Position numbers and translations under genes: made by a program | NCBI GenBank assembly: GCA_030550775.1 | Contig: JAUQOS010000009.1 | Span: forward strand, 1 to 47,976 | Source: Armatimonadota bacterium | Lineage (GTDB): Bacteria; Armatimonadota; Fimbriimonadia; Fimbriimonadales; GBS-DC | Length of the DNA: 47,976 nucleotides | Reading direction: 5' to 3' | The notes under the pieces: model-generated | Databases searched by the model: none | What the model was told of the DNA's origin: nothing | What the model saw: only the letters and a program-made list of their open reading frames with translations | Shown here: one piece after another, positions 1 through 47,976 of the stretch | Layout: every line of letters starts with the position of its first letter | Position numbering within the stretch: the stretch's first letter is position 1

Positions 1-1318
1 GATAGGCCTGCTCCAACTGCTGTTGCATCCGGCGCAGCTCCGTGATATCAGTTTGAATCCCCCACGCACGCACCAATGCCCCGTTTTCCACCACGCCGAA
101 AAAGCTATTCAGAAAATAGCGCTCGCTTCCATCCGCAGCGCGCTCGTGCGATACAGTTCCCTCCAGACGGTAGTTATTGGCCACAAAAGCGCGCAACATC
201 TCCACATTCTGCGGATCGCTTGGCACTAACAGGTTGGCTATGGGTGCACCAATGAGTGCTTCAGGCGACTCTGCACCGTACATGCGGGCAAAAGCGCGAT
301 TACACTCCGCCAAATAACCCACCTGTAGTATGCGTTGCACTTGCTCCTCAACAGGGAGGTCAACAGGTATCGGCTCGGTAGCTTCAACACGCCAGATGCC
401 TTCATTCGCAAGTTGCACGAACAGTCGGTAGCGCTCCTCGCTCGCTTGGAGGGACCGCTGTGTCTGCACCAGCTCGGTTATGTCGCGAATCACCCCCCAA
501 GCGCCGTGAACATACCCATCCTGCAAGATCCCGCGCAAACTGTACTCATAATGCCGTTCGTTGCCTGCCTCAATCGCAAATGAGAGTTGGCGCCGCACGA
601 GCTGATATCCAGCACGAATAAACTGAATAAAAATTCTCACCAGCTCTCCACGCTCAAGTGGGCAGTGTTGCCGAAGCAGTGCACCAACAATGTCGTTTAT
701 AGTCTTCCCGAAAATCGCAGCGTAAGCGGAGTTGCATTCGGCGACGTATGCGCGCTCGTATATGAGTTCAGCTTGTCGCTCTATAGGCAACTGTACAGCG
801 ATGGGCTCCGTAAGCATTATACGGTAGATACCCTCACTGGAAAGTTGCACGAACGCCTGATAGCGAGCATGGCTAAGCTCCAGTTCACGCCGCGTACGTT
901 CGCGTTCTGTGACATCGAAACAGAGTAGGTGCACAACCGTACGCCCACGAAGGTTGACCACTGTGTAATGCACCTCAACGATGTGCACCAACCCATCAGC
1001 AGCATGTTGGCGCGACAAGCGTACCCCATACCGCTGCTGGTGCACATACTCGCGCAGGTCGCGCGTCCAGCGCAGATTTTCCGCACACACGCAATCAATA
1101 TGTGCTTCGCGCAACTGCTCTCCGTAGAACTGCTGGGCGGCGGTGTTCACAGCCAAGATGGTGCCCGTCTCGAAGTCCACCAGCATCTGCGGAATGCTGC
1201 TGTCGTGGAACAGTTGACCCCCCCACTCGTGCACCTCCAAAGCATGCTCCAGCTCTGCGACACGCTCGCGCAATGCCTGCAGCTCCGCTTGCAACTGCTT
1301 ACTCGTTCGCGCGTTCAT
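1..1318 (-). CDS. Multi-PAS sensor protein, C-terminus beyond the left edge
   Basis: A minus-strand reading frame stays open from the ATG at 1318 to the window edge (439 codons). A short coiled N-terminus (residues about 1-30, rich in Leu, Glu and Arg) is followed by three PAS-like units at about 35-150, 150-275 and 275-405. Each ends in a PAC-like element such as FDVTERERTRREL, GVIRDITELVQTQ and GIQTDITELRRMQ. There is no signal peptide or membrane segment, so it is probably a cytosolic sensor. The output domain (histidine kinase, GGDEF or other) lies outside the window, so the function cannot be completed. A purine-rich stretch (AGGTGGGG) lies just upstream and a TAGAAT -10 box at 1351-1356. 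Plus-strand open frames across this region are shadows. Confidence 0.8.
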   Translation of the reverse strand, partial: MNARTSKQLQAELQALRERVAELEHALEVHEWGGQLFHDSSIPQMLVDFETGTILAVNTAAQQFYGEQLREAHIDCVCAENLRWTRDLREYVHQQRYGVRLSRQHAADGLVHIVEVHYTVVNLRGRTVVHLLCFDVTERERTRRELELSHARYQAFVQLSSEGIYRIMLTEPIAVQLPIERQAELIYERAYVAECNSAYAAIFGKTINDIVGALLRQHCPLERGELVRIFIQFIRAGYQLVRRQLSFAIEAGNERHYEYSLRGILQDGYVHGAWGVIRDITELVQTQRSLQASEERYRLFVQLANEGIWRVEATEPIPVDLPVEEQVQRILQVGYLAECNRAFARMYGAESPEALIGAPIANLLVPSDPQNVEMLRAFVANNYRLEGTVSHERAADGSERYFLNSFFGVVENGALVRAWGIQTDITELRRMQQQLEQAY

Positions 1319-1471
1319 AAGCAGCCCCACCTAATTTTTTGGTGGAGCATATTCTACCTTTTAGTTGGGATTCCTACACACTCACGTGCTATCAACCCCC
1401 GAATTCACCCTTACACAGATTGCATCACCGCGTTGCGTCCGTCGATAAGCCCTCACTCGGTGCCAGTTAGT

Positions 1472-1501
1472 TTGGCTTGCCCGGAACCATGCAGGTATAC
1501 T
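1472..1501 (+). promoter_or_regulatory. Promoter of hpd
   Basis: TTGGCT at 1472-1477, an 18-base spacer and TATACT at 1496-1501 preceded by GG. A GGAGGTG ribosome site follows at 1521-1527, so this transcript has a short leader. Read from the sequence, not tested. Confidence 0.55.
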
Positions 1502-1532
1502 CTATGCCACCTGCAACGACGGAGGTGAACTA

Positions 1533-2618
1533 ATGCGAGACTTCATGCCAATTCGGCGCATTGACCACGTGCGCTTTTTCGTGAGTAACGCAAAGCAGGC
1601 AGCCTACTACTACCGCACTCTCTTTGGATTCAATGTGGTTGCCTACTCAGGGCTGGAGACGGGCAATCGTCAGGAAGCCAGCTACGTGCTCCAACAAAGC
1701 GATATCCGCTTCGTGCTGACCGCCCCTTACAAGCAAGACCACCCACTGGCGCAGTGGTTGGTAAAGCACGGCGACGGCGTGCGCGACATCGCCTTCGAGG
1801 TGGATGATGTAGAGCGTGCTTACAGTGAAGCGGTGCGCCGCGGCGCTCAGGGCGCCCTAGAGCCAACCGTGCTCAAAGACGAGAACGGCGAGGTGCACAT
1901 CGCCGCCATCCACACCTACGGCGATGTAATCCACTCTTTTATCAATCGCGACCGCTACAAAGGCACCTTTATGCCTGGCTTTCAAGAGATTTTCATCCCC
2001 GGCGAGCCTATCGGAGTGAAGGAGATTGACCACATCGTGGGCAATGTGGAGCTGGGCAAGATGAACTACTGGGTGGATTTCTATCGCGAGGTGATGGGCT
2101 TCGAGCTATTGGTGCACTTCACCGACGACGACATCAGCACCGAATACTCCGCGTTGATGTCCAAAGTGGTGCAAGACGGGCGAGGCAAGATTAAGTTGCC
2201 CATCAACGAGCCAGCCGAAGGGCGACGCAAGTCGCAAATCGAAGAATATCTGGAGTACAACGCAGGCCCGGGCGTACAACACATCGCCCTGCTGACCGAT
2301 GATATCATCAGCACGGTGCGCCACCTGAAGGCACGCGGGATGCAGTTCATCTATGTACCACAAACCTACTATGAGGATGTACCCCGCCGCGTGGGCGAGA
2401 TTGAGGAAGACCTGCGTGAAATTGCTGAACTGGGCATCTTGGTCGACCGCGACGAAGAGGGCTACTTGCTGCAAACCTTCACTAAGACTGTGCAAGACCG
2501 TCCCACGCTGTTTTTTGAGGTGATTGAGCGCCATGGCTCGCGCGGCTTCGGCAAGGGCAACTTCAAGGCATTGTTTGAAGCGATTGAGCGCGAGCAAGCC
2601 CTGCGCGGCAATCTGTGA
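1533..2618 (+). CDS. hpd: 4-hydroxyphenylpyruvate dioxygenase
   Basis: Converts 4-hydroxyphenylpyruvate to homogentisate in tyrosine breakdown; cytosolic, Fe(II)-dependent (EC 1.13.11.27). The 361-residue length is normal for the bacterial enzyme. Two VOC (glyoxalase-fold) modules are visible, residues about 8-150 and 162-335. The iron triad is in place: H167 (in DHIVGNV), H250 (in VQHIAL) and E329 (in FFEVIER). The C-terminal segment GSRGFGKGNFKALFEAIE is characteristic of the family. The start is supported by GGAGGTG six bases upstream. No homogentisate dioxygenase or other tyrosine-pathway gene is adjacent, so it stands alone here. The homogentisate could also feed quinone or pigment synthesis; the window does not decide. 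Confidence 0.95.
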   Translation: MRDFMPIRRIDHVRFFVSNAKQAAYYYRTLFGFNVVAYSGLETGNRQEASYVLQQSDIRFVLTAPYKQDHPLAQWLVKHGDGVRDIAFEVDDVERAYSEAVRRGAQGALEPTVLKDENGEVHIAAIHTYGDVIHSFINRDRYKGTFMPGFQEIFIPGEPIGVKEIDHIVGNVELGKMNYWVDFYREVMGFELLVHFTDDDISTEYSALMSKVVQDGRGKIKLPINEPAEGRRKSQIEEYLEYNAGPGVQHIALLTDDIISTVRHLKARGMQFIYVPQTYYEDVPRRVGEIEEDLREIAELGILVDRDEEGYLLQTFTKTVQDRPTLFFEVIERHGSRGFGKGNFKALFEAIEREQALRGNL

Positions 2619-2667
2619 AAAACCTCAAATCGCTTACGTTGGGCATAACCTGAGTCGATACCTGTGC

Positions 2668-2749
2668 GAGATTCCTCGCCCTCGGCTCGGGGCAACAAGT
2701 TTACTTGGGCGAAAATGGCTCCGTCATTCCGAGCACGGCGAGGAATCTC
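2668..2749. repeat. Long inverted repeat with degenerate arms
   Basis: Arm 1 (2668-2690, beginning GAGATTCCTCGCC) and arm 2 (2729-2749, ending GGCGAGGAATCTC) are near-perfect reverse complements separated by about 38 bases. The arm resembles the GTCATTCCGAGC...GCGAGGAATCT repeats scattered in many environmental bacterial genomes. A decayed relative (CACCCCAAGCGCAGCGAGGGG) lies near 17238. Confidence 0.6.
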
Positions 2750-2801
2750 ACCCCCTCAAAACTGACATGCAGTAACAGGGAGGTTCGAGCCAACTTTACA
2801 C

Positions 2802-2831
2802 TGTAGGGGCAGGTTCAGCCCTGCCCCTACA
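2802..2831. repeat. Perfect 12-bp palindrome with six-base loop
   Basis: TGTAGGGGCAGG (2802-2813), loop TTCAGC, CCTGCCCCTACA (2820-2831). It ends in CTACAATG, as does the palindrome near 39730-39757. A related arm (GGGGCAG/CTGCCCC) occurs at 38510-38534. It could be a dispersed palindromic element or a terminator of hpd; no T-tract follows. Confidence 0.65.
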
Positions 2832-2896
2832 ATGTTTTCACACCCACGAACGCCAAGCAAACGGCGTCCTAAGTGGGAACTCGCATTGGCAAAATG

Positions 2897-2905
2897 TGGT
2901 ATAAT
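2897..2905 (+). promoter_or_regulatory. Extended -10 promoter
   Basis: TGGTATAAT at 2897-2905 matches the extended -10 consensus exactly; no good -35 is visible at 17-18 bases. Transcription would begin near 2912, leaving a leader of about 100 bases before the ATG at 3016. Confidence 0.5.
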
Positions 2906-3015
2906 AGAGCAACTACTGTAATGTGTGCCTTCGCCGATTCAGGGGGCATCTTAGCAAGCTCGATTCTTCTGAGACGAGGGATCAACACACAGACAACTTT
3001 TCAGGAGGATGGATG

Positions 3016-3792
3016 ATGCGCACTATCAAGACGGGGACGGGAGCGTTGCTGCTGCTCGCACTGTATTTTACGGGGGCACACGCCTTCTCGCAGGGCTTTG
3101 ACGATGGCTGGAACAGCGGCGGCTGCGTGCTTACCAACGGCGCCAGCGCCGACTTCACACGCGAGTTCAAGTCGTACCGTACCTACACCATCATCGCAAG
3201 CGGCGGTGACGGGGCAATCGATGTGGATTTGGAAATACGCGACTCGCGCGGACGAGTAGTTGCTGAGGACAAACGGTCAGAGAAGACCGCCGTCGTTGTG
3301 TTCCGTCCTCTCGTTAGCGGTGACTATACGATTCGCCTCACGCTTGCTAAGGGGATTGGCAAGCCGCTGTGCCATTTTATGGTGCTCGTTGACTACGGCG
3401 GCTGGGATATCCCTACTGAGACTTTCGTTTCCGTGCTAATACGCCTAGCTGCAGTCGCTACCGTGTTGGAGGCTGAAGTGGAGCGATTCTACGGCTACAT
3501 TATGCGTCCCGGAGAGAAAATAACTATGAGTATCAGTGGTTTGCGCGGCGACTATTACGCGTTTGCGGTCGGGAGCGACCATGTAAGCGACCTTGACTTG
3601 GTGGTGCGCCGCAGCGGGCTGACAATTGCACGCGACGACTTCGACGATGCATATCCGATGTGTGAGTTCAGCAACCTTTTTGGAAGCCCTGTGAGTGTGG
3701 AAGTGTCGTACTACTCTGGCAAGGGGGCAGCGTTCGTGATGGTTGCTGTGGGCAAAAAGTCTTCTTCCCTGCTCAGCCCACGACGGCTGTAA
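3016..3792 (+). CDS. Secreted protein with two PPC-like beta-sandwich domains
   Basis: A 258-residue protein with a clear Sec signal peptide (MRTIKTGTGALLLLALYFTG, cut after AHA). Two repeats in the mature part resemble bacterial pre-peptidase C-terminal (PPC) domains. The first has DVDLEIRDSRGRVVAED followed by SGDYTIRLTL; the second has SDLDLVVRRSGLTIARDD. Such domains usually bind or position partners outside the cell; no catalytic domain is present. AGGAGG at 3003-3008 precedes two in-frame ATGs, 3013 and 3016; the second has the better spacing. The function is unknown. A strong hairpin terminator follows. Confidence 0.75.
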   Translation: MRTIKTGTGALLLLALYFTGAHAFSQGFDDGWNSGGCVLTNGASADFTREFKSYRTYTIIASGGDGAIDVDLEIRDSRGRVVAEDKRSEKTAVVVFRPLVSGDYTIRLTLAKGIGKPLCHFMVLVDYGGWDIPTETFVSVLIRLAAVATVLEAEVERFYGYIMRPGEKITMSISGLRGDYYAFAVGSDHVSDLDLVVRRSGLTIARDDFDDAYPMCEFSNLFGSPVSVEVSYYSGKGAAFVMVAVGKKSSSLLSPRRL

Positions 3793-3800
3793 ACTGCGCC

Positions 3801-3830
3801 GCAGGGGGCACACTGTGCCCCCTGCTTATT
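3801..3830. terminator. Bidirectional terminator hairpin
   Basis: GCAGGGGGCAC (3801-3811), loop ACT, GTGCCCCCTGC (3815-3825): a perfect 11-bp stem. It sits between two convergent genes, and the minus-strand stop codon directly abuts it. TTATT follows on the plus strand. Confidence 0.8.
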
Positions 3831-4842
3831 CCACCCAATCGGCGATGTAGATGTTTGTTTCTCCGCGCTCTTTCGCGGTGCGATTGGAAGACCACACCAG
3901 CATCTTGCCATCGCGCGAGAACATCGGAAAGCCGTCAAAGTCTTGGGTGTAGGTGACTCGCTCCACACCTGTGCCGTCCAAGTTGATGAGGAACAAGTCG
4001 AACTCGCGTCCGCGTGGGTCGTGGTGGTTGCTGGAGAAAATGATTTTTCGGTTGCCGGGTTTCATAAACGGCGCAAAGTTTGCCCCGCCCAAGTTGCTGA
4101 CTTTCCACTTGCGCCTGCCGTCGGCGGTCATCACCCACAGTTCCAGCTTGCTGGGGCGCACTAACCGTTTGCGCAGCAAATCTTGAAACTCTTTGATTTC
4201 CTCCTCAGTTTTGGGGTGGTAGGCGCGATAGACGATGTAGCGCCCATCCCACGAGTAGAACGGTCCGCCGTTGTAGCCGATTTCGGTGGTGAGCCGCTTG
4301 ATGCGCCCCGTGCGTAGGTTCAACTCCGCGAGATCGATGTTGCCCCAGCGTGTGGTGGTGAACAGCACGCGGTCCCCGCGCGGGTGAAACGAGCCCTCCG
4401 CGTTGTAATCATCGCCATCGGTGAGCGCAACGCGATCAGAACCGTCTGCGTTTGCCATAAATAACCGATATGGAAACAGCCCCCACACATAACCCTGCGA
4501 GCGGTCGGGGGGTGGTGGTGGTTCCTCGCTCCACCAATCGGTGGAGCTGTAGAGGATCTTTTTGCCGTCGGGCGACCAGAATCCGCACGTGCATCGCCCT
4601 TTGCCTGTGGAGACCAAGCGCAGGTCGGTGCCATCGATGTTCATCGTGAACATCTGGTCGGCTTTGAAGGGGGGGCGTGTGCTTTGGAAGATGAGTTTTT
4701 TGCCGTCAAACGAAAAATAGGCTTCAGCGTTCTCGCCCCCAAAGGTGAGTTGGCGCACATTGCGCAGGTGTGTCTCACGCGGGTCGTGCAGCACACCGCC
4801 GCCCTGCGCAGGCTGCCCCAACGGCAGATGAATACCACACAT
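3826..4842 (-). CDS. TolB-like WD40/PD40 beta-propeller protein
   Basis: A 338-residue protein made of repeated PD40 blades. Examples are AYFSFDGKKLIFQSTR, GFWSPDGKKILYSST, GSFHPRGDRVLFTTT, PFYSWDGRYIVYRA and PMFSRDGKMLVWSSN. This is the TolB C-terminal/DPP-IV-like propeller family; no catalytic domain follows. No signal peptide is seen, so it may be cytosolic despite resembling periplasmic TolB. An ATG lies at 4851, but the -10 box TATACT (4857-4852) directly abuts it. The ATG at 4842, nine bases beyond the box, fits the leaderless pattern of this genome and is preferred. The partner or substrate is unknown. Confidence 0.75.
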   Translation of the reverse strand: MCGIHLPLGQPAQGGGVLHDPRETHLRNVRQLTFGGENAEAYFSFDGKKLIFQSTRPPFKADQMFTMNIDGTDLRLVSTGKGRCTCGFWSPDGKKILYSSTDWWSEEPPPPPDRSQGYVWGLFPYRLFMANADGSDRVALTDGDDYNAEGSFHPRGDRVLFTTTRWGNIDLAELNLRTGRIKRLTTEIGYNGGPFYSWDGRYIVYRAYHPKTEEEIKEFQDLLRKRLVRPSKLELWVMTADGRRKWKVSNLGGANFAPFMKPGNRKIIFSSNHHDPRGREFDLFLINLDGTGVERVTYTQDFDGFPMFSRDGKMLVWSSNRTAKERGETNIYIADWVE

Positions 4843-4851
4843 ATCGCCCAT

Positions 4852-4857
4852 AGTATA
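4852..4857 (-). promoter_or_regulatory. -10 box of the propeller gene (leaderless)
   Basis: Reads TATACT on the minus strand, nine bases before the ATG at 4842. It decides between two candidate starts. Confidence 0.45.
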
Positions 4858-4930
4858 GCCAAAGGCGGAGACACGATTCTATCGCGCCGGCGACATCCAC
4901 TGTTGCGCTGGCGACGCGTCTCGCACCCTC

Positions 4931-4960
4931 TTGACTTTTCGAGGCAAAATCCGATAGAAT
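4931..4960 (+). promoter_or_regulatory. Promoter of rpsU
   Basis: TTGACT (4931-4936), 18-base spacer, TAGAAT (4955-4960): the best two-box housekeeping promoter in the window. It gives a leader of about 80 bases. The leader contains CTTGGC (4971-4976) and GCCAAG (5021-5026), which can pair just before the AAGGAGG ribosome site (5030-5036). Confidence 0.65.
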
Positions 4961-5046
4961 TAGCACCGCTCTTGGCAGGAGAATGGCACGCAGGCACGAA
5001 GTGCTACAACTCCAACACTAGCCAAGATGAAGGAGGCGACAGACCG

Positions 5047-5214
5047 TTGGCAAAGGTAGAAGTGCGTCCGAATGAGCCGATTGATAGCGTGCTCAAGCGC
5101 TTCAAAAAAGCGCTGGAGCAGAGTGGCATTTTGCAGGAGTACAAACGCCACACGCATTATGAGAAGCCGAGCGAGCGGCGTCGGCGACAGCGCCAGAAGC
5201 GCAAGAAAAAATAA
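5047..5214 (+). CDS. rpsU: 30S ribosomal protein S21
   Basis: A 55-residue basic protein of the small ribosomal subunit. It has the family core VRPNEPIDSVLKRFKKALE and ends in a Lys/Arg-rich tail. The start is a TTG at 5047, giving MAKVEV..., preceded by AAGGAGG at 5030-5036. Its own two-box promoter drives it, and it leads a plus-strand run: the next gene starts three bases after its stop. S21 beside pgpH/ybeY genes is common in bacteria. Confidence 0.92.
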   Translation: MAKVEVRPNEPIDSVLKRFKKALEQSGILQEYKRHTHYEKPSERRRRQRQKRKKK

Positions 5215-5217
5215 CCG

Positions 5218-6732
5218 ATGCGTGTGTGGAGGCGGAGTAAGCGCGGTGCGCGTCTAACGGGCGCGCCTGTTTTGTGCGTAGCTGCCGCTTGTCGCTTGCG
5301 TCGCGAGCTTGCGGTGCTAAGCGTGTTGGCGGTAGTGGGGCTCGCGGTGTTGAACGGCGAGCTGCGCACGCTGCCCCAGACCGCGCTGGAGCGCGTGGCG
5401 GTTGCGCTGGCGCAGGTGGGCTTGATTGCCGCGCTCATCCACCAAACAGGGCTACTCCGCCCTGAAGGCACATGGTTGCGTGCTCCCCTTGCTCATAGCC
5501 CACGCGAAGTGCGGCTGCTTTTGTTGTTGCTGATTAGCCTTGCCAGTCTCGTCGGTGTTCGCGCAGCGTCGCTGCTGGGGCAAGGGGCGACATTATCCGC
5601 CGAGGTGGGTTTTCTGGCGTTTGCGCCGCTGCTGGCAGGGGGCATGCTCTGGGGCGTGCTGATGCACCCTCTGGTGGCGTGCTACCTGTTTGCGGTGTTG
5701 CTGGGTGGCGTTGCAGTGGTTCTACGCCTGCCCGTGCTTGCGGTGGGTGCGGTGGGGCTGGCGGGCTGGAGCGCGGTTTGGGCAATCGCGCCGATGCGCC
5801 GCCGCACCGATATGTTCTGGGCGGGGGCACTGCTAAGCGGGTTGCTGCTGGTTGCCGCGCTCGGGATTAGCTTTGCGCAGGCTACCACCTGGCTCGACGC
5901 GCTTGGCAGTGGACTGTGGGGCGCCATCACGGGCATCAGTGCGACTGCGCTGTTTTGGCTGGGGCTAACCCTGCTGGAACGCCCTTTCCGCCTCGCCACA
6001 CCGATGACCTTGCTGGAGCTAGCCTCGCCCGAACAGCCTCTCCTGCGCCAACTGCGTACGGAAGCGCCCGGCACCTACTACCATAGCCAGCAGGTGGGGC
6101 AACTCGCCGAGGAAGCCGCGCTGGCAATCGGCGCTGACCCACTACTTGCCCGCGTAGGCGGCTACTACCACGACATCGGCAAACTGAGTAAGCCCGACTT
6201 CTTCATAGAAAACCAAGAGGGCATCGAGAACCTCCATGCACGCATCAACCCCACGCTCTCCGCGCGAATCATCGCTGCCCATGTGCGCGATGGCGTAGAG
6301 CTGGCGCGTCGCCACCGCTTACCCACCGCCGTGTGCGACATCATCGCCCAACATCACGGCACTACGCTAATCACCTACTTTTACCACCAAGCCGTAGATG
6401 GCGGGCACGACCCTGTGCTGGAACAGCATTTCCGCTACGACGGTCCCAAGCCCCAATCGCGCGAAGCGGCAATCGTAATGCTGGCAGATACTGTAGAGGC
6501 AGCCTCGCGTGTGCTGGGCAATGTAACACCCGCCCGCTTGGCAAACTTCGTGCGCGAGATGATCGAAATGCGCCGCCAAGACGGGCAACTGGACGAGTGT
6601 GGTTTGACCTTTCGCGACCTGAAGCTCATCGAGGAGGCGTTTGTGCGCGTGTTGGTTGCTGCACGCCACCGCCGAATCGAGTACCAAGGCAACAAGGCAG
6701 AGGACGAACCCGCCTATGCCGTCCACCCGTAG
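5218..6732 (+). CDS. PgpH/YqfF-type membrane HD phosphodiesterase, short form
   Basis: The 7TM-HD family includes c-di-AMP phosphodiesterase PgpH. This protein has 504 residues: about seven hydrophobic segments between residues 30 and 255, then a cytosolic HD domain (about 285-490). Metal ligands are visible: H289 (YYHSQQ), H318-D319 (YYHDIGKL), H379-H380 (AQHHGTT) and the Asp of LADTVEAASR. Typical PgpH is around 700 residues because an extracellular 7TMR-HDED domain follows the first membrane helix; that domain is missing here. The context (rpsU upstream, ybeY and dgkA downstream) is the classic pgpH position, though phoH is absent. c-di-AMP as substrate is an inference. Confidence 0.85.
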   Translation: MRVWRRSKRGARLTGAPVLCVAAACRLRRELAVLSVLAVVGLAVLNGELRTLPQTALERVAVALAQVGLIAALIHQTGLLRPEGTWLRAPLAHSPREVRLLLLLLISLASLVGVRAASLLGQGATLSAEVGFLAFAPLLAGGMLWGVLMHPLVACYLFAVLLGGVAVVLRLPVLAVGAVGLAGWSAVWAIAPMRRRTDMFWAGALLSGLLLVAALGISFAQATTWLDALGSGLWGAITGISATALFWLGLTLLERPFRLATPMTLLELASPEQPLLRQLRTEAPGTYYHSQQVGQLAEEAALAIGADPLLARVGGYYHDIGKLSKPDFFIENQEGIENLHARINPTLSARIIAAHVRDGVELARRHRLPTAVCDIIAQHHGTTLITYFYHQAVDGGHDPVLEQHFRYDGPKPQSREAAIVMLADTVEAASRVLGNVTPARLANFVREMIEMRRQDGQLDECGLTFRDLKLIEEAFVRVLVAARHRRIEYQGNKAEDEPAYAVHP

Positions 6733-7246
6733 CCGCTTGACAGTAGCGTTGCAGGTCGCTTCGCCTGTGGCGCGCCTGCTGCGTCAAGAGTTCGGCAGTC
6801 GCTGGCGCCCCCACCTAAAGCACGCTTTCCAACAAGCGATTGACGCGCTCACCGCCACTGAACCCCATCCCCCTGCAGGCGAACTAAGCCTCTACCTCAC
6901 GACCGACCTCGAAATGCGCGCCCTCAACAATCTTTATCGCGGTATTGAACACACCACCGATGTGCTAAGCTTCAACTACTCCGCCCACGCTGCCGAGAAC
7001 CCCGAAACGCCCGCGGGCGAGATTATCATCTCTGTGGAGACGGCGCAGCGCCAAGCCCCGCTCAACCAGCACGACCTGCTGACCGAACTGCTGATGCTTG
7101 CCCTGCATGGTACACTACATATGATGGGTTATGACGACTCGACGGAGGCAGGGCGTGCGACGATGAACGCTCGTGCAGCATCGGTGCTGCGGCAGCTGGG
7201 TTATGCCGCCCACGACGAGTGGTATTCACAATATGAGAACGCCTGA
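6716..7246 (+). CDS. ybeY: Endoribonuclease YbeY / rRNA maturation factor
   Basis: A 176-residue single-domain UPF0054 protein acting in 16S rRNA 3' maturation and ribosome quality control. Family blocks seen: ALNNLYRGIEHTTDVLSF and the metal motif HGTLHMMGYDD (131-141). Normally this motif ends in His (H-x3-H-x5-H); here residue 141 is Asp, so one zinc ligand is changed. The ATG at 6716 lies inside the end of pgpH (17-base overlap), indicating translational coupling. Longer upstream in-frame starts would only read pgpH sequence out of frame. Confidence 0.88.
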   Translation: MPSTRSRLTVALQVASPVARLLRQEFGSRWRPHLKHAFQQAIDALTATEPHPPAGELSLYLTTDLEMRALNNLYRGIEHTTDVLSFNYSAHAAENPETPAGEIIISVETAQRQAPLNQHDLLTELLMLALHGTLHMMGYDDSTEAGRATMNARAASVLRQLGYAAHDEWYSQYENA

Positions 7247-8033
7247 AGCTGAACCGCCCGAACGGGCACGCGATGCTTCCTCGGTTCCACGCAACGGTGA
7301 GGCGGATTCCCGACCGCCGATTCCTCAGCGACGCCACCCGCTGGACGGCTTCCGCTATGCCGTGGAGGGCATCGTTGCGGTGGTGCGCACCCAGCGCCAC
7401 ATGCGCTTCCACTTTTTCAGCGTGGCGCTGGTGCTGCTGATGGGGCTGCTATTTCGCCTCGACAAGCGCGAGATGCTAGTGCTATTGTTCACCATCTCGC
7501 TGGTGCTGATTGCCGAGATGTTCAACTCCGCAATAGAAGCCACCGTAGACCTCGTGACAGAAGAGTACCACCCCAAAGCGAAGTTCGCCAAAGATATCGC
7601 GGCGGGCGCGGTGTTGGTCGCCACGCTGAACGCGGTGGTAGTGGCGTGGGTGCTGTTTATGGGCGACTTGCGCCTAGAGCAAATTCGCCTGCGGATGGAA
7701 CGCGCCGAGCCGACCTTAGCCGTGGCTGTGACGATCGGCGTCATCCTGATTTTTGTGATTGTGTCGCTGGTGAAGGTTCTGGCAACGCAGGGCAAGGTGC
7801 GTCTGTTTCGCGGCGGCGCGGTCAGCGGGCATGCGGCGTTGGGCTTTTTCTTTGCGATGGCAATTATTGTGGTGTCGGGCGACCTGCTGGCATCGGTATT
7901 GGCATTGCTGTTGGCCGCCTTGATTGCTCAAAGTCGTGTGGATGCCGATATCCACAGTTGGCGTGAAGTGATGTTGGGCAGTTTGCTGGGCGTGGGCTTG
8001 GGTGCACTCATTTTCTGGCTCACGCCCCGCTGA
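7233..8033 (+). CDS. DgkA-type lipid kinase fused to a PAP2-like phosphatase
   Basis: The N-terminal part (residues about 30-150) is a DgkA-family undecaprenol/diacylglycerol kinase. It has the signature EMFNSAIE (95-102), then AKDIAAGAVLVA. The C-terminal part (about 165-266) carries PAP2-like motifs: VSGHA (197-201) and SRVDADIH (234-241), with four hydrophobic stretches. The usual first PAP2 motif (KxxxxxxRP) is not clear. Together this puts a kinase and a probable lipid phosphate phosphatase on one integral membrane protein, likely for recycling the undecaprenyl carrier or remodelling phospholipid. The first about 30 residues are Pro/Arg-rich. The ATG at 7233 overlaps ybeY by 14 bases, in the usual ybeY-dgkA order. 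Confidence 0.82.
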   Translation: MRTPEAEPPERARDASSVPRNGEADSRPPIPQRRHPLDGFRYAVEGIVAVVRTQRHMRFHFFSVALVLLMGLLFRLDKREMLVLLFTISLVLIAEMFNSAIEATVDLVTEEYHPKAKFAKDIAAGAVLVATLNAVVVAWVLFMGDLRLEQIRLRMERAEPTLAVAVTIGVILIFVIVSLVKVLATQGKVRLFRGGAVSGHAALGFFFAMAIIVVSGDLLASVLALLLAALIAQSRVDADIHSWREVMLGSLLGVGLGALIFWLTPR

Positions 8034-8049
8034 GGAGGATAAGTACACG

Positions 8050-9528
8050 ATGACCGACAACCCGAACAGTCGCAACGCGAAGCCAAGCGCACGAATCTGG
8101 ATTGTTCTGGTGATTGCGCTGATCGGCGCCGCGTGGGCGCTGTACGGACAAGCCACCAACGGTGCCACCACGCCCCCCGCCGAGGGGCTGACCCCCACGG
8201 GCAGCTTACTGGTAATCCTCGTGCTGTTGTTGCTGAGCGCGTTCTTCTCGATGGCGGAAAGCGCGCTAACCTCCATTCGCCACAGCTGGGTGCGGATGTT
8301 GTTGGAGCAAAAGCACCGTCTTGCCCCCTACTTAGCTGCCTTCAAAAACGAACCGTCGCGCTTCCTTTCAACGGTGCAAGTGGGGCTGAACATTGTGGCG
8401 TTCTTAGCATCGGCGGTGGCTGCAACCAATCTTGCCGAGCCGTTGCACACGCTCATGCGCCCGCTGGAAGCCAACACAGGGCTGAACCTGCACGGCTTTA
8501 GCGTCGCCTTAGTGGCGATTCTTACTGCCTTTGCGAATGTGGTGATTGGCGAGACCGTGCCCCGCAGCATCGCGATTACTTATGCTGAGCGCGTCGCGCT
8601 GATTGTAATTGTGCCGATGACCATCTTTGACCGCCTGTTTGCGCCCCCTATCTGGCTGGTGAACGGCATCACGCGCGCCGTGCTGAAGCTGTTCGGCATC
8701 CAGATGATGCGCCTTGCCCCTGTTGTCAGCGAAGAGGAACTGCGCGTGCTGGTGGAAGCAGGCGAAGAACAGGGCGTAATCGAAGAGCAAGAGAAGGAAA
8801 TGATCCAATCCATCTTCGAGTTCACCGACACCATCGCCCGCGAGGTGATGACCCCCCGCGTGGATATCAAAGCCGCCCCTGCCACTGCCACCGTGCACGA
8901 CCTTATCAAACTCATCCGCGAAACGGGGCATACGCGCATCCCCGTCTACGAAGGCAGCCTCGACAACATCGTCGGCATCGTGCACGCCAAAGACCTATTA
9001 CGCTACTGCGATGGCACTTCTAAGTTCTCGCTGCACGAGGTGATGCGCCCCGCCTTCTTCGTGCCCGAAAACAAGCGCGTGGTAGAGCTACTCCAAGAAA
9101 TGCGTCGCCGCCGCACCCACATGGCAATTTTGCAAGACGAATACGGCGGTACCTCAGGTTTGGTGACCCTGGAAGACCTCGTAGAGGAGATTGTGGGCGA
9201 GATTCAAGATGAATACGATGTAGAAACGCCCCCCGAGGTGGAAACACTGCCCGACGGCTCGCTGCTTATCGACGCCCGCCTGCACCTAGACGACGCCAGC
9301 GAGCTACTAGGCATCGCCCTAGAGTCGGAAGAGTTCGATACCATCGGCGGCTATGTGTTTGGGCAACTGGGGCACCAACCCAGCGAAGGCGAAGCCGTGC
9401 GCGTCGACGGCTGGGAACTGCGCGTGCACGCCGTCGAGGGGCACCGCATTCGCGTCGTGCAAGCCACACGTATTGCCGAGCAAGCTCCTGAGGGCGACAC
9501 CACCATCGAGGGCGCGATGAAGGGCTAA
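8050..9528 (+). CDS. CNNM/CBS-domain transporter of the CorC/HlyC family
   Basis: A 492-residue integral membrane protein. An N-terminal DUF21 (CNNM) membrane domain at about 50-240 contains [11 protein letters not shown] and a GETVPRSIA segment. A CBS pair (about 255-380: [10 protein letters not shown], then [20 protein letters not shown]) and a C-terminal CorC_HlyC domain (about 400-480) follow. The family exports or regulates magnesium or cobalt; the old name is hemolysin C. GAGGAGG upstream fixes the ATG at 8050. It completes the pgpH-ybeY-dgkA-corC arrangement and is probably in the same transcript. The ion is not predictable from sequence. Confidence 0.9.
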
Positions 9529-9558
9529 CCCTCTTTTGGAAACGCGCCGCGCCTGTGG

Positions 9559-9564
9559 TAGAAT
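9559..9564 (+). promoter_or_regulatory. -10 box of the Cys/Met PLP enzyme gene
   Basis: TAGAAT preceded by TGTGG, 24 bases before the ATG at 9589. GGAGAGG lies between them, so this gene has a short leader with a ribosome site. Confidence 0.4.
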
Positions 9565-9588
9565 TGGGCATGCTTGGAGAGGTCAACG

Positions 9589-10866
<1,278 letters not shown>

Positions 10867-10873
10867 CCCGCTC

Positions 10874-10881
10874 GGTATAAT
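10874..10881 (+). promoter_or_regulatory. Extended -10 box of trpC (leaderless)
   Basis: GGTATAAT, with TATAAT at 10876-10881, only seven bases before the GTG start codon. No ribosome site is possible, so the transcript should begin at or next to the start codon. Confidence 0.6.
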
Positions 10882-10888
10882 CTGAGCG

Positions 10889-11692
10889 GTGTCGGTTCTG
10901 GAGCAGATTTTGGCAACAAAACGCGAAGAGGTGGCGTCGCGCAAGCGAGTGATGCCTCTTGCGGACCTCAAGGCGCGGATTGCTGATGCGACGCCGCCGC
11001 GCGGATTTCGCCAGGCATTGCGCCACACGCATAACCCCATTGCGCTGATTGCCGAAATCAAACGCGCCTCGCCGAGCAAGGGCGTCATTTGCGAGGCGTT
11101 TGACCCAATACAGATCGCCGAACGCTACCACGAAGCGGGCGCGGACGCCCTTAGCGTGCTGACAGATGAACCTTACTTTCAGGGCAAGCCTGAATATTTG
11201 GCACAGGCACGCGCCCGTGTGCCACTGCCTGCCCTGCGCAAAGATTTTCTGATAGAAGAATATCAAATCTACGAAAGTCGCGCTCTTGAAGCGGACGCGG
11301 TGCTGCTGATTGTGGCTGCCCTGCGCGATCGCAAACGCTTGCAAGCCCTGCGCGAACTCGCTGAGTCGCTGGGGATGGATGCCCTTGTGGAGGTGCACGA
11401 CGAGTGGGAGCTGGAAGATGCCCTCGAGTCGGGCGCGACGCTGGTGGGCATCAACAACCGCGACTTGCGCACTTTTGAGGTATCGCTGGAGACCACTTTT
11501 CGGTTGCTGCGCTACCTACCCCAGGAGATCACGCGCGTCAGCGAAAGCGGGATAGAGACCGCGGCGCAGGTGGCGCAGCTGTGTCGGGCAGGCGTGCATG
11601 CGATACTGGTGGGCGAAACGCTGATGCGCGCTGCCGACCCCGTTGCCCTCGCGCGCGAATGGATGGACACCTGCCGATGCGAATCGCCCTAA
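10889..11692 (+). CDS. trpC: Indole-3-glycerol phosphate synthase
   Basis: Closes the indole ring in tryptophan synthesis (EC 4.1.1.48); cytosolic TIM barrel, 267 residues, the normal length. Catalytic blocks: IAEIKRASPSKG near the first strand, LRKDFL, the Glu of ALVEVH, GINNRDL, VSESGI and the phosphate-binding GVHAILVGETLM. It starts with GTG right behind an extended -10 box. No other trp gene is adjacent. The next gene begins inside its 3' end (16-base overlap). Confidence 0.95.
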   Translation: MSVLEQILATKREEVASRKRVMPLADLKARIADATPPRGFRQALRHTHNPIALIAEIKRASPSKGVICEAFDPIQIAERYHEAGADALSVLTDEPYFQGKPEYLAQARARVPLPALRKDFLIEEYQIYESRALEADAVLLIVAALRDRKRLQALRELAESLGMDALVEVHDEWELEDALESGATLVGINNRDLRTFEVSLETTFRLLRYLPQEITRVSESGIETAAQVAQLCRAGVHAILVGETLMRAADPVALAREWMDTCRCESP

Positions 11693-12414
11693 TCCATACC
11701 AACGATGCACACAACCGCTGGAACGCCGCCTTTGTGGAGCTGCTGCACGCCCTCAAAACCCAGCATAACGCGCTGCTGCTCGATTCAGGCGATTGCATTC
11801 GGGCGGGCAACTTGGGCATACCGTTGCGCCCCGAGCCTGCGTGGAGGTGGATGCGCGAAGCAGGCTATGATGCCATCACCATCGGCAATCGCGAGTTTCA
11901 CCTGACGGTCGGGGGGTTTCTGGCAAAGACGCGCGACGCGCCTGCGCCGCTGCTGTGCGCCAACCTGCGCCCCAAACAGCCCGACACGCCCGTGCCCGTA
12001 CAAGCAGCGTGGCAAACTGTGCATCGTGGCGTGCGCGTGGCGGTGCTGGGGCTAACTGTGCCGATGATTACCCCGCGCATGCGTTCCGCTGCCCTCAGCG
12101 CGTACCTGTTCGACCCACCGATTGAGACCGCACGCGCGTGGATTCCACGCCTTCGCCCCGAAGCCGATTTGCTGATTGCCCTTACCCATATCGGTAGCCA
12201 ACACGACCGCCGACTAGCAGAAGCCTGCCCGGAGTTCGATCTCATCTTAGGCGGGCACTCGCACACGCCCATTCACCCCCCCGAGCAGGTGAGCGGCGTA
12301 TGGGTAAGCCAGTCGCCCCCCTACTGTGGCGGCGCGGTTCTCCTTCTGCTCCAACGCGCGGGCGACCATTGGGCGATTGAGCAGGCGGAACTTGTTGGCG
12401 CAACCAACCCATAA
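11677..12414 (+). CDS. Small metallophosphoesterase of the 5'-nucleotidase (UshA) type
   Basis: A 245-residue calcineurin-like phosphoesterase. It has the metal-site series HTNDAHN (near residue 8), DSGDCIRAG, GNREFH and, at the end, LTHIGSQHD and LGGHSHT. It keeps only the catalytic N-terminal domain of UshA-type nucleotidases. It has no C-terminal substrate domain and no signal peptide, so it is probably cytosolic. The canonical GNHE is GNRE here. The ATG at 11677 overlaps trpC, so it is likely co-translated. The substrate is unknown. Confidence 0.82.
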   Translation: MRIALIHTNDAHNRWNAAFVELLHALKTQHNALLLDSGDCIRAGNLGIPLRPEPAWRWMREAGYDAITIGNREFHLTVGGFLAKTRDAPAPLLCANLRPKQPDTPVPVQAAWQTVHRGVRVAVLGLTVPMITPRMRSAALSAYLFDPPIETARAWIPRLRPEADLLIALTHIGSQHDRRLAEACPEFDLILGGHSHTPIHPPEQVSGVWVSQSPPYCGGAVLLLLQRAGDHWAIEQAELVGATNP

Positions 12415-12444
12415 CCCACCCGACAAGAGCGTTTGTCAGGTGGG
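12415..12444. terminator. Bidirectional terminator hairpin
   Basis: CCCACCCGACAA (12415-12426), loop GAGCGT, TTGTCAGGTGGG (12433-12444): a 12-bp stem with one G-U-type mismatch. It sits between the convergent metallophosphoesterase and lpd genes. No long T-tract is present. Confidence 0.6.
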
Positions 12445-12483
12445 CGAGCAATATCCATTGCCTTTGCACCAAACAATCGGCTG

Positions 12484-13896
12484 CTACGCTTTGTGAATGG
12501 CGTGCCCAGCGGCGTCGTGGAACGCTTCCATAAGCGATTCCACCAGCGTGGGGTGCGGGTGGATAGTGTCCACCAGTTCATCCAGCGTGGCTTCGAGCTT
12601 GATGGCGAGCACTGCCTCTTGAAGCAGGTCGCTGGCGTGCTCGCAGCAGATGTGCACGCCCAGAATCTGCCCGTACTTGGCTTCCGCCACGACTTTCACC
12701 AGCCCTTCTTTGATGCCAGCTGCCATCGCGCGCCCCAAGATGCGCGGCGGAAACTTGCCCACTTTGACCTCGTAGCCTTGCTCGCGTGCTTGTTTCTCAG
12801 TCAACCCCACACTTGCCACTTCGGGCACTGTGTACACCACATTCGGGATTGCACGGTAGTCCATGCGGCGGTTCGCCCCGAAGCAGTTCTCGGCAGCTAC
12901 AATGCCCTGTGCGCTCGCCACATGTGCCAGCGGCGCGATGCCCGTAATGTCGCCAATCGCGTAGATGTGCGGAATATTGGTGCGCATATATTCGTCAACG
13001 GCGACGTATCGCTTGTTCATCTGAATACCGACGGTTTCCAGCCCAATACCATCCACATTCGGCTTGCGCCCCACGCCGATAAGCACCACTTCCACCTCAA
13101 TTTGTTGCATCCCTTTGGGCGTTTCCACATGGCAGCGCCAGCGGTCGCCCACACGTTCTGCCGATTTAAGCGTGCTGCCCGTGAGGAACTGGACGCCCTG
13201 ACGCGATAGAGCGCGTTCCGCCTCTTTGGCAACATCCTCGTCGAACAGGGGCAAAATCTGGGGCATAATCTCCACCACTGTGACATGGCTGCCCAGTGCG
13301 TTGAACACGTAGCTGAACTCCACGCCTACTGCCCCTGCGCCCAAAATTAGCATGCTGTCAGGCACGAAGGTCGCCGTCACAGCGTCGTCGCTTGTCCATA
13401 CCTTCTCGCCCTCCAGCCCGGGGATGTTGATTTTCATCACGCTGGAACCCGTCGCGAGAATAATGTTCTTGCCGCGCACGTAGTCTTTGCTGCCGTCGGC
13501 GCGCGTGACTTCAATGGTGTGGGCGTCAATCAGTTTGCCTGTGCCTTCTACGGTCTGCACCCCGTTTTTCTTGAACAGCGTCGCGATGCCGTTGCGCAGC
13601 GTTTGCACGATGCGGTCTTTGCGGGCTTGCATTTGGGCAAAGTCGTAGTCTACTGCGCCCTCAATCAGGATGCCCATCTCTTTGGCGTGCAGCACATGCT
13701 GGTAGCGTTCGGCGTGGGCAATCATCGCTTTGCTGGGAATGCAGCCCCAGTTGAGGCATGTGCCGCCCAGAAACTCGCGTTCAATACAGATGACACTGCC
13801 GCCGTGTTCCTTTGCTAACTGTCCTGCGCGGATGGCTGCCACGTAGCCGCCAGGTCCTGCGCCTAAAATCACCACATCTGCTTCGTAGGTTGCCAT
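12484..13896 (-). CDS. lpd: Dihydrolipoyl dehydrogenase
   Basis: The E3 flavoprotein of 2-oxoacid dehydrogenase or glycine-cleavage complexes; reoxidises dihydrolipoamide with NAD+. 470 residues. FAD site GAGPGGYVAA (12-21), redox pair C47/C52 in GGTCLNWGCIPSK, NAD site GAGAVGVEFSYV, second FAD motif YAIGDITG, and the catalytic His of HPHPTLVES near the C-terminus. AGGAGG precedes the ATG and a TATACT box lies at 13927-13922. No E1/E2 gene is nearby, so its complex is not known from this window. Confidence 0.95.
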   Translation of the reverse strand: MATYEADVVILGAGPGGYVAAIRAGQLAKEHGGSVICIEREFLGGTCLNWGCIPSKAMIAHAERYQHVLHAKEMGILIEGAVDYDFAQMQARKDRIVQTLRNGIATLFKKNGVQTVEGTGKLIDAHTIEVTRADGSKDYVRGKNIILATGSSVMKINIPGLEGEKVWTSDDAVTATFVPDSMLILGAGAVGVEFSYVFNALGSHVTVVEIMPQILPLFDEDVAKEAERALSRQGVQFLTGSTLKSAERVGDRWRCHVETPKGMQQIEVEVVLIGVGRKPNVDGIGLETVGIQMNKRYVAVDEYMRTNIPHIYAIGDITGIAPLAHVASAQGIVAAENCFGANRRMDYRAIPNVVYTVPEVASVGLTEKQAREQGYEVKVGKFPPRILGRAMAAGIKEGLVKVVAEAKYGQILGVHICCEHASDLLQEAVLAIKLEATLDELVDTIHPHPTLVESLMEAFHDAAGHAIHKA

Positions 13897-13921
13897 AGGA
13901 GCCTCCTGCAGCTTCGCAGAG

Positions 13922-13927
13922 AGTATA
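13922..13927 (-). promoter_or_regulatory. -10 box of lpd
   Basis: Reads GGGTATACT on the minus strand, 25 bases before the ATG at 13896. AGGAGGCTCCT between them holds the ribosome site and is itself a palindrome. Confidence 0.4.
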
Positions 13928-13938
13928 CCCGCGTCGCG

Positions 13939-14934
13939 TTAGATGGGGTAGAGTACGGCGGCGCCTTGCAGTTTGCCCGTGCGGAGCGCGTGCAGCGCTT
14001 CATTCGCCTGCTCCAGCGGGAAGGGCGTCGTATGTGTCTCGATTGTGAATTGGCGGGCTTTCGCGAAGAACTCCTCGCCGTCGGCACGCGTAAGGTTCGC
14101 TACCGAGCGCACGACGCGCTCGCCCCACAAGATAGCATAGGGAAAGCTGGGGATGTCGCTCATGTGAATGCCACCACACACCACCACGCCGCCTTTGTCG
14201 ACGGCGCGGAGCGCTATGGGCACCAACTCACCCACAGGCGCGAAGATAATCGCGCCGTCCAGCGGTTCGGGCGGCTGCTGGTCGGAACCACCCGCCCACC
14301 ACGCACCCAAGCTACGGGCGAAATCCTGCGTGGCGTAGTCGCCCGAGCGTGTGAAGGCAAACACGCGCATGCCGTCGCGCACGGCAATCTGGACGAGAAT
14401 GTGCGCCGCCGCGCCGAAACCGTAAATGCCCAAGCGATTGCCCAACATCTCCTGGCGGGCGATGCGATAGGAGCGGTAGCCAATCAGCCCCGCGCACAGC
14501 AGCGGCGCTACCGCCACATCGTCATACGCCTCCGGCAGAGGAAACACATAGCGTGCGTCGGCGACGATGTATTCCGCGTAGCCCCCATCTAGCGTGTAGC
14601 CTGTGAACTGCGCAAACTCACACAGGTTCTCGCGTCCCGCGGCGCAGAAGCGACATTGCCCACAGGTATAGCCCAGCCATGGCACGCCCACGCGCTGCCC
14701 CACCTGCAGCCCTTGCACCTCTGCCCCAAGCTCAACCACCTCGCCCACTACTTCGTGCCCTAAAATCAGGGGCAGCTTCGGGCGGGGCAGCTCGCCGTCA
14801 AACACATGCAGGTCGGTTCGGCACACACCACAAGCGCGCACACGGAGCAGCACTTGATGCGCTTTCGGCTTGGGCACGGGCAACTCGCGCAGTTGCAACG
14901 GCTGCCCTACTTGTTCCAACACCATCGCACGCAT
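13939..14934 (-). CDS. Zinc-dependent alcohol dehydrogenase (MDR family)
   Basis: 331 residues of medium-chain dehydrogenase. The catalytic zinc site has C38 (CGVCRTDLH) and H60-E61 (GHEVVGEV). The structural zinc lobe has four cysteines in TCGQCRFCAAGRENLC. The cofactor domain begins near LGIYGFGAAAHILVQIA. The last part shows FTRADGEEFFAKA and LRTGKLQGAAVL. It resembles NAD-dependent zinc-binding alcohol dehydrogenases; the true substrate is unknown. Its ribosome site AAGGAGGTG overlaps the stop codon of the aminopeptidase gene upstream, so the two are co-transcribed and probably coupled. Confidence 0.88.
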   Translation of the reverse strand: MRAMVLEQVGQPLQLRELPVPKPKAHQVLLRVRACGVCRTDLHVFDGELPRPKLPLILGHEVVGEVVELGAEVQGLQVGQRVGVPWLGYTCGQCRFCAAGRENLCEFAQFTGYTLDGGYAEYIVADARYVFPLPEAYDDVAVAPLLCAGLIGYRSYRIARQEMLGNRLGIYGFGAAAHILVQIAVRDGMRVFAFTRSGDYATQDFARSLGAWWAGGSDQQPPEPLDGAIIFAPVGELVPIALRAVDKGGVVVCGGIHMSDIPSFPYAILWGERVVRSVANLTRADGEEFFAKARQFTIETHTTPFPLEQANEALHALRTGKLQGAAVLYPI

Positions 14935-14949
14935 GCCAACGCCACCTCC

Positions 14950-17157
14950 TTAACAACCGCTACCAAAGGCAAACAGCACTAGCAGCAGGTCGGCATCGTT
15001 GACCTGGTTGTCGCCGTTCACATCTTCTGGGCGTGCGCCCGTGCTGCCGAACGCAAACAGCACGCTCAACAGGTCGGCGTCGTTGACACAGCCGTCGCCG
15101 TTCACATCGCCGTTGGTCGCCAACACGCGCAACGGCAATACCGCCTCACCGCCAGGCACCCCATCGCCCGTAGGCAACTGCCCGAAATACTCGCCGTCCA
15201 GCGCCAAGCCAGAGTTTTGCGCTGTGATGCTGGGCGAGAAGCGGATTGTGTAAGCGTCGGGTTTGAGCGGCTCGTTGAAGGTCAGCCGCACGCGCCCTGC
15301 GCTAGCGTCGTAGGCGAGCGCAAACGGCACCGCCCCACGCGTTGCCCCAACCACGCGCACCTGCGCCTCGTTAATCGCCACTGGCGTCTGGAAATAGACT
15401 TCCACTTGGCTTACAGGCGCAGTGACTACACCGGGCGCAGGGTTCATCTCCACAATCACGGGCGGTCCTGGGCGGTACGCCTCCTGGGTGCTACTGCCCT
15501 TCAAAATCCACTCGTCGGGGTCAAACGCAAGGTTGGAGACCGTGCCCGAAACGGGCAGCACGTAATACTGCGTCGGCGCGCTGTTCCACACCCGAAAATC
15601 CTGCGTACGGTTGCCGATAGTGGCGCGAATGCCCAGCGGCATCGTGTACAGCCCGTAGTTGCTGGGTTGCGTCTGGCGCACCGACAACAGCAGGTAGGGC
15701 TTGCCGTTCACGACGGTGGTCGTCCAGCCCCACGCATAGCTGGGCGCGCCGATGCCATACACCCACGGCTGGAAGAACCAGTCCATCGAGTCGCCCCATA
15801 CTTCTTCTACCACTTGCTGGAAGTCGGCGGTTGTGGCGTGGCTGTAGGCGAAGCGGTTGCGATAGCGCGCCAGTGCCTCAAAAAACTGCTCGGTGCCCAA
15901 CACCCAGCGCAAGCCGTGCAGCACCCACGCCCCCTTGCGGTAGGAAAAGTTCGAGCTGAAAATCTGATTGATGTCGCTGATGTTGTAGCGGTAGACACTG
16001 CCGTCGAGGCTTGTGGGGCGACGGCTGAGCATCGCGTTGCGCAACGCCACAAGGTCGCTGCTGCCGTTGCGGAACTCCAGCCACAACGCCTCCGAGTAGG
16101 TGGCAAACCCCTCGTTGAGCCAAATATCGTGCCAAGTGGCACAGGTTACCATGTTGCCCCACCACTGATGCGCCAACTCATGTGCCGTCAGCGACTCGCC
16201 AAACCCGCCTTGCCCGCTCATCGTCTGATGCTCCATGCCCCCGCTGAACTGGAACTGATAGATGCCATATCGCTCCTCTATGAACGGATAAATGCCATAT
16301 AGGTCGCTAAACACGCGCAGCATCGGAATGCAGCGTTCCCACGCGGCGCGGTTGGTAGGCGTGTCGCTTTCAGGGTAGATGTAAAAGTCCACGGGCATGG
16401 TGTGCCCGCCATAGGTGAAAGTGCGCGACCAATGGTTGTAGTTAGTCGCTGCAAACGCAACCAAGTATGGCGCAATCGGATAGTTATGCCGATAGCGAAA
16501 GCGACGACGGTTATTCGGCAAATCCTCCACCGATTGCAGCAGCCCATTGGCGACCGCAAACATAGTGTTGGGCACAATCAAGGTGAAAGTAAGAGTCGCC
16601 TTGTCGGTGTTCTCATCTTTGGCAGGCCACCAAGTGTAGGCAAACCATGGCTGGCTGAGGGTAGCTACAATCACCGCCCCCGAGGCGCGCGTAGTAAACT
16701 CAATGGAACCCCATCCGCGCGATACAGGTATGCCCTGATAATCCACCCGCAACTGGAACACCTCGTTCTGAAAATAGGTGCGGTCAAACTCCGCGCGCAC
16801 GGTGGTGATACTCTCGCGCACGAAACTAATCGGGCGTCCATCCAGCCAAACGCCAGTAAGGGTGAAGTTGTCGCGCAACCGAAAGCGAAAGCTGCTCAGC
16901 GTAGGCTGCACCACTTGCACGGTCATCACGCAGCTGCCAATCAGCGTGCGCGTGCTCGGAATCACCTCCAGCGTGAGGTCATAGTGTTGCACATCGGTGG
17001 CTTGCGGGTCTTGGAACAAGGCGGGGAGTTCAAACGGCACAAATTCCGAATAGCTCGCAGGCACGGCAGCATGGCGGCATAGCGAGCAACCATCACCACC
17101 TGCCCAAGCAACAACGCCCATCATCAAGGCTGCCGCAGACAACCAAACGCGCCGCAT
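14950..17157 (-). CDS. Secreted M1-family aminopeptidase with dockerin-like tail
   Basis: 735 residues with a signal peptide (MRRVWLSAAALMMGVVAWAG). Domain order: M1 N-terminal beta domain (about 40-235), gluzincin catalytic domain with HELAH at 326-330 and the third zinc ligand in WLNEGFATY, a Big_5/SbsA-like Ig domain (about 590-680), and two C-terminal calcium-loop repeats (DVNGDGCVNDAD and DVNGDNQVNDAD). These last make a type I dockerin-like module. M1 enzymes remove N-terminal residues from peptides; the tail suggests anchoring to a cohesin or calcium-dependent folding. The ATG at 17157 is chosen because TATAAT ends six bases before it and a signal peptide starts there; an upstream in-frame start at 17220 would hide that signal. 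Confidence 0.88.
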   Translation of the reverse strand: MRRVWLSAAALMMGVVAWAGGDGCSLCRHAAVPASYSEFVPFELPALFQDPQATDVQHYDLTLEVIPSTRTLIGSCVMTVQVVQPTLSSFRFRLRDNFTLTGVWLDGRPISFVRESITTVRAEFDRTYFQNEVFQLRVDYQGIPVSRGWGSIEFTTRASGAVIVATLSQPWFAYTWWPAKDENTDKATLTFTLIVPNTMFAVANGLLQSVEDLPNNRRRFRYRHNYPIAPYLVAFAATNYNHWSRTFTYGGHTMPVDFYIYPESDTPTNRAAWERCIPMLRVFSDLYGIYPFIEERYGIYQFQFSGGMEHQTMSGQGGFGESLTAHELAHQWWGNMVTCATWHDIWLNEGFATYSEALWLEFRNGSSDLVALRNAMLSRRPTSLDGSVYRYNISDINQIFSSNFSYRKGAWVLHGLRWVLGTEQFFEALARYRNRFAYSHATTADFQQVVEEVWGDSMDWFFQPWVYGIGAPSYAWGWTTTVVNGKPYLLLSVRQTQPSNYGLYTMPLGIRATIGNRTQDFRVWNSAPTQYYVLPVSGTVSNLAFDPDEWILKGSSTQEAYRPGPPVIVEMNPAPGVVTAPVSQVEVYFQTPVAINEAQVRVVGATRGAVPFALAYDASAGRVRLTFNEPLKPDAYTIRFSPSITAQNSGLALDGEYFGQLPTGDGVPGGEAVLPLRVLATNGDVNGDGCVNDADLLSVLFAFGSTGARPEDVNGDNQVNDADLLLVLFAFGSGC

Positions 17158-17163
17158 GGCTAT

Positions 17164-17171
17164 ATTATAAC
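17164..17171 (-). promoter_or_regulatory. -10 box of the aminopeptidase gene (leaderless)
   Basis: Reads GTTATAAT on the minus strand (TATAAT 17169-17164), six bases before the ATG at 17157. Confidence 0.55.
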
Positions 17172-17409
17172 CCGAGCCGAGTTTCCTTGTCTGCGGCTCG
17201 GAATGGTGAGTATATTTCAAGCACGAATAACCTTGTCACCCCAAGCGCAGCGAGGGGCTCGGCTGTGCAAGGTATACTTTCAAAGCTGACGCTGTTCTTA
17301 TGCAAACAAAACTGCCCCGCCAAGCAGGTATAGCGATGCCCTACAGGAGCCGCCGACAACCCTGCGTTGCGCACGCAAGGTAGAGGCGAACGCGAGGGCT
17401 CAAGAGAAA

Positions 17410-17417
17410 GGTATAAT
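17410..17417 (+). promoter_or_regulatory. Extended -10 box of mfd (leaderless)
   Basis: GGTATAAT with TATAAT at 17412-17417, eight bases before the TTG at 17426 and 17 before the ATG at 17435. An in-frame TAA at 17414-17416 rules out any earlier start. Confidence 0.55.
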
Positions 17418-17425
17418 CTCTACGG

Positions 17426-20218
17426 TTGCTTGCGATGCACCACCCAGCCCAGCCAGAACCTACATCGGAACCCCGTTCGCGGGATACCTCCACTCCGCAG
17501 GGCGACGGTACGAACGCCCCTGCCCCGCGAGGCGACGACCGGAATGCCGTCGCACCACACAGCGACGACAGGAATGCCCCTGCCCCGCAAGGCGACGGCA
17601 CGAATGCCATCGCACCACATAGCGACGACACGAATGCCCCTGCCCCGCAAGGCGACGGCACGAATGCCGTCGCACCGCATAGCGACGACAGGAATGCCGT
17701 CGTGCCACATAGCGACGGCATGAATGCCGTCGCACCATTGGTGTTGCAAGAGTTCACGCTTGGTACGCGCTCGCTACGCACCGTCTCCAGCGGGGTAGAC
17801 ATCTGGCAACGCATCGTCAACTGGCACAAAGCGGGCTATACGATCGTTATCGCCACCGATAGACCCACGCAGGTCAAAAAAGCTTTGGAAAAGTTGGAGT
17901 TGCCCTCATCTCCAAGCCCCCTCTCCCACCGCGTGGAAAAGGCGGAGGCGCCCCGCGGCGCAGGAATGTCCACGCACGCTGCCGATAGTTCCCGACGCGT
18001 TGCCGAGAATTCCCCCTCCCCCACGCGGCAGGAGAGAGAGGCAAGCAGTGAGGACATCATCCTTTATCACGGCAACCTCGGCGGGGGCTTCGTGTGGGAC
18101 GCCCAGAAGTTCGTGCTAGTTACCGATGCCGAGCTGTTTGAAAACCGCCGCTTGCGCCTGCCCCCACGCCGCTTCACCGAAGGCGTGCCCATCACCTCCA
18201 TCATGGATCTGCAGCCGGGCGATTATGTGGTACACATCTATCACGGCATTGGCATTTTCAGGGGGCTGACCACCCTAGAGCGCGAGGGCGTCAAGCGCGA
18301 GTATTTGCTGATTGAGTATGCCCACCCTGACCGCATCTTCGTGCCCGTCGACCAGTTAGACCGCATTCAGAAATACATCGCGCCCGACGACAAGCCGCCC
18401 GAAATCAAACGCCTCAGTAGCACGGCGTGGGCACGCACGGTCGCCAAAGCTCGCCAGAAAGCCAAAGAGGTGGCAGAGGAACTCATCCGCATCTACGCCC
18501 TGCGCGAAAAAGCCACTCGCCCCCCCTATGGCAAGGATACCCCCTGGCAAGCCGAAATGGAAGCGATGTTCCCCTACATCGAGACCGAGGGGCAGCTGCG
18601 CGCCATTCAAGAAGTGAAAGCTGATATGGAATCGCCGCACCCAATGGACAGACTGCTAATTGGCGATGTGGGCTTTGGTAAAACGGAGGTTGCGATTCGC
18701 GCTGCCTTCAAGGCAATTATGGCTGACAGGCAAGTCGCCCTGTTGTGCCCCACTACGATTTTAGCCTACCAACACTATCAAACCTTCAAAGAGCGGTTTG
18801 AACCGTTTGGCGTGCAGGTGGCGCTGCTCAGCCGACTGATTAGCCCTGCGGAGCAGAAGCGCATCTTGCACGGGCTGAAAACGGGCGCGATTGACATGGT
18901 CATCGGCACGCACCGCCTGCTTTCCGATGATGTGCAGTTCAAAAATCTCGGCTTGGTGATTATTGACGAGGAGCAGCGGTTCGGCGTGATGCAAAAGGAA
19001 AAGTTCAAAAAGCTGCGTGGCACAGTGGATGTGCTGACGATGACCGCCACACCGATTCCGCGCACGCTGTATATGGCGCTGACCGAGATTCGCGATATGA
19101 GCATGATTACCGACCCGCCGCCGGGCAGGCTGCCCATCCGCACCGTGGTTGCCCCCTACACCGACTGGATGGTGCGCGAAGCGATCATCCGTGAGTTGCA
19201 GCGCAGCGGGCAGGTGTTCTATGTGGTGCCGCGCATTCAAGGCATCACGCACGTAGCGGAGCGCGTGCAAAAACTGGTGCCCCATGCGCGAATCGCGATT
19301 GCCCACGGGCAAATGCCCGCCCGCGAAGTGGAAGATATTATCCTTGCCTTCTACAACCACGAGTACGATGTGCTGGTGAGCACCACGATTATCGAAAACG
19401 GTTTGGATATGCCAAATGTGAACACGCTGATTGTGGAGAGTGCAGAGCGGTTCGGCTTGGGGCAGTTATATCAGTTGCGGGGGCGCGTGGGGCGTTCGGA
19501 TAGGCAGGCATACGCCTACTTTCTGTTCAAGGCAGGGCGCCTGGGCGAGAAGGCGGAGGAACGCCTGCAGGCACTCAAAGAGTTCTCGCATTTAGGTTCG
19601 GGCTTTGCGCTGGCGTTGCGCGATCTGGAGATTCGCGGCGCGGGCAACCTGCTGGGTGAGGAGCAGCATGGTGCGATGCGCGCGGTGGGGCTGGAGCTGT
19701 ATCAGGCGATGCTGCGCGATGCGATTCGGCGGCTGCGCAAAGGCGAAACGAGCTGGGATTTGGAAGCCCCTGTACAAGAGGAGCTGCCCGACGCGAGCAA
19801 ACTGCCCGTAGACGCCTACATTCCGCACGACTACATCGCCGATGTGGCGCAACGATTGGGCTACTACAAGCGGATCGCAGGCAGTCGCACGCGCGAGGAA
19901 CTCAAATCACTGGTGCGCGAGTTGCGCGATCGCTACGGCGAGTTGCCCACGCCCGTGAAAAACCTGATTCGGCTGATGGAGCAGCGCATCCTTGCCCACG
20001 CACTGGGCGTGCAGAGCATCGGCGTGGAGGGCAAACGGCTCGTCATCAAGTTCAAGCCCGACCGTAAACTCAAAGCACGCTGGCAACTGGCGCTACAGAA
20101 GGCTATTCCGGGCACGCGCACCCAGCCCGACGAGATTACCACGCCGTTGGGCGACCACCCCTTGGAGACGCTGATGACCGTATTAGCCGAGCTGAAAGCG
20201 GTGGTGGAGGCTGGCTAA
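17426..20218 (+). CDS. mfd: Transcription-repair coupling factor, N-terminally reduced
   Basis: Mfd frees RNA polymerase stalled at DNA lesions and recruits UvrA. Here it has 930 residues against the usual about 1150. The UvrB-like N-terminal domains (D1-D2, the UvrA-docking part) are missing. Instead residues 27-104 are eight copies of a 10-residue repeat (type DDRNAVAPHS/DDRNAPAPQG). From about 115 the rest is normal: D3 remnant, CarD-like RNA polymerase-interacting domain (QPGDYVVHIYHG from 263), helicase with GDVGFGKT (413-420), DEEQ (514-517), TATPIPRT and QLRGRVGRS, and the C-terminal TRCF domain. A second odd segment, residues about 162-206, interrupts D3 and is encoded by a palindromic element. 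Start is TTG 17426 or ATG 17435. Confidence 0.9.
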   Translation: MLAMHHPAQPEPTSEPRSRDTSTPQGDGTNAPAPRGDDRNAVAPHSDDRNAPAPQGDGTNAIAPHSDDTNAPAPQGDGTNAVAPHSDDRNAVVPHSDGMNAVAPLVLQEFTLGTRSLRTVSSGVDIWQRIVNWHKAGYTIVIATDRPTQVKKALEKLELPSSPSPLSHRVEKAEAPRGAGMSTHAADSSRRVAENSPSPTRQEREASSEDIILYHGNLGGGFVWDAQKFVLVTDAELFENRRLRLPPRRFTEGVPITSIMDLQPGDYVVHIYHGIGIFRGLTTLEREGVKREYLLIEYAHPDRIFVPVDQLDRIQKYIAPDDKPPEIKRLSSTAWARTVAKARQKAKEVAEELIRIYALREKATRPPYGKDTPWQAEMEAMFPYIETEGQLRAIQEVKADMESPHPMDRLLIGDVGFGKTEVAIRAAFKAIMADRQVALLCPTTILAYQHYQTFKERFEPFGVQVALLSRLISPAEQKRILHGLKTGAIDMVIGTHRLLSDDVQFKNLGLVIIDEEQRFGVMQKEKFKKLRGTVDVLTMTATPIPRTLYMALTEIRDMSMITDPPPGRLPIRTVVAPYTDWMVREAIIRELQRSGQVFYVVPRIQGITHVAERVQKLVPHARIAIAHGQMPAREVEDIILAFYNHEYDVLVSTTIIENGLDMPNVNTLIVESAERFGLGQLYQLRGRVGRSDRQAYAYFLFKAGRLGEKAEERLQALKEFSHLGSGFALALRDLEIRGAGNLLGEEQHGAMRAVGLELYQAMLRDAIRRLRKGETSWDLEAPVQEELPDASKLPVDAYIPHDYIADVAQRLGYYKRIAGSRTREELKSLVRELRDRYGELPTPVKNLIRLMEQRILAHALGVQSIGVEGKRLVIKFKPDRKLKARWQLALQKAIPGTRTQPDEITTPLGDHPLETLMTVLAELKAVVEAG
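17504..17737. repeat. 30-bp tandem repeat, about eight copies, in mfd
   Basis: Period exactly 30 bases, encoding alternating DDRNAVAPHS-like and DGTNAPAPQG-like decapeptides; the last copy is partial. All copies are in frame and almost free of stops in several other frames. Copies differ by scattered substitutions, so the array is not brand new. No spacers, so not CRISPR. Confidence 0.9.
17921..18036. repeat. Palindromic element inserted in frame in mfd
   Basis: Arms CTCTCCCACCGCGTGG (17921-17936) and CCACGCGGCAGGAGAG (18021-18036) are reverse complements with two mismatches. Pairing extends a few bases outward with more mismatches. The 84-base middle also has short GC-rich inversions. It encodes roughly residues 166-204, a Ser/Arg/Glu-rich linker absent from ordinary Mfd domain 3. 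Confidence 0.65.
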
Positions 20219-20227
20219 CCGCTTGCC

Positions 20228-21301
20228 CTACCCCTCGCGCAGCGGTTCACCCAACTCGGTGCCGTCAGGCAACACGCGTAGATAGCCCAACTGTACCCAC
20301 CGCACGGGCTGCACCGAACGCACAGGCGACAACACCTCCAGCACGCGCGCTTTATAGTCTAAGCGCTCAATCAACCCCAAGCCATAACACCGCCCTGTGT
20401 AGTCAATTAGCCCCACCAGCAGGTTGTGGTAGGCAGATTGGGGCAGCATCACCAGCTTGTTTACATTTGCCAAAGTCATCAGCATCTCAATTTGGGCGTC
20501 GTTCAGCGGCTGGCGCACAATCAGGTGTAACGAGTCGCCCACCATCTCGGCGTGCAGGAGCTCCGCGTGCACTTGGTCGGCTAAAAAGCGGCGTCGGTTA
20601 TCGGAAATAGGCTGCCCTGCCCCCAACCGCCTGCCGATAAAGCGGAACTGGTCTAATGGCAAGGTGTGCGATTGAGCTTTCTCGAAATAGCGGGCGAACG
20701 CGGCACGTCGGTGTTGGGCGCGTTGCGGGGGCGACTTGCGCAGAATGGTTTTGGGCACGGGCAACTCGTACAGCTTCCAATTGGCACGCAAGCGCAACGC
20801 GCTCAAGATTGGCTCCAGCTCGCCTGCACGCTGCAACGCCACGATTGCTTGTGGACGCAGCAGGTCAATAAGCATTAGTTTATAGGCACGCCCGTGCCAA
20901 CCGCCGATGTAGCCGTCGGTGTCGATCACCACGCTTTGAGGCTGCAAGGGCATCAGGTCATCCAGCACGCGACGTGCTCCTGTGAGCGCGAGCGACACAT
21001 GGCGCACAGGCGACACATCGCCCAGAAACGCCAAGCTGTGGGGAGTCAGCTCGCTTAGCAACTCGTAGGGCTTGTTCAGCAACACACTGCTAAAGGTCGT
21101 GGGCGGTCCAACAGTGGTCTGCCCGACATCCAGATCTACAAAGCCCGCGTTTTGCCCCGCTTGGTGCTTGAGGCGCAGCAGCAAGGCGCAGAAGGTGGAT
21201 TTACCTGTGTCGGTAGCGCCCAACGCGAGGATGACGCCGTCGCTACGCACCAGCTCCTCAACTGCTTCTTGCCACTCTGGATAAAGCTCGCGCCAGCGCA
21301 T
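20228..21301 (-). CDS. Clp1/Grc3-like polynucleotide 5'-hydroxyl kinase
   Basis: 357 residues. The P-loop GATDTGKST (28-36) is followed by VDLDVGQTTVGPPTTFSS, the Walker-like DxDxGQ block typical of Clp1, Grc3 and NOL9 RNA kinases, and by VVIDTDGYIGGWHGRAYKLMLIDLL. The C-terminal half (about 220-357) has no motif I recognise and may be a beta domain. Family members phosphorylate RNA or DNA 5'-OH ends in RNA processing; bacterial roles are little known. It starts three bases after the nadC stop, so it shares that transcript. No RNA ligase or repair gene is adjacent. Activity is an inference from the fold. Confidence 0.75.
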   Translation of the reverse strand: MRWRELYPEWQEAVEELVRSDGVILALGATDTGKSTFCALLLRLKHQAGQNAGFVDLDVGQTTVGPPTTFSSVLLNKPYELLSELTPHSLAFLGDVSPVRHVSLALTGARRVLDDLMPLQPQSVVIDTDGYIGGWHGRAYKLMLIDLLRPQAIVALQRAGELEPILSALRLRANWKLYELPVPKTILRKSPPQRAQHRRAAFARYFEKAQSHTLPLDQFRFIGRRLGAGQPISDNRRRFLADQVHAELLHAEMVGDSLHLIVRQPLNDAQIEMLMTLANVNKLVMLPQSAYHNLLVGLIDYTGRCYGLGLIERLDYKARVLEVLSPVRSVQPVRWVQLGYLRVLPDGTELGEPLREG

Positions 21302-21304
21302 TGC

Positions 21305-22144
21305 TTACAGCTCCAAGTGCATCGGTACAATCGGCGCGGAGTGCGTGAGCGCGCCTACGGAAATATAATCTACGCCCGTCTCAGCGATTGCGCGCACGGT
21401 TTGCAGGTTCACCCCACCCGAAGCTTCGATGAAACGCACACGCCCCTTTGCCAGCTGTACTGCTTCACGCAGCAGATCTAAAGGCATATTGTCCAGCAGG
21501 ATGCCGTCCGCGCCTGCCTCAATCGCTTGGCGCACCTGCTCTAGCGTGGTGCACTCCACTTCGATTGCCAACAAGTGGTGTGCCGACTGGCGTGCGCGTT
21601 GCACTGCTTCTCGGATGTCGCCTCCCAACGCCATCAGGTGGTTATCCTTGATAAGGATTCCATCGTACAGCCCTATGCGATGGTTGCGCCCCCCACCCAC
21701 GCGCACGGCGTACTTCTCCAGCAGGCGCAAGCCGGGTGTGGTCTTGCGCGTGTCCACAATCTGTGCGCCTGTGCCTGCAATGGCATCCACGAATTGGCGC
21801 GTGAGCGTGGCAATGCCCGATAGGTGTTGCAGAAAGTTCAGTGCCGTGCGCTCGGCTTTGAGAATGGCGCGCGTGCTGCCCGCAACGCGCAACACTGGCA
21901 TATCGGGGGCAAGTGGCGCACCGTCTGCGAGCGCGTGCGGAAACTCAACTGCAGGCTCCAGCCGTTGGAACACGCGCATGGCTATCTCCGCTCCGCACAA
22001 CACGCCATGCGCCTGTGCCAAAATCGTGCCCTGCGTTCGGTGGTTTTCTGGAATGAGGCTATCGGTTGTCCAATCGCCCGCGCCAAGGTCCTCCTCCAGC
22101 GCGCGCTCAATAATTGCCTCTACGAGGCGCCACTCCAGCGGCAT
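21305..22144 (-). CDS. nadC: Nicotinate-nucleotide pyrophosphorylase (quinolinate phosphoribosyltransferase)
   Basis: Makes nicotinate mononucleotide from quinolinate and PRPP in de novo NAD synthesis (EC 2.4.2.19). 279 residues, the normal length. Motifs: EDLGAGDWTTDSL near the N-terminus, ERTALNFLQHLSGIAT, DTRKTTPGLRLLEKYAV, GGGRNHRIGLYDGILIKDNH, VECTTLEQ, and the phosphate site IEASGGVN with DYISVGALTHSAP. The frame is open to 22222, but TATAAT at 22159-22154 lies nine bases before the ATG at 22144. There the protein begins in the family way (MPLEW). nadA/nadB are not nearby. Confidence 0.95.
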   Translation of the reverse strand: MPLEWRLVEAIIERALEEDLGAGDWTTDSLIPENHRTQGTILAQAHGVLCGAEIAMRVFQRLEPAVEFPHALADGAPLAPDMPVLRVAGSTRAILKAERTALNFLQHLSGIATLTRQFVDAIAGTGAQIVDTRKTTPGLRLLEKYAVRVGGGRNHRIGLYDGILIKDNHLMALGGDIREAVQRARQSAHHLLAIEVECTTLEQVRQAIEAGADGILLDNMPLDLLREAVQLAKGRVRFIEASGGVNLQTVRAIAETGVDYISVGALTHSAPIVPMHLEL

Positions 22145-22153
22145 GATAGCAGG

Positions 22154-22161
22154 ATTATACC
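22154..22161 (-). promoter_or_regulatory. Extended -10 box of nadC (leaderless)
   Basis: Reads GGTATAAT on the minus strand, ending nine bases before the ATG at 22144. The ahcY -10 faces the other way 34 bases further on. Confidence 0.55.
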
Positions 22162-22190
22162 TGCGCATTGGGGCATCACCTGTGAAAAAT

Positions 22191-22212
22191 GGTACAATTC
22201 CCCTACCGGAGG
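22191..22212 (+). promoter_or_regulatory. -10 box and ribosome site of ahcY
   Basis: GGTACAAT (TACAAT 22193-22198), then GGAGG at 22208-22212, ten bases before the ATG at 22223. A short-leader gene, unlike its divergent neighbour nadC. Confidence 0.5.
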
Positions 22213-22219
22213 CAAATAG

Positions 22220-23479
<1,260 letters not shown>

Positions 23480-23496
23480 CGAACGGCTGCGTCGTC

Positions 23497-23532
23497 GCGG
23501 GGGTGGCATTCGGAACAGGGCGTCGCCCCCGC
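23497..23532 (+). terminator. Possible terminator hairpin after ahcY
   Basis: GCGGGGG and CCCCCGC, 7 bp, loop of 22 bases, no T-tract. Weak; placed because it follows the ahcY stop and precedes the comM promoter. Confidence 0.3.
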
Positions 23533-23624
23533 TGCACCCCCGAAACGACAGTTGGGCATAGTGCCCTTGCCAAGTGCATTTGTTGGCAGGAATTCATACT
23601 GTTGCCTCTAATATCGCTTGCGCT

Positions 23625-25163
23625 ATGTTCGCTCGCGTGGAGAGCGCAGCCTTGCACGGTATTGACGCATTCACCGTGCAAGTGGAGGTAGACCTGCAGC
23701 ATGGCACGCCTAACTGGACGATCGTAGGGCTGCCCGACACGGCTGTTCAAGAGTCGCGCGACCGCGTACGCACCGCCATCCGCAACTCTGGCTTGCATTT
23801 TCCGCTGTTCAAGCTCACAGTGAATCTCGCCCCCGCCGATGTGCGCAAAGAGGGACCTGCTTACGACTTGCCCATTGCTGTCGGCATCCTCGCCGTATCG
23901 GAGCAGGTGCCGTTGGAGTCGCTGGAAGGCACGCTGATTGTGGGCGAGCTTTCGCTGGATGGGGCGGTGCGACCTGTCAACGGCGTGCTTTCGATTGCGC
24001 TGCACGCACGCGAGGCGGGCAAAAAGCGACTAATTGTGCCCCAAGCTAACGCCGAGGAAGCGGCTGTTGTGGGCGGTGTGGAGGTTTACGGCGTGGAATC
24101 GCTGCTGGATACGGTGCAGCTGCTGATCAACCCGAGGCACAAGCTGCCCACGCGCGTGGATGTAAACGCCCTGCTAAGCCGTCCTGTGGAGTACGAGGTG
24201 GATTTCTCGGAAATCAAAGGGCAGGAACAGGCAAAGCGCGCGCTGGAAATCGCCGCGGCAGGCGGGCACAATGTGCTGATGATTGGTCCGCCCGGCTCGG
24301 GCAAAACGATGCTGGCACGCCGACTGCCTACCATTTTACCGCCGATGACTTTGGAAGAGGCGTTGCAGACCACGCGCCTCTACAGCGCGGCGGGGCAGTT
24401 GCCTCCCAAGACAGGCTTGATGACCACCCGCCCCTTTCGCGCCCCGCACCACACCACTTCTTACGCGGCGTTGGTAGGCGGGGGCAGCATCCCGCGTCCA
24501 GGCGAAATCTCGTTGGCGCATAACGGCGTGCTGTTTCTGGATGAGTTACCCGAGTTCAAACGCGATGTGCTGGAGGCGATGCGCCAACCGCTGGAAGACG
24601 GCGTGGTTTCCGTTTCGCGGGTGCAAGCGGCGGTGCAGTTCCCTGCTCGTTGCATGCTGGTCGCCGCGATGAACCCGTGCCCATGCGGCTTTTACGGCGA
24701 CACCTACCAAACCTGCAACTGCAACGCCACCATGATTCGCAAATATCTGCAGCGCATCTCGGGGCCGCTACTGGATCGGATTGATATCCACATCGAGGTG
24801 CCGCGCCTGCGCCAAGAGGAGCTACTTACTTTGCATGCGGGCGAAAGTTCGGCGGCGATACGGGCGCGCGTGGTGCGTGCACGCCAACGCCAACTGGAAC
24901 GGCTCCAGCCCTATGGCATTGTGTGCAACGCCCAGATGAGCGCCAAACTGGTGCGTGAACACTGCCAGATTAGCGAAGATGCACGCACCTACCTGCGCAC
25001 CGCTGTACAACGCTTGGGGCTAAGCGCACGCGCCTACGACCGCATCCTCAAAATCGCGCGCACCATCGCCGATTTGGAAGGGGCAGAACATATCCAACTG
25101 CCCCACCTTGCCGAAGCGGTGCAATACCGGAGCATTGACCGCCGCTTTTGGGGCATAGGCTAA
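23625..25163 (+). CDS. comM: YifB/ComM-family Mg-chelatase-like AAA+ ATPase
   Basis: A hexameric helicase-like protein that promotes branch migration during integration of transformed DNA in ComM studies. 512 residues: N-terminal ChlI-like domain starting MFARVESAALHGIDAF, with VGLPDTAVQESRDRVR; AAA+ core with GPPGSGKT (221-228); LFLDELPEF; the cysteine-rich NPCPCGFYGD...CNC; and a C-terminal Mg_chelatase_C domain with LSARAYDRILKIARTIADLE. The frame runs further upstream, but family proteins start at this ATG and a TAATAT box lies ten bases before it. Together with pilT/pilC it hints at natural transformation; that is an inference. Confidence 0.9.
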   Translation: MFARVESAALHGIDAFTVQVEVDLQHGTPNWTIVGLPDTAVQESRDRVRTAIRNSGLHFPLFKLTVNLAPADVRKEGPAYDLPIAVGILAVSEQVPLESLEGTLIVGELSLDGAVRPVNGVLSIALHAREAGKKRLIVPQANAEEAAVVGGVEVYGVESLLDTVQLLINPRHKLPTRVDVNALLSRPVEYEVDFSEIKGQEQAKRALEIAAAGGHNVLMIGPPGSGKTMLARRLPTILPPMTLEEALQTTRLYSAAGQLPPKTGLMTTRPFRAPHHTTSYAALVGGGSIPRPGEISLAHNGVLFLDELPEFKRDVLEAMRQPLEDGVVSVSRVQAAVQFPARCMLVAAMNPCPCGFYGDTYQTCNCNATMIRKYLQRISGPLLDRIDIHIEVPRLRQEELLTLHAGESSAAIRARVVRARQRQLERLQPYGIVCNAQMSAKLVREHCQISEDARTYLRTAVQRLGLSARAYDRILKIARTIADLEGAEHIQLPHLAEAVQYRSIDRRFWGIG

Positions 25164-25168
25164 ACTGA

Positions 25169-25176
25169 GGTATCCT
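25169..25176 (+). promoter_or_regulatory. -10 box of argC (leaderless)
   Basis: GGTATCCT (TATCCT 25171-25176), seven bases before the GTG at 25184. Weaker match than other boxes but the same position. Confidence 0.4.
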
Positions 25177-25183
25177 CTGGCGC

Positions 25184-26230
25184 GTGGTACGCGTTGGAAT
25201 CGTTGGTGCAACGGGCTACACAGGCAGTGAGCTGATTCGTCTGCTGAGCCACCACTTGCAAGTGGCGATCACGGCGCTGGTCTCGCGCTCGGAAGCGGGC
25301 AACCCCATCCAGAGCGTCTTGCCACAGTTTCAGGGGCTGTGCCTACCAACGCTGAGCGCATATGACCCCGACATGTTAGCGCAGGCATGCGATGTGGTGT
25401 TTTTAGCGGGCGAGACAGGCTTTGCGATGGAACACGCGCCTGACTTGCTCGCGCGTGGGCTGACTGTGATTGACCTCTCCGCCGATTTTCGGCTCAAAGA
25501 CCCCGCGGTTTTCGCCGAGTGGTATGGCAAGCCCCATACTGCGCCTACCTTGCTGAACGAAGCCCTCTACGGTTTGCCCGAGCTGACCCCTACGGAAGCC
25601 TATCGCACGGCGCGGCTGATTGCCAACCCCGGCTGCTACCCCACGGCAGCAGCCCTCGCGCTTGCCCCTCTGCTCAAAGTGGGGCTGGCGGAACCAACGG
25701 GCATCATCATCGACGCGAAATCGGGCGTGTCGGGGGCGGGCAGGTCGCGCATCAGCGTGGAGTACCTGTTCACTGAGCTGAATGAGAACTTCAAAGCCTA
25801 CGGCGTAGAGCGCCACCGCCACACCCCCGAGATAGAGCAGACACTAAGCACTGTAAGCGGGCAGACGGTGCGCGTGCGTTTCACCCCGCACCTTGTGCCG
25901 ATGACCCGCGGAATCCTCTGCACCGCCTATGCGCGCCTGCACACCCCTGTTAGCACAGAGCAGCTCCATGCACTCTACCGCGAGTTTTATGCGCAGCAGC
26001 CGTTTGTGGTGGTGCGTCCGATGGGCAACTACCCTGCCACGCGTGAGGTGTACGGTTCCAACCGCTGCGACATCGGGCTAACGGTGGATGCCCGCACGCA
26101 GACAGCGGTGATTATCAGCGCGATTGACAACCTAGTCAAGGGTGCGGCTGGGCAGGCTATCCAGAACATGAACCTACGGTTCGGGCTGGAGCCAACGATG
26201 GGGTTATCGCAGGCTGGTATGAGCCCCTAA
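25184..26230 (+). CDS. argC: N-acetyl-gamma-glutamyl-phosphate reductase
   Basis: Third step of arginine synthesis: NADPH reduction of N-acetylglutamyl phosphate (EC 1.2.1.38). 348 residues. The N-terminal Rossmann motif is GIVGATGYTGSELIRLL, the catalytic Cys is in NPGCYPTAA, followed by DAKSGVSGAGR and RHRHTPEIEQ; PHLVPMTRGI and GNYPATREVYGSN lie further on. GTG start. The other arg genes are elsewhere. Its stop overlaps the convergent scpA stop by four bases. Confidence 0.95.
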   Translation: MVRVGIVGATGYTGSELIRLLSHHLQVAITALVSRSEAGNPIQSVLPQFQGLCLPTLSAYDPDMLAQACDVVFLAGETGFAMEHAPDLLARGLTVIDLSADFRLKDPAVFAEWYGKPHTAPTLLNEALYGLPELTPTEAYRTARLIANPGCYPTAAALALAPLLKVGLAEPTGIIIDAKSGVSGAGRSRISVEYLFTELNENFKAYGVERHRHTPEIEQTLSTVSGQTVRVRFTPHLVPMTRGILCTAYARLHTPVSTEQLHALYREFYAQQPFVVVRPMGNYPATREVYGSNRCDIGLTVDARTQTAVIISAIDNLVKGAAGQAIQNMNLRFGLEPTMGLSQAGMSP

Positions 26231-26964
26231 GATTCGGGCAGCATCGACAGCCAGAGCGTGCCCTCGGCGTCTATCGCCACCTCTATCTGCCCAAGACGCC
26301 ATAACTCCAGCATTGCCAAGAAAGAGACAAGCAGGTCCATTCGGTCGTGGGCTTCGGCGGCGAAGGTGTCAAACGGAAGCGGCTGCGTGGCTTGATGCAG
26401 GCGAGCGCGAATCAGTGCCATGCGCGCGTGCAGCGAAAAGTAGCGTCGGTGTGGAATGGCAGTGGGTGGGGGCGTTTGACGCTCCAATAGGCGTTTGAAC
26501 GCCAGCCATAGCTGGTCGGGCAGCTCCGCACCGACGGGGGCGGGCGGCTCGTACGCGCGCGGATCAACCGTGCCCCCCCGGTAGTAGAGCTGGGCGCGTG
26601 CCTCCTCACGCTCGCGTAGCCATTCCACCAGCCGACGATAGGTCTCGGGCAAAGTGACGGGGGTAAGCGGTTCGTGGGCTTCTTCCGGCTCTGGCTCTGG
26701 GGGCGGGGCAAGCAGTTGTTGTGCTTTGCGCTCAGCCAGATACGCCATCACCGCCACGGCATCGGCTGCCTCATCTAAATCGCCCACCTCGCGCCAATAC
26801 TCATAACACGCCTGCGCTACAGGCGCAAGGTCAATCGTTAGCAAGTCTAACTTGTGCTTGCGTATTAGGTGTACCAGCCAGCCCAGCGAGCCGAACCCCA
26901 GCGGTAGTTGCAACGGTACGCGCGGCGGCGCCCACTCTGGTGAACCGATATGAAACCGACGCAC
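26227..26964 (-). CDS. scpA: Segregation and condensation protein A
   Basis: The kleisin subunit of the SMC-ScpA-ScpB condensin that organises and separates chromosomes. 245 residues. The N-terminal block LGWLVHLIRKHKLDLLTIDL and the AVMAYLAERKAQQLL helix match ScpA. The middle is acidic/Pro-rich and the C-terminal winged helix covers about 175-245 (FLAMLELWRLGQIEVAID). GTG start, six bases after a TAGAAT box. The usual partner scpB is not adjacent. The upstream region is shared with pilT. Confidence 0.88.
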   Translation of the reverse strand: MRRFHIGSPEWAPPRVPLQLPLGFGSLGWLVHLIRKHKLDLLTIDLAPVAQACYEYWREVGDLDEAADAVAVMAYLAERKAQQLLAPPPEPEPEEAHEPLTPVTLPETYRRLVEWLREREEARAQLYYRGGTVDPRAYEPPAPVGAELPDQLWLAFKRLLERQTPPPTAIPHRRYFSLHARMALIRARLHQATQPLPFDTFAAEAHDRMDLLVSFLAMLELWRLGQIEVAIDAEGTLWLSMLPES

Positions 26965-26970
26965 GCGCCG

Positions 26971-26976
26971 ATTCTA
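26971..26976 (-). promoter_or_regulatory. -10 box of scpA (leaderless)
   Basis: Reads GGTAGAAT on the minus strand, six bases before the GTG start at 26964. Confidence 0.5.
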
Positions 26977-27056
26977 CCCCGCAAAATCACAGTAAAGTTT
27001 TGCCTCGCTACTGCCCAAAATACTCTCGGTTCGAAACCTTACTGAGGGGGTTGACG

Positions 27057-28238
27057 ATGGAACAACACTTCGATTGGCGCAAACTGGTGGGGCTGGAACC
27101 CAGCGAGGAAGACGAACCAGCGACCGCCCAGGCCAGCGATGTCACCTTACAAATCGCGGGCGAGGAGCAATCGGTGGAAGATGTCACCATTGACGACCTG
27201 CTGCGCCAGTGCGTAGAACGCGGCGGTTCCGACCTGCACCTGACGGTAGGGCTACCCCCTACCATCCGCCTCAACGGGCACCTCACACCCTTGCCTTATA
27301 AGCCCCTCACGCCCCACGACACCCGTCGCCTTGTCTACGAAGCACTCAGCGACCAGCAGCTGGAACAGTTCGAACGCCACCACGAACTTGATTTCGCCTA
27401 CACCGTCAAGGATGTCGCGCGCTTCCGCTTCAATGTCTACATGCAAAAGGGCGCCGTCGCTGCCGCGATGCGCGTAATCCCCTCGCGCATTCCTTCCATC
27501 GAATCGCTGCGCCTGCCCTCAGTCATCTACGAGGTGGTCAAAAAGCACAGCGGCTTGGTGCTGGTGACAGGTCCCACAGGATCGGGCAAGTCAACCACGC
27601 TGGCGTGCATGATTGACCTCATCAACCAGACCCGCCCGTGCCACATCATCACCATCGAAGACCCCATTGAGTACATTCACACGCACAAGCGCGCAATGGT
27701 GAACCAACGCGAGGTCCACACCGACACCGAAAGCTTCCACAATGCCTTGCGCGCAGTATTACGCGAAGACCCCGATGTGATTCTCATCGGCGAGATGCGC
27801 GACTTGGAGACTATCCAAGCGGCACTGACCTTAGCTGAAACGGGGCACTTGGTGTTCGCTACCCTGCACACGCGCAACGCTCCGCAAACGATTGACCGTA
27901 TTATTGATGTGTTCCCGCCTCACCAACAAGAGCAAATCCGCGTCTTGCTCGCAAATACCATTGAGGCGGTGTTCGCGCAGCAACTGATACCGATGATTGG
28001 GGGCGGGCGCGTTGCTGCCGTGGAGGTAATGATTGCCAACGCCGCTATCCGCAACCTCATCCGCGAGGGCAAAACCCACCAGATTTACTCAATCATGGAA
28101 ACCCACTCATCGCAAGGCATGATTACGATGGATCGTGCCTTAGCCGACCTACACCGCAACGGCTACATCAGCTACGAGGAAGCCGTCAATCGCGCGATGG
28201 ATCGCGAGAACTTCGTACAACTACTCAAAGCTGCGTAA
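27057..28238 (+). CDS. pilT: Type IV pilus retraction ATPase PilT
   Basis: A hexameric secretion-type ATPase that retracts type IV pili, giving twitching and DNA uptake. 393 residues: an acidic N-terminal extension (about 1-45), PilT N-domain (DLLRQCVERGGSDLHL), Walker A GPTGSGKST (172-180), Asp box, Walker B-like VILIGEMRD, His box ATLHTRNAPQTIDRIIDVFP and the C-terminal AIRNLIREGKTHQI. The frame is open 112 codons further upstream but that part overlaps scpA; GAGGGGG before the ATG at 27057 fixes the start. pilC follows after 12 bases. Confidence 0.93.
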   Translation: MEQHFDWRKLVGLEPSEEDEPATAQASDVTLQIAGEEQSVEDVTIDDLLRQCVERGGSDLHLTVGLPPTIRLNGHLTPLPYKPLTPHDTRRLVYEALSDQQLEQFERHHELDFAYTVKDVARFRFNVYMQKGAVAAAMRVIPSRIPSIESLRLPSVIYEVVKKHSGLVLVTGPTGSGKSTTLACMIDLINQTRPCHIITIEDPIEYIHTHKRAMVNQREVHTDTESFHNALRAVLREDPDVILIGEMRDLETIQAALTLAETGHLVFATLHTRNAPQTIDRIIDVFPPHQQEQIRVLLANTIEAVFAQQLIPMIGGGRVAAVEVMIANAAIRNLIREGKTHQIYSIMETHSSQGMITMDRALADLHRNGYISYEEAVNRAMDRENFVQLLKAA

Positions 28239-28250
28239 GGAGGCGCAACA

Positions 28251-29462
28251 ATGCCACTGTTTGGCTACGAAGCGGTTGACAACAAGGGGCGCACCCTCAA
28301 AGGCACTATTGAAGCCGACAACGAGCAGCTGGTGCTGTCTAAGTTGCACGAGCAGGGGTTGCATGTGGTGCGCATCGAGCCGCAGCGCGAGCGCGTGTCG
28401 CCCCTGCGCCGCCTGCGCCGTGCCCAAAAACCCAAACTCCAAGCACTGGTGGTGTTCACGCGCCAATTCGCCACCATGATCGACGCAGGCATTCCTATCC
28501 TGCGCTGCTTAGACATCCTGCACAACCAAACCAAAGACCCCGCCCTCAAACAAGCACTGGACAGCATCCGCAAGGATGTCAAGTCGGGCATGTCGCTCAA
28601 CGAGGCGATGGAGAAGCACCCACTGGTGTTCTCCGACCTGTTTGTGAATATGATTCGCGCTGCGGAGGTGGCAGGTATCTTAGACCAAATCCTCGACCGC
28701 CTTGCCACCTTCCTTGAGAAGGATTTGGAAGTGCGCCAAAAGGTCAAATCCGCCATGATGTACCCCGTGATGGTGTTGGTGTTCTCGTTTCTGGTGCTGG
28801 TGGCGATTTTTATGTTCGTGCTGCCGAAGTTCAAGGAGATCTTCGCTAGCGTGAACGCCGAGATGCCCGCAATGACGATGATGCTGTTTAGCATAAGCGA
28901 TTTTGTAGTGGGCTACTGGTGGGCGATGGCGGGCTTTGCAATCGGTATGCTGATGGTGGTGCGTGCCTACATCCGCAAGCCAAAGGGGCGCTATCAGTAC
29001 GACTATCTTAAGCTCAAGCTGCCGATTTTCGGCGACTTGGTGCTCAAGCTGGCAGTGGCGCGCTTTGCACGCACTTTCGGCGTGCTGATTGCCAGCGGCG
29101 TGCCGTTGATGCGCACGCTGGAGATTGTGGGGCAAACCTCGGGCAATCGCGTGCTGGCAACGGCTATTGAGAACACCCGCCACAGCCTGCGCGAGGGGCA
29201 ACCGCTCAGCACGCCCTTCGCTGCCACAGGGCTGTTTCCTGCGATGGTCATCCACATGATGGATATCGGCGAAGAATCGGGGCGGCTGTCGGAGATGATG
29301 GTCAAGATCGCCGACTTCTACGAGCAAGAAGTGGACGCTACTATCAAAGGGCTGACCTCTATGATTGAACCGCTGCTGATTGTGTTTTTGGGCGGTATCG
29401 TGGGCTTCATTGCGATTTCAATTATGCTGCCGATGTTCAAACTCGTCAGCGCGATTCAATGA
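28251..29462 (+). CDS. pilC: Type IV pilus inner-membrane platform protein PilC/GspF
   Basis: The membrane platform that couples PilB/PilT ATPases to pilus assembly. 403 residues. The N-terminal cytosolic part starts FGYEAVDNKGRTLKGTIEAD. Two GspF domains follow (about 70-195 and 270-395), each with the family pattern: FTRQFATMIDAGIPILRCLD and FARTFGVLIASGVPLMRTLE. Three membrane spans lie at about 170-190, 215-240 and 375-395. AAGGAGG precedes the ATG. It is in one operon with pilT, and the sigma-GGDEF gene follows on the same strand. Confidence 0.93.
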   Translation: MPLFGYEAVDNKGRTLKGTIEADNEQLVLSKLHEQGLHVVRIEPQRERVSPLRRLRRAQKPKLQALVVFTRQFATMIDAGIPILRCLDILHNQTKDPALKQALDSIRKDVKSGMSLNEAMEKHPLVFSDLFVNMIRAAEVAGILDQILDRLATFLEKDLEVRQKVKSAMMYPVMVLVFSFLVLVAIFMFVLPKFKEIFASVNAEMPAMTMMLFSISDFVVGYWWAMAGFAIGMLMVVRAYIRKPKGRYQYDYLKLKLPIFGDLVLKLAVARFARTFGVLIASGVPLMRTLEIVGQTSGNRVLATAIENTRHSLREGQPLSTPFAATGLFPAMVIHMMDIGEESGRLSEMMVKIADFYEQEVDATIKGLTSMIEPLLIVFLGGIVGFIAISIMLPMFKLVSAIQ

Positions 29463-29709
29463 GAATGCCAAGTCTCTTTGTCCGCATAGCTGTGGCGTCC
29501 GCGCGACGCGGACGCCCCGTCGGCGAGGATGCCGCGTTGCTCGGCCCAGCGCCAAAGTCCGTACACGCTGCGCGGAGCTTTGGATGCACCACGCGGATCT
29601 CACTGCAAGCCGCACCGAAGTCCGTATGCGTTGGGCGGAGACCGTATGAACCGCGCGGACATCTGCGCAGCACACAAGGAGGCATACACGGCTCAGGAGG
29701 AGCACAACG
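29463..29709 (+). promoter_or_regulatory. 247-base structured leader before the sigma-GGDEF gene
   Basis: Contains a perfect hairpin, GGCGTCCGCG (29494-29503), loop CGA, CGCGGACGCC (29507-29516). Also an imperfect direct repeat: about 47 bases starting AAAGTCCGTACACGCTG at 29554 and GAAGTCCGTATGCGTTG at 29617, 63 bases apart. Each copy keeps GCGGAG and a C-[AG]-CGCGGA core. A ribosome site (CAGGAGGAG) precedes the ATG at 29710. No protein-coding frame is convincing. The repeats could be regulator sites or remnants of a dispersed repeat. Confidence 0.5.
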
Positions 29710-30999
29710 ATGCTAAAACGCGACACGGAGGAGTTAGTGCGAGAGTATTGCCAAACGCGCGACGTAGAACTGCGCGACGCCATCGTGTTGCAGCTGTCGG
29801 GGCTGGTGGAAAGTATCGCACGAAAGTTTCTCGGCTCTGGCGAACCGCTAGAGGACCTCATCCAGGAGGGTTATCTAGGGCTGCTGAACGCGCTTGATTT
29901 GTTCAACCCCGAAAAGGGCGTCAAGTTCACCACCTACGCCACGCACCTTATCGTGGGGCAAATCAAGCACTACCTGCGCGACAAGGGCAAAATCATCAAG
30001 GAACCCGCGTGGCTACAGGAACTCAACAGCAAAATCAACCGCGTCATCAACGAACTCAGCGCCCGCTACGGACGCCCTCCCACCACCCGAGAGATTGCTG
30101 AGTTTTTGGGCATGACGCAAAAAGCCATCGAGGATGTGCTGATGACCCGCGAGGTGTTCAAAGTCAGCTCGTTGGATGCCATTTACGAAGACGACGAGGA
30201 CGAGTGGCAAAACTACGACCTTGAGAAGCTCAACTGCGAGCCGTGCCAGACCTTCAACTTGCCGATTGAGGAGCGCGTGGTGGTGGAGACCGCGATGCAG
30301 AAACTCAAGGAGATTGAGCAGCGCGTGCTGCATCTGTTTTTCAACGAGGGCTACAACCAGACCGAGATTGCGCATATGCTCAAAATCTCGTGCAACTATG
30401 TATCGCACATCCTGCGCAACGCCACGCAGAAGTTGCGCCGAATCATCAGCGAGGCGGAGTGGTTAGACGAGCAACGGTTCCGCGCCCGTGCGCTGGAGCG
30501 TGGCGACTTCGAGGCGCGGATTTTAGACCCTCAGACGCGCCTGTTTTCAGCAGACTATTTGGTAGTGCGTTTGCGCGAGGAAGTGCAGCGCGCGGCACGC
30601 TACGACCACAGCGTGGGCTTTGCGATTTTCGAGTTTGTGGCAGAGAAGCGTACGCTGGACGCCTTGGGCGAGTTTGCGATGGGCGAGTTGCTGTTGCAGG
30701 CGGCAGCGGTGGTGCGCGAATCGGTGCGCAAGGCGGACATCGTAGGGCGTTATGGCTTTGCGATGCTGGGCGTGGTGATGCCCTACGCGGGCGAGCACGC
30801 CCCCAAAATCGCCGAGCGCGTGGCAAACGCCTTGCGCGAATGGCTCACCACTGTCTTCAGCCCGACCATGAGCCAACGCTTCCACGTCCACTACGGCTGG
30901 GCATACTACCCCAACGACAGCGAGGACCACGAAAACCTGCTGCGCCAGTCTGAGCAACGGTTGATCGCACAGCGTGCCCAACTCCAACAGGTAGCCTAA
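29710..30999 (+). CDS. SigB/SigF-type sigma factor fused to a degenerate GGDEF domain
   Basis: 429 residues. The N-terminal 245 are a complete alternative sigma factor: region 2 (LIQEGYLGLLNALDLF, then VKFTTYATHLIVGQIKHYL), region 3 (AWLQELNSKINRVINEL, PPTTREIAEFLGMT) and region 4 with HTH TEIAHMLKISCNYVSHILR from 218. It most resembles Bacillus SigB/SigF/SigG. The last about 160 residues have GGDEF-domain layout: DPQTRLFSADYLVVRLREEV from 273, then a last strand HVHYGWAYYPND. The active-site loop is GFAML (349-353) instead of GGDEF, and the metal-binding Asp block is lost, so no cyclase activity is expected. RKAD (340-343), five residues before the loop, matches the RxxD inhibitory site that binds c-di-GMP. 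Inference: a sigma factor that senses c-di-GMP directly. It lies after pilT-pilC. Confidence 0.85.
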   Translation: MLKRDTEELVREYCQTRDVELRDAIVLQLSGLVESIARKFLGSGEPLEDLIQEGYLGLLNALDLFNPEKGVKFTTYATHLIVGQIKHYLRDKGKIIKEPAWLQELNSKINRVINELSARYGRPPTTREIAEFLGMTQKAIEDVLMTREVFKVSSLDAIYEDDEDEWQNYDLEKLNCEPCQTFNLPIEERVVVETAMQKLKEIEQRVLHLFFNEGYNQTEIAHMLKISCNYVSHILRNATQKLRRIISEAEWLDEQRFRARALERGDFEARILDPQTRLFSADYLVVRLREEVQRAARYDHSVGFAIFEFVAEKRTLDALGEFAMGELLLQAAAVVRESVRKADIVGRYGFAMLGVVMPYAGEHAPKIAERVANALREWLTTVFSPTMSQRFHVHYGWAYYPNDSEDHENLLRQSEQRLIAQRAQLQQVA

Positions 31000-31035
31000 A
31001 ACAGCGTAGGTAGGAACCGCGCCCTGAAGCGCGAA

Positions 31036-31051
31036 CATAGCCTTCGCTATG
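31036..31051 (+). promoter_or_regulatory. Hairpin over the start codon of the first Gfo/Idh gene
   Basis: CATAGC, loop CTTC, GCTATG: a perfect 6-bp stem whose right arm contains the ATG at 31049. Just upstream CGCGC-CCTGAA-GCGCG makes a second small hairpin. No ribosome site is visible. Confidence 0.35.
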
Positions 31052-32029
31052 GTGCGAGTTGGCGTTGTTGGATTGGGCACGATGGGGCGTCAGCATACGC
31101 AGGCGTACCGCCAGATGCCCGATGTAGAAGTGGTAGTGGTGTACGACCGTCGCCCCGAACGCGCACAGGCATTTGCCCAAGAGTTTGGTGTACCCATCGC
31201 AAACGACTTTCAGGAGTTGCTAAACCGCTGCGATATCGTTGACGTTTGTGTGCCGACCCATCGCCATGCTGAGTACGCTCTGCCTGCGATTGAGGCGGGC
31301 AAAGCCGTCGTGAGCGAAAAGCCTTTGGCGCGCACTTTGGACGAGTGTGAACGCATTGTGGAAGCCGTCCACCGCCACAAAGCAATCTTTATGCCCGCCC
31401 ACGTGCTGCGCTTCTTCCCAGAGTATCGCACGGCGCACTTCCTGGTCAAAGACGGTGCTGTGGGCACGGTCGCGGCGGTGCGGATGCGCCGCGGCGGCGA
31501 TTACCCACGCGCCGAAAGCGACTGGTACGCCGATTTCAACAAAAGCGGCGGCGTGATTTTAGACCTCATTATCCACGACTTCGATTGGTTGCTGTGGACT
31601 TTAGGCGAAGCGGAGCGGGTGTACGCGAAAGCGCTGACCTTCCGTAACTTAGACCACTTAGACTACGCACTGGTGACCATCCGCTTCAAGAACGGCGCGA
31701 TTGCCCATGTGGAAGGCGTGTGGTGCGACCCCAGCGGCTTCAAGGTCAACTACGAAATCTGCGGTGATGCAGGTATGCTGGAGTACGACTCGACCAAGCA
31801 GGTGGCGTTGCGCACTGCGGTGCGCGCGGAAGGCGGCGCAGGAGGTGGCGTGCAAGTGCCCTCCAATCCTGCCGTCAATGACCCGTACTATTTAGAACTG
31901 CGCCATTTTGTGGATTGCGTCAAAGCGGGTACAACCCCCGAAATCACGGTGGAGGACGGCTACAATGCCGTGCGCTTGGCACTGGCTGCGATTGAATCGG
32001 CACAAACAGGAAAGGTGGTGCGACTATGA
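31049..32029 (+). CDS. Gfo/Idh/MocA-family NAD(P)-dependent oxidoreductase 1
   Basis: 326 residues. The N-terminal Rossmann domain starts VGVVGLGTMGRQHTQAY; the catalytic EKP motif is in VVSEKPLARTL; the C-terminal alpha/beta domain has GGVILDLIIHDFDWLLW, whose His is a usual catalytic residue. Enzymes of this family act on sugars, inositols or related polyols; the substrate cannot be read from sequence, but the set of motifs is closest to inositol/sugar 2-dehydrogenase-like members. A GTG at 31052 is an alternative start. It overlaps the next family member by four bases (ATGA), so the pair is translationally coupled and may work on one pathway. Confidence 0.88.
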   Translation: MVRVGVVGLGTMGRQHTQAYRQMPDVEVVVVYDRRPERAQAFAQEFGVPIANDFQELLNRCDIVDVCVPTHRHAEYALPAIEAGKAVVSEKPLARTLDECERIVEAVHRHKAIFMPAHVLRFFPEYRTAHFLVKDGAVGTVAAVRMRRGGDYPRAESDWYADFNKSGGVILDLIIHDFDWLLWTLGEAERVYAKALTFRNLDHLDYALVTIRFKNGAIAHVEGVWCDPSGFKVNYEICGDAGMLEYDSTKQVALRTAVRAEGGAGGGVQVPSNPAVNDPYYLELRHFVDCVKAGTTPEITVEDGYNAVRLALAAIESAQTGKVVRL

Positions 32030-33018
32030 AAGTCAAAGTGGGCATTATGAGTTTTGCACACTTGCATGCCGATAGCTATGCGCATTGTCTGCTGGAGAAC
32101 CCTTCGGCGGAGTTTGTGGGCATCGCCGACCATGACCCGGAGCGCGCCCGCGCCAAGGCGCAGCAATACGGCGTGCAAGCCTTTGAAAGCTATGAGTCGT
32201 TGCTGGCGTCGGATGTGCAAGCCGTGATTATCTGCTCGGAGAATGCGCGCCACGCGCAACTGGCGCAGATGGCAGCTGCCGCAGGCAAACACATCCTGTG
32301 CGAAAAACCGCTGATGACCATGCTGGAGGACGGCAAGGCGATGCTAGCAGCTGCTCAGGGGGCGGGTGTGCACCTGTTCACGGCGTTTCCGTGTCGTTTC
32401 AGCCCCGCCTTTCAAGAGATGAAAGAAACGGTCGCCTCTGGTGCCATCGGCGAGGTGCTTGCGCTGCGGGGCACCAATCGCGGCGTCAATCCCGGCGGCT
32501 GGTTCAACGACCCTGCGCTGGCAGGCGGCGGCGCGATGATGGATCACACGGTGCATGTGGCAGACCTAATGCGGCTGCTCACAGGGCAGGAGATCGTGGA
32601 AGTGTACGCTGAGACGGGCAACAATATGTACCACGCCGGTTACGAGGACACCGCGATGCTCACGCTGACGCTTCAAAGCGGGGTGTTTGCCACGCTTGAT
32701 TCAAGCTGGTCGCGCCCCAAGCGCACTTTTCCCACTTGGGGCGATGTGACGCTGGCGGTTATCGGCACGCGTGGCATCGTCGAAATGGACATGTTTGCCC
32801 AATACTTGGTGCACTACGACGAGCGTGGCGGGCGCATCCGTCAGGTGTTCTGGGGCGACAATATTGACTACCTGATGATTGACGAGTTCCTACGCGTAGT
32901 GGCGGGCGGCGAGCGCCAAGTACTAGCAACGGGCGAGGACGGCTACAAAGCCGCCGCCGTCGCCATCGCCGGCTACGAATCGGTGCGCCGCGGGGAGCCA
33001 GTGGCGGTTGTCTACTAA
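32026..33018 (+). CDS. Gfo/Idh/MocA-family NAD(P)-dependent oxidoreductase 2
   Basis: 330 residues, coupled to the previous gene through ATGA. Its N-terminus VKVGIMSFAHLHADSY departs from the usual GxGxxG, having SFAHLHA in the nucleotide loop. The EKP motif is present (CEKPLMTML), then GAMMDHTVHVADLMRLL with the catalytic-type His. The C-terminal part has TPGG-free, family-like strands ending GYESVRRGEPVAV. The changed dinucleotide loop suggests a different cofactor mode or a partly non-catalytic partner subunit. The substrate is unknown. It converges with tenA four bases away. Confidence 0.85.
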   Translation: MKVKVGIMSFAHLHADSYAHCLLENPSAEFVGIADHDPERARAKAQQYGVQAFESYESLLASDVQAVIICSENARHAQLAQMAAAAGKHILCEKPLMTMLEDGKAMLAAAQGAGVHLFTAFPCRFSPAFQEMKETVASGAIGEVLALRGTNRGVNPGGWFNDPALAGGGAMMDHTVHVADLMRLLTGQEIVEVYAETGNNMYHAGYEDTAMLTLTLQSGVFATLDSSWSRPKRTFPTWGDVTLAVIGTRGIVEMDMFAQYLVHYDERGGRIRQVFWGDNIDYLMIDEFLRVVAGGERQVLATGEDGYKAAAVAIAGYESVRRGEPVAVVY

Positions 33019-33022
33019 ACGG

Positions 33023-33685
33023 CTATACCGCCCACTGCTCCTGCCGATAGCCCATATCCCAGAACATCCACTCGAAGCGACTGGAGATAACGAAGTGCTC
33101 TTGCATTGCGGTGCGCTGGGTCTCTGTAAGCGACTCAGCCACCGCATCTGTTATTGCCAGCACCGTTTGCACGATGGTGCCGAACTCCTCGGAGGCATAG
33201 GTGTCAATCCACCGCTGGTATAGCGGATTGGGCGAGCCGCATTGCTCTAAGTGCTTGCCTACCTCCCAATAAATCCAATAACACGGGAGCACCGCGCTCA
33301 GCCCCTCGTGGAAGGGGCGCGCGTAGCACACCGCCAGCAGGTAGTGCGTGTACGCCAGGCAGGTGGGCGCAAGTGGGGTGGCATACACCTGCTCTGGTAG
33401 CAAGCCAAACTCTTTGAAAAAGCCTTCATGCAGCGAACGCTCCACCACAATTGCGTTCTTAGCGTGGTCGTTGAACTCCATCATCCAGTGCTCACTGGGA
33501 GCTTTGGCAGCCAATATGCTCAGGCACTGCGCGAAGTAGCGTAGGTAATGCGCATCCTGCACTACATAGAACTCGAACGCCTCGCGGGGGAGTGTACCGT
33601 CGGTTAGCCCTGTGATGAAAGGGTGCCGCAAGATGGCTTGGTAGATAGGTGTCGCCACTTGCCAGAGTTGTTCAGTGTAGCGCAT
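33023..33685 (-). CDS. tenA: TenA/thiaminase II family protein
   Basis: 220 residues of all-helical TenA fold. It hydrolyses aminopyrimidine breakdown products of thiamin for salvage (EC 3.5.99.2). Seen: FYVVQDAHYLRYFA, the active-site Cys in SAVLPCYWIYWEVGKHL, and the Glu of SSRFEWMFWDMGY near the end, all at the family positions. TAAAAT lies six bases before the ATG, so probably leaderless. No other thiamin gene and no TPP riboswitch is visible next to it. Confidence 0.9.
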   Translation of the reverse strand: MRYTEQLWQVATPIYQAILRHPFITGLTDGTLPREAFEFYVVQDAHYLRYFAQCLSILAAKAPSEHWMMEFNDHAKNAIVVERSLHEGFFKEFGLLPEQVYATPLAPTCLAYTHYLLAVCYARPFHEGLSAVLPCYWIYWEVGKHLEQCGSPNPLYQRWIDTYASEEFGTIVQTVLAITDAVAESLTETQRTAMQEHFVISSRFEWMFWDMGYRQEQWAV

Positions 33686-33691
33686 AGTGGG

Positions 33692-33697
33692 ATTTTA
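33692..33697 (-). promoter_or_regulatory. -10 box of tenA (leaderless)
   Basis: Reads GGGTAAAAT on the minus strand, six bases before the ATG at 33685. Confidence 0.45.
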
Positions 33698-33717
33698 CCC
33701 GTTTCCAAAACTGCCGC

Positions 33718-34587
33718 CTACAGCCCCACCTGTTGCCATGCGCGGTTCAACGCTTGGCGTTGGGCATCGGTGAGTTCGGCAACGGGCGGGCGCGTGGGGC
33801 TGGGCGGAAATCCAAAATGCGTCAGCAGGTGTTTGAAGTTCGCAGGCGCGGGGAAAGCGTCTACTGCGTCGGCGGCAGTGTCTACGAGGGTCTGCAGCCC
33901 GCGGCAATCCTTGCCGTGCAGGAATGCCTCGTATAGCCGTACCAAGCGTGGCAGGTACACATTTGCCAGCCCGCTAATGGTGCCTGCGCCGCCGCGCTGC
34001 AAGCAGCGGGTGAGCAGCTTTTCCTCGCCTACCCACAGGCGCAAGCGCGGTGTGTAGCGGGCGAACTGTGCCAGCGCACGCGGACTGCCCGAACTGTCCT
34101 TGATGCCGATGAGGTTGGGATGGTCTATCAAGGCGTCTACAAGGGCGGGGGTGATTTTGACGCGCGTGCGTTGGGGAATGTTGTACAGCACTACAGGCAA
34201 TCGGCTGGCGTCTAAGATGGCGCGATAAAAGGCGATTAGCCCCTCTTGTGAGGCGGGGTAGTAAAATGGGGGGGCAACCATAATCGCATCGCACCCCGCC
34301 TTGTGCGCCTGCCGCGCGAGGTAGAGCGCTTCATCCAAGCTACATACGAGGATACCCGCGGTGATTTGAAGTGTACCCTTGCTTGCTGCTGCCAGTTCGT
34401 AGAGTTGAACTTTTTCAGGGGTGCTAAGCGAAGGACCTTCACCTGTGGAGCCAGCCACGACCACGCCTTGAGCCCCATGCGCCTCAAAGTGCGCCAATAA
34501 GCGTGCAAAAACGGGCGCGTCAACCGCGCCCGCTGCAGTAAACGGCGTGATGGACGCCACATGCACGCCAGCTTTGAGGGGTTCCAT
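33718..34587 (-). CDS. DapA/NAL-family class I aldolase
   Basis: 289-residue TIM barrel of the dihydrodipicolinate synthase/N-acetylneuraminate lyase family. The Schiff-base Lys is in GIKDSSGS, the catalytic Tyr in VLYNIPQRT. The loop that is GTTGES in true DapA reads GSTGEGPSLSTPEK. This Thr-to-Ser change and the lack of lysine genes nearby leave room for other aldolases (2-keto-3-deoxy sugar acid or hydroxy-oxoglutarate types). It follows the zinc-ribbon gene after six bases in the same direction and is likely in one operon with it. Confidence 0.85.
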   Translation of the reverse strand: MEPLKAGVHVASITPFTAAGAVDAPVFARLLAHFEAHGAQGVVVAGSTGEGPSLSTPEKVQLYELAAASKGTLQITAGILVCSLDEALYLARQAHKAGCDAIMVAPPFYYPASQEGLIAFYRAILDASRLPVVLYNIPQRTRVKITPALVDALIDHPNLIGIKDSSGSPRALAQFARYTPRLRLWVGEEKLLTRCLQRGGAGTISGLANVYLPRLVRLYEAFLHGKDCRGLQTLVDTAADAVDAFPAPANFKHLLTHFGFPPSPTRPPVAELTDAQRQALNRAWQQVGL

Positions 34588-34593
34588 CGCTGT

Positions 34594-35088
34594 TCACCAC
34601 AGGCGAGGGCGTGCCCGCAGAAAATCAAACAGCCCGCGCCAGAATTCTGCCCGCGCCTGCACTTGCTTGCTCTCGGCTTCAATCTCGGCAAGGGCAACGT
34701 GCGCTTTCGCTTCTGGGGGGATGTCCATCGCGCGGGCATCTTGCAGCACACGGTGCATCTTTTCCAGTTCGCCATGATCCACCCACACGCCCCCACAGTT
34801 ATCGCAGGTATCCAAAACAATGTTCGAGGTGTACAAGTAGTTGTATGGACGCAACGGCTCACGACAGACAGGACACAACCGCTCCCATGGCGGGTCGTAG
34901 GCAACAACTTCGGGCTGATAGAGTCTATCAATGCGGGGCAAAATCGCATCGTCAAGTTGGTGGAGGCGTGTTAGTTCGTCGGCGTCGAACCACACCCCTG
35001 CACACGCTGGGCACACATCAATGGTGACCCCTAAGTGCACCTGCGGTTTGAGGGCAACTTGGCAGACAGGACACAAACGCTCTCGCAT
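34594..35088 (-). CDS. Double zinc-ribbon (TFIIB-type) protein
   Basis: 164 residues. Two copies of a zf-TFIIB ribbon: CPVCQVAL...DVCPACAGVWFDADEL (about 6-45) and CPVCREPL...DTCDNCGGVWVDHGEL (about 72-110). A charged C-terminal helix rich in Ala, Glu and Arg follows. The two ribbons look like an internal duplication. Such proteins are widespread and uncharacterised; zinc binding is nearly certain, the partner unknown. It starts two bases after the stop of the upstream secreted-protein gene, with GGGGAG as ribosome site. Confidence 0.8.
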   Translation of the reverse strand: MRERLCPVCQVALKPQVHLGVTIDVCPACAGVWFDADELTRLHQLDDAILPRIDRLYQPEVVAYDPPWERLCPVCREPLRPYNYLYTSNIVLDTCDNCGGVWVDHGELEKMHRVLQDARAMDIPPEAKAHVALAEIEAESKQVQARAEFWRGLFDFLRARPRLW

Positions 35089-35090
35089 GG

Positions 35091-35780
35091 CTACTCCCCA
35101 ACAGGCGCGCCCCGAACTTGTAGTTGGAACTTCGCTGTCAGCGCGCTTGCTTGCATATTAAGTGTACCCTGAATCTGGCGCACCCAGCCGCGTGCTTGGT
35201 CTACATACACGGTCATTTCGCCCTGCATTTGGGGCAGTGAGTCAGGCATGGGTTCGACGGCGGTATGAATTTTGTAGCAAGGGGTGCCGTCGGCAGTTTC
35301 GGTGCCTTCGAAGCGGCAGAGGTATTTCACTTCCAAGCTGCCGATGCCGTCCACACGCCCCCACTGGGCGCCTGTGCGCACGGGGCGGTCGGGGTAGGCG
35401 TAGGTAAACGCGCCGATGAAAAAGCCTCCTTGCTCCAGCGGGGTCTCTCTGCCGTCGGGAAACAGTTTCCAGCGGGATTTGCGTTTGAGGGTGCCCAGCG
35501 GCGCCGTGAACGCTTCCAGTCGCTTGAGCACTTCGGGGTCGGCTTCTAAGGTGCGCTCAGCGATTGCTGAGCCGTCTGGGGCGACCGATTGAACAGTGTC
35601 GGTGTATGCCAGTTCCAGCATGTCGGTTTCATCGCGCAGGGTGGCATGCAGGGTGAGCGTGTAGCGCCACTGCTCGCCCACTTGGAAGGTTCGGCGAATG
35701 GTATGGGCTGGCTCGCTGCAGTTGTTCAGCGTTGCTGCAAGGAGCCAGCCCAACGCCAGCCAACGCGCCCGATTTCGCAT
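35091..35780 (-). CDS. Secreted protein of unknown function
   Basis: 229 residues with a signal sequence (RWLALGWLLAATLNNC). Cys-21 sits where a lipoprotein Cys might, but the preceding LNN is not a proper lipobox, so the anchoring is uncertain. The mature part is beta-rich: VGEQWRYTLTLHATL, EGGFF-like strands and YVDQARGWVRQIQGTLNM, reminiscent of DUF6263-like exported domains. I do not recognise the family with certainty. Its ATG overlaps the stop of the barrel gene by one base (TAATG), so the two are coupled. Confidence 0.65.
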   Translation of the reverse strand: MRNRARWLALGWLLAATLNNCSEPAHTIRRTFQVGEQWRYTLTLHATLRDETDMLELAYTDTVQSVAPDGSAIAERTLEADPEVLKRLEAFTAPLGTLKRKSRWKLFPDGRETPLEQGGFFIGAFTYAYPDRPVRTGAQWGRVDGIGSLEVKYLCRFEGTETADGTPCYKIHTAVEPMPDSLPQMQGEMTVYVDQARGWVRQIQGTLNMQASALTAKFQLQVRGAPVGE

Positions 35781-36307
35781 TAGAACTGATAGCCTACTGT
35801 GAGCGCGAAGCCGTTCGCACGGTCGCGCCGCGGTCCGAAGCGATCGGTGAAGTCGAAGTTCAACTCCACGCTGTAGAACTCGTTGAACCTTAGGGTAAGC
35901 CCCACGCGCCCGCCGAAGATATTATCGCTGGGACCAGTAGTGTCTACCACAAATAGCCCTGCGCCCAGACGCAGTTGCAGCACCGTATCGCCCTCGCCCA
36001 GCGGTTGCTCATATACCTGCGACAGCAGGATTGCCGACACCGTGCCGCGCGAGCCGCCCGTTTGGTGCGTGTACAGATCCGCGCTGAGTTCCGTGGCTGT
36101 GCTGCCAAACAGCGGGATACCGTCGGTGGTAATCGTCAGACCAACCGCGAACCAGGTTTTGTTGAAGTCTTGAAGGTCGCGGTCGGTGGGGAAGAAAGCG
36201 CCGAAGCGCACGCGGGCGAAGGCGTTCTCAAACTGCGCGGTCGCCGTCGCCACCATCAGCACCATGAGCGCACTGAGTGCGCTTACACGAATCCAACCTT
36301 TGCTCAT
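35780..36307 (-). CDS. Small outer-membrane beta-barrel-like protein
   Basis: 175 residues. Signal peptide ending ATATAQ, then alternating amphipathic strands (VRFGAFFPTD, WFAVGLTITTD, VLQLRLGAGLFVV, GGRVGLTLRFNEFYSVELNF). It finishes with GFALTVGYQF, a C-terminal aromatic residue typical of Bam-inserted outer-membrane proteins. About eight strands would fit. The function is unknown. GGAGG precedes the ATG. The downstream secreted protein is translationally coupled and may be a periplasmic partner. Confidence 0.7.
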   Translation of the reverse strand: MSKGWIRVSALSALMVLMVATATAQFENAFARVRFGAFFPTDRDLQDFNKTWFAVGLTITTDGIPLFGSTATELSADLYTHQTGGSRGTVSAILLSQVYEQPLGEGDTVLQLRLGAGLFVVDTTGPSDNIFGGRVGLTLRFNEFYSVELNFDFTDRFGPRRDRANGFALTVGYQF

Positions 36308-36376
36308 CGCTCAATCAACCTCCATGTTCGCGTGGAAATCCCGTGCGTGTGTTCGACACGCCGTTGAGCGTTCCTG

Positions 36377-38485
36377 CTATTCTTGCACAATCTGCGTGAA
36401 GTCGGCGAGTGCCAAATAGAGTCGGTTTGCTGCTGCCAGCAGGTTCAAGCGGTTCTGGCGCCGTGCCACATCGTCGGTCATCACCATCACGCCATCAAAC
36501 AGCTCGTTTACAGGCTCGGAAAGCCCAAGCAGCTCACGGTAGATCGCCTCGTACTGGTGCTGGTAGTAGAGTGATTCGAGGCGGGGGGTGGCGCGAGCAA
36601 TCGCCTCGTAGAGTGCTTGCTCGCTCGGATGCTCAAACAGGGTGGGGTCTACATGCTCCAAGCTGGCGAGTGCTTTGATGCCCTGCTTTTCGGCAGCGGC
36701 GAGTATGTTGGCAGGGCGCGTGGCGGTGCGTGTGAGGGGCAGGAAGTCAGGGGTATCTGCCTGCTGCTGGAGCAGTCGCCCCCGTTGCACAAAGCCGTAA
36801 ACGGAGTCGTCCCAGCCTGCGCTCAAAGTCGCGCGGATGAGGTCATAGCGCACGCCCATTTCCTCCAGCAGTGCCTCGATGCGGCTGTAGAACAGAGTGC
36901 GCAGGTCGGCTTGCACGGCGATGAGGGGTTTGAGCGGCGCGCGTTGTTCGCGGTATTCGTCGTGGGCGCGTTGTACCAGCTCTGCCAGCGTGGGGTAGTC
37001 GGGTTCGTCTTGCAAGATTTCCACCACGCCAGCGGCGGCGCGGCGCAGCCCGAACGGGTCTGACGAGCCCTTAGGCAGGTAGCCCAGCCCCACATAGCCC
37101 ACCAGCGTATCAATGCGGTCTAACACGGCTAAGGCGCGTCCGATTGGCGAGGTGGGGGGCGGATCGCCGGCGTGGCGTGGCTCATAGTGTTCCGCAATTG
37201 CGGTTGCCACGCGCTCATCCTCGCCCGAGAGGCGGGCGTACTCCGCGCCGATAATGCCCTGCAAATCGGGGAACTCCATCACCATCTGCGTGGCGAGGTC
37301 GGCTTTGCACAGGTGGGCTGCCCGTTGCAACAGGGCGCGTTGCTCGGCGTCCCAATCCAGCGCAACCGCAAGCCGCTCGGCGAGGCGCGTCAGGCGATTC
37401 ACTTTGTCTAACACGGTGCCCAGCTTCTGCTGGTACAAAATCCGCCCCAAGCGCGGCACAAATGCCTCCAGCGGTTGCTTGCGGTCTTCGTCAAAGAAGA
37501 ACGCGGCGTCGTTGAAGCGGGCTGCCAGCACCCATTCGTTGCCCTCGCGCACCTTGTCGGGGTCGCCGTTGTTGTAGACCGACACAAAATGTGGTAGCAG
37601 CTTGCCTTCGGCATCCACCAGCGGGATGAATTTTTCGTGTTTCTTCATCGCGGAGATAAGCACGGGCGCCGGCAGCCGCAAAAACGCCTCCGAGAAGCTG
37701 CCCAGCAGTAGGTAGGGATGTTCCACCAAGTAGACATTCTCTTCCAGTAGGGCGTCGTCCAGCAGGGGTTTGGCGTGGAGCGTGGCAGCAAGGCGGTGGG
37801 TGCCGTCAACAATCATGCGGGCGCGCTCCTCAGGGTTGGCGATGACATAGGCATCGCGCAGTTGCTCCAAGAAGGTTTCGGGCGACTGCACTGCAAACGG
37901 TTCAGGGGCTAAGAAGCGGTGTCCGCGACTTTGGTTGCCCGAGCGGATGCCTTCCAGTTCGAACGGGATAATCTCTTGCCCGAGCATCGCCACGATCCAG
38001 CGGATGGGGCGGGCAAAGCGCATTTTGCGATGCCCCCAGCGCAGCATCTTTGGGAAAGTCATAGATTCGATCATTGTTGGCAGGTGCGCGGCTAAAGCTT
38101 CGGAAGCGGGCAAACCGGGGTCATATTCGCGCACGAAGGCGTATTCGCCTTGTGGGGTTTCCATAAACTCGATCGCATCAGGGCTGACGCCGCGCGCCCG
38201 CGCAAAGCCGAGGAGGGCAGGGGTGGGGTTGCCTTGGGCGTCGAAGCACGCGCGTTTGGCAGGTCCGCGCACGACGCGCTCTTCGGGGGTTTGGCGCAAC
38301 GCAACCGACTCTACCAGCGCAATCAAGCGACGCGGGGTGCCGAGCGTGTGGATGGTTCCGAACTCCAGTCGCTGTTCGCGCAGCAACGCCGCGAGTTTAT
38401 CGTGAAGTTGCTGTAGCGCATCGCGCATAAACGCGGCAGGGATCTCCTCACAACCGATTTCCAGAAGTAGAGTTGCCCGCTCCAT
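36377..38485 (-). CDS. glyS: Glycine-tRNA ligase beta subunit
   Basis: Charges tRNA-Gly together with the alpha subunit GlyQ (EC 6.1.1.14). 702 residues, the usual length. Starts LLLEIGCEEIPAAFM; has MRWGHRKMRFARPIRWIVAM, LPAPVLISAMKKHEKFIPL and GSSDPFGLRRAAAGVVEIL. It ends in a DALR-type anticodon-binding domain (VMVMTDDVARRQNRLNLLA). glyQ is not next to it, which is unusual since the two are commonly adjacent. A TATAAT box lies eight bases before the ATG, consistent with leaderless start. Confidence 0.95.
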   Translation of the reverse strand: MERATLLLEIGCEEIPAAFMRDALQQLHDKLAALLREQRLEFGTIHTLGTPRRLIALVESVALRQTPEERVVRGPAKRACFDAQGNPTPALLGFARARGVSPDAIEFMETPQGEYAFVREYDPGLPASEALAAHLPTMIESMTFPKMLRWGHRKMRFARPIRWIVAMLGQEIIPFELEGIRSGNQSRGHRFLAPEPFAVQSPETFLEQLRDAYVIANPEERARMIVDGTHRLAATLHAKPLLDDALLEENVYLVEHPYLLLGSFSEAFLRLPAPVLISAMKKHEKFIPLVDAEGKLLPHFVSVYNNGDPDKVREGNEWVLAARFNDAAFFFDEDRKQPLEAFVPRLGRILYQQKLGTVLDKVNRLTRLAERLAVALDWDAEQRALLQRAAHLCKADLATQMVMEFPDLQGIIGAEYARLSGEDERVATAIAEHYEPRHAGDPPPTSPIGRALAVLDRIDTLVGYVGLGYLPKGSSDPFGLRRAAAGVVEILQDEPDYPTLAELVQRAHDEYREQRAPLKPLIAVQADLRTLFYSRIEALLEEMGVRYDLIRATLSAGWDDSVYGFVQRGRLLQQQADTPDFLPLTRTATRPANILAAAEKQGIKALASLEHVDPTLFEHPSEQALYEAIARATPRLESLYYQHQYEAIYRELLGLSEPVNELFDGVMVMTDDVARRQNRLNLLAAANRLYLALADFTQIVQE

Positions 38486-38493
38486 CGCGCAGG

Positions 38494-38501
38494 ATTATAC
38501 C
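38494..38501 (-). promoter_or_regulatory. Extended -10 box of glyS (leaderless)
   Basis: Reads GGTATAAT on the minus strand, eight bases before the ATG at 38485. Confidence 0.55.
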
Positions 38502-38509
38502 TGCACCGC

Positions 38510-38534
38510 GGGGCAGAGGTCTCCCCTGCCCCTA
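38510..38534. repeat. Palindrome between dnaN and glyS
   Basis: GGGGCAG and CTGCCCC arms with nine bases between (AGGTCTCCC). Similar to the 2802-2831 element. It may terminate dnaN transcription upstream of the glyS promoter. Confidence 0.45.
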
Positions 38535-38542
38535 AGGTTGCC

Positions 38543-39634
38543 TCAGAGTGCCATCGGCATAATCACGCACAGGTAGTCGTCGCCTTCGGCGGGTTTGAAC
38601 ACGGCGGGGCGCAGCGATTCGGTAAGTTCAATTACCACGCCCTCGCTTTCCAGCACGTCCAGTACATCCAAGATGTAGCGGGCGTTGAAGGCGATTTCCA
38701 AGTCATCGCCTTCGCGCACGAGGTCTACACGCTCGGTTGCCTCGCCCACGTCGCCCCGCGCGCTGATGACCAACTTCTCGCCATCGGTGCGCAGGTAAAC
38801 CTTGTTGGAGTTGCTGCGTGCAACCAAGTAAGCGCGCTTGAGCGCGTTGCGGAAGTCGGCGACCATCAGCGTCCACTTGCGGTTGTAGGCTTGCGGGATG
38901 ACACGCTGGTAGTTGGGGTATTGCCCTTCAATGAGTTGGGTGTATACAGCGGCGTTCTCGCCGATGAAGGCGGCGCGGTGCTGCCCTAAGCGCAGGGTGA
39001 TGGTGTCAGCAGTGGGGATTTTGTGCACCAGTTGGATGGCTTTGAGGGGCACGATGGCGCTGGTGGGCTCGCCCACGCCCGAATCGATATGCGCCGTGCG
39101 CACCGCCAGACGGTGCGTGTCGGTCGCGACCAAGCGTAACACATCGCCTTCGAACTCCATGCGAATGCCTGTGAGGGTTTGGCGGGCTTCTTCTTTTGAG
39201 ACGGCAAATTCAACTGAGCCGACCATTTGCAGGAACTGCTTAGCGGGCAGCACCACCTCGCTGGGGGTCTCCAGCGCGGGCACAGGCGGGTATTCCTCAG
39301 CGGGCAAGCCCAACAGCTGATAGCGCGAATCGTCACTGGTGAGCACGGCTTGATGGCGTTCGCCAGTTTCGATGTTCACTTGCTCGCCCCCGAGCGAGCC
39401 GATAAGATCTGTCAGCAAGCGTGCGGGCAAGGTAGTTGCGCCCGGCTCACCCACCAACGCGGGGATAAAGCATTCAACCCACTGCTCTAAATCGCTGCCT
39501 ACCAAGCGCAGACGGTCTTCGCTTGCTTCTAAGTATACATGGCTTAGGATAGGCAACGAGGCGCGTGGGGCTGCCGCGCCTGCTACTACACCTAAGGCGT
39601 CGTCCAACTGCTCGCGGTTCACCTGAATTCGCAT
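38543..39634 (-). CDS. dnaN: DNA polymerase III sliding clamp (beta subunit)
   Basis: The ring-shaped processivity clamp of the replicase; also recruits repair polymerases. 363 residues, three clamp domains of about 120. Start MRIQVNREQLDDALGV; LPILSHVYLEA and RYQLLGLPAEEYP in the first half; C-terminal FKPAEGDDYLCVIMPMAL, the conserved end that forms part of the protein-binding pocket. The frame runs on upstream to 39922, but AAAGGAGGA six bases before the ATG at 39634 and the family N-terminus decide the start. No dnaA or recF is adjacent, so this is not an obvious origin region. Confidence 0.95.
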   Translation of the reverse strand: MRIQVNREQLDDALGVVAGAAAPRASLPILSHVYLEASEDRLRLVGSDLEQWVECFIPALVGEPGATTLPARLLTDLIGSLGGEQVNIETGERHQAVLTSDDSRYQLLGLPAEEYPPVPALETPSEVVLPAKQFLQMVGSVEFAVSKEEARQTLTGIRMEFEGDVLRLVATDTHRLAVRTAHIDSGVGEPTSAIVPLKAIQLVHKIPTADTITLRLGQHRAAFIGENAAVYTQLIEGQYPNYQRVIPQAYNRKWTLMVADFRNALKRAYLVARSNSNKVYLRTDGEKLVISARGDVGEATERVDLVREGDDLEIAFNARYILDVLDVLESEGVVIELTESLRPAVFKPAEGDDYLCVIMPMAL

Positions 39635-39640
39635 CGGTCG

Positions 39641-39665
39641 TCCTCCTTTAGGCGGGGTGATTCTA
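39641..39665 (-). promoter_or_regulatory. -10 box and ribosome site of dnaN
   Basis: On the minus strand GGTAGAAT (TAGAAT 39665-39660), then AAAGGAGGA (39650-39642), then the ATG at 39634. Confidence 0.5.
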
Positions 39666-39729
39666 CCTGTCTGGAGCGGTTTCCTGCAGGGGCGGGAGTG
39701 GTTCGTGGCGTTCGCCCCTCGCGGATGGG

Positions 39730-39757
39730 GCGTCGGCGGGGGCGCCGACGCTACAAT
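39730..39757. repeat. GC palindrome ending in CTACAATG
   Basis: GCGTCGGC (39730-39737), loop GGGGGC, GCCGACGC (39744-39751), directly followed by TACAAT. Same layout as the 2802-2831 palindrome. The TACAAT resembles the local -10 box and could drive apbE, though a better TACACT box lies at 39806. Confidence 0.5.
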
Positions 39758-39805
39758 GAGCTTCGTCAGCGGAGAAGCCGAGACGAGCGGAAGGAGCTGG
39801 TGGGG

Positions 39806-39811
39806 TACACT
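39806..39811 (+). promoter_or_regulatory. -10 box of apbE
   Basis: GGGTACACT, 25 bases before the ATG at 39837, with GAGGA at 39826-39830 as a possible ribosome site. Confidence 0.4.
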
Positions 39812-39836
39812 CGGGCAGAAAACACGAGGACAGTCG

Positions 39837-40700
39837 ATGCACACTTTTCGCTGGAAGGCGATGGGCACTGTGTTTGAGCTGATGCTGCCAGACACGGCGC
39901 AGGATGCGGAAGCTGTCGCCAACGCCGTGCGCGAGGAGGTCGCACGCTTGGAACGCCAACTGAGCCTCTACTTGCCTGACAGCGACCTGTGCTATCTGAA
40001 CGCCCACGCCGCCAAGCAACCTGTGAAAGTGGAGCCAGACCTGTTTGAGTTGTTGCAACAGTGCCGCGCGTTATACGAACTGACGGGCGGCGCATTTGAT
40101 CCCACCGTCACGCCGTTGTTACGCCTGTGGGGCTTTGTGGATAAGCAATATCGCGTGCCCGCGCCCGAAGCGATTGCCGATGCTTTGGAGCGCGTAGGCA
40201 TGGAGTTGGTGCTCCTGGAGCCCGAGGGGCGATGGGTGTACTACGCGTTGCCGGGGGTTGAGCTGAATTTCGGCGCGATCGGCAAGGGGTGGGCGGTGGC
40301 GCAGGGGGTGCGTGTGTTGCAGGCGTTTGAGGTTTCTGGCGCGTTGCTGAGCGCCGGCGGCAGCACGCTTTACGCACTGGGCACGCCCCTTGACGCAGAC
40401 AGCTGGCTGGCACGCTTGCCCGCAGGCGAACAAGTAGCACTCCGCGATGCGGCGCTTGCAGTTGCGGGCGATACCGAACAGTACTTCGAAGTCAACGGCG
40501 TGCGGTACGGGCACATTATAGACCCGCGCACGGGTTATCCTGCCCCTTCACGCCCGCCTGTGGCGGTAATCGGCGATGACCCCGCTGTGTGCGATGCACT
40601 CAGCACCGCGCTCTATATTGAGCCTTCACTTGCTAATATCGCCCGCACGCGTTGTAGGTCGGTTTCTGTGTCCACCGCGATGGATGGATGCTCGAAGTAA
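39837..40700 (+). CDS. apbE: FAD:protein FMN transferase (ApbE family), 3' end abnormal
   Basis: Attaches FMN covalently to Thr/Ser of flavoproteins such as Rnf/Nqr subunits (EC 2.7.1.180). 287 residues. Seen: WKAMGTVFELML, GGAFDPTVTPLL, LNFGAIGKGWAVAQ, GHIIDPRTGYP and CDALSTALYI. The last about 27 codons after ALYI do not look like ApbE; the usual next segment (a GP..A...  helix and a final strand) is missing. The gene's last 88 bases overlap the convergent kdsB coding end. It appears that a deletion or rearrangement fused apbE to the antisense of kdsB. It has no signal peptide. It may be non-functional. Confidence 0.8.
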   Translation: MHTFRWKAMGTVFELMLPDTAQDAEAVANAVREEVARLERQLSLYLPDSDLCYLNAHAAKQPVKVEPDLFELLQQCRALYELTGGAFDPTVTPLLRLWGFVDKQYRVPAPEAIADALERVGMELVLLEPEGRWVYYALPGVELNFGAIGKGWAVAQGVRVLQAFEVSGALLSAGGSTLYALGTPLDADSWLARLPAGEQVALRDAALAVAGDTEQYFEVNGVRYGHIIDPRTGYPAPSRPPVAVIGDDPAVCDALSTALYIEPSLANIARTRCRSVSVSTAMDGCSK

Positions 40701-41344
40701 ACCATGCGGATTTTGTAGCCGTGTTCCAACACGCGCAGTTGCTCGAGCATTTCGGTGCGTTCTAAGGGGGTGGGCTCCCACTCGGCGAATTGGAGCAACA
40801 GCTCGCGCCGAAACACATATAGCCCAATGTGGCGCAGCACGGGCACTTCAGTGGTCTCGCGAGGGTATGGGATGCGCGAGCGCGAGAAGTAAAGTGCGTC
40901 GCTGTTCTGGTCTAACACTACTTTCACCACGCTGGGCTGCTCGTAGTCTTCGGGCTGGGCGTGGCAATAGAGGCTGCTCATCATCACGTGGGGGTCGTCC
41001 AACAGCGGCTGCACTGCGCGCTCAATCGCTTCGGGGTTGAGCAGCGGTTCGTCGCCTTGGATGTTCACATAGATGTCGCCGTCGGTGCGTCGGGCGACTT
41101 CCGCCATGCGGTCGGTGCCTGAGCGGTGCGCGTGACTGGTGAGCATTGCCCGTGCGCCGAACGATTCGGCAACCTGCACAATTTCGGGGTCAGGTGTGGC
41201 GATGTAGAGTTCGTGCAAGGAGCGCGCTTGAGCGGCGCGCTCCCATACCCACTGAATCATCGGTTTGCCTGCGATGTCAAGCAGCGGTTTATTGGGCAAG
41301 CGTGTGGCCGCCAGCCGCGCGGGTATTACGCCAATCACTTTCAT
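40613..41344 (-). CDS. kdsB: 3-deoxy-manno-octulosonate cytidylyltransferase
   Basis: Activates Kdo as CMP-Kdo for lipopolysaccharide inner core (EC 2.7.7.38); a marker for a diderm with LPS. 243 residues. Seen: VIPARLAATRLPNKPLLDI (nucleotide site), HRSGTDRMAEV, VNIQGDEPLLNPEAI, YFSRSRIPYPRE, HIGLYVFRRELLLQF, ERTEMLEQLRVLEHGYKI and DTETDLQRVRAIL. The ATG at 41344 overlaps the stop of the DUF1015 gene (ATGA). The frame is open further upstream, but only as antiparallel noise. Its 3' end overlaps the convergent apbE. Confidence 0.94.
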   Translation of the reverse strand: MKVIGVIPARLAATRLPNKPLLDIAGKPMIQWVWERAAQARSLHELYIATPDPEIVQVAESFGARAMLTSHAHRSGTDRMAEVARRTDGDIYVNIQGDEPLLNPEAIERAVQPLLDDPHVMMSSLYCHAQPEDYEQPSVVKVVLDQNSDALYFSRSRIPYPRETTEVPVLRHIGLYVFRRELLLQFAEWEPTPLERTEMLEQLRVLEHGYKIRMVYFEHPSIAVDTETDLQRVRAILASEGSI

Positions 41345-42561
41345 GCCTTCACCTGCCACATAATTAGCCCCGACAGCACTTTGGGATAGAAGTAGGTGGA
41401 TTTGTGGGGCATTTTGGCGCCTGCGCTGGCAACTTGTTGGAGGGTGCTGAGCGGGGGTGGATTGAGCAGAAACGCAGCTGCGGCGGTGCCCGTCTGCACT
41501 GCGGTGATTGCCTCCTCCGCTGAGCGCGTGTAGGTCTTGTTTGGCTCGTGGTAGCCGAGCGCGGGCATCACGCGTTCGTGCAGAATCCAAGTGTCAAGGC
41601 GCACCAGTGCCTCGGGCAGCCCATCAGCGGGCGGATAGGCTTTCGGGCGAATCAACCACGTGCCGTTGCGCCACACAAAGCCAATCGCCTCGCCCTTGTG
41701 GTGCGCCATCTGCGCCAACAACGCCTCAGGCGTGGTATCGCTCACTTCAAACTCGGTGCTGAGGCGCGTGCGCCACTCATCAGGCGTGCCCGGCGGCAGC
41801 TCGTGCATGATCCGATGGGTGGGCAAAATCACTAAGCCGGGATCATCCAACGGCACCAGCAAGATGGGCAGGAAGCGTTCGGGTGAGCCGTCGTTGCCGT
41901 AGGTTTGCCCAAAGCGTAAGGCGGTCTCGTAGCGGTGGTGCCCGTCGGCGATCCACACGCGCGCTTGTTCAAATGCGCGCTCAATGCGAGCCACCGCCAC
42001 TGGGTCGGTTATCCGTTCCAAGCGGTGGAAGCGACCTTCAGGTAGGTCGTCGCCTTCCAGCTGTGCCAGCGGTTCCCACAACACGCCGTCAACAGCCTCA
42101 TGAAAGGCTGGTGTCGGCTCAAACAACCCGAAAATCGTTTCCAAGTGGGTGCGCGTGGCTTGTAACAGGCGATAGCGATCTTCCTTCACACCCGGAAAAG
42201 TATGTTCATGGGGCAGCACAACGCCCGACTCGTAAGGCTCGGTGTGCAACAGCACGAAATAGCCTGTGCGCGTGCGCTCGGCGCTGGTCAGCGGGTCGTA
42301 AAAACGCTGGGTGTAGCGGTAGATGGCTGGCTCGGGATCATGACGCAGCACGCCCTCAGCCAACCAATGGCGAAGCAGGCGCGCGGCGTGCTCGTAACGA
42401 TCGCCGTTGCCCATCGGCAAGGTGAGGTGCACCACATTGTACGGGTTGCGTGCTGCCAACTCCGCACGCTGCGACTCGCTAATCACATCATATGGGGGCG
42501 CCACAACTTCAGGAATCACACGCGCAAAGCGCGTTGCTCGGAACGCTCGAACCTTTGCCAT
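41341..42561 (-). CDS. DUF1015 family protein
   Basis: 406 residues; the whole length matches DUF1015. Typical start VRAFRATRFARVIPEVVAPPYDVIS, then NPYNVVHLTLP, YFVLLHTEP, GVVLPHEHTFPGVKEDR, VWIADGHHRYETALRF and PTHRIMHELP; the end has MPHKSTYFYPKVLSGL. The His-rich GHHRYET block suggests a catalytic or metal role, but family function is not settled to my knowledge. The leader contains a strong hairpin. The gene is coupled to kdsB by an ATGA overlap. Confidence 0.88.
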   Translation of the reverse strand: MAKVRAFRATRFARVIPEVVAPPYDVISESQRAELAARNPYNVVHLTLPMGNGDRYEHAARLLRHWLAEGVLRHDPEPAIYRYTQRFYDPLTSAERTRTGYFVLLHTEPYESGVVLPHEHTFPGVKEDRYRLLQATRTHLETIFGLFEPTPAFHEAVDGVLWEPLAQLEGDDLPEGRFHRLERITDPVAVARIERAFEQARVWIADGHHRYETALRFGQTYGNDGSPERFLPILLVPLDDPGLVILPTHRIMHELPPGTPDEWRTRLSTEFEVSDTTPEALLAQMAHHKGEAIGFVWRNGTWLIRPKAYPPADGLPEALVRLDTWILHERVMPALGYHEPNKTYTRSAEEAITAVQTGTAAAAFLLNPPPLSTLQQVASAGAKMPHKSTYFYPKVLSGLIMWQVKA

Positions 42562-42576
42562 CGCTTACTCTCCCCA

Positions 42577-42600
42577 CGCGGGCAGCCCTTCCTGCCCGCG
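42577..42600 (-). promoter_or_regulatory. Hairpin in the leader of the DUF1015 gene
   Basis: CGCGGGCAG (42577-42585), loop CCCTTC, CTGCCCGCG (42592-42600): a perfect 9-bp stem, ending 16 bases before the start codon in the transcript. The leader is about 75 bases long, unlike the leaderless neighbours. Confidence 0.5.
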
Positions 42601-42642
42601 CCCTCGAACACCTTCTGCTGACAGTGTTGCTCTGCAAGCAAG

Positions 42643-42668
42643 ATTATACCATGCGCGTGTGGTATACT
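42643..42668. promoter_or_regulatory. Face-to-face promoters of the DUF1015 and protease genes
   Basis: Minus strand GGTATAAT (TATAAT 42648-42643) for DUF1015; plus strand GGTATACT (TATACT 42663-42668) for the protease gene, seven bases before its ATG. The two -10 boxes are 14 bases apart, so polymerase cannot occupy both at once. Confidence 0.5.
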
Positions 42669-42675
42669 ACCTCCG

Positions 42676-43575
42676 ATGGAACATAGCCCATTAAGTGCGC
42701 TACTGTCGCAACTGTTTTGGTTGTTTTTTATCTTTCTGGCGTTGATGCCGATGCTGCGCCAGCGCATGCTGGAGTCGGCACGGCTGAGCCTCATTCGCCA
42801 GATTGAGAAAAAGCGCGGTACGCGCGTAATCGTGCTCATCCATCGCCAAGAGTCGCTTGCGCTGTTTGGGGTGCCCCTCTTTCGGTTCATCAGCATCGAG
42901 GACTCAGAGGAGGTGCTGCGCGCCATTCGCATGACGCCCCCCGACATGCCGATTGACATTATTTTGCACACGCCAGGCGGTTTAGTATTGGCGAGCCAGC
43001 AGATAGCGTGTGCCTTGTGCGACCATCCTGCCAAAGTGACCGCGTTTGTGCCTCACTACGCAATGTCAGGGGGCACACTGATTGCGCTGGCAGCCGACGA
43101 GATTGTGATGGACCCTCACGCGATGTTGGGTCCCGTAGACCCGCAAGTGGGGCAGTACCCGGCAGCGTCGGTGCTGAAAGTGTTGGAGCAGAAGCCAATA
43201 AGCGAGATAGATGATCAAACACTGATTTTGGCAGACATTTCGCGCAAGGCGCTGCAGCAAGCCTACGAGTTGGTCAAGTCAGTGCTGATGACGAATGGCA
43301 TGGAAGAGTCGCGCGCCAGCGCATTAGCCGACCAACTCACGCAAGGCTACTACACGCATGATTACCCCATTACAGCTTCCATGCTTCAATCTATGGGCTT
43401 GCCTGTGCGCACCGATTTGCCTGCGGAGATTTACCAGCTGATGGCGCTGTATCCGCAGCCAGCGCAGCGCAGCTCGGGCGTGGAGTATGTGCCCGTGCCG
43501 TATCACCCCGAGCCAGCGGCGCCACCACAACGCGCTCCTGCTGCCCGCCGCCGCAACGCTAAACTGCCCAACTGA
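42676..43575 (+). CDS. Membrane-anchored Clp-fold serine protease (SDH_sah / SppA-like)
   Basis: 299 residues. An N-terminal membrane helix (about 8-28) is followed by a ClpP/crotonase-fold domain of the serine dehydrogenase proteinase family. Seen: [18 protein letters not shown], the nucleophile S131 in [36 protein letters not shown], and [20 protein letters not shown]. The C-terminal about 30 residues are Pro/Arg-rich. Such proteins degrade membrane or signal peptides. The start follows a TATACT box by seven bases (leaderless). Confidence 0.85.
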
Positions 43576-43593
43576 AGCACGCTGCGCCCGTAT

Positions 43594-43601
43594 GGTACAA
43601 T
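43594..43601 (+). promoter_or_regulatory. Extended -10 box of lepA (leaderless)
   Basis: GGTACAAT with TACAAT at 43596-43601, nine bases before the ATG at 43611. Confidence 0.55.
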
Positions 43602-43610
43602 TGTTCCGCC

Positions 43611-45410
43611 ATGAATCAGGCACTGATTCGCAACTTCTGCATCATCGCCCATGTGGACCACGGCAAGTCCACATTGGCAGATCGCTTGCTGGAGTTTACC
43701 GGGGCAATCGCGAAGGGCACGCCCGTGGAGCAAGTGCTGGACACGATGGACTTGGAGCGTGAGCGCGGTATCACCATCAAGATGACTGCGGTGCGCCTGA
43801 AATACACCGCTAACGACGGCAACACTTACCAGCTCAACCTGATTGACACGCCCGGGCACGTGGACTTCACCTATGAGGTGTCGCGCAGCTTGGCGGCGTG
43901 CGAAGGCGCTATCTTGGTGGTGGACGCCGTGCAAGGCGTGGAGGCGCAAACCATCGCCAATACAAACCTTGCCTACAATCAAGGATTGACGATTGTGCCC
44001 GTTATCAACAAGATTGACCTGCCTGCTGCCGAGCCCGAGCGCGTCAAAGAAGAGATGGAGAACGCCTTGCTGATTGACCCCAGCGAGGTGATACTCGCCA
44101 GCGCGAAGGAAGGCCTCGGCATTGAAGAGATTCTGGAGGCGATCGTGCAGCGGGTGCCGCCCCCCAAAGGCGATCCGAACGCGCCTCTCCGCGCCCTTGT
44201 GTACGATTCGCACTACGACCCGTATGTAGGGGTGGTGGCGTATGTGCGCGTGGTGGACGGCTGCGTCAAGCCCGGCGATAAGATAATGTTTATGTCTACG
44301 GGCAAAACCTTTGAGGTGGCGCAAGTGGGCTACTTCACGCCCAAGCTCAACCCTGCGGATGCACTGCACACGGGCGAAGTGGGCTATATCACAGCGTCCA
44401 TCAAATCGGTCAAGGACGCGCAGGTGGGCGATACGATCACTTCTGCCGAGAACCCCGCCGCTGAACCGTTGCCCGGTTTCCGCAAAGTGAAGCCGATGGT
44501 CTTCTGCGGGCTGTATCCTGTGCAGGGCGATCAGTTCACCGACCTGCGCGATGCCTTAGAAAAACTGAGCCTCAACGACGCTGCGATTACCTTCGAGCCT
44601 GAAAGCAGCGCGGCGCTGGGCTTCGGCTTTCGCTGCGGCTTCCTAGGGCTGCTCCATATGGAAATCGTGCAGGAGCGTCTCGAGCGTGAGTTCGGCTTGG
44701 AGTTGATTGCCACCGCGCCCAGCGTTGCCTACCGCGTCTACACCACTGACGGCGAAGTGCTGGAGGTGGACAACCCCACCCGTTGGCCCAACCCCGCCAA
44801 AATTGAGTTTGTGGAGGAACCTATCGTCAACGCCACGATTATGGTGCCCAACGACTATGTGGGCGCCGTGATGGAGCTGTGTATGAACCGTCGGGGCGAG
44901 TTTGTGCGAATGGAGTACCCCACGCCTCAGCGTGTCATCCTGTACTACCGCCTGCCTCTCAACGAAATTTTGCTGGACTTCTATGACCAGCTCAAGTCAC
45001 GCACGCGGGGCTATGCCTCGTTTGATTACGAGCCTGCGGGCTACCGCGAGGCAGATATGGTGAAAATCGATATTCTTATCAATGGCGACCCAGTAGACGC
45101 GCTGAGCTTTATCGCGCCACGAGAGCGCGCCTACCCACGCGCCCGTGCGCTGGTGGAGAAACTCAAAGAGGTAGTGCCCCGCCAGCAGTTCGAGGTGCGT
45201 ATCCAAGCAGCCATCGGCTCGCGCGTCATCGCAGCGGAGACCATCAAGCCGTTCCGCAAGAATGTAATCGCCAAGTGCTACGGAGGCGATATCACGCGCA
45301 AGCGTAAACTGCTGGAGCGCCAAAAAGAAGGCAAGAAGCGCATGAAGCAAGTTGGCTCGGTGGAGGTGCCTCAGGAGGCGTTCCTCAGTGTGCTGAAAGT
45401 GAGCGACTAA
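43611..45410 (+). CDS. lepA: Elongation factor 4
   Basis: A ribosome-dependent GTPase that back-translocates or aids 30S maturation. 599 residues, the normal length. G1 AHVDHGKST near residue 10, RERGITIKM (G2), DTPGHVDF (G3), NKIDLP (G4). Then the EF-G-like domains: [21 protein letters not shown] and the LepA-specific C-terminal domain with [38 protein letters not shown] and the end [14 protein letters not shown]. It starts directly behind an extended -10 box. A long-loop hairpin terminator follows. Confidence 0.97.
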
Positions 45411-45414
45411 TGAC

Positions 45415-45457
45415 GGGCGCGCTTTTCTTACCCCCCTCTGTTTGGAGGCGCGCGCCC
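45415..45457. terminator. Terminator region between lepA and the pseudopilin gene
   Basis: GGGCGCGC (45415-45422) pairs with GCGCGCCC (45450-45457); inside, CCTC and GGAGG can also pair. It lies between convergent genes. Confidence 0.5.
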
Positions 45458-45469
45458 ACACCCTGCCCT

Positions 45470-46285
45470 TTATTGGTACTCTTCAGGGATCTGTGCGGCT
45501 CGCTCGTTGAACAGGGGCTGGTCGCGATCGTACGGCGTCCAGCGTTGCCGAGGCACGCAAGTCTGCGCTAGTTTGAGCCACTTTGCGCTGCCATCGCAAA
45601 ACATCCAGTTGATGCCCTTCTGATGTGACTGGAACAGCCCCTTGCCCTCCACTACGCCCCGGCGCAACGCCAACACCTGTGGAATCGACCACCCGCCCAA
45701 ATCGGGATAGTTCACGCGCGTTTCAGTGAGCATAATCAACCAGCTCGGCTCGGGAATCTCCGCATAGTAGCGTGGGCGATGGAGCGGCTCGCCCAGCACG
45801 CGAATCGGAATCCCCTCGTGGAAAAAGGAGCCGTTGTAGGCGTAGGAAATAGGCAGTTTGAGCGTGTGCGCCCAGTTGCTCTCGTCGCCCGCTGCGCCCC
45901 CGTAGTTGTCGATGTACTCCGACTCCCACTTGTAGGCGTTGGAGGGGCACTCCAGCACCTCCACGCTTTTGAGGTAGCTTAGAACGGCGCGTTTCCAGTT
46001 CCAGCTGCTGCCGTGCAGTCCGCCCCAGTCGTTGCTAAGCGGGCGTTGCGCGTCGGGGAAACGGTTCATCGGGAAGGTTTCCGTGTAGTCGCTCAGGTAC
46101 ATCTGGATCGCCAGTCCTACTTGGCGCATGTTGGAAAGGCAGCGGGTGCGTCGTCCACTTTCCCGCGCGTTGCTCAGCACGGGAAACAGCAGCGCGGCGA
46201 TGATGGCGAGAATGGCAATCACCACCAGCAGTTCAATCAGCGTAAAGCCCCAAGTTATGCGTGTTTGCGAGTGCGTGCGTACCAT
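45470..46285 (-). CDS. Type IV pilin-like (H-X9-DG) pseudopilin
   Basis: 271 residues. Prepilin signal: short basic leader, then [19 protein letters not shown] with the conserved Glu at position +5. A membrane helix and an alpha-helical stalk ([19 protein letters not shown]) follow. The C-terminal region carries the H-X9-DG processing signature ([12 protein letters not shown]). These DUF1559-type proteins are abundant in Planctomycetes, Verrucomicrobia and Armatimonadetes. Cleaved by PilD and probably exported by a type II/IV pilus-like machine. The ATG at 46285 is chosen since the leader is then of normal length. It overlaps the gene upstream by 31 bases. Confidence 0.88.
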
Positions 46286-47379
46286 ACAACCCCCGTGAGC
46301 AACAGCGCGGTGGCTGCGATAAAAGATACCCAAAGCCCCCACGGACGTGGGCGGGTAGGCGGCGCGTCCTGAGCCAGTTGTTCCAGCTCAGCCAGCGACA
46401 GCAACCTCCCCTGCCAACGATATTGCACAGGCTTTGCCGTGTCACGCCGCACATACGGCGCGTCCACCAAACGATGCCGATAGTCGGCGACCCATGTGCC
46501 TTTGGGCAGGAACTCATTAAGGTCGAGATTGGCTGTTCTCCGAACTGCTTTCAGCTGGTAAACGACTACTTTCTCCGTCTCGCGATTCGCTGCGTGGGTC
46601 TCCTCAATGATTTGTTCGGGAAACCAGTACCCCTCGTGCTTTCGCCACGATTTGACGGTGAAGACGGTGTAGTCATTTTTGTAGTGAGTGTAGGCAGGGT
46701 AGTGCTTGAGAGTGACAGGCGCGCTATAGGTTCGGGATAAGATTGCCTCGAATCGGTGTTCAAACTCAGGGGATAGCTCGGCGTAGGCTTTGCCGTCGTC
46801 GGGATTGCTCGCAATCAGGGCTAAATCGCCTTCGGGCGTAGGCTTCATCTGCCATTGGAGTTTGTATAGCCCTGCCAGTGACTCGCCGCCCAGCATCACC
46901 AAGTATTCGGGCGCGCCTAAAAAACCGCCTCCCCAGCGATTCGTGTGCTTCGTGGCAAAAGAAGAAGTGCGACTCACCTCGAATGTGTAGGGCTTACCCT
47001 GAGCGTCGTAAGTTAGCGCGCCAACCCACTCTTCGCTCCAAAACGCAACCCACTTGACCCAATCGGGAGCGTTTTTCTCAGCGTTATAGACAGGCCAGCT
47101 TGTCTCGATTATCGTAAGCTGCGGCGTTCGCCGCAGCGTCAGCGAGGTGGTCGTGGAGAAGCGAAATGGTTTGATCGGCATCCGCACCATCGCCCCTGAA
47201 GAGTCTGCTGGAGCGCCGCGAGGCGTGTACCCTTGAGTAATCGACACTTCGTACTCAAAGGTCAGCTGCCGCGCCAACTGCTCGCGTTCCAAGTGGGCTT
47301 GCCACAAGCGATTCTCGCTCTGTGACCAGCCCAGCACACAACACAAAAGCAGCGTAAGCCCCCACATCGTCTTGTACAT
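46255..47379 (-). CDS. Exported protein with C-terminal membrane anchor, unknown function
   Basis: 374 residues. Signal peptide ([20 protein letters not shown]), a beta-rich extracytoplasmic domain of about 310 residues with many Tyr/Trp ([41 protein letters not shown]), then a hydrophobic helix ([18 protein letters not shown]) and an RTRKHA tail. It resembles outer-membrane-lipoprotein-sorting-like beta domains only in general pattern; I do not recognise the family. AAGGAGGT five bases before the ATG at 47379 is an excellent ribosome site. It overlaps the pseudopilin gene start, suggesting they work together at the envelope. Confidence 0.75.
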
Positions 47380-47408
47380 TGCCGACCTCCTTCGGTTCTC
47401 ATCTTTCA

Positions 47409-47694
47409 TCAGGCGCGAATCAGCCGCTGATACGGGTGGCAAGTGGAACCTTGACTATCCACACAAACGCCGAAGTACAGTGTGGTTTGATGGATGTAAC
47501 ATTCTCCCATGCACTTTGTTCGTGTGGCGTCGATGTAGCATCCCCACAGCGGTTTGCCAGCAGGATATTCCACGCGCTCACATCGTGCGTTTTTTATGGG
47601 CTTGTACGGCACAGGACGTGATGTTCTGGCTATCCCTACAGAAACCAGAACTACTTATGCACACTAATCCGAAAAGTAATCGCTGAGATCGCAT
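47409..47694 (-). pseudogene. Small Cys-rich exported protein, split by an A6 frameshift
   Basis: An ATG at 47694 has a perfect ribosome site (AGGAGGT, six bases away) and opens a 38-codon frame ending at 47578. The start looks like a signal peptide (MRSQRLLFGLVCISSSGFC). Just before the stop is a run of six A (minus strand, 47595-47590). Beyond it another frame encodes KNARCERVEYPAGKPLWGCY and a Cys-rich domain (CMGEC, FGVCVDSQGSTCHPYQ) up to 47409. Removing one A joins both into a 94-residue protein with about nine Cys. It may be a real frameshift, a homopolymer assembly error or programmed +1 shifting; the first two are likelier. Confidence 0.55.
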
Positions 47695-47746
47695 TTGTTC
47701 ACCTCCTATCTTAAACAAACGCTGAAGATGGAGCTTAGGGGACATG

Positions 47747-47976
47747 TCAGTACCGATTTTTCGAGCCAATCCACCCCCACAAGCCGCCCATCAGTGCGGA
47801 GGCAACGGGGTCGGGGCCCATAAAGCCCAAGCAAACCAGCGTGCCCAGCGTCGCCAAGCCCCAGCCTGCTTGCCCTGCCTGCGCCCAGCGCCACGCCCGA
47901 TACGCCAGCGCGCCCGCCAACCACAGCATCAACGCAAACGGCAGCACCCCGTACTGCACCCCCACATCCAGGTAAA
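47747..47976 (-). CDS. C-terminal end of an O-antigen ligase-like membrane protein
   Basis: The minus-strand frame is open from the right edge to the stop at 47747 (about 75 residues). It shows three hydrophobic stretches: YGVLPFALMLWLAGALAY, GLATLGTLVCLGFMGP and ALMGGLWGWIG, ending SKNRY. The edge sequence YLDVGVQYGVLP resembles the conserved HNxYLDxxxxxGxLG segment of Wzy/WaaL O-antigen polymerase-ligases. Only the tail is visible, so the name is tentative. It agrees with kdsB in suggesting LPS-type surface polymers. Confidence 0.5.
   Translation of the reverse strand, partial: YLDVGVQYGVLPFALMLWLAGALAYRAWRWAQAGQAGWGLATLGTLVCLGFMGPDPVASALMGGLWGWIGSKNRY

Follow-up and report, generated by a model that had tools for sequence, protein, structure and literature searches.

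Can an alternative sigma factor respond to the second messenger c-di-GMP by itself, through a receptor domain that is part of the same polypeptide? The question is raised by one gene in a 47,976-nucleotide stretch of DNA (the window) from a Fimbriimonadales MAG of the Armatimonadota. The genome is 2.43 Mb in size and 97% complete, and its closest named relatives are likewise Fimbriimonadales MAGs of this phylum. The original prediction held that the gene joins a sigma factor to a degenerate GGDEF domain on which c-di-GMP would act directly. The gene and its sigma part are as follows.

29710..30999, + strand: sigma factor-degenerate GGDEF fusion gene (ATG start; 429 aa; coordinates include the stop codon)
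29788..29991, + strand: sigma-70 region 2, residues 27-94 (Pfam PF04542, Sigma70_r2, E 1.8e-19)
30019..30189, + strand: sigma-70 region 3, residues 104-160 (Pfam PF04539, Sigma70_r3, E 4.2e-11)
30292..30438, + strand: sigma-70 region 4, residues 195-243 (Pfam PF04545, Sigma70_r4, E 2.8e-15)

Regions 2, 3 and 4 all score above the Pfam gathering cut-offs, as expected for a member of the sigma-70 family. The best NCBIfam match, and the nearest sigma subfamily, is TIGR02980 (SigB/SigF/SigG; E 3e-52, residues 20-244), but the score of 177.8 bits is below the curated cut-off of 234.35 and does not suffice for membership of the subfamily. The sigma factor is complete, as claimed in the original prediction, in that all three regions are present. 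By its profile matches, residues 1-245 are an alternative sigma factor of the SigB/SigF type with a best match below the family cut-off. The SigB/SigF/SigG group is under the control of anti-sigma proteins of the SpoIIAB/RsbW type, and no such protein was recognised in the four genes next to the fusion gene (pilT, pilC and two oxidoreductases). No close paralogue of the fusion protein was found in its own genome, where sigma and GGDEF matches otherwise fall on different proteins.

The remainder of the protein was compared with the diguanylate cyclase PleD (sequence verified with the PDB entries), with an alignment of 79 members of the fusion family (Neff 65 at 80% identity) and with 72 canonical GGDEF domains from Armatimonadota.

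30523..30981, + strand: degenerate GGDEF domain, residues 272-424 (Pfam PF00990, E 6.3e-16; Foldseek matches)
30754..30768, + strand: GFAML, residues 349-353, at the site of the lost GG[DE]EF catalytic loop (GG[DE]EF in 0/79 members)

The GGDEF-layout domain predicted after about residue 270 passed the HMM test (59 bits against a PF00990 cut-off of 23.8). A Foldseek search with the domain model retrieved GGDEF structures, several of them c-di-GMP-bound (GcbC, WspR, DgcR and PleD). Confidence in the structure models is low (pLDDT 64 for the full-length protein and 69 for the domain); they contain no ligand and cannot support docking. The predicted details of the active site also proved accurate: the loop reads GFAML, RKAD (340-343) lies five residues ahead of it, and the metal-binding block is gone, with E, L, G and A at the positions of D327, N335, D344 and E370, the residues for metal and substrate in PleD. 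The window protein thus fails the requirements for an active diguanylate cyclase, as its loop and metal/substrate residues are all replaced. Every canonical domain has D327, N335, D344, G369, E370 (as D or E) and E371, and most or all fusions have lost them. From these replacements we conclude that the GGDEF domain of the fusion is catalytically dead. Two early-branching members (L118 and L120) retain D327/N335/D344, which indicates that the domain descends from a real cyclase.

The allosteric c-di-GMP site of PleD comprises R359, D362 and R390 of one GGDEF domain and R313 of its neighbour, with a c-di-GMP dimer bridging the two (PMC7288161); the same kind of cross-link is found in DgcR (PMC8041772). 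The equivalents of all these residues were identified in the window protein.

30589..30591, + strand: R294, equivalent to PleD R313 (secondary I-site arginine; 79/79 of the family, 23/72 canonical GGDEFs)
30727..30738, + strand: RxxD motif R340-K-A-D343, equivalent to PleD R359/D362 (primary I-site; 79/79)
30817..30819, + strand: R370, equivalent to PleD R390 (primary I-site; 75/79)

In a domain with a mean conservation of merely 43% over the 79 members, R294, R340 and D343 are the only invariant residues, and R370 is conserved at 95%. The RxxD motif was predicted to be kept in orthologues, and it is, in every aligned member down to about 32% identity. However, this alone cannot count as sufficient proof of ligand binding and was rejected as such: RxxD is also present in 65/72 canonical Armatimonadota GGDEFs, which makes it weak evidence, and its retention could be partly structural. 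What carries the argument is R294, together with the four-residue set and the loss of the catalytic residues. R294 increases from 32% in canonical domains to 100% in fusions, and all four I-site residues occur together in 75/79 fusions versus 18/72 canonical domains (Fisher 2e-20). With R340, D343, R370 and R294 in place, the protein qualifies at the sequence level as an I-site receptor, without binding data. The helix that carries R294 also carries R287, E290 and E291 (30568-30570 and 30577-30582), which show 97-98% weighted conservation in fusions; R287 is found in just 34 and E290 in just 22 of the 72 canonical domains. These three residues may form a dimer or sigma contact.

The fusion is not peculiar to this genome. 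Full-length orthologues with 38-86% identity are present in all five families of Fimbriimonadales examined, and a profile built from 22 of them, applied at E <= 1e-50, matched 208 of the 291 genomes of the phylum Armatimonadota. Matches between 1e-50 and 1e-77 were at first counted as fusions but are mostly plain or short sigma factors, which reduces the count from 208 to about 185/291 genomes. The same fusion, expected in related genomes, thus occurs across the order and the phylum and is not a product of chance. In a tree of the sigma part, all fusions fall into one clade (support 100/99) and the plain paralogues into another. Nested within the fusion clade are two short sigma factors of family f17 (L189 and L190) that appear to have lost the GGDEF domain. 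From this topology we infer that the fusion probably has a single origin, early in the Armatimonadota, and regard it as an ancestral feature found throughout the phylum. In L189 and L190 a short basic tail takes the place of the GGDEF domain, and three fusion-clade sigma factors of family f6 (L186, L187 and L188) have a very diverged C-terminal domain. Outside the Armatimonadota, no fusion was found at 1e-60 in a sample of 399 genomes from the phylum to which locus L051 (a record titled Ruminococcus) belongs, and a plasmid search returned sigma-only matches, none covering 80% of the query. As only that phylum and plasmids were sampled, restriction of the fusion to Armatimonadota is not shown.

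Where c-di-GMP synthesis is absent, the fusion is nearly always absent too. At a threshold of E <= 1e-25, which leaves out the fusions themselves, we identified no GGDEF domain in 28/291 genomes. The fusion is present in one of these 28, versus about 184 of the 263 genomes that have another GGDEF domain (Fisher 3e-12; the counts take related genomes as independent, which they are not). The sole exception (G097) is a MAG with a completeness of 64%. Fusion and GGDEF are missing together in separate lineages (within g8; g19; g67; g84; g130/g131; f10; f32), the relatives of which mostly carry both GGDEF and fusion, and one 99% complete genome (G026) lacks GGDEF, HD-GYP and fusion alike. The genome of the window encodes three strong GGDEFs and has five HD-GYP matches. 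Five near-complete Fimbriimonadales genomes (G111, G120, G122, G123 and G125) have several GGDEFs and no fusion, as do other genomes of the phylum. Thus, c-di-GMP signalling does not need the fusion, and the dependency is one-way.

Direct action of c-di-GMP on the sigma factor, the central claim of the original prediction, is supported by these results but remains an inference that is not shown, as there are no binding data. The inference is made stronger by retention of the four-residue I-site in a domain that has lost catalysis and by absence of the fusion where c-di-GMP synthesis is absent.

The extreme C-terminus is a further conserved element; like the linkage to pilC described below, it went unnoticed in the original prediction and bears on the mechanism.

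30991..30996, + strand: C-terminal -Val-Ala (-Ala-Ala in most orthologues), a putative ClpXP degron

The fusions end in Ala-Ala in 68/79 cases and in Val-Ala in 4/79, including the window protein, compared with a background of 14/662 neighbouring ORFs (2.1%) for Ala-Ala. Entropy is 0.56 and 0.79 bits at positions -1 and -2 and 3.4-3.8 bits at -3 to -8. Confinement of low entropy to the last two positions indicates that the terminus as such is under selection. ClpXP degrons depend chiefly on Ala-Ala (PMC7652416), and LVA is an ssrA variant in use (PMC9382460). The organism's own tmRNA tag is ANTNYALAA, ending in LAA, and a gene for ClpX with its zinc finger is present. Sigma-AntA of Streptomyces, a sigma factor without an anti-sigma, is a precedent: ClpXP degrades it via a C-terminal Ala-Ala (PMC7142297). 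The conserved C-terminal Ala-Ala-COOH that defines ssrA-class degrons is found in the fusion family, without degradation data.

We consider it probable that the fusion protein is a one-component c-di-GMP-responsive sigma factor, although binding, dimerisation, polarity, proteolysis and the regulon are all inferred. Other roles for the domain are conceivable. It could be a protein docking module that ties the sigma factor to a diguanylate cyclase, a phosphodiesterase or an anti-sigma, its I-site kept mainly for fold or dimer contacts and not for ligand. The GGDEF domain of Streptomyces RmdB does bind sigma-WhiG directly, in competition with RsiG (PMC13232838), and the family-specific R287, E290 and E291 on the helix of R294 could provide a contact surface. 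Docking alone does not, however, account well for the four ligand-contacting residues being among the most conserved polar positions of so variable a domain, or for the rise of R294 from about a third of canonical GGDEFs to all fusions, and we regard this role as unlikely. That the domain is no more than a functionless remnant of an accidental read-through fusion is scarcely credible. The lost catalytic site, the variable sequence and the f17 lineage that dropped the domain from within the fusion clade would all fit such an origin. But full-length frames remain open in about 185 genomes, unlike in neutral decay, and three residues are invariant within an otherwise strongly diverging domain; this conservation pattern contradicts the remnant explanation, which we reject.

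A mechanistic alternative within the one-component explanation is that c-di-GMP works mainly via stability: ligand would hide or expose the C-terminal Ala-Ala, and ClpXP would set sigma abundance in place of promoter blocking. This is possible, but we do not favour it. The sharp fall in entropy at the last two residues, the LAA ending of the tmRNA tag, the presence of ClpX and the turnover of sigma-AntA all point this way, and PopA, an I-site GGDEF protein of Caulobacter, directs CtrA to ClpXP (PMC12564702). There are no degradation data, however, and the most divergent members (L118-L120 and L123-L125) lack -AA yet keep the I-site; the degron is thus not required for retention of the domain.

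The gene neighbourhood provides an indication of the function of this one-component sigma factor.

26721..28238, + strand: pilT-type type IV pilus ATPase gene (TIGR01420, E 6.6e-149, over the cut-off; the true start is probably further in)
28251..29462, + strand: pilC/gspF-type gene for an inner-membrane protein of type IV pili, next to the fusion gene on its 5' side (NCBIfam PilC/GspF, E about 1e-122)
29691..29703, + strand: GCTCAGGAGGAGC box that includes the Shine-Dalgarno sequence (no variation among 11 upstream regions aligned for the fusion family)

Of 61 loci drawn from across the phylum, 39 have pilC immediately 5' of the fusion gene and in the same orientation, and three more have a divergent pilT-pilC pair beside it. 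Among these loci, pilC is not next to the fusion gene in families f12, f13, f14 and f19. In Rubrobacter, a switch of WhiG, RsiG and c-di-GMP controls type IV pili (PMC8325347), so that the logic of messenger, sigma factor and pilus would be the same with a different receptor. An AGGAGG box is located a few bases 5' of the ATG of the fusion gene, and the GCTCAGGAGGAGC box is invariant although the remaining intergenic sequence varies in the 11 aligned upstream regions. No c-di-GMP riboswitch or other Rfam family was identified in the window. In 13/25 loci versus 12/278 control ORFs (Fisher 7e-10), a hairpin with at least 7 bp of stem and a GGA loop lies no more than 110 nt before the start. These hairpins belong to Fimbriimonadales loci (e.g., L137, L145 and L016), are not evident in the window (29463-29709) and resemble CsrA binding sites. 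CsrA (PF02599) is encoded in 29/31 relatives. The hairpin sequences suggest that translation of the fusion may be under CsrA control.

In the one-component mechanism that we propose, the N-terminal 245 residues would guide RNA polymerase to promoters of their own, probably including promoters of genes for type IV pili or the cell surface. The GGDEF domain at the C-terminus would synthesize no c-di-GMP and would act as its receptor. An intercalated c-di-GMP dimer would be bound by R340, D343 and R370 in one protein chain and by R294 in another, as in product-inhibited PleD, and this bridging would dimerise or clamp the sigma factor. At high c-di-GMP the sigma factor would most likely be kept off RNA polymerase; this polarity is a guess by analogy with RsiG only and could be reversed. 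The C-terminal -Ala-Ala would make the protein a ClpXP substrate, and the pool would turn over without a partner anti-sigma. We offer only tentatively the larger idea of an ancestral one-protein circuit found throughout the phylum, in which c-di-GMP cross-links the sigma factor via the I-site and sets ClpXP turnover via the built-in degron, with the gene inside the pilus operon that it governs and its translation perhaps tuned by CsrA.

The c-di-GMP motif of RsiG is E(X)3S(X)2R(X)3Q(X)3D, and it occurs in none of the 79 fusion proteins. WhiG-RsiG likewise places an alternative sigma factor under c-di-GMP, with type IV pili as the output in Rubrobacter (PMC8325347), but there the ligand is held by the coiled coil of a separate anti-sigma, whereas in the fusion the GGDEF domain is in the sigma polypeptide. 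PopA and PelD resemble the fusion in combining a dead catalytic site with an RxxD kept as c-di-GMP receptor (PMC12564702), but they are not sigma factors, and they act as proteolytic adaptors or in the export of exopolysaccharide. The product-inhibited diguanylate cyclases PleD, WspR and DgcR have the fold and I-site residues in common with the fusion, but are active enzymes, whereas the fusion has lost the catalytic residues and has a sigma factor as partner domain. Sigma-AntA, a ClpXP substrate with a similarly conserved C-terminal Ala-Ala (67/71 orthologues; PMC7142297), is a Streptomyces ECF sigma without a fused sensor domain and is not known to answer c-di-GMP. The parts are thus known (PopA/PelD I-site effectors, RsiG control, AntA degron), but the literature searched contains no case of all of them in one polypeptide. 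No description of a sigma-GGDEF fusion was found in the open-access literature, in agreement with the original prediction, which was not aware of a described system of this kind.

The known link between c-di-GMP and a sigma factor requires a separate anti-sigma protein and was described in actinobacteria. In the fusion, the receptor for the messenger appears to be built into the sigma factor itself, in a different phylum and again with type IV pili. If this is true, it would be a second, independently evolved way of wiring c-di-GMP to promoter choice, and would suggest that the coupling of c-di-GMP, sigma factor and pili evolved more than once. A switch of this kind, with a single gene and a single ligand, would also be compact and open to testing, and would offer a way into gene control in the Armatimonadota, where few regulators have been studied.
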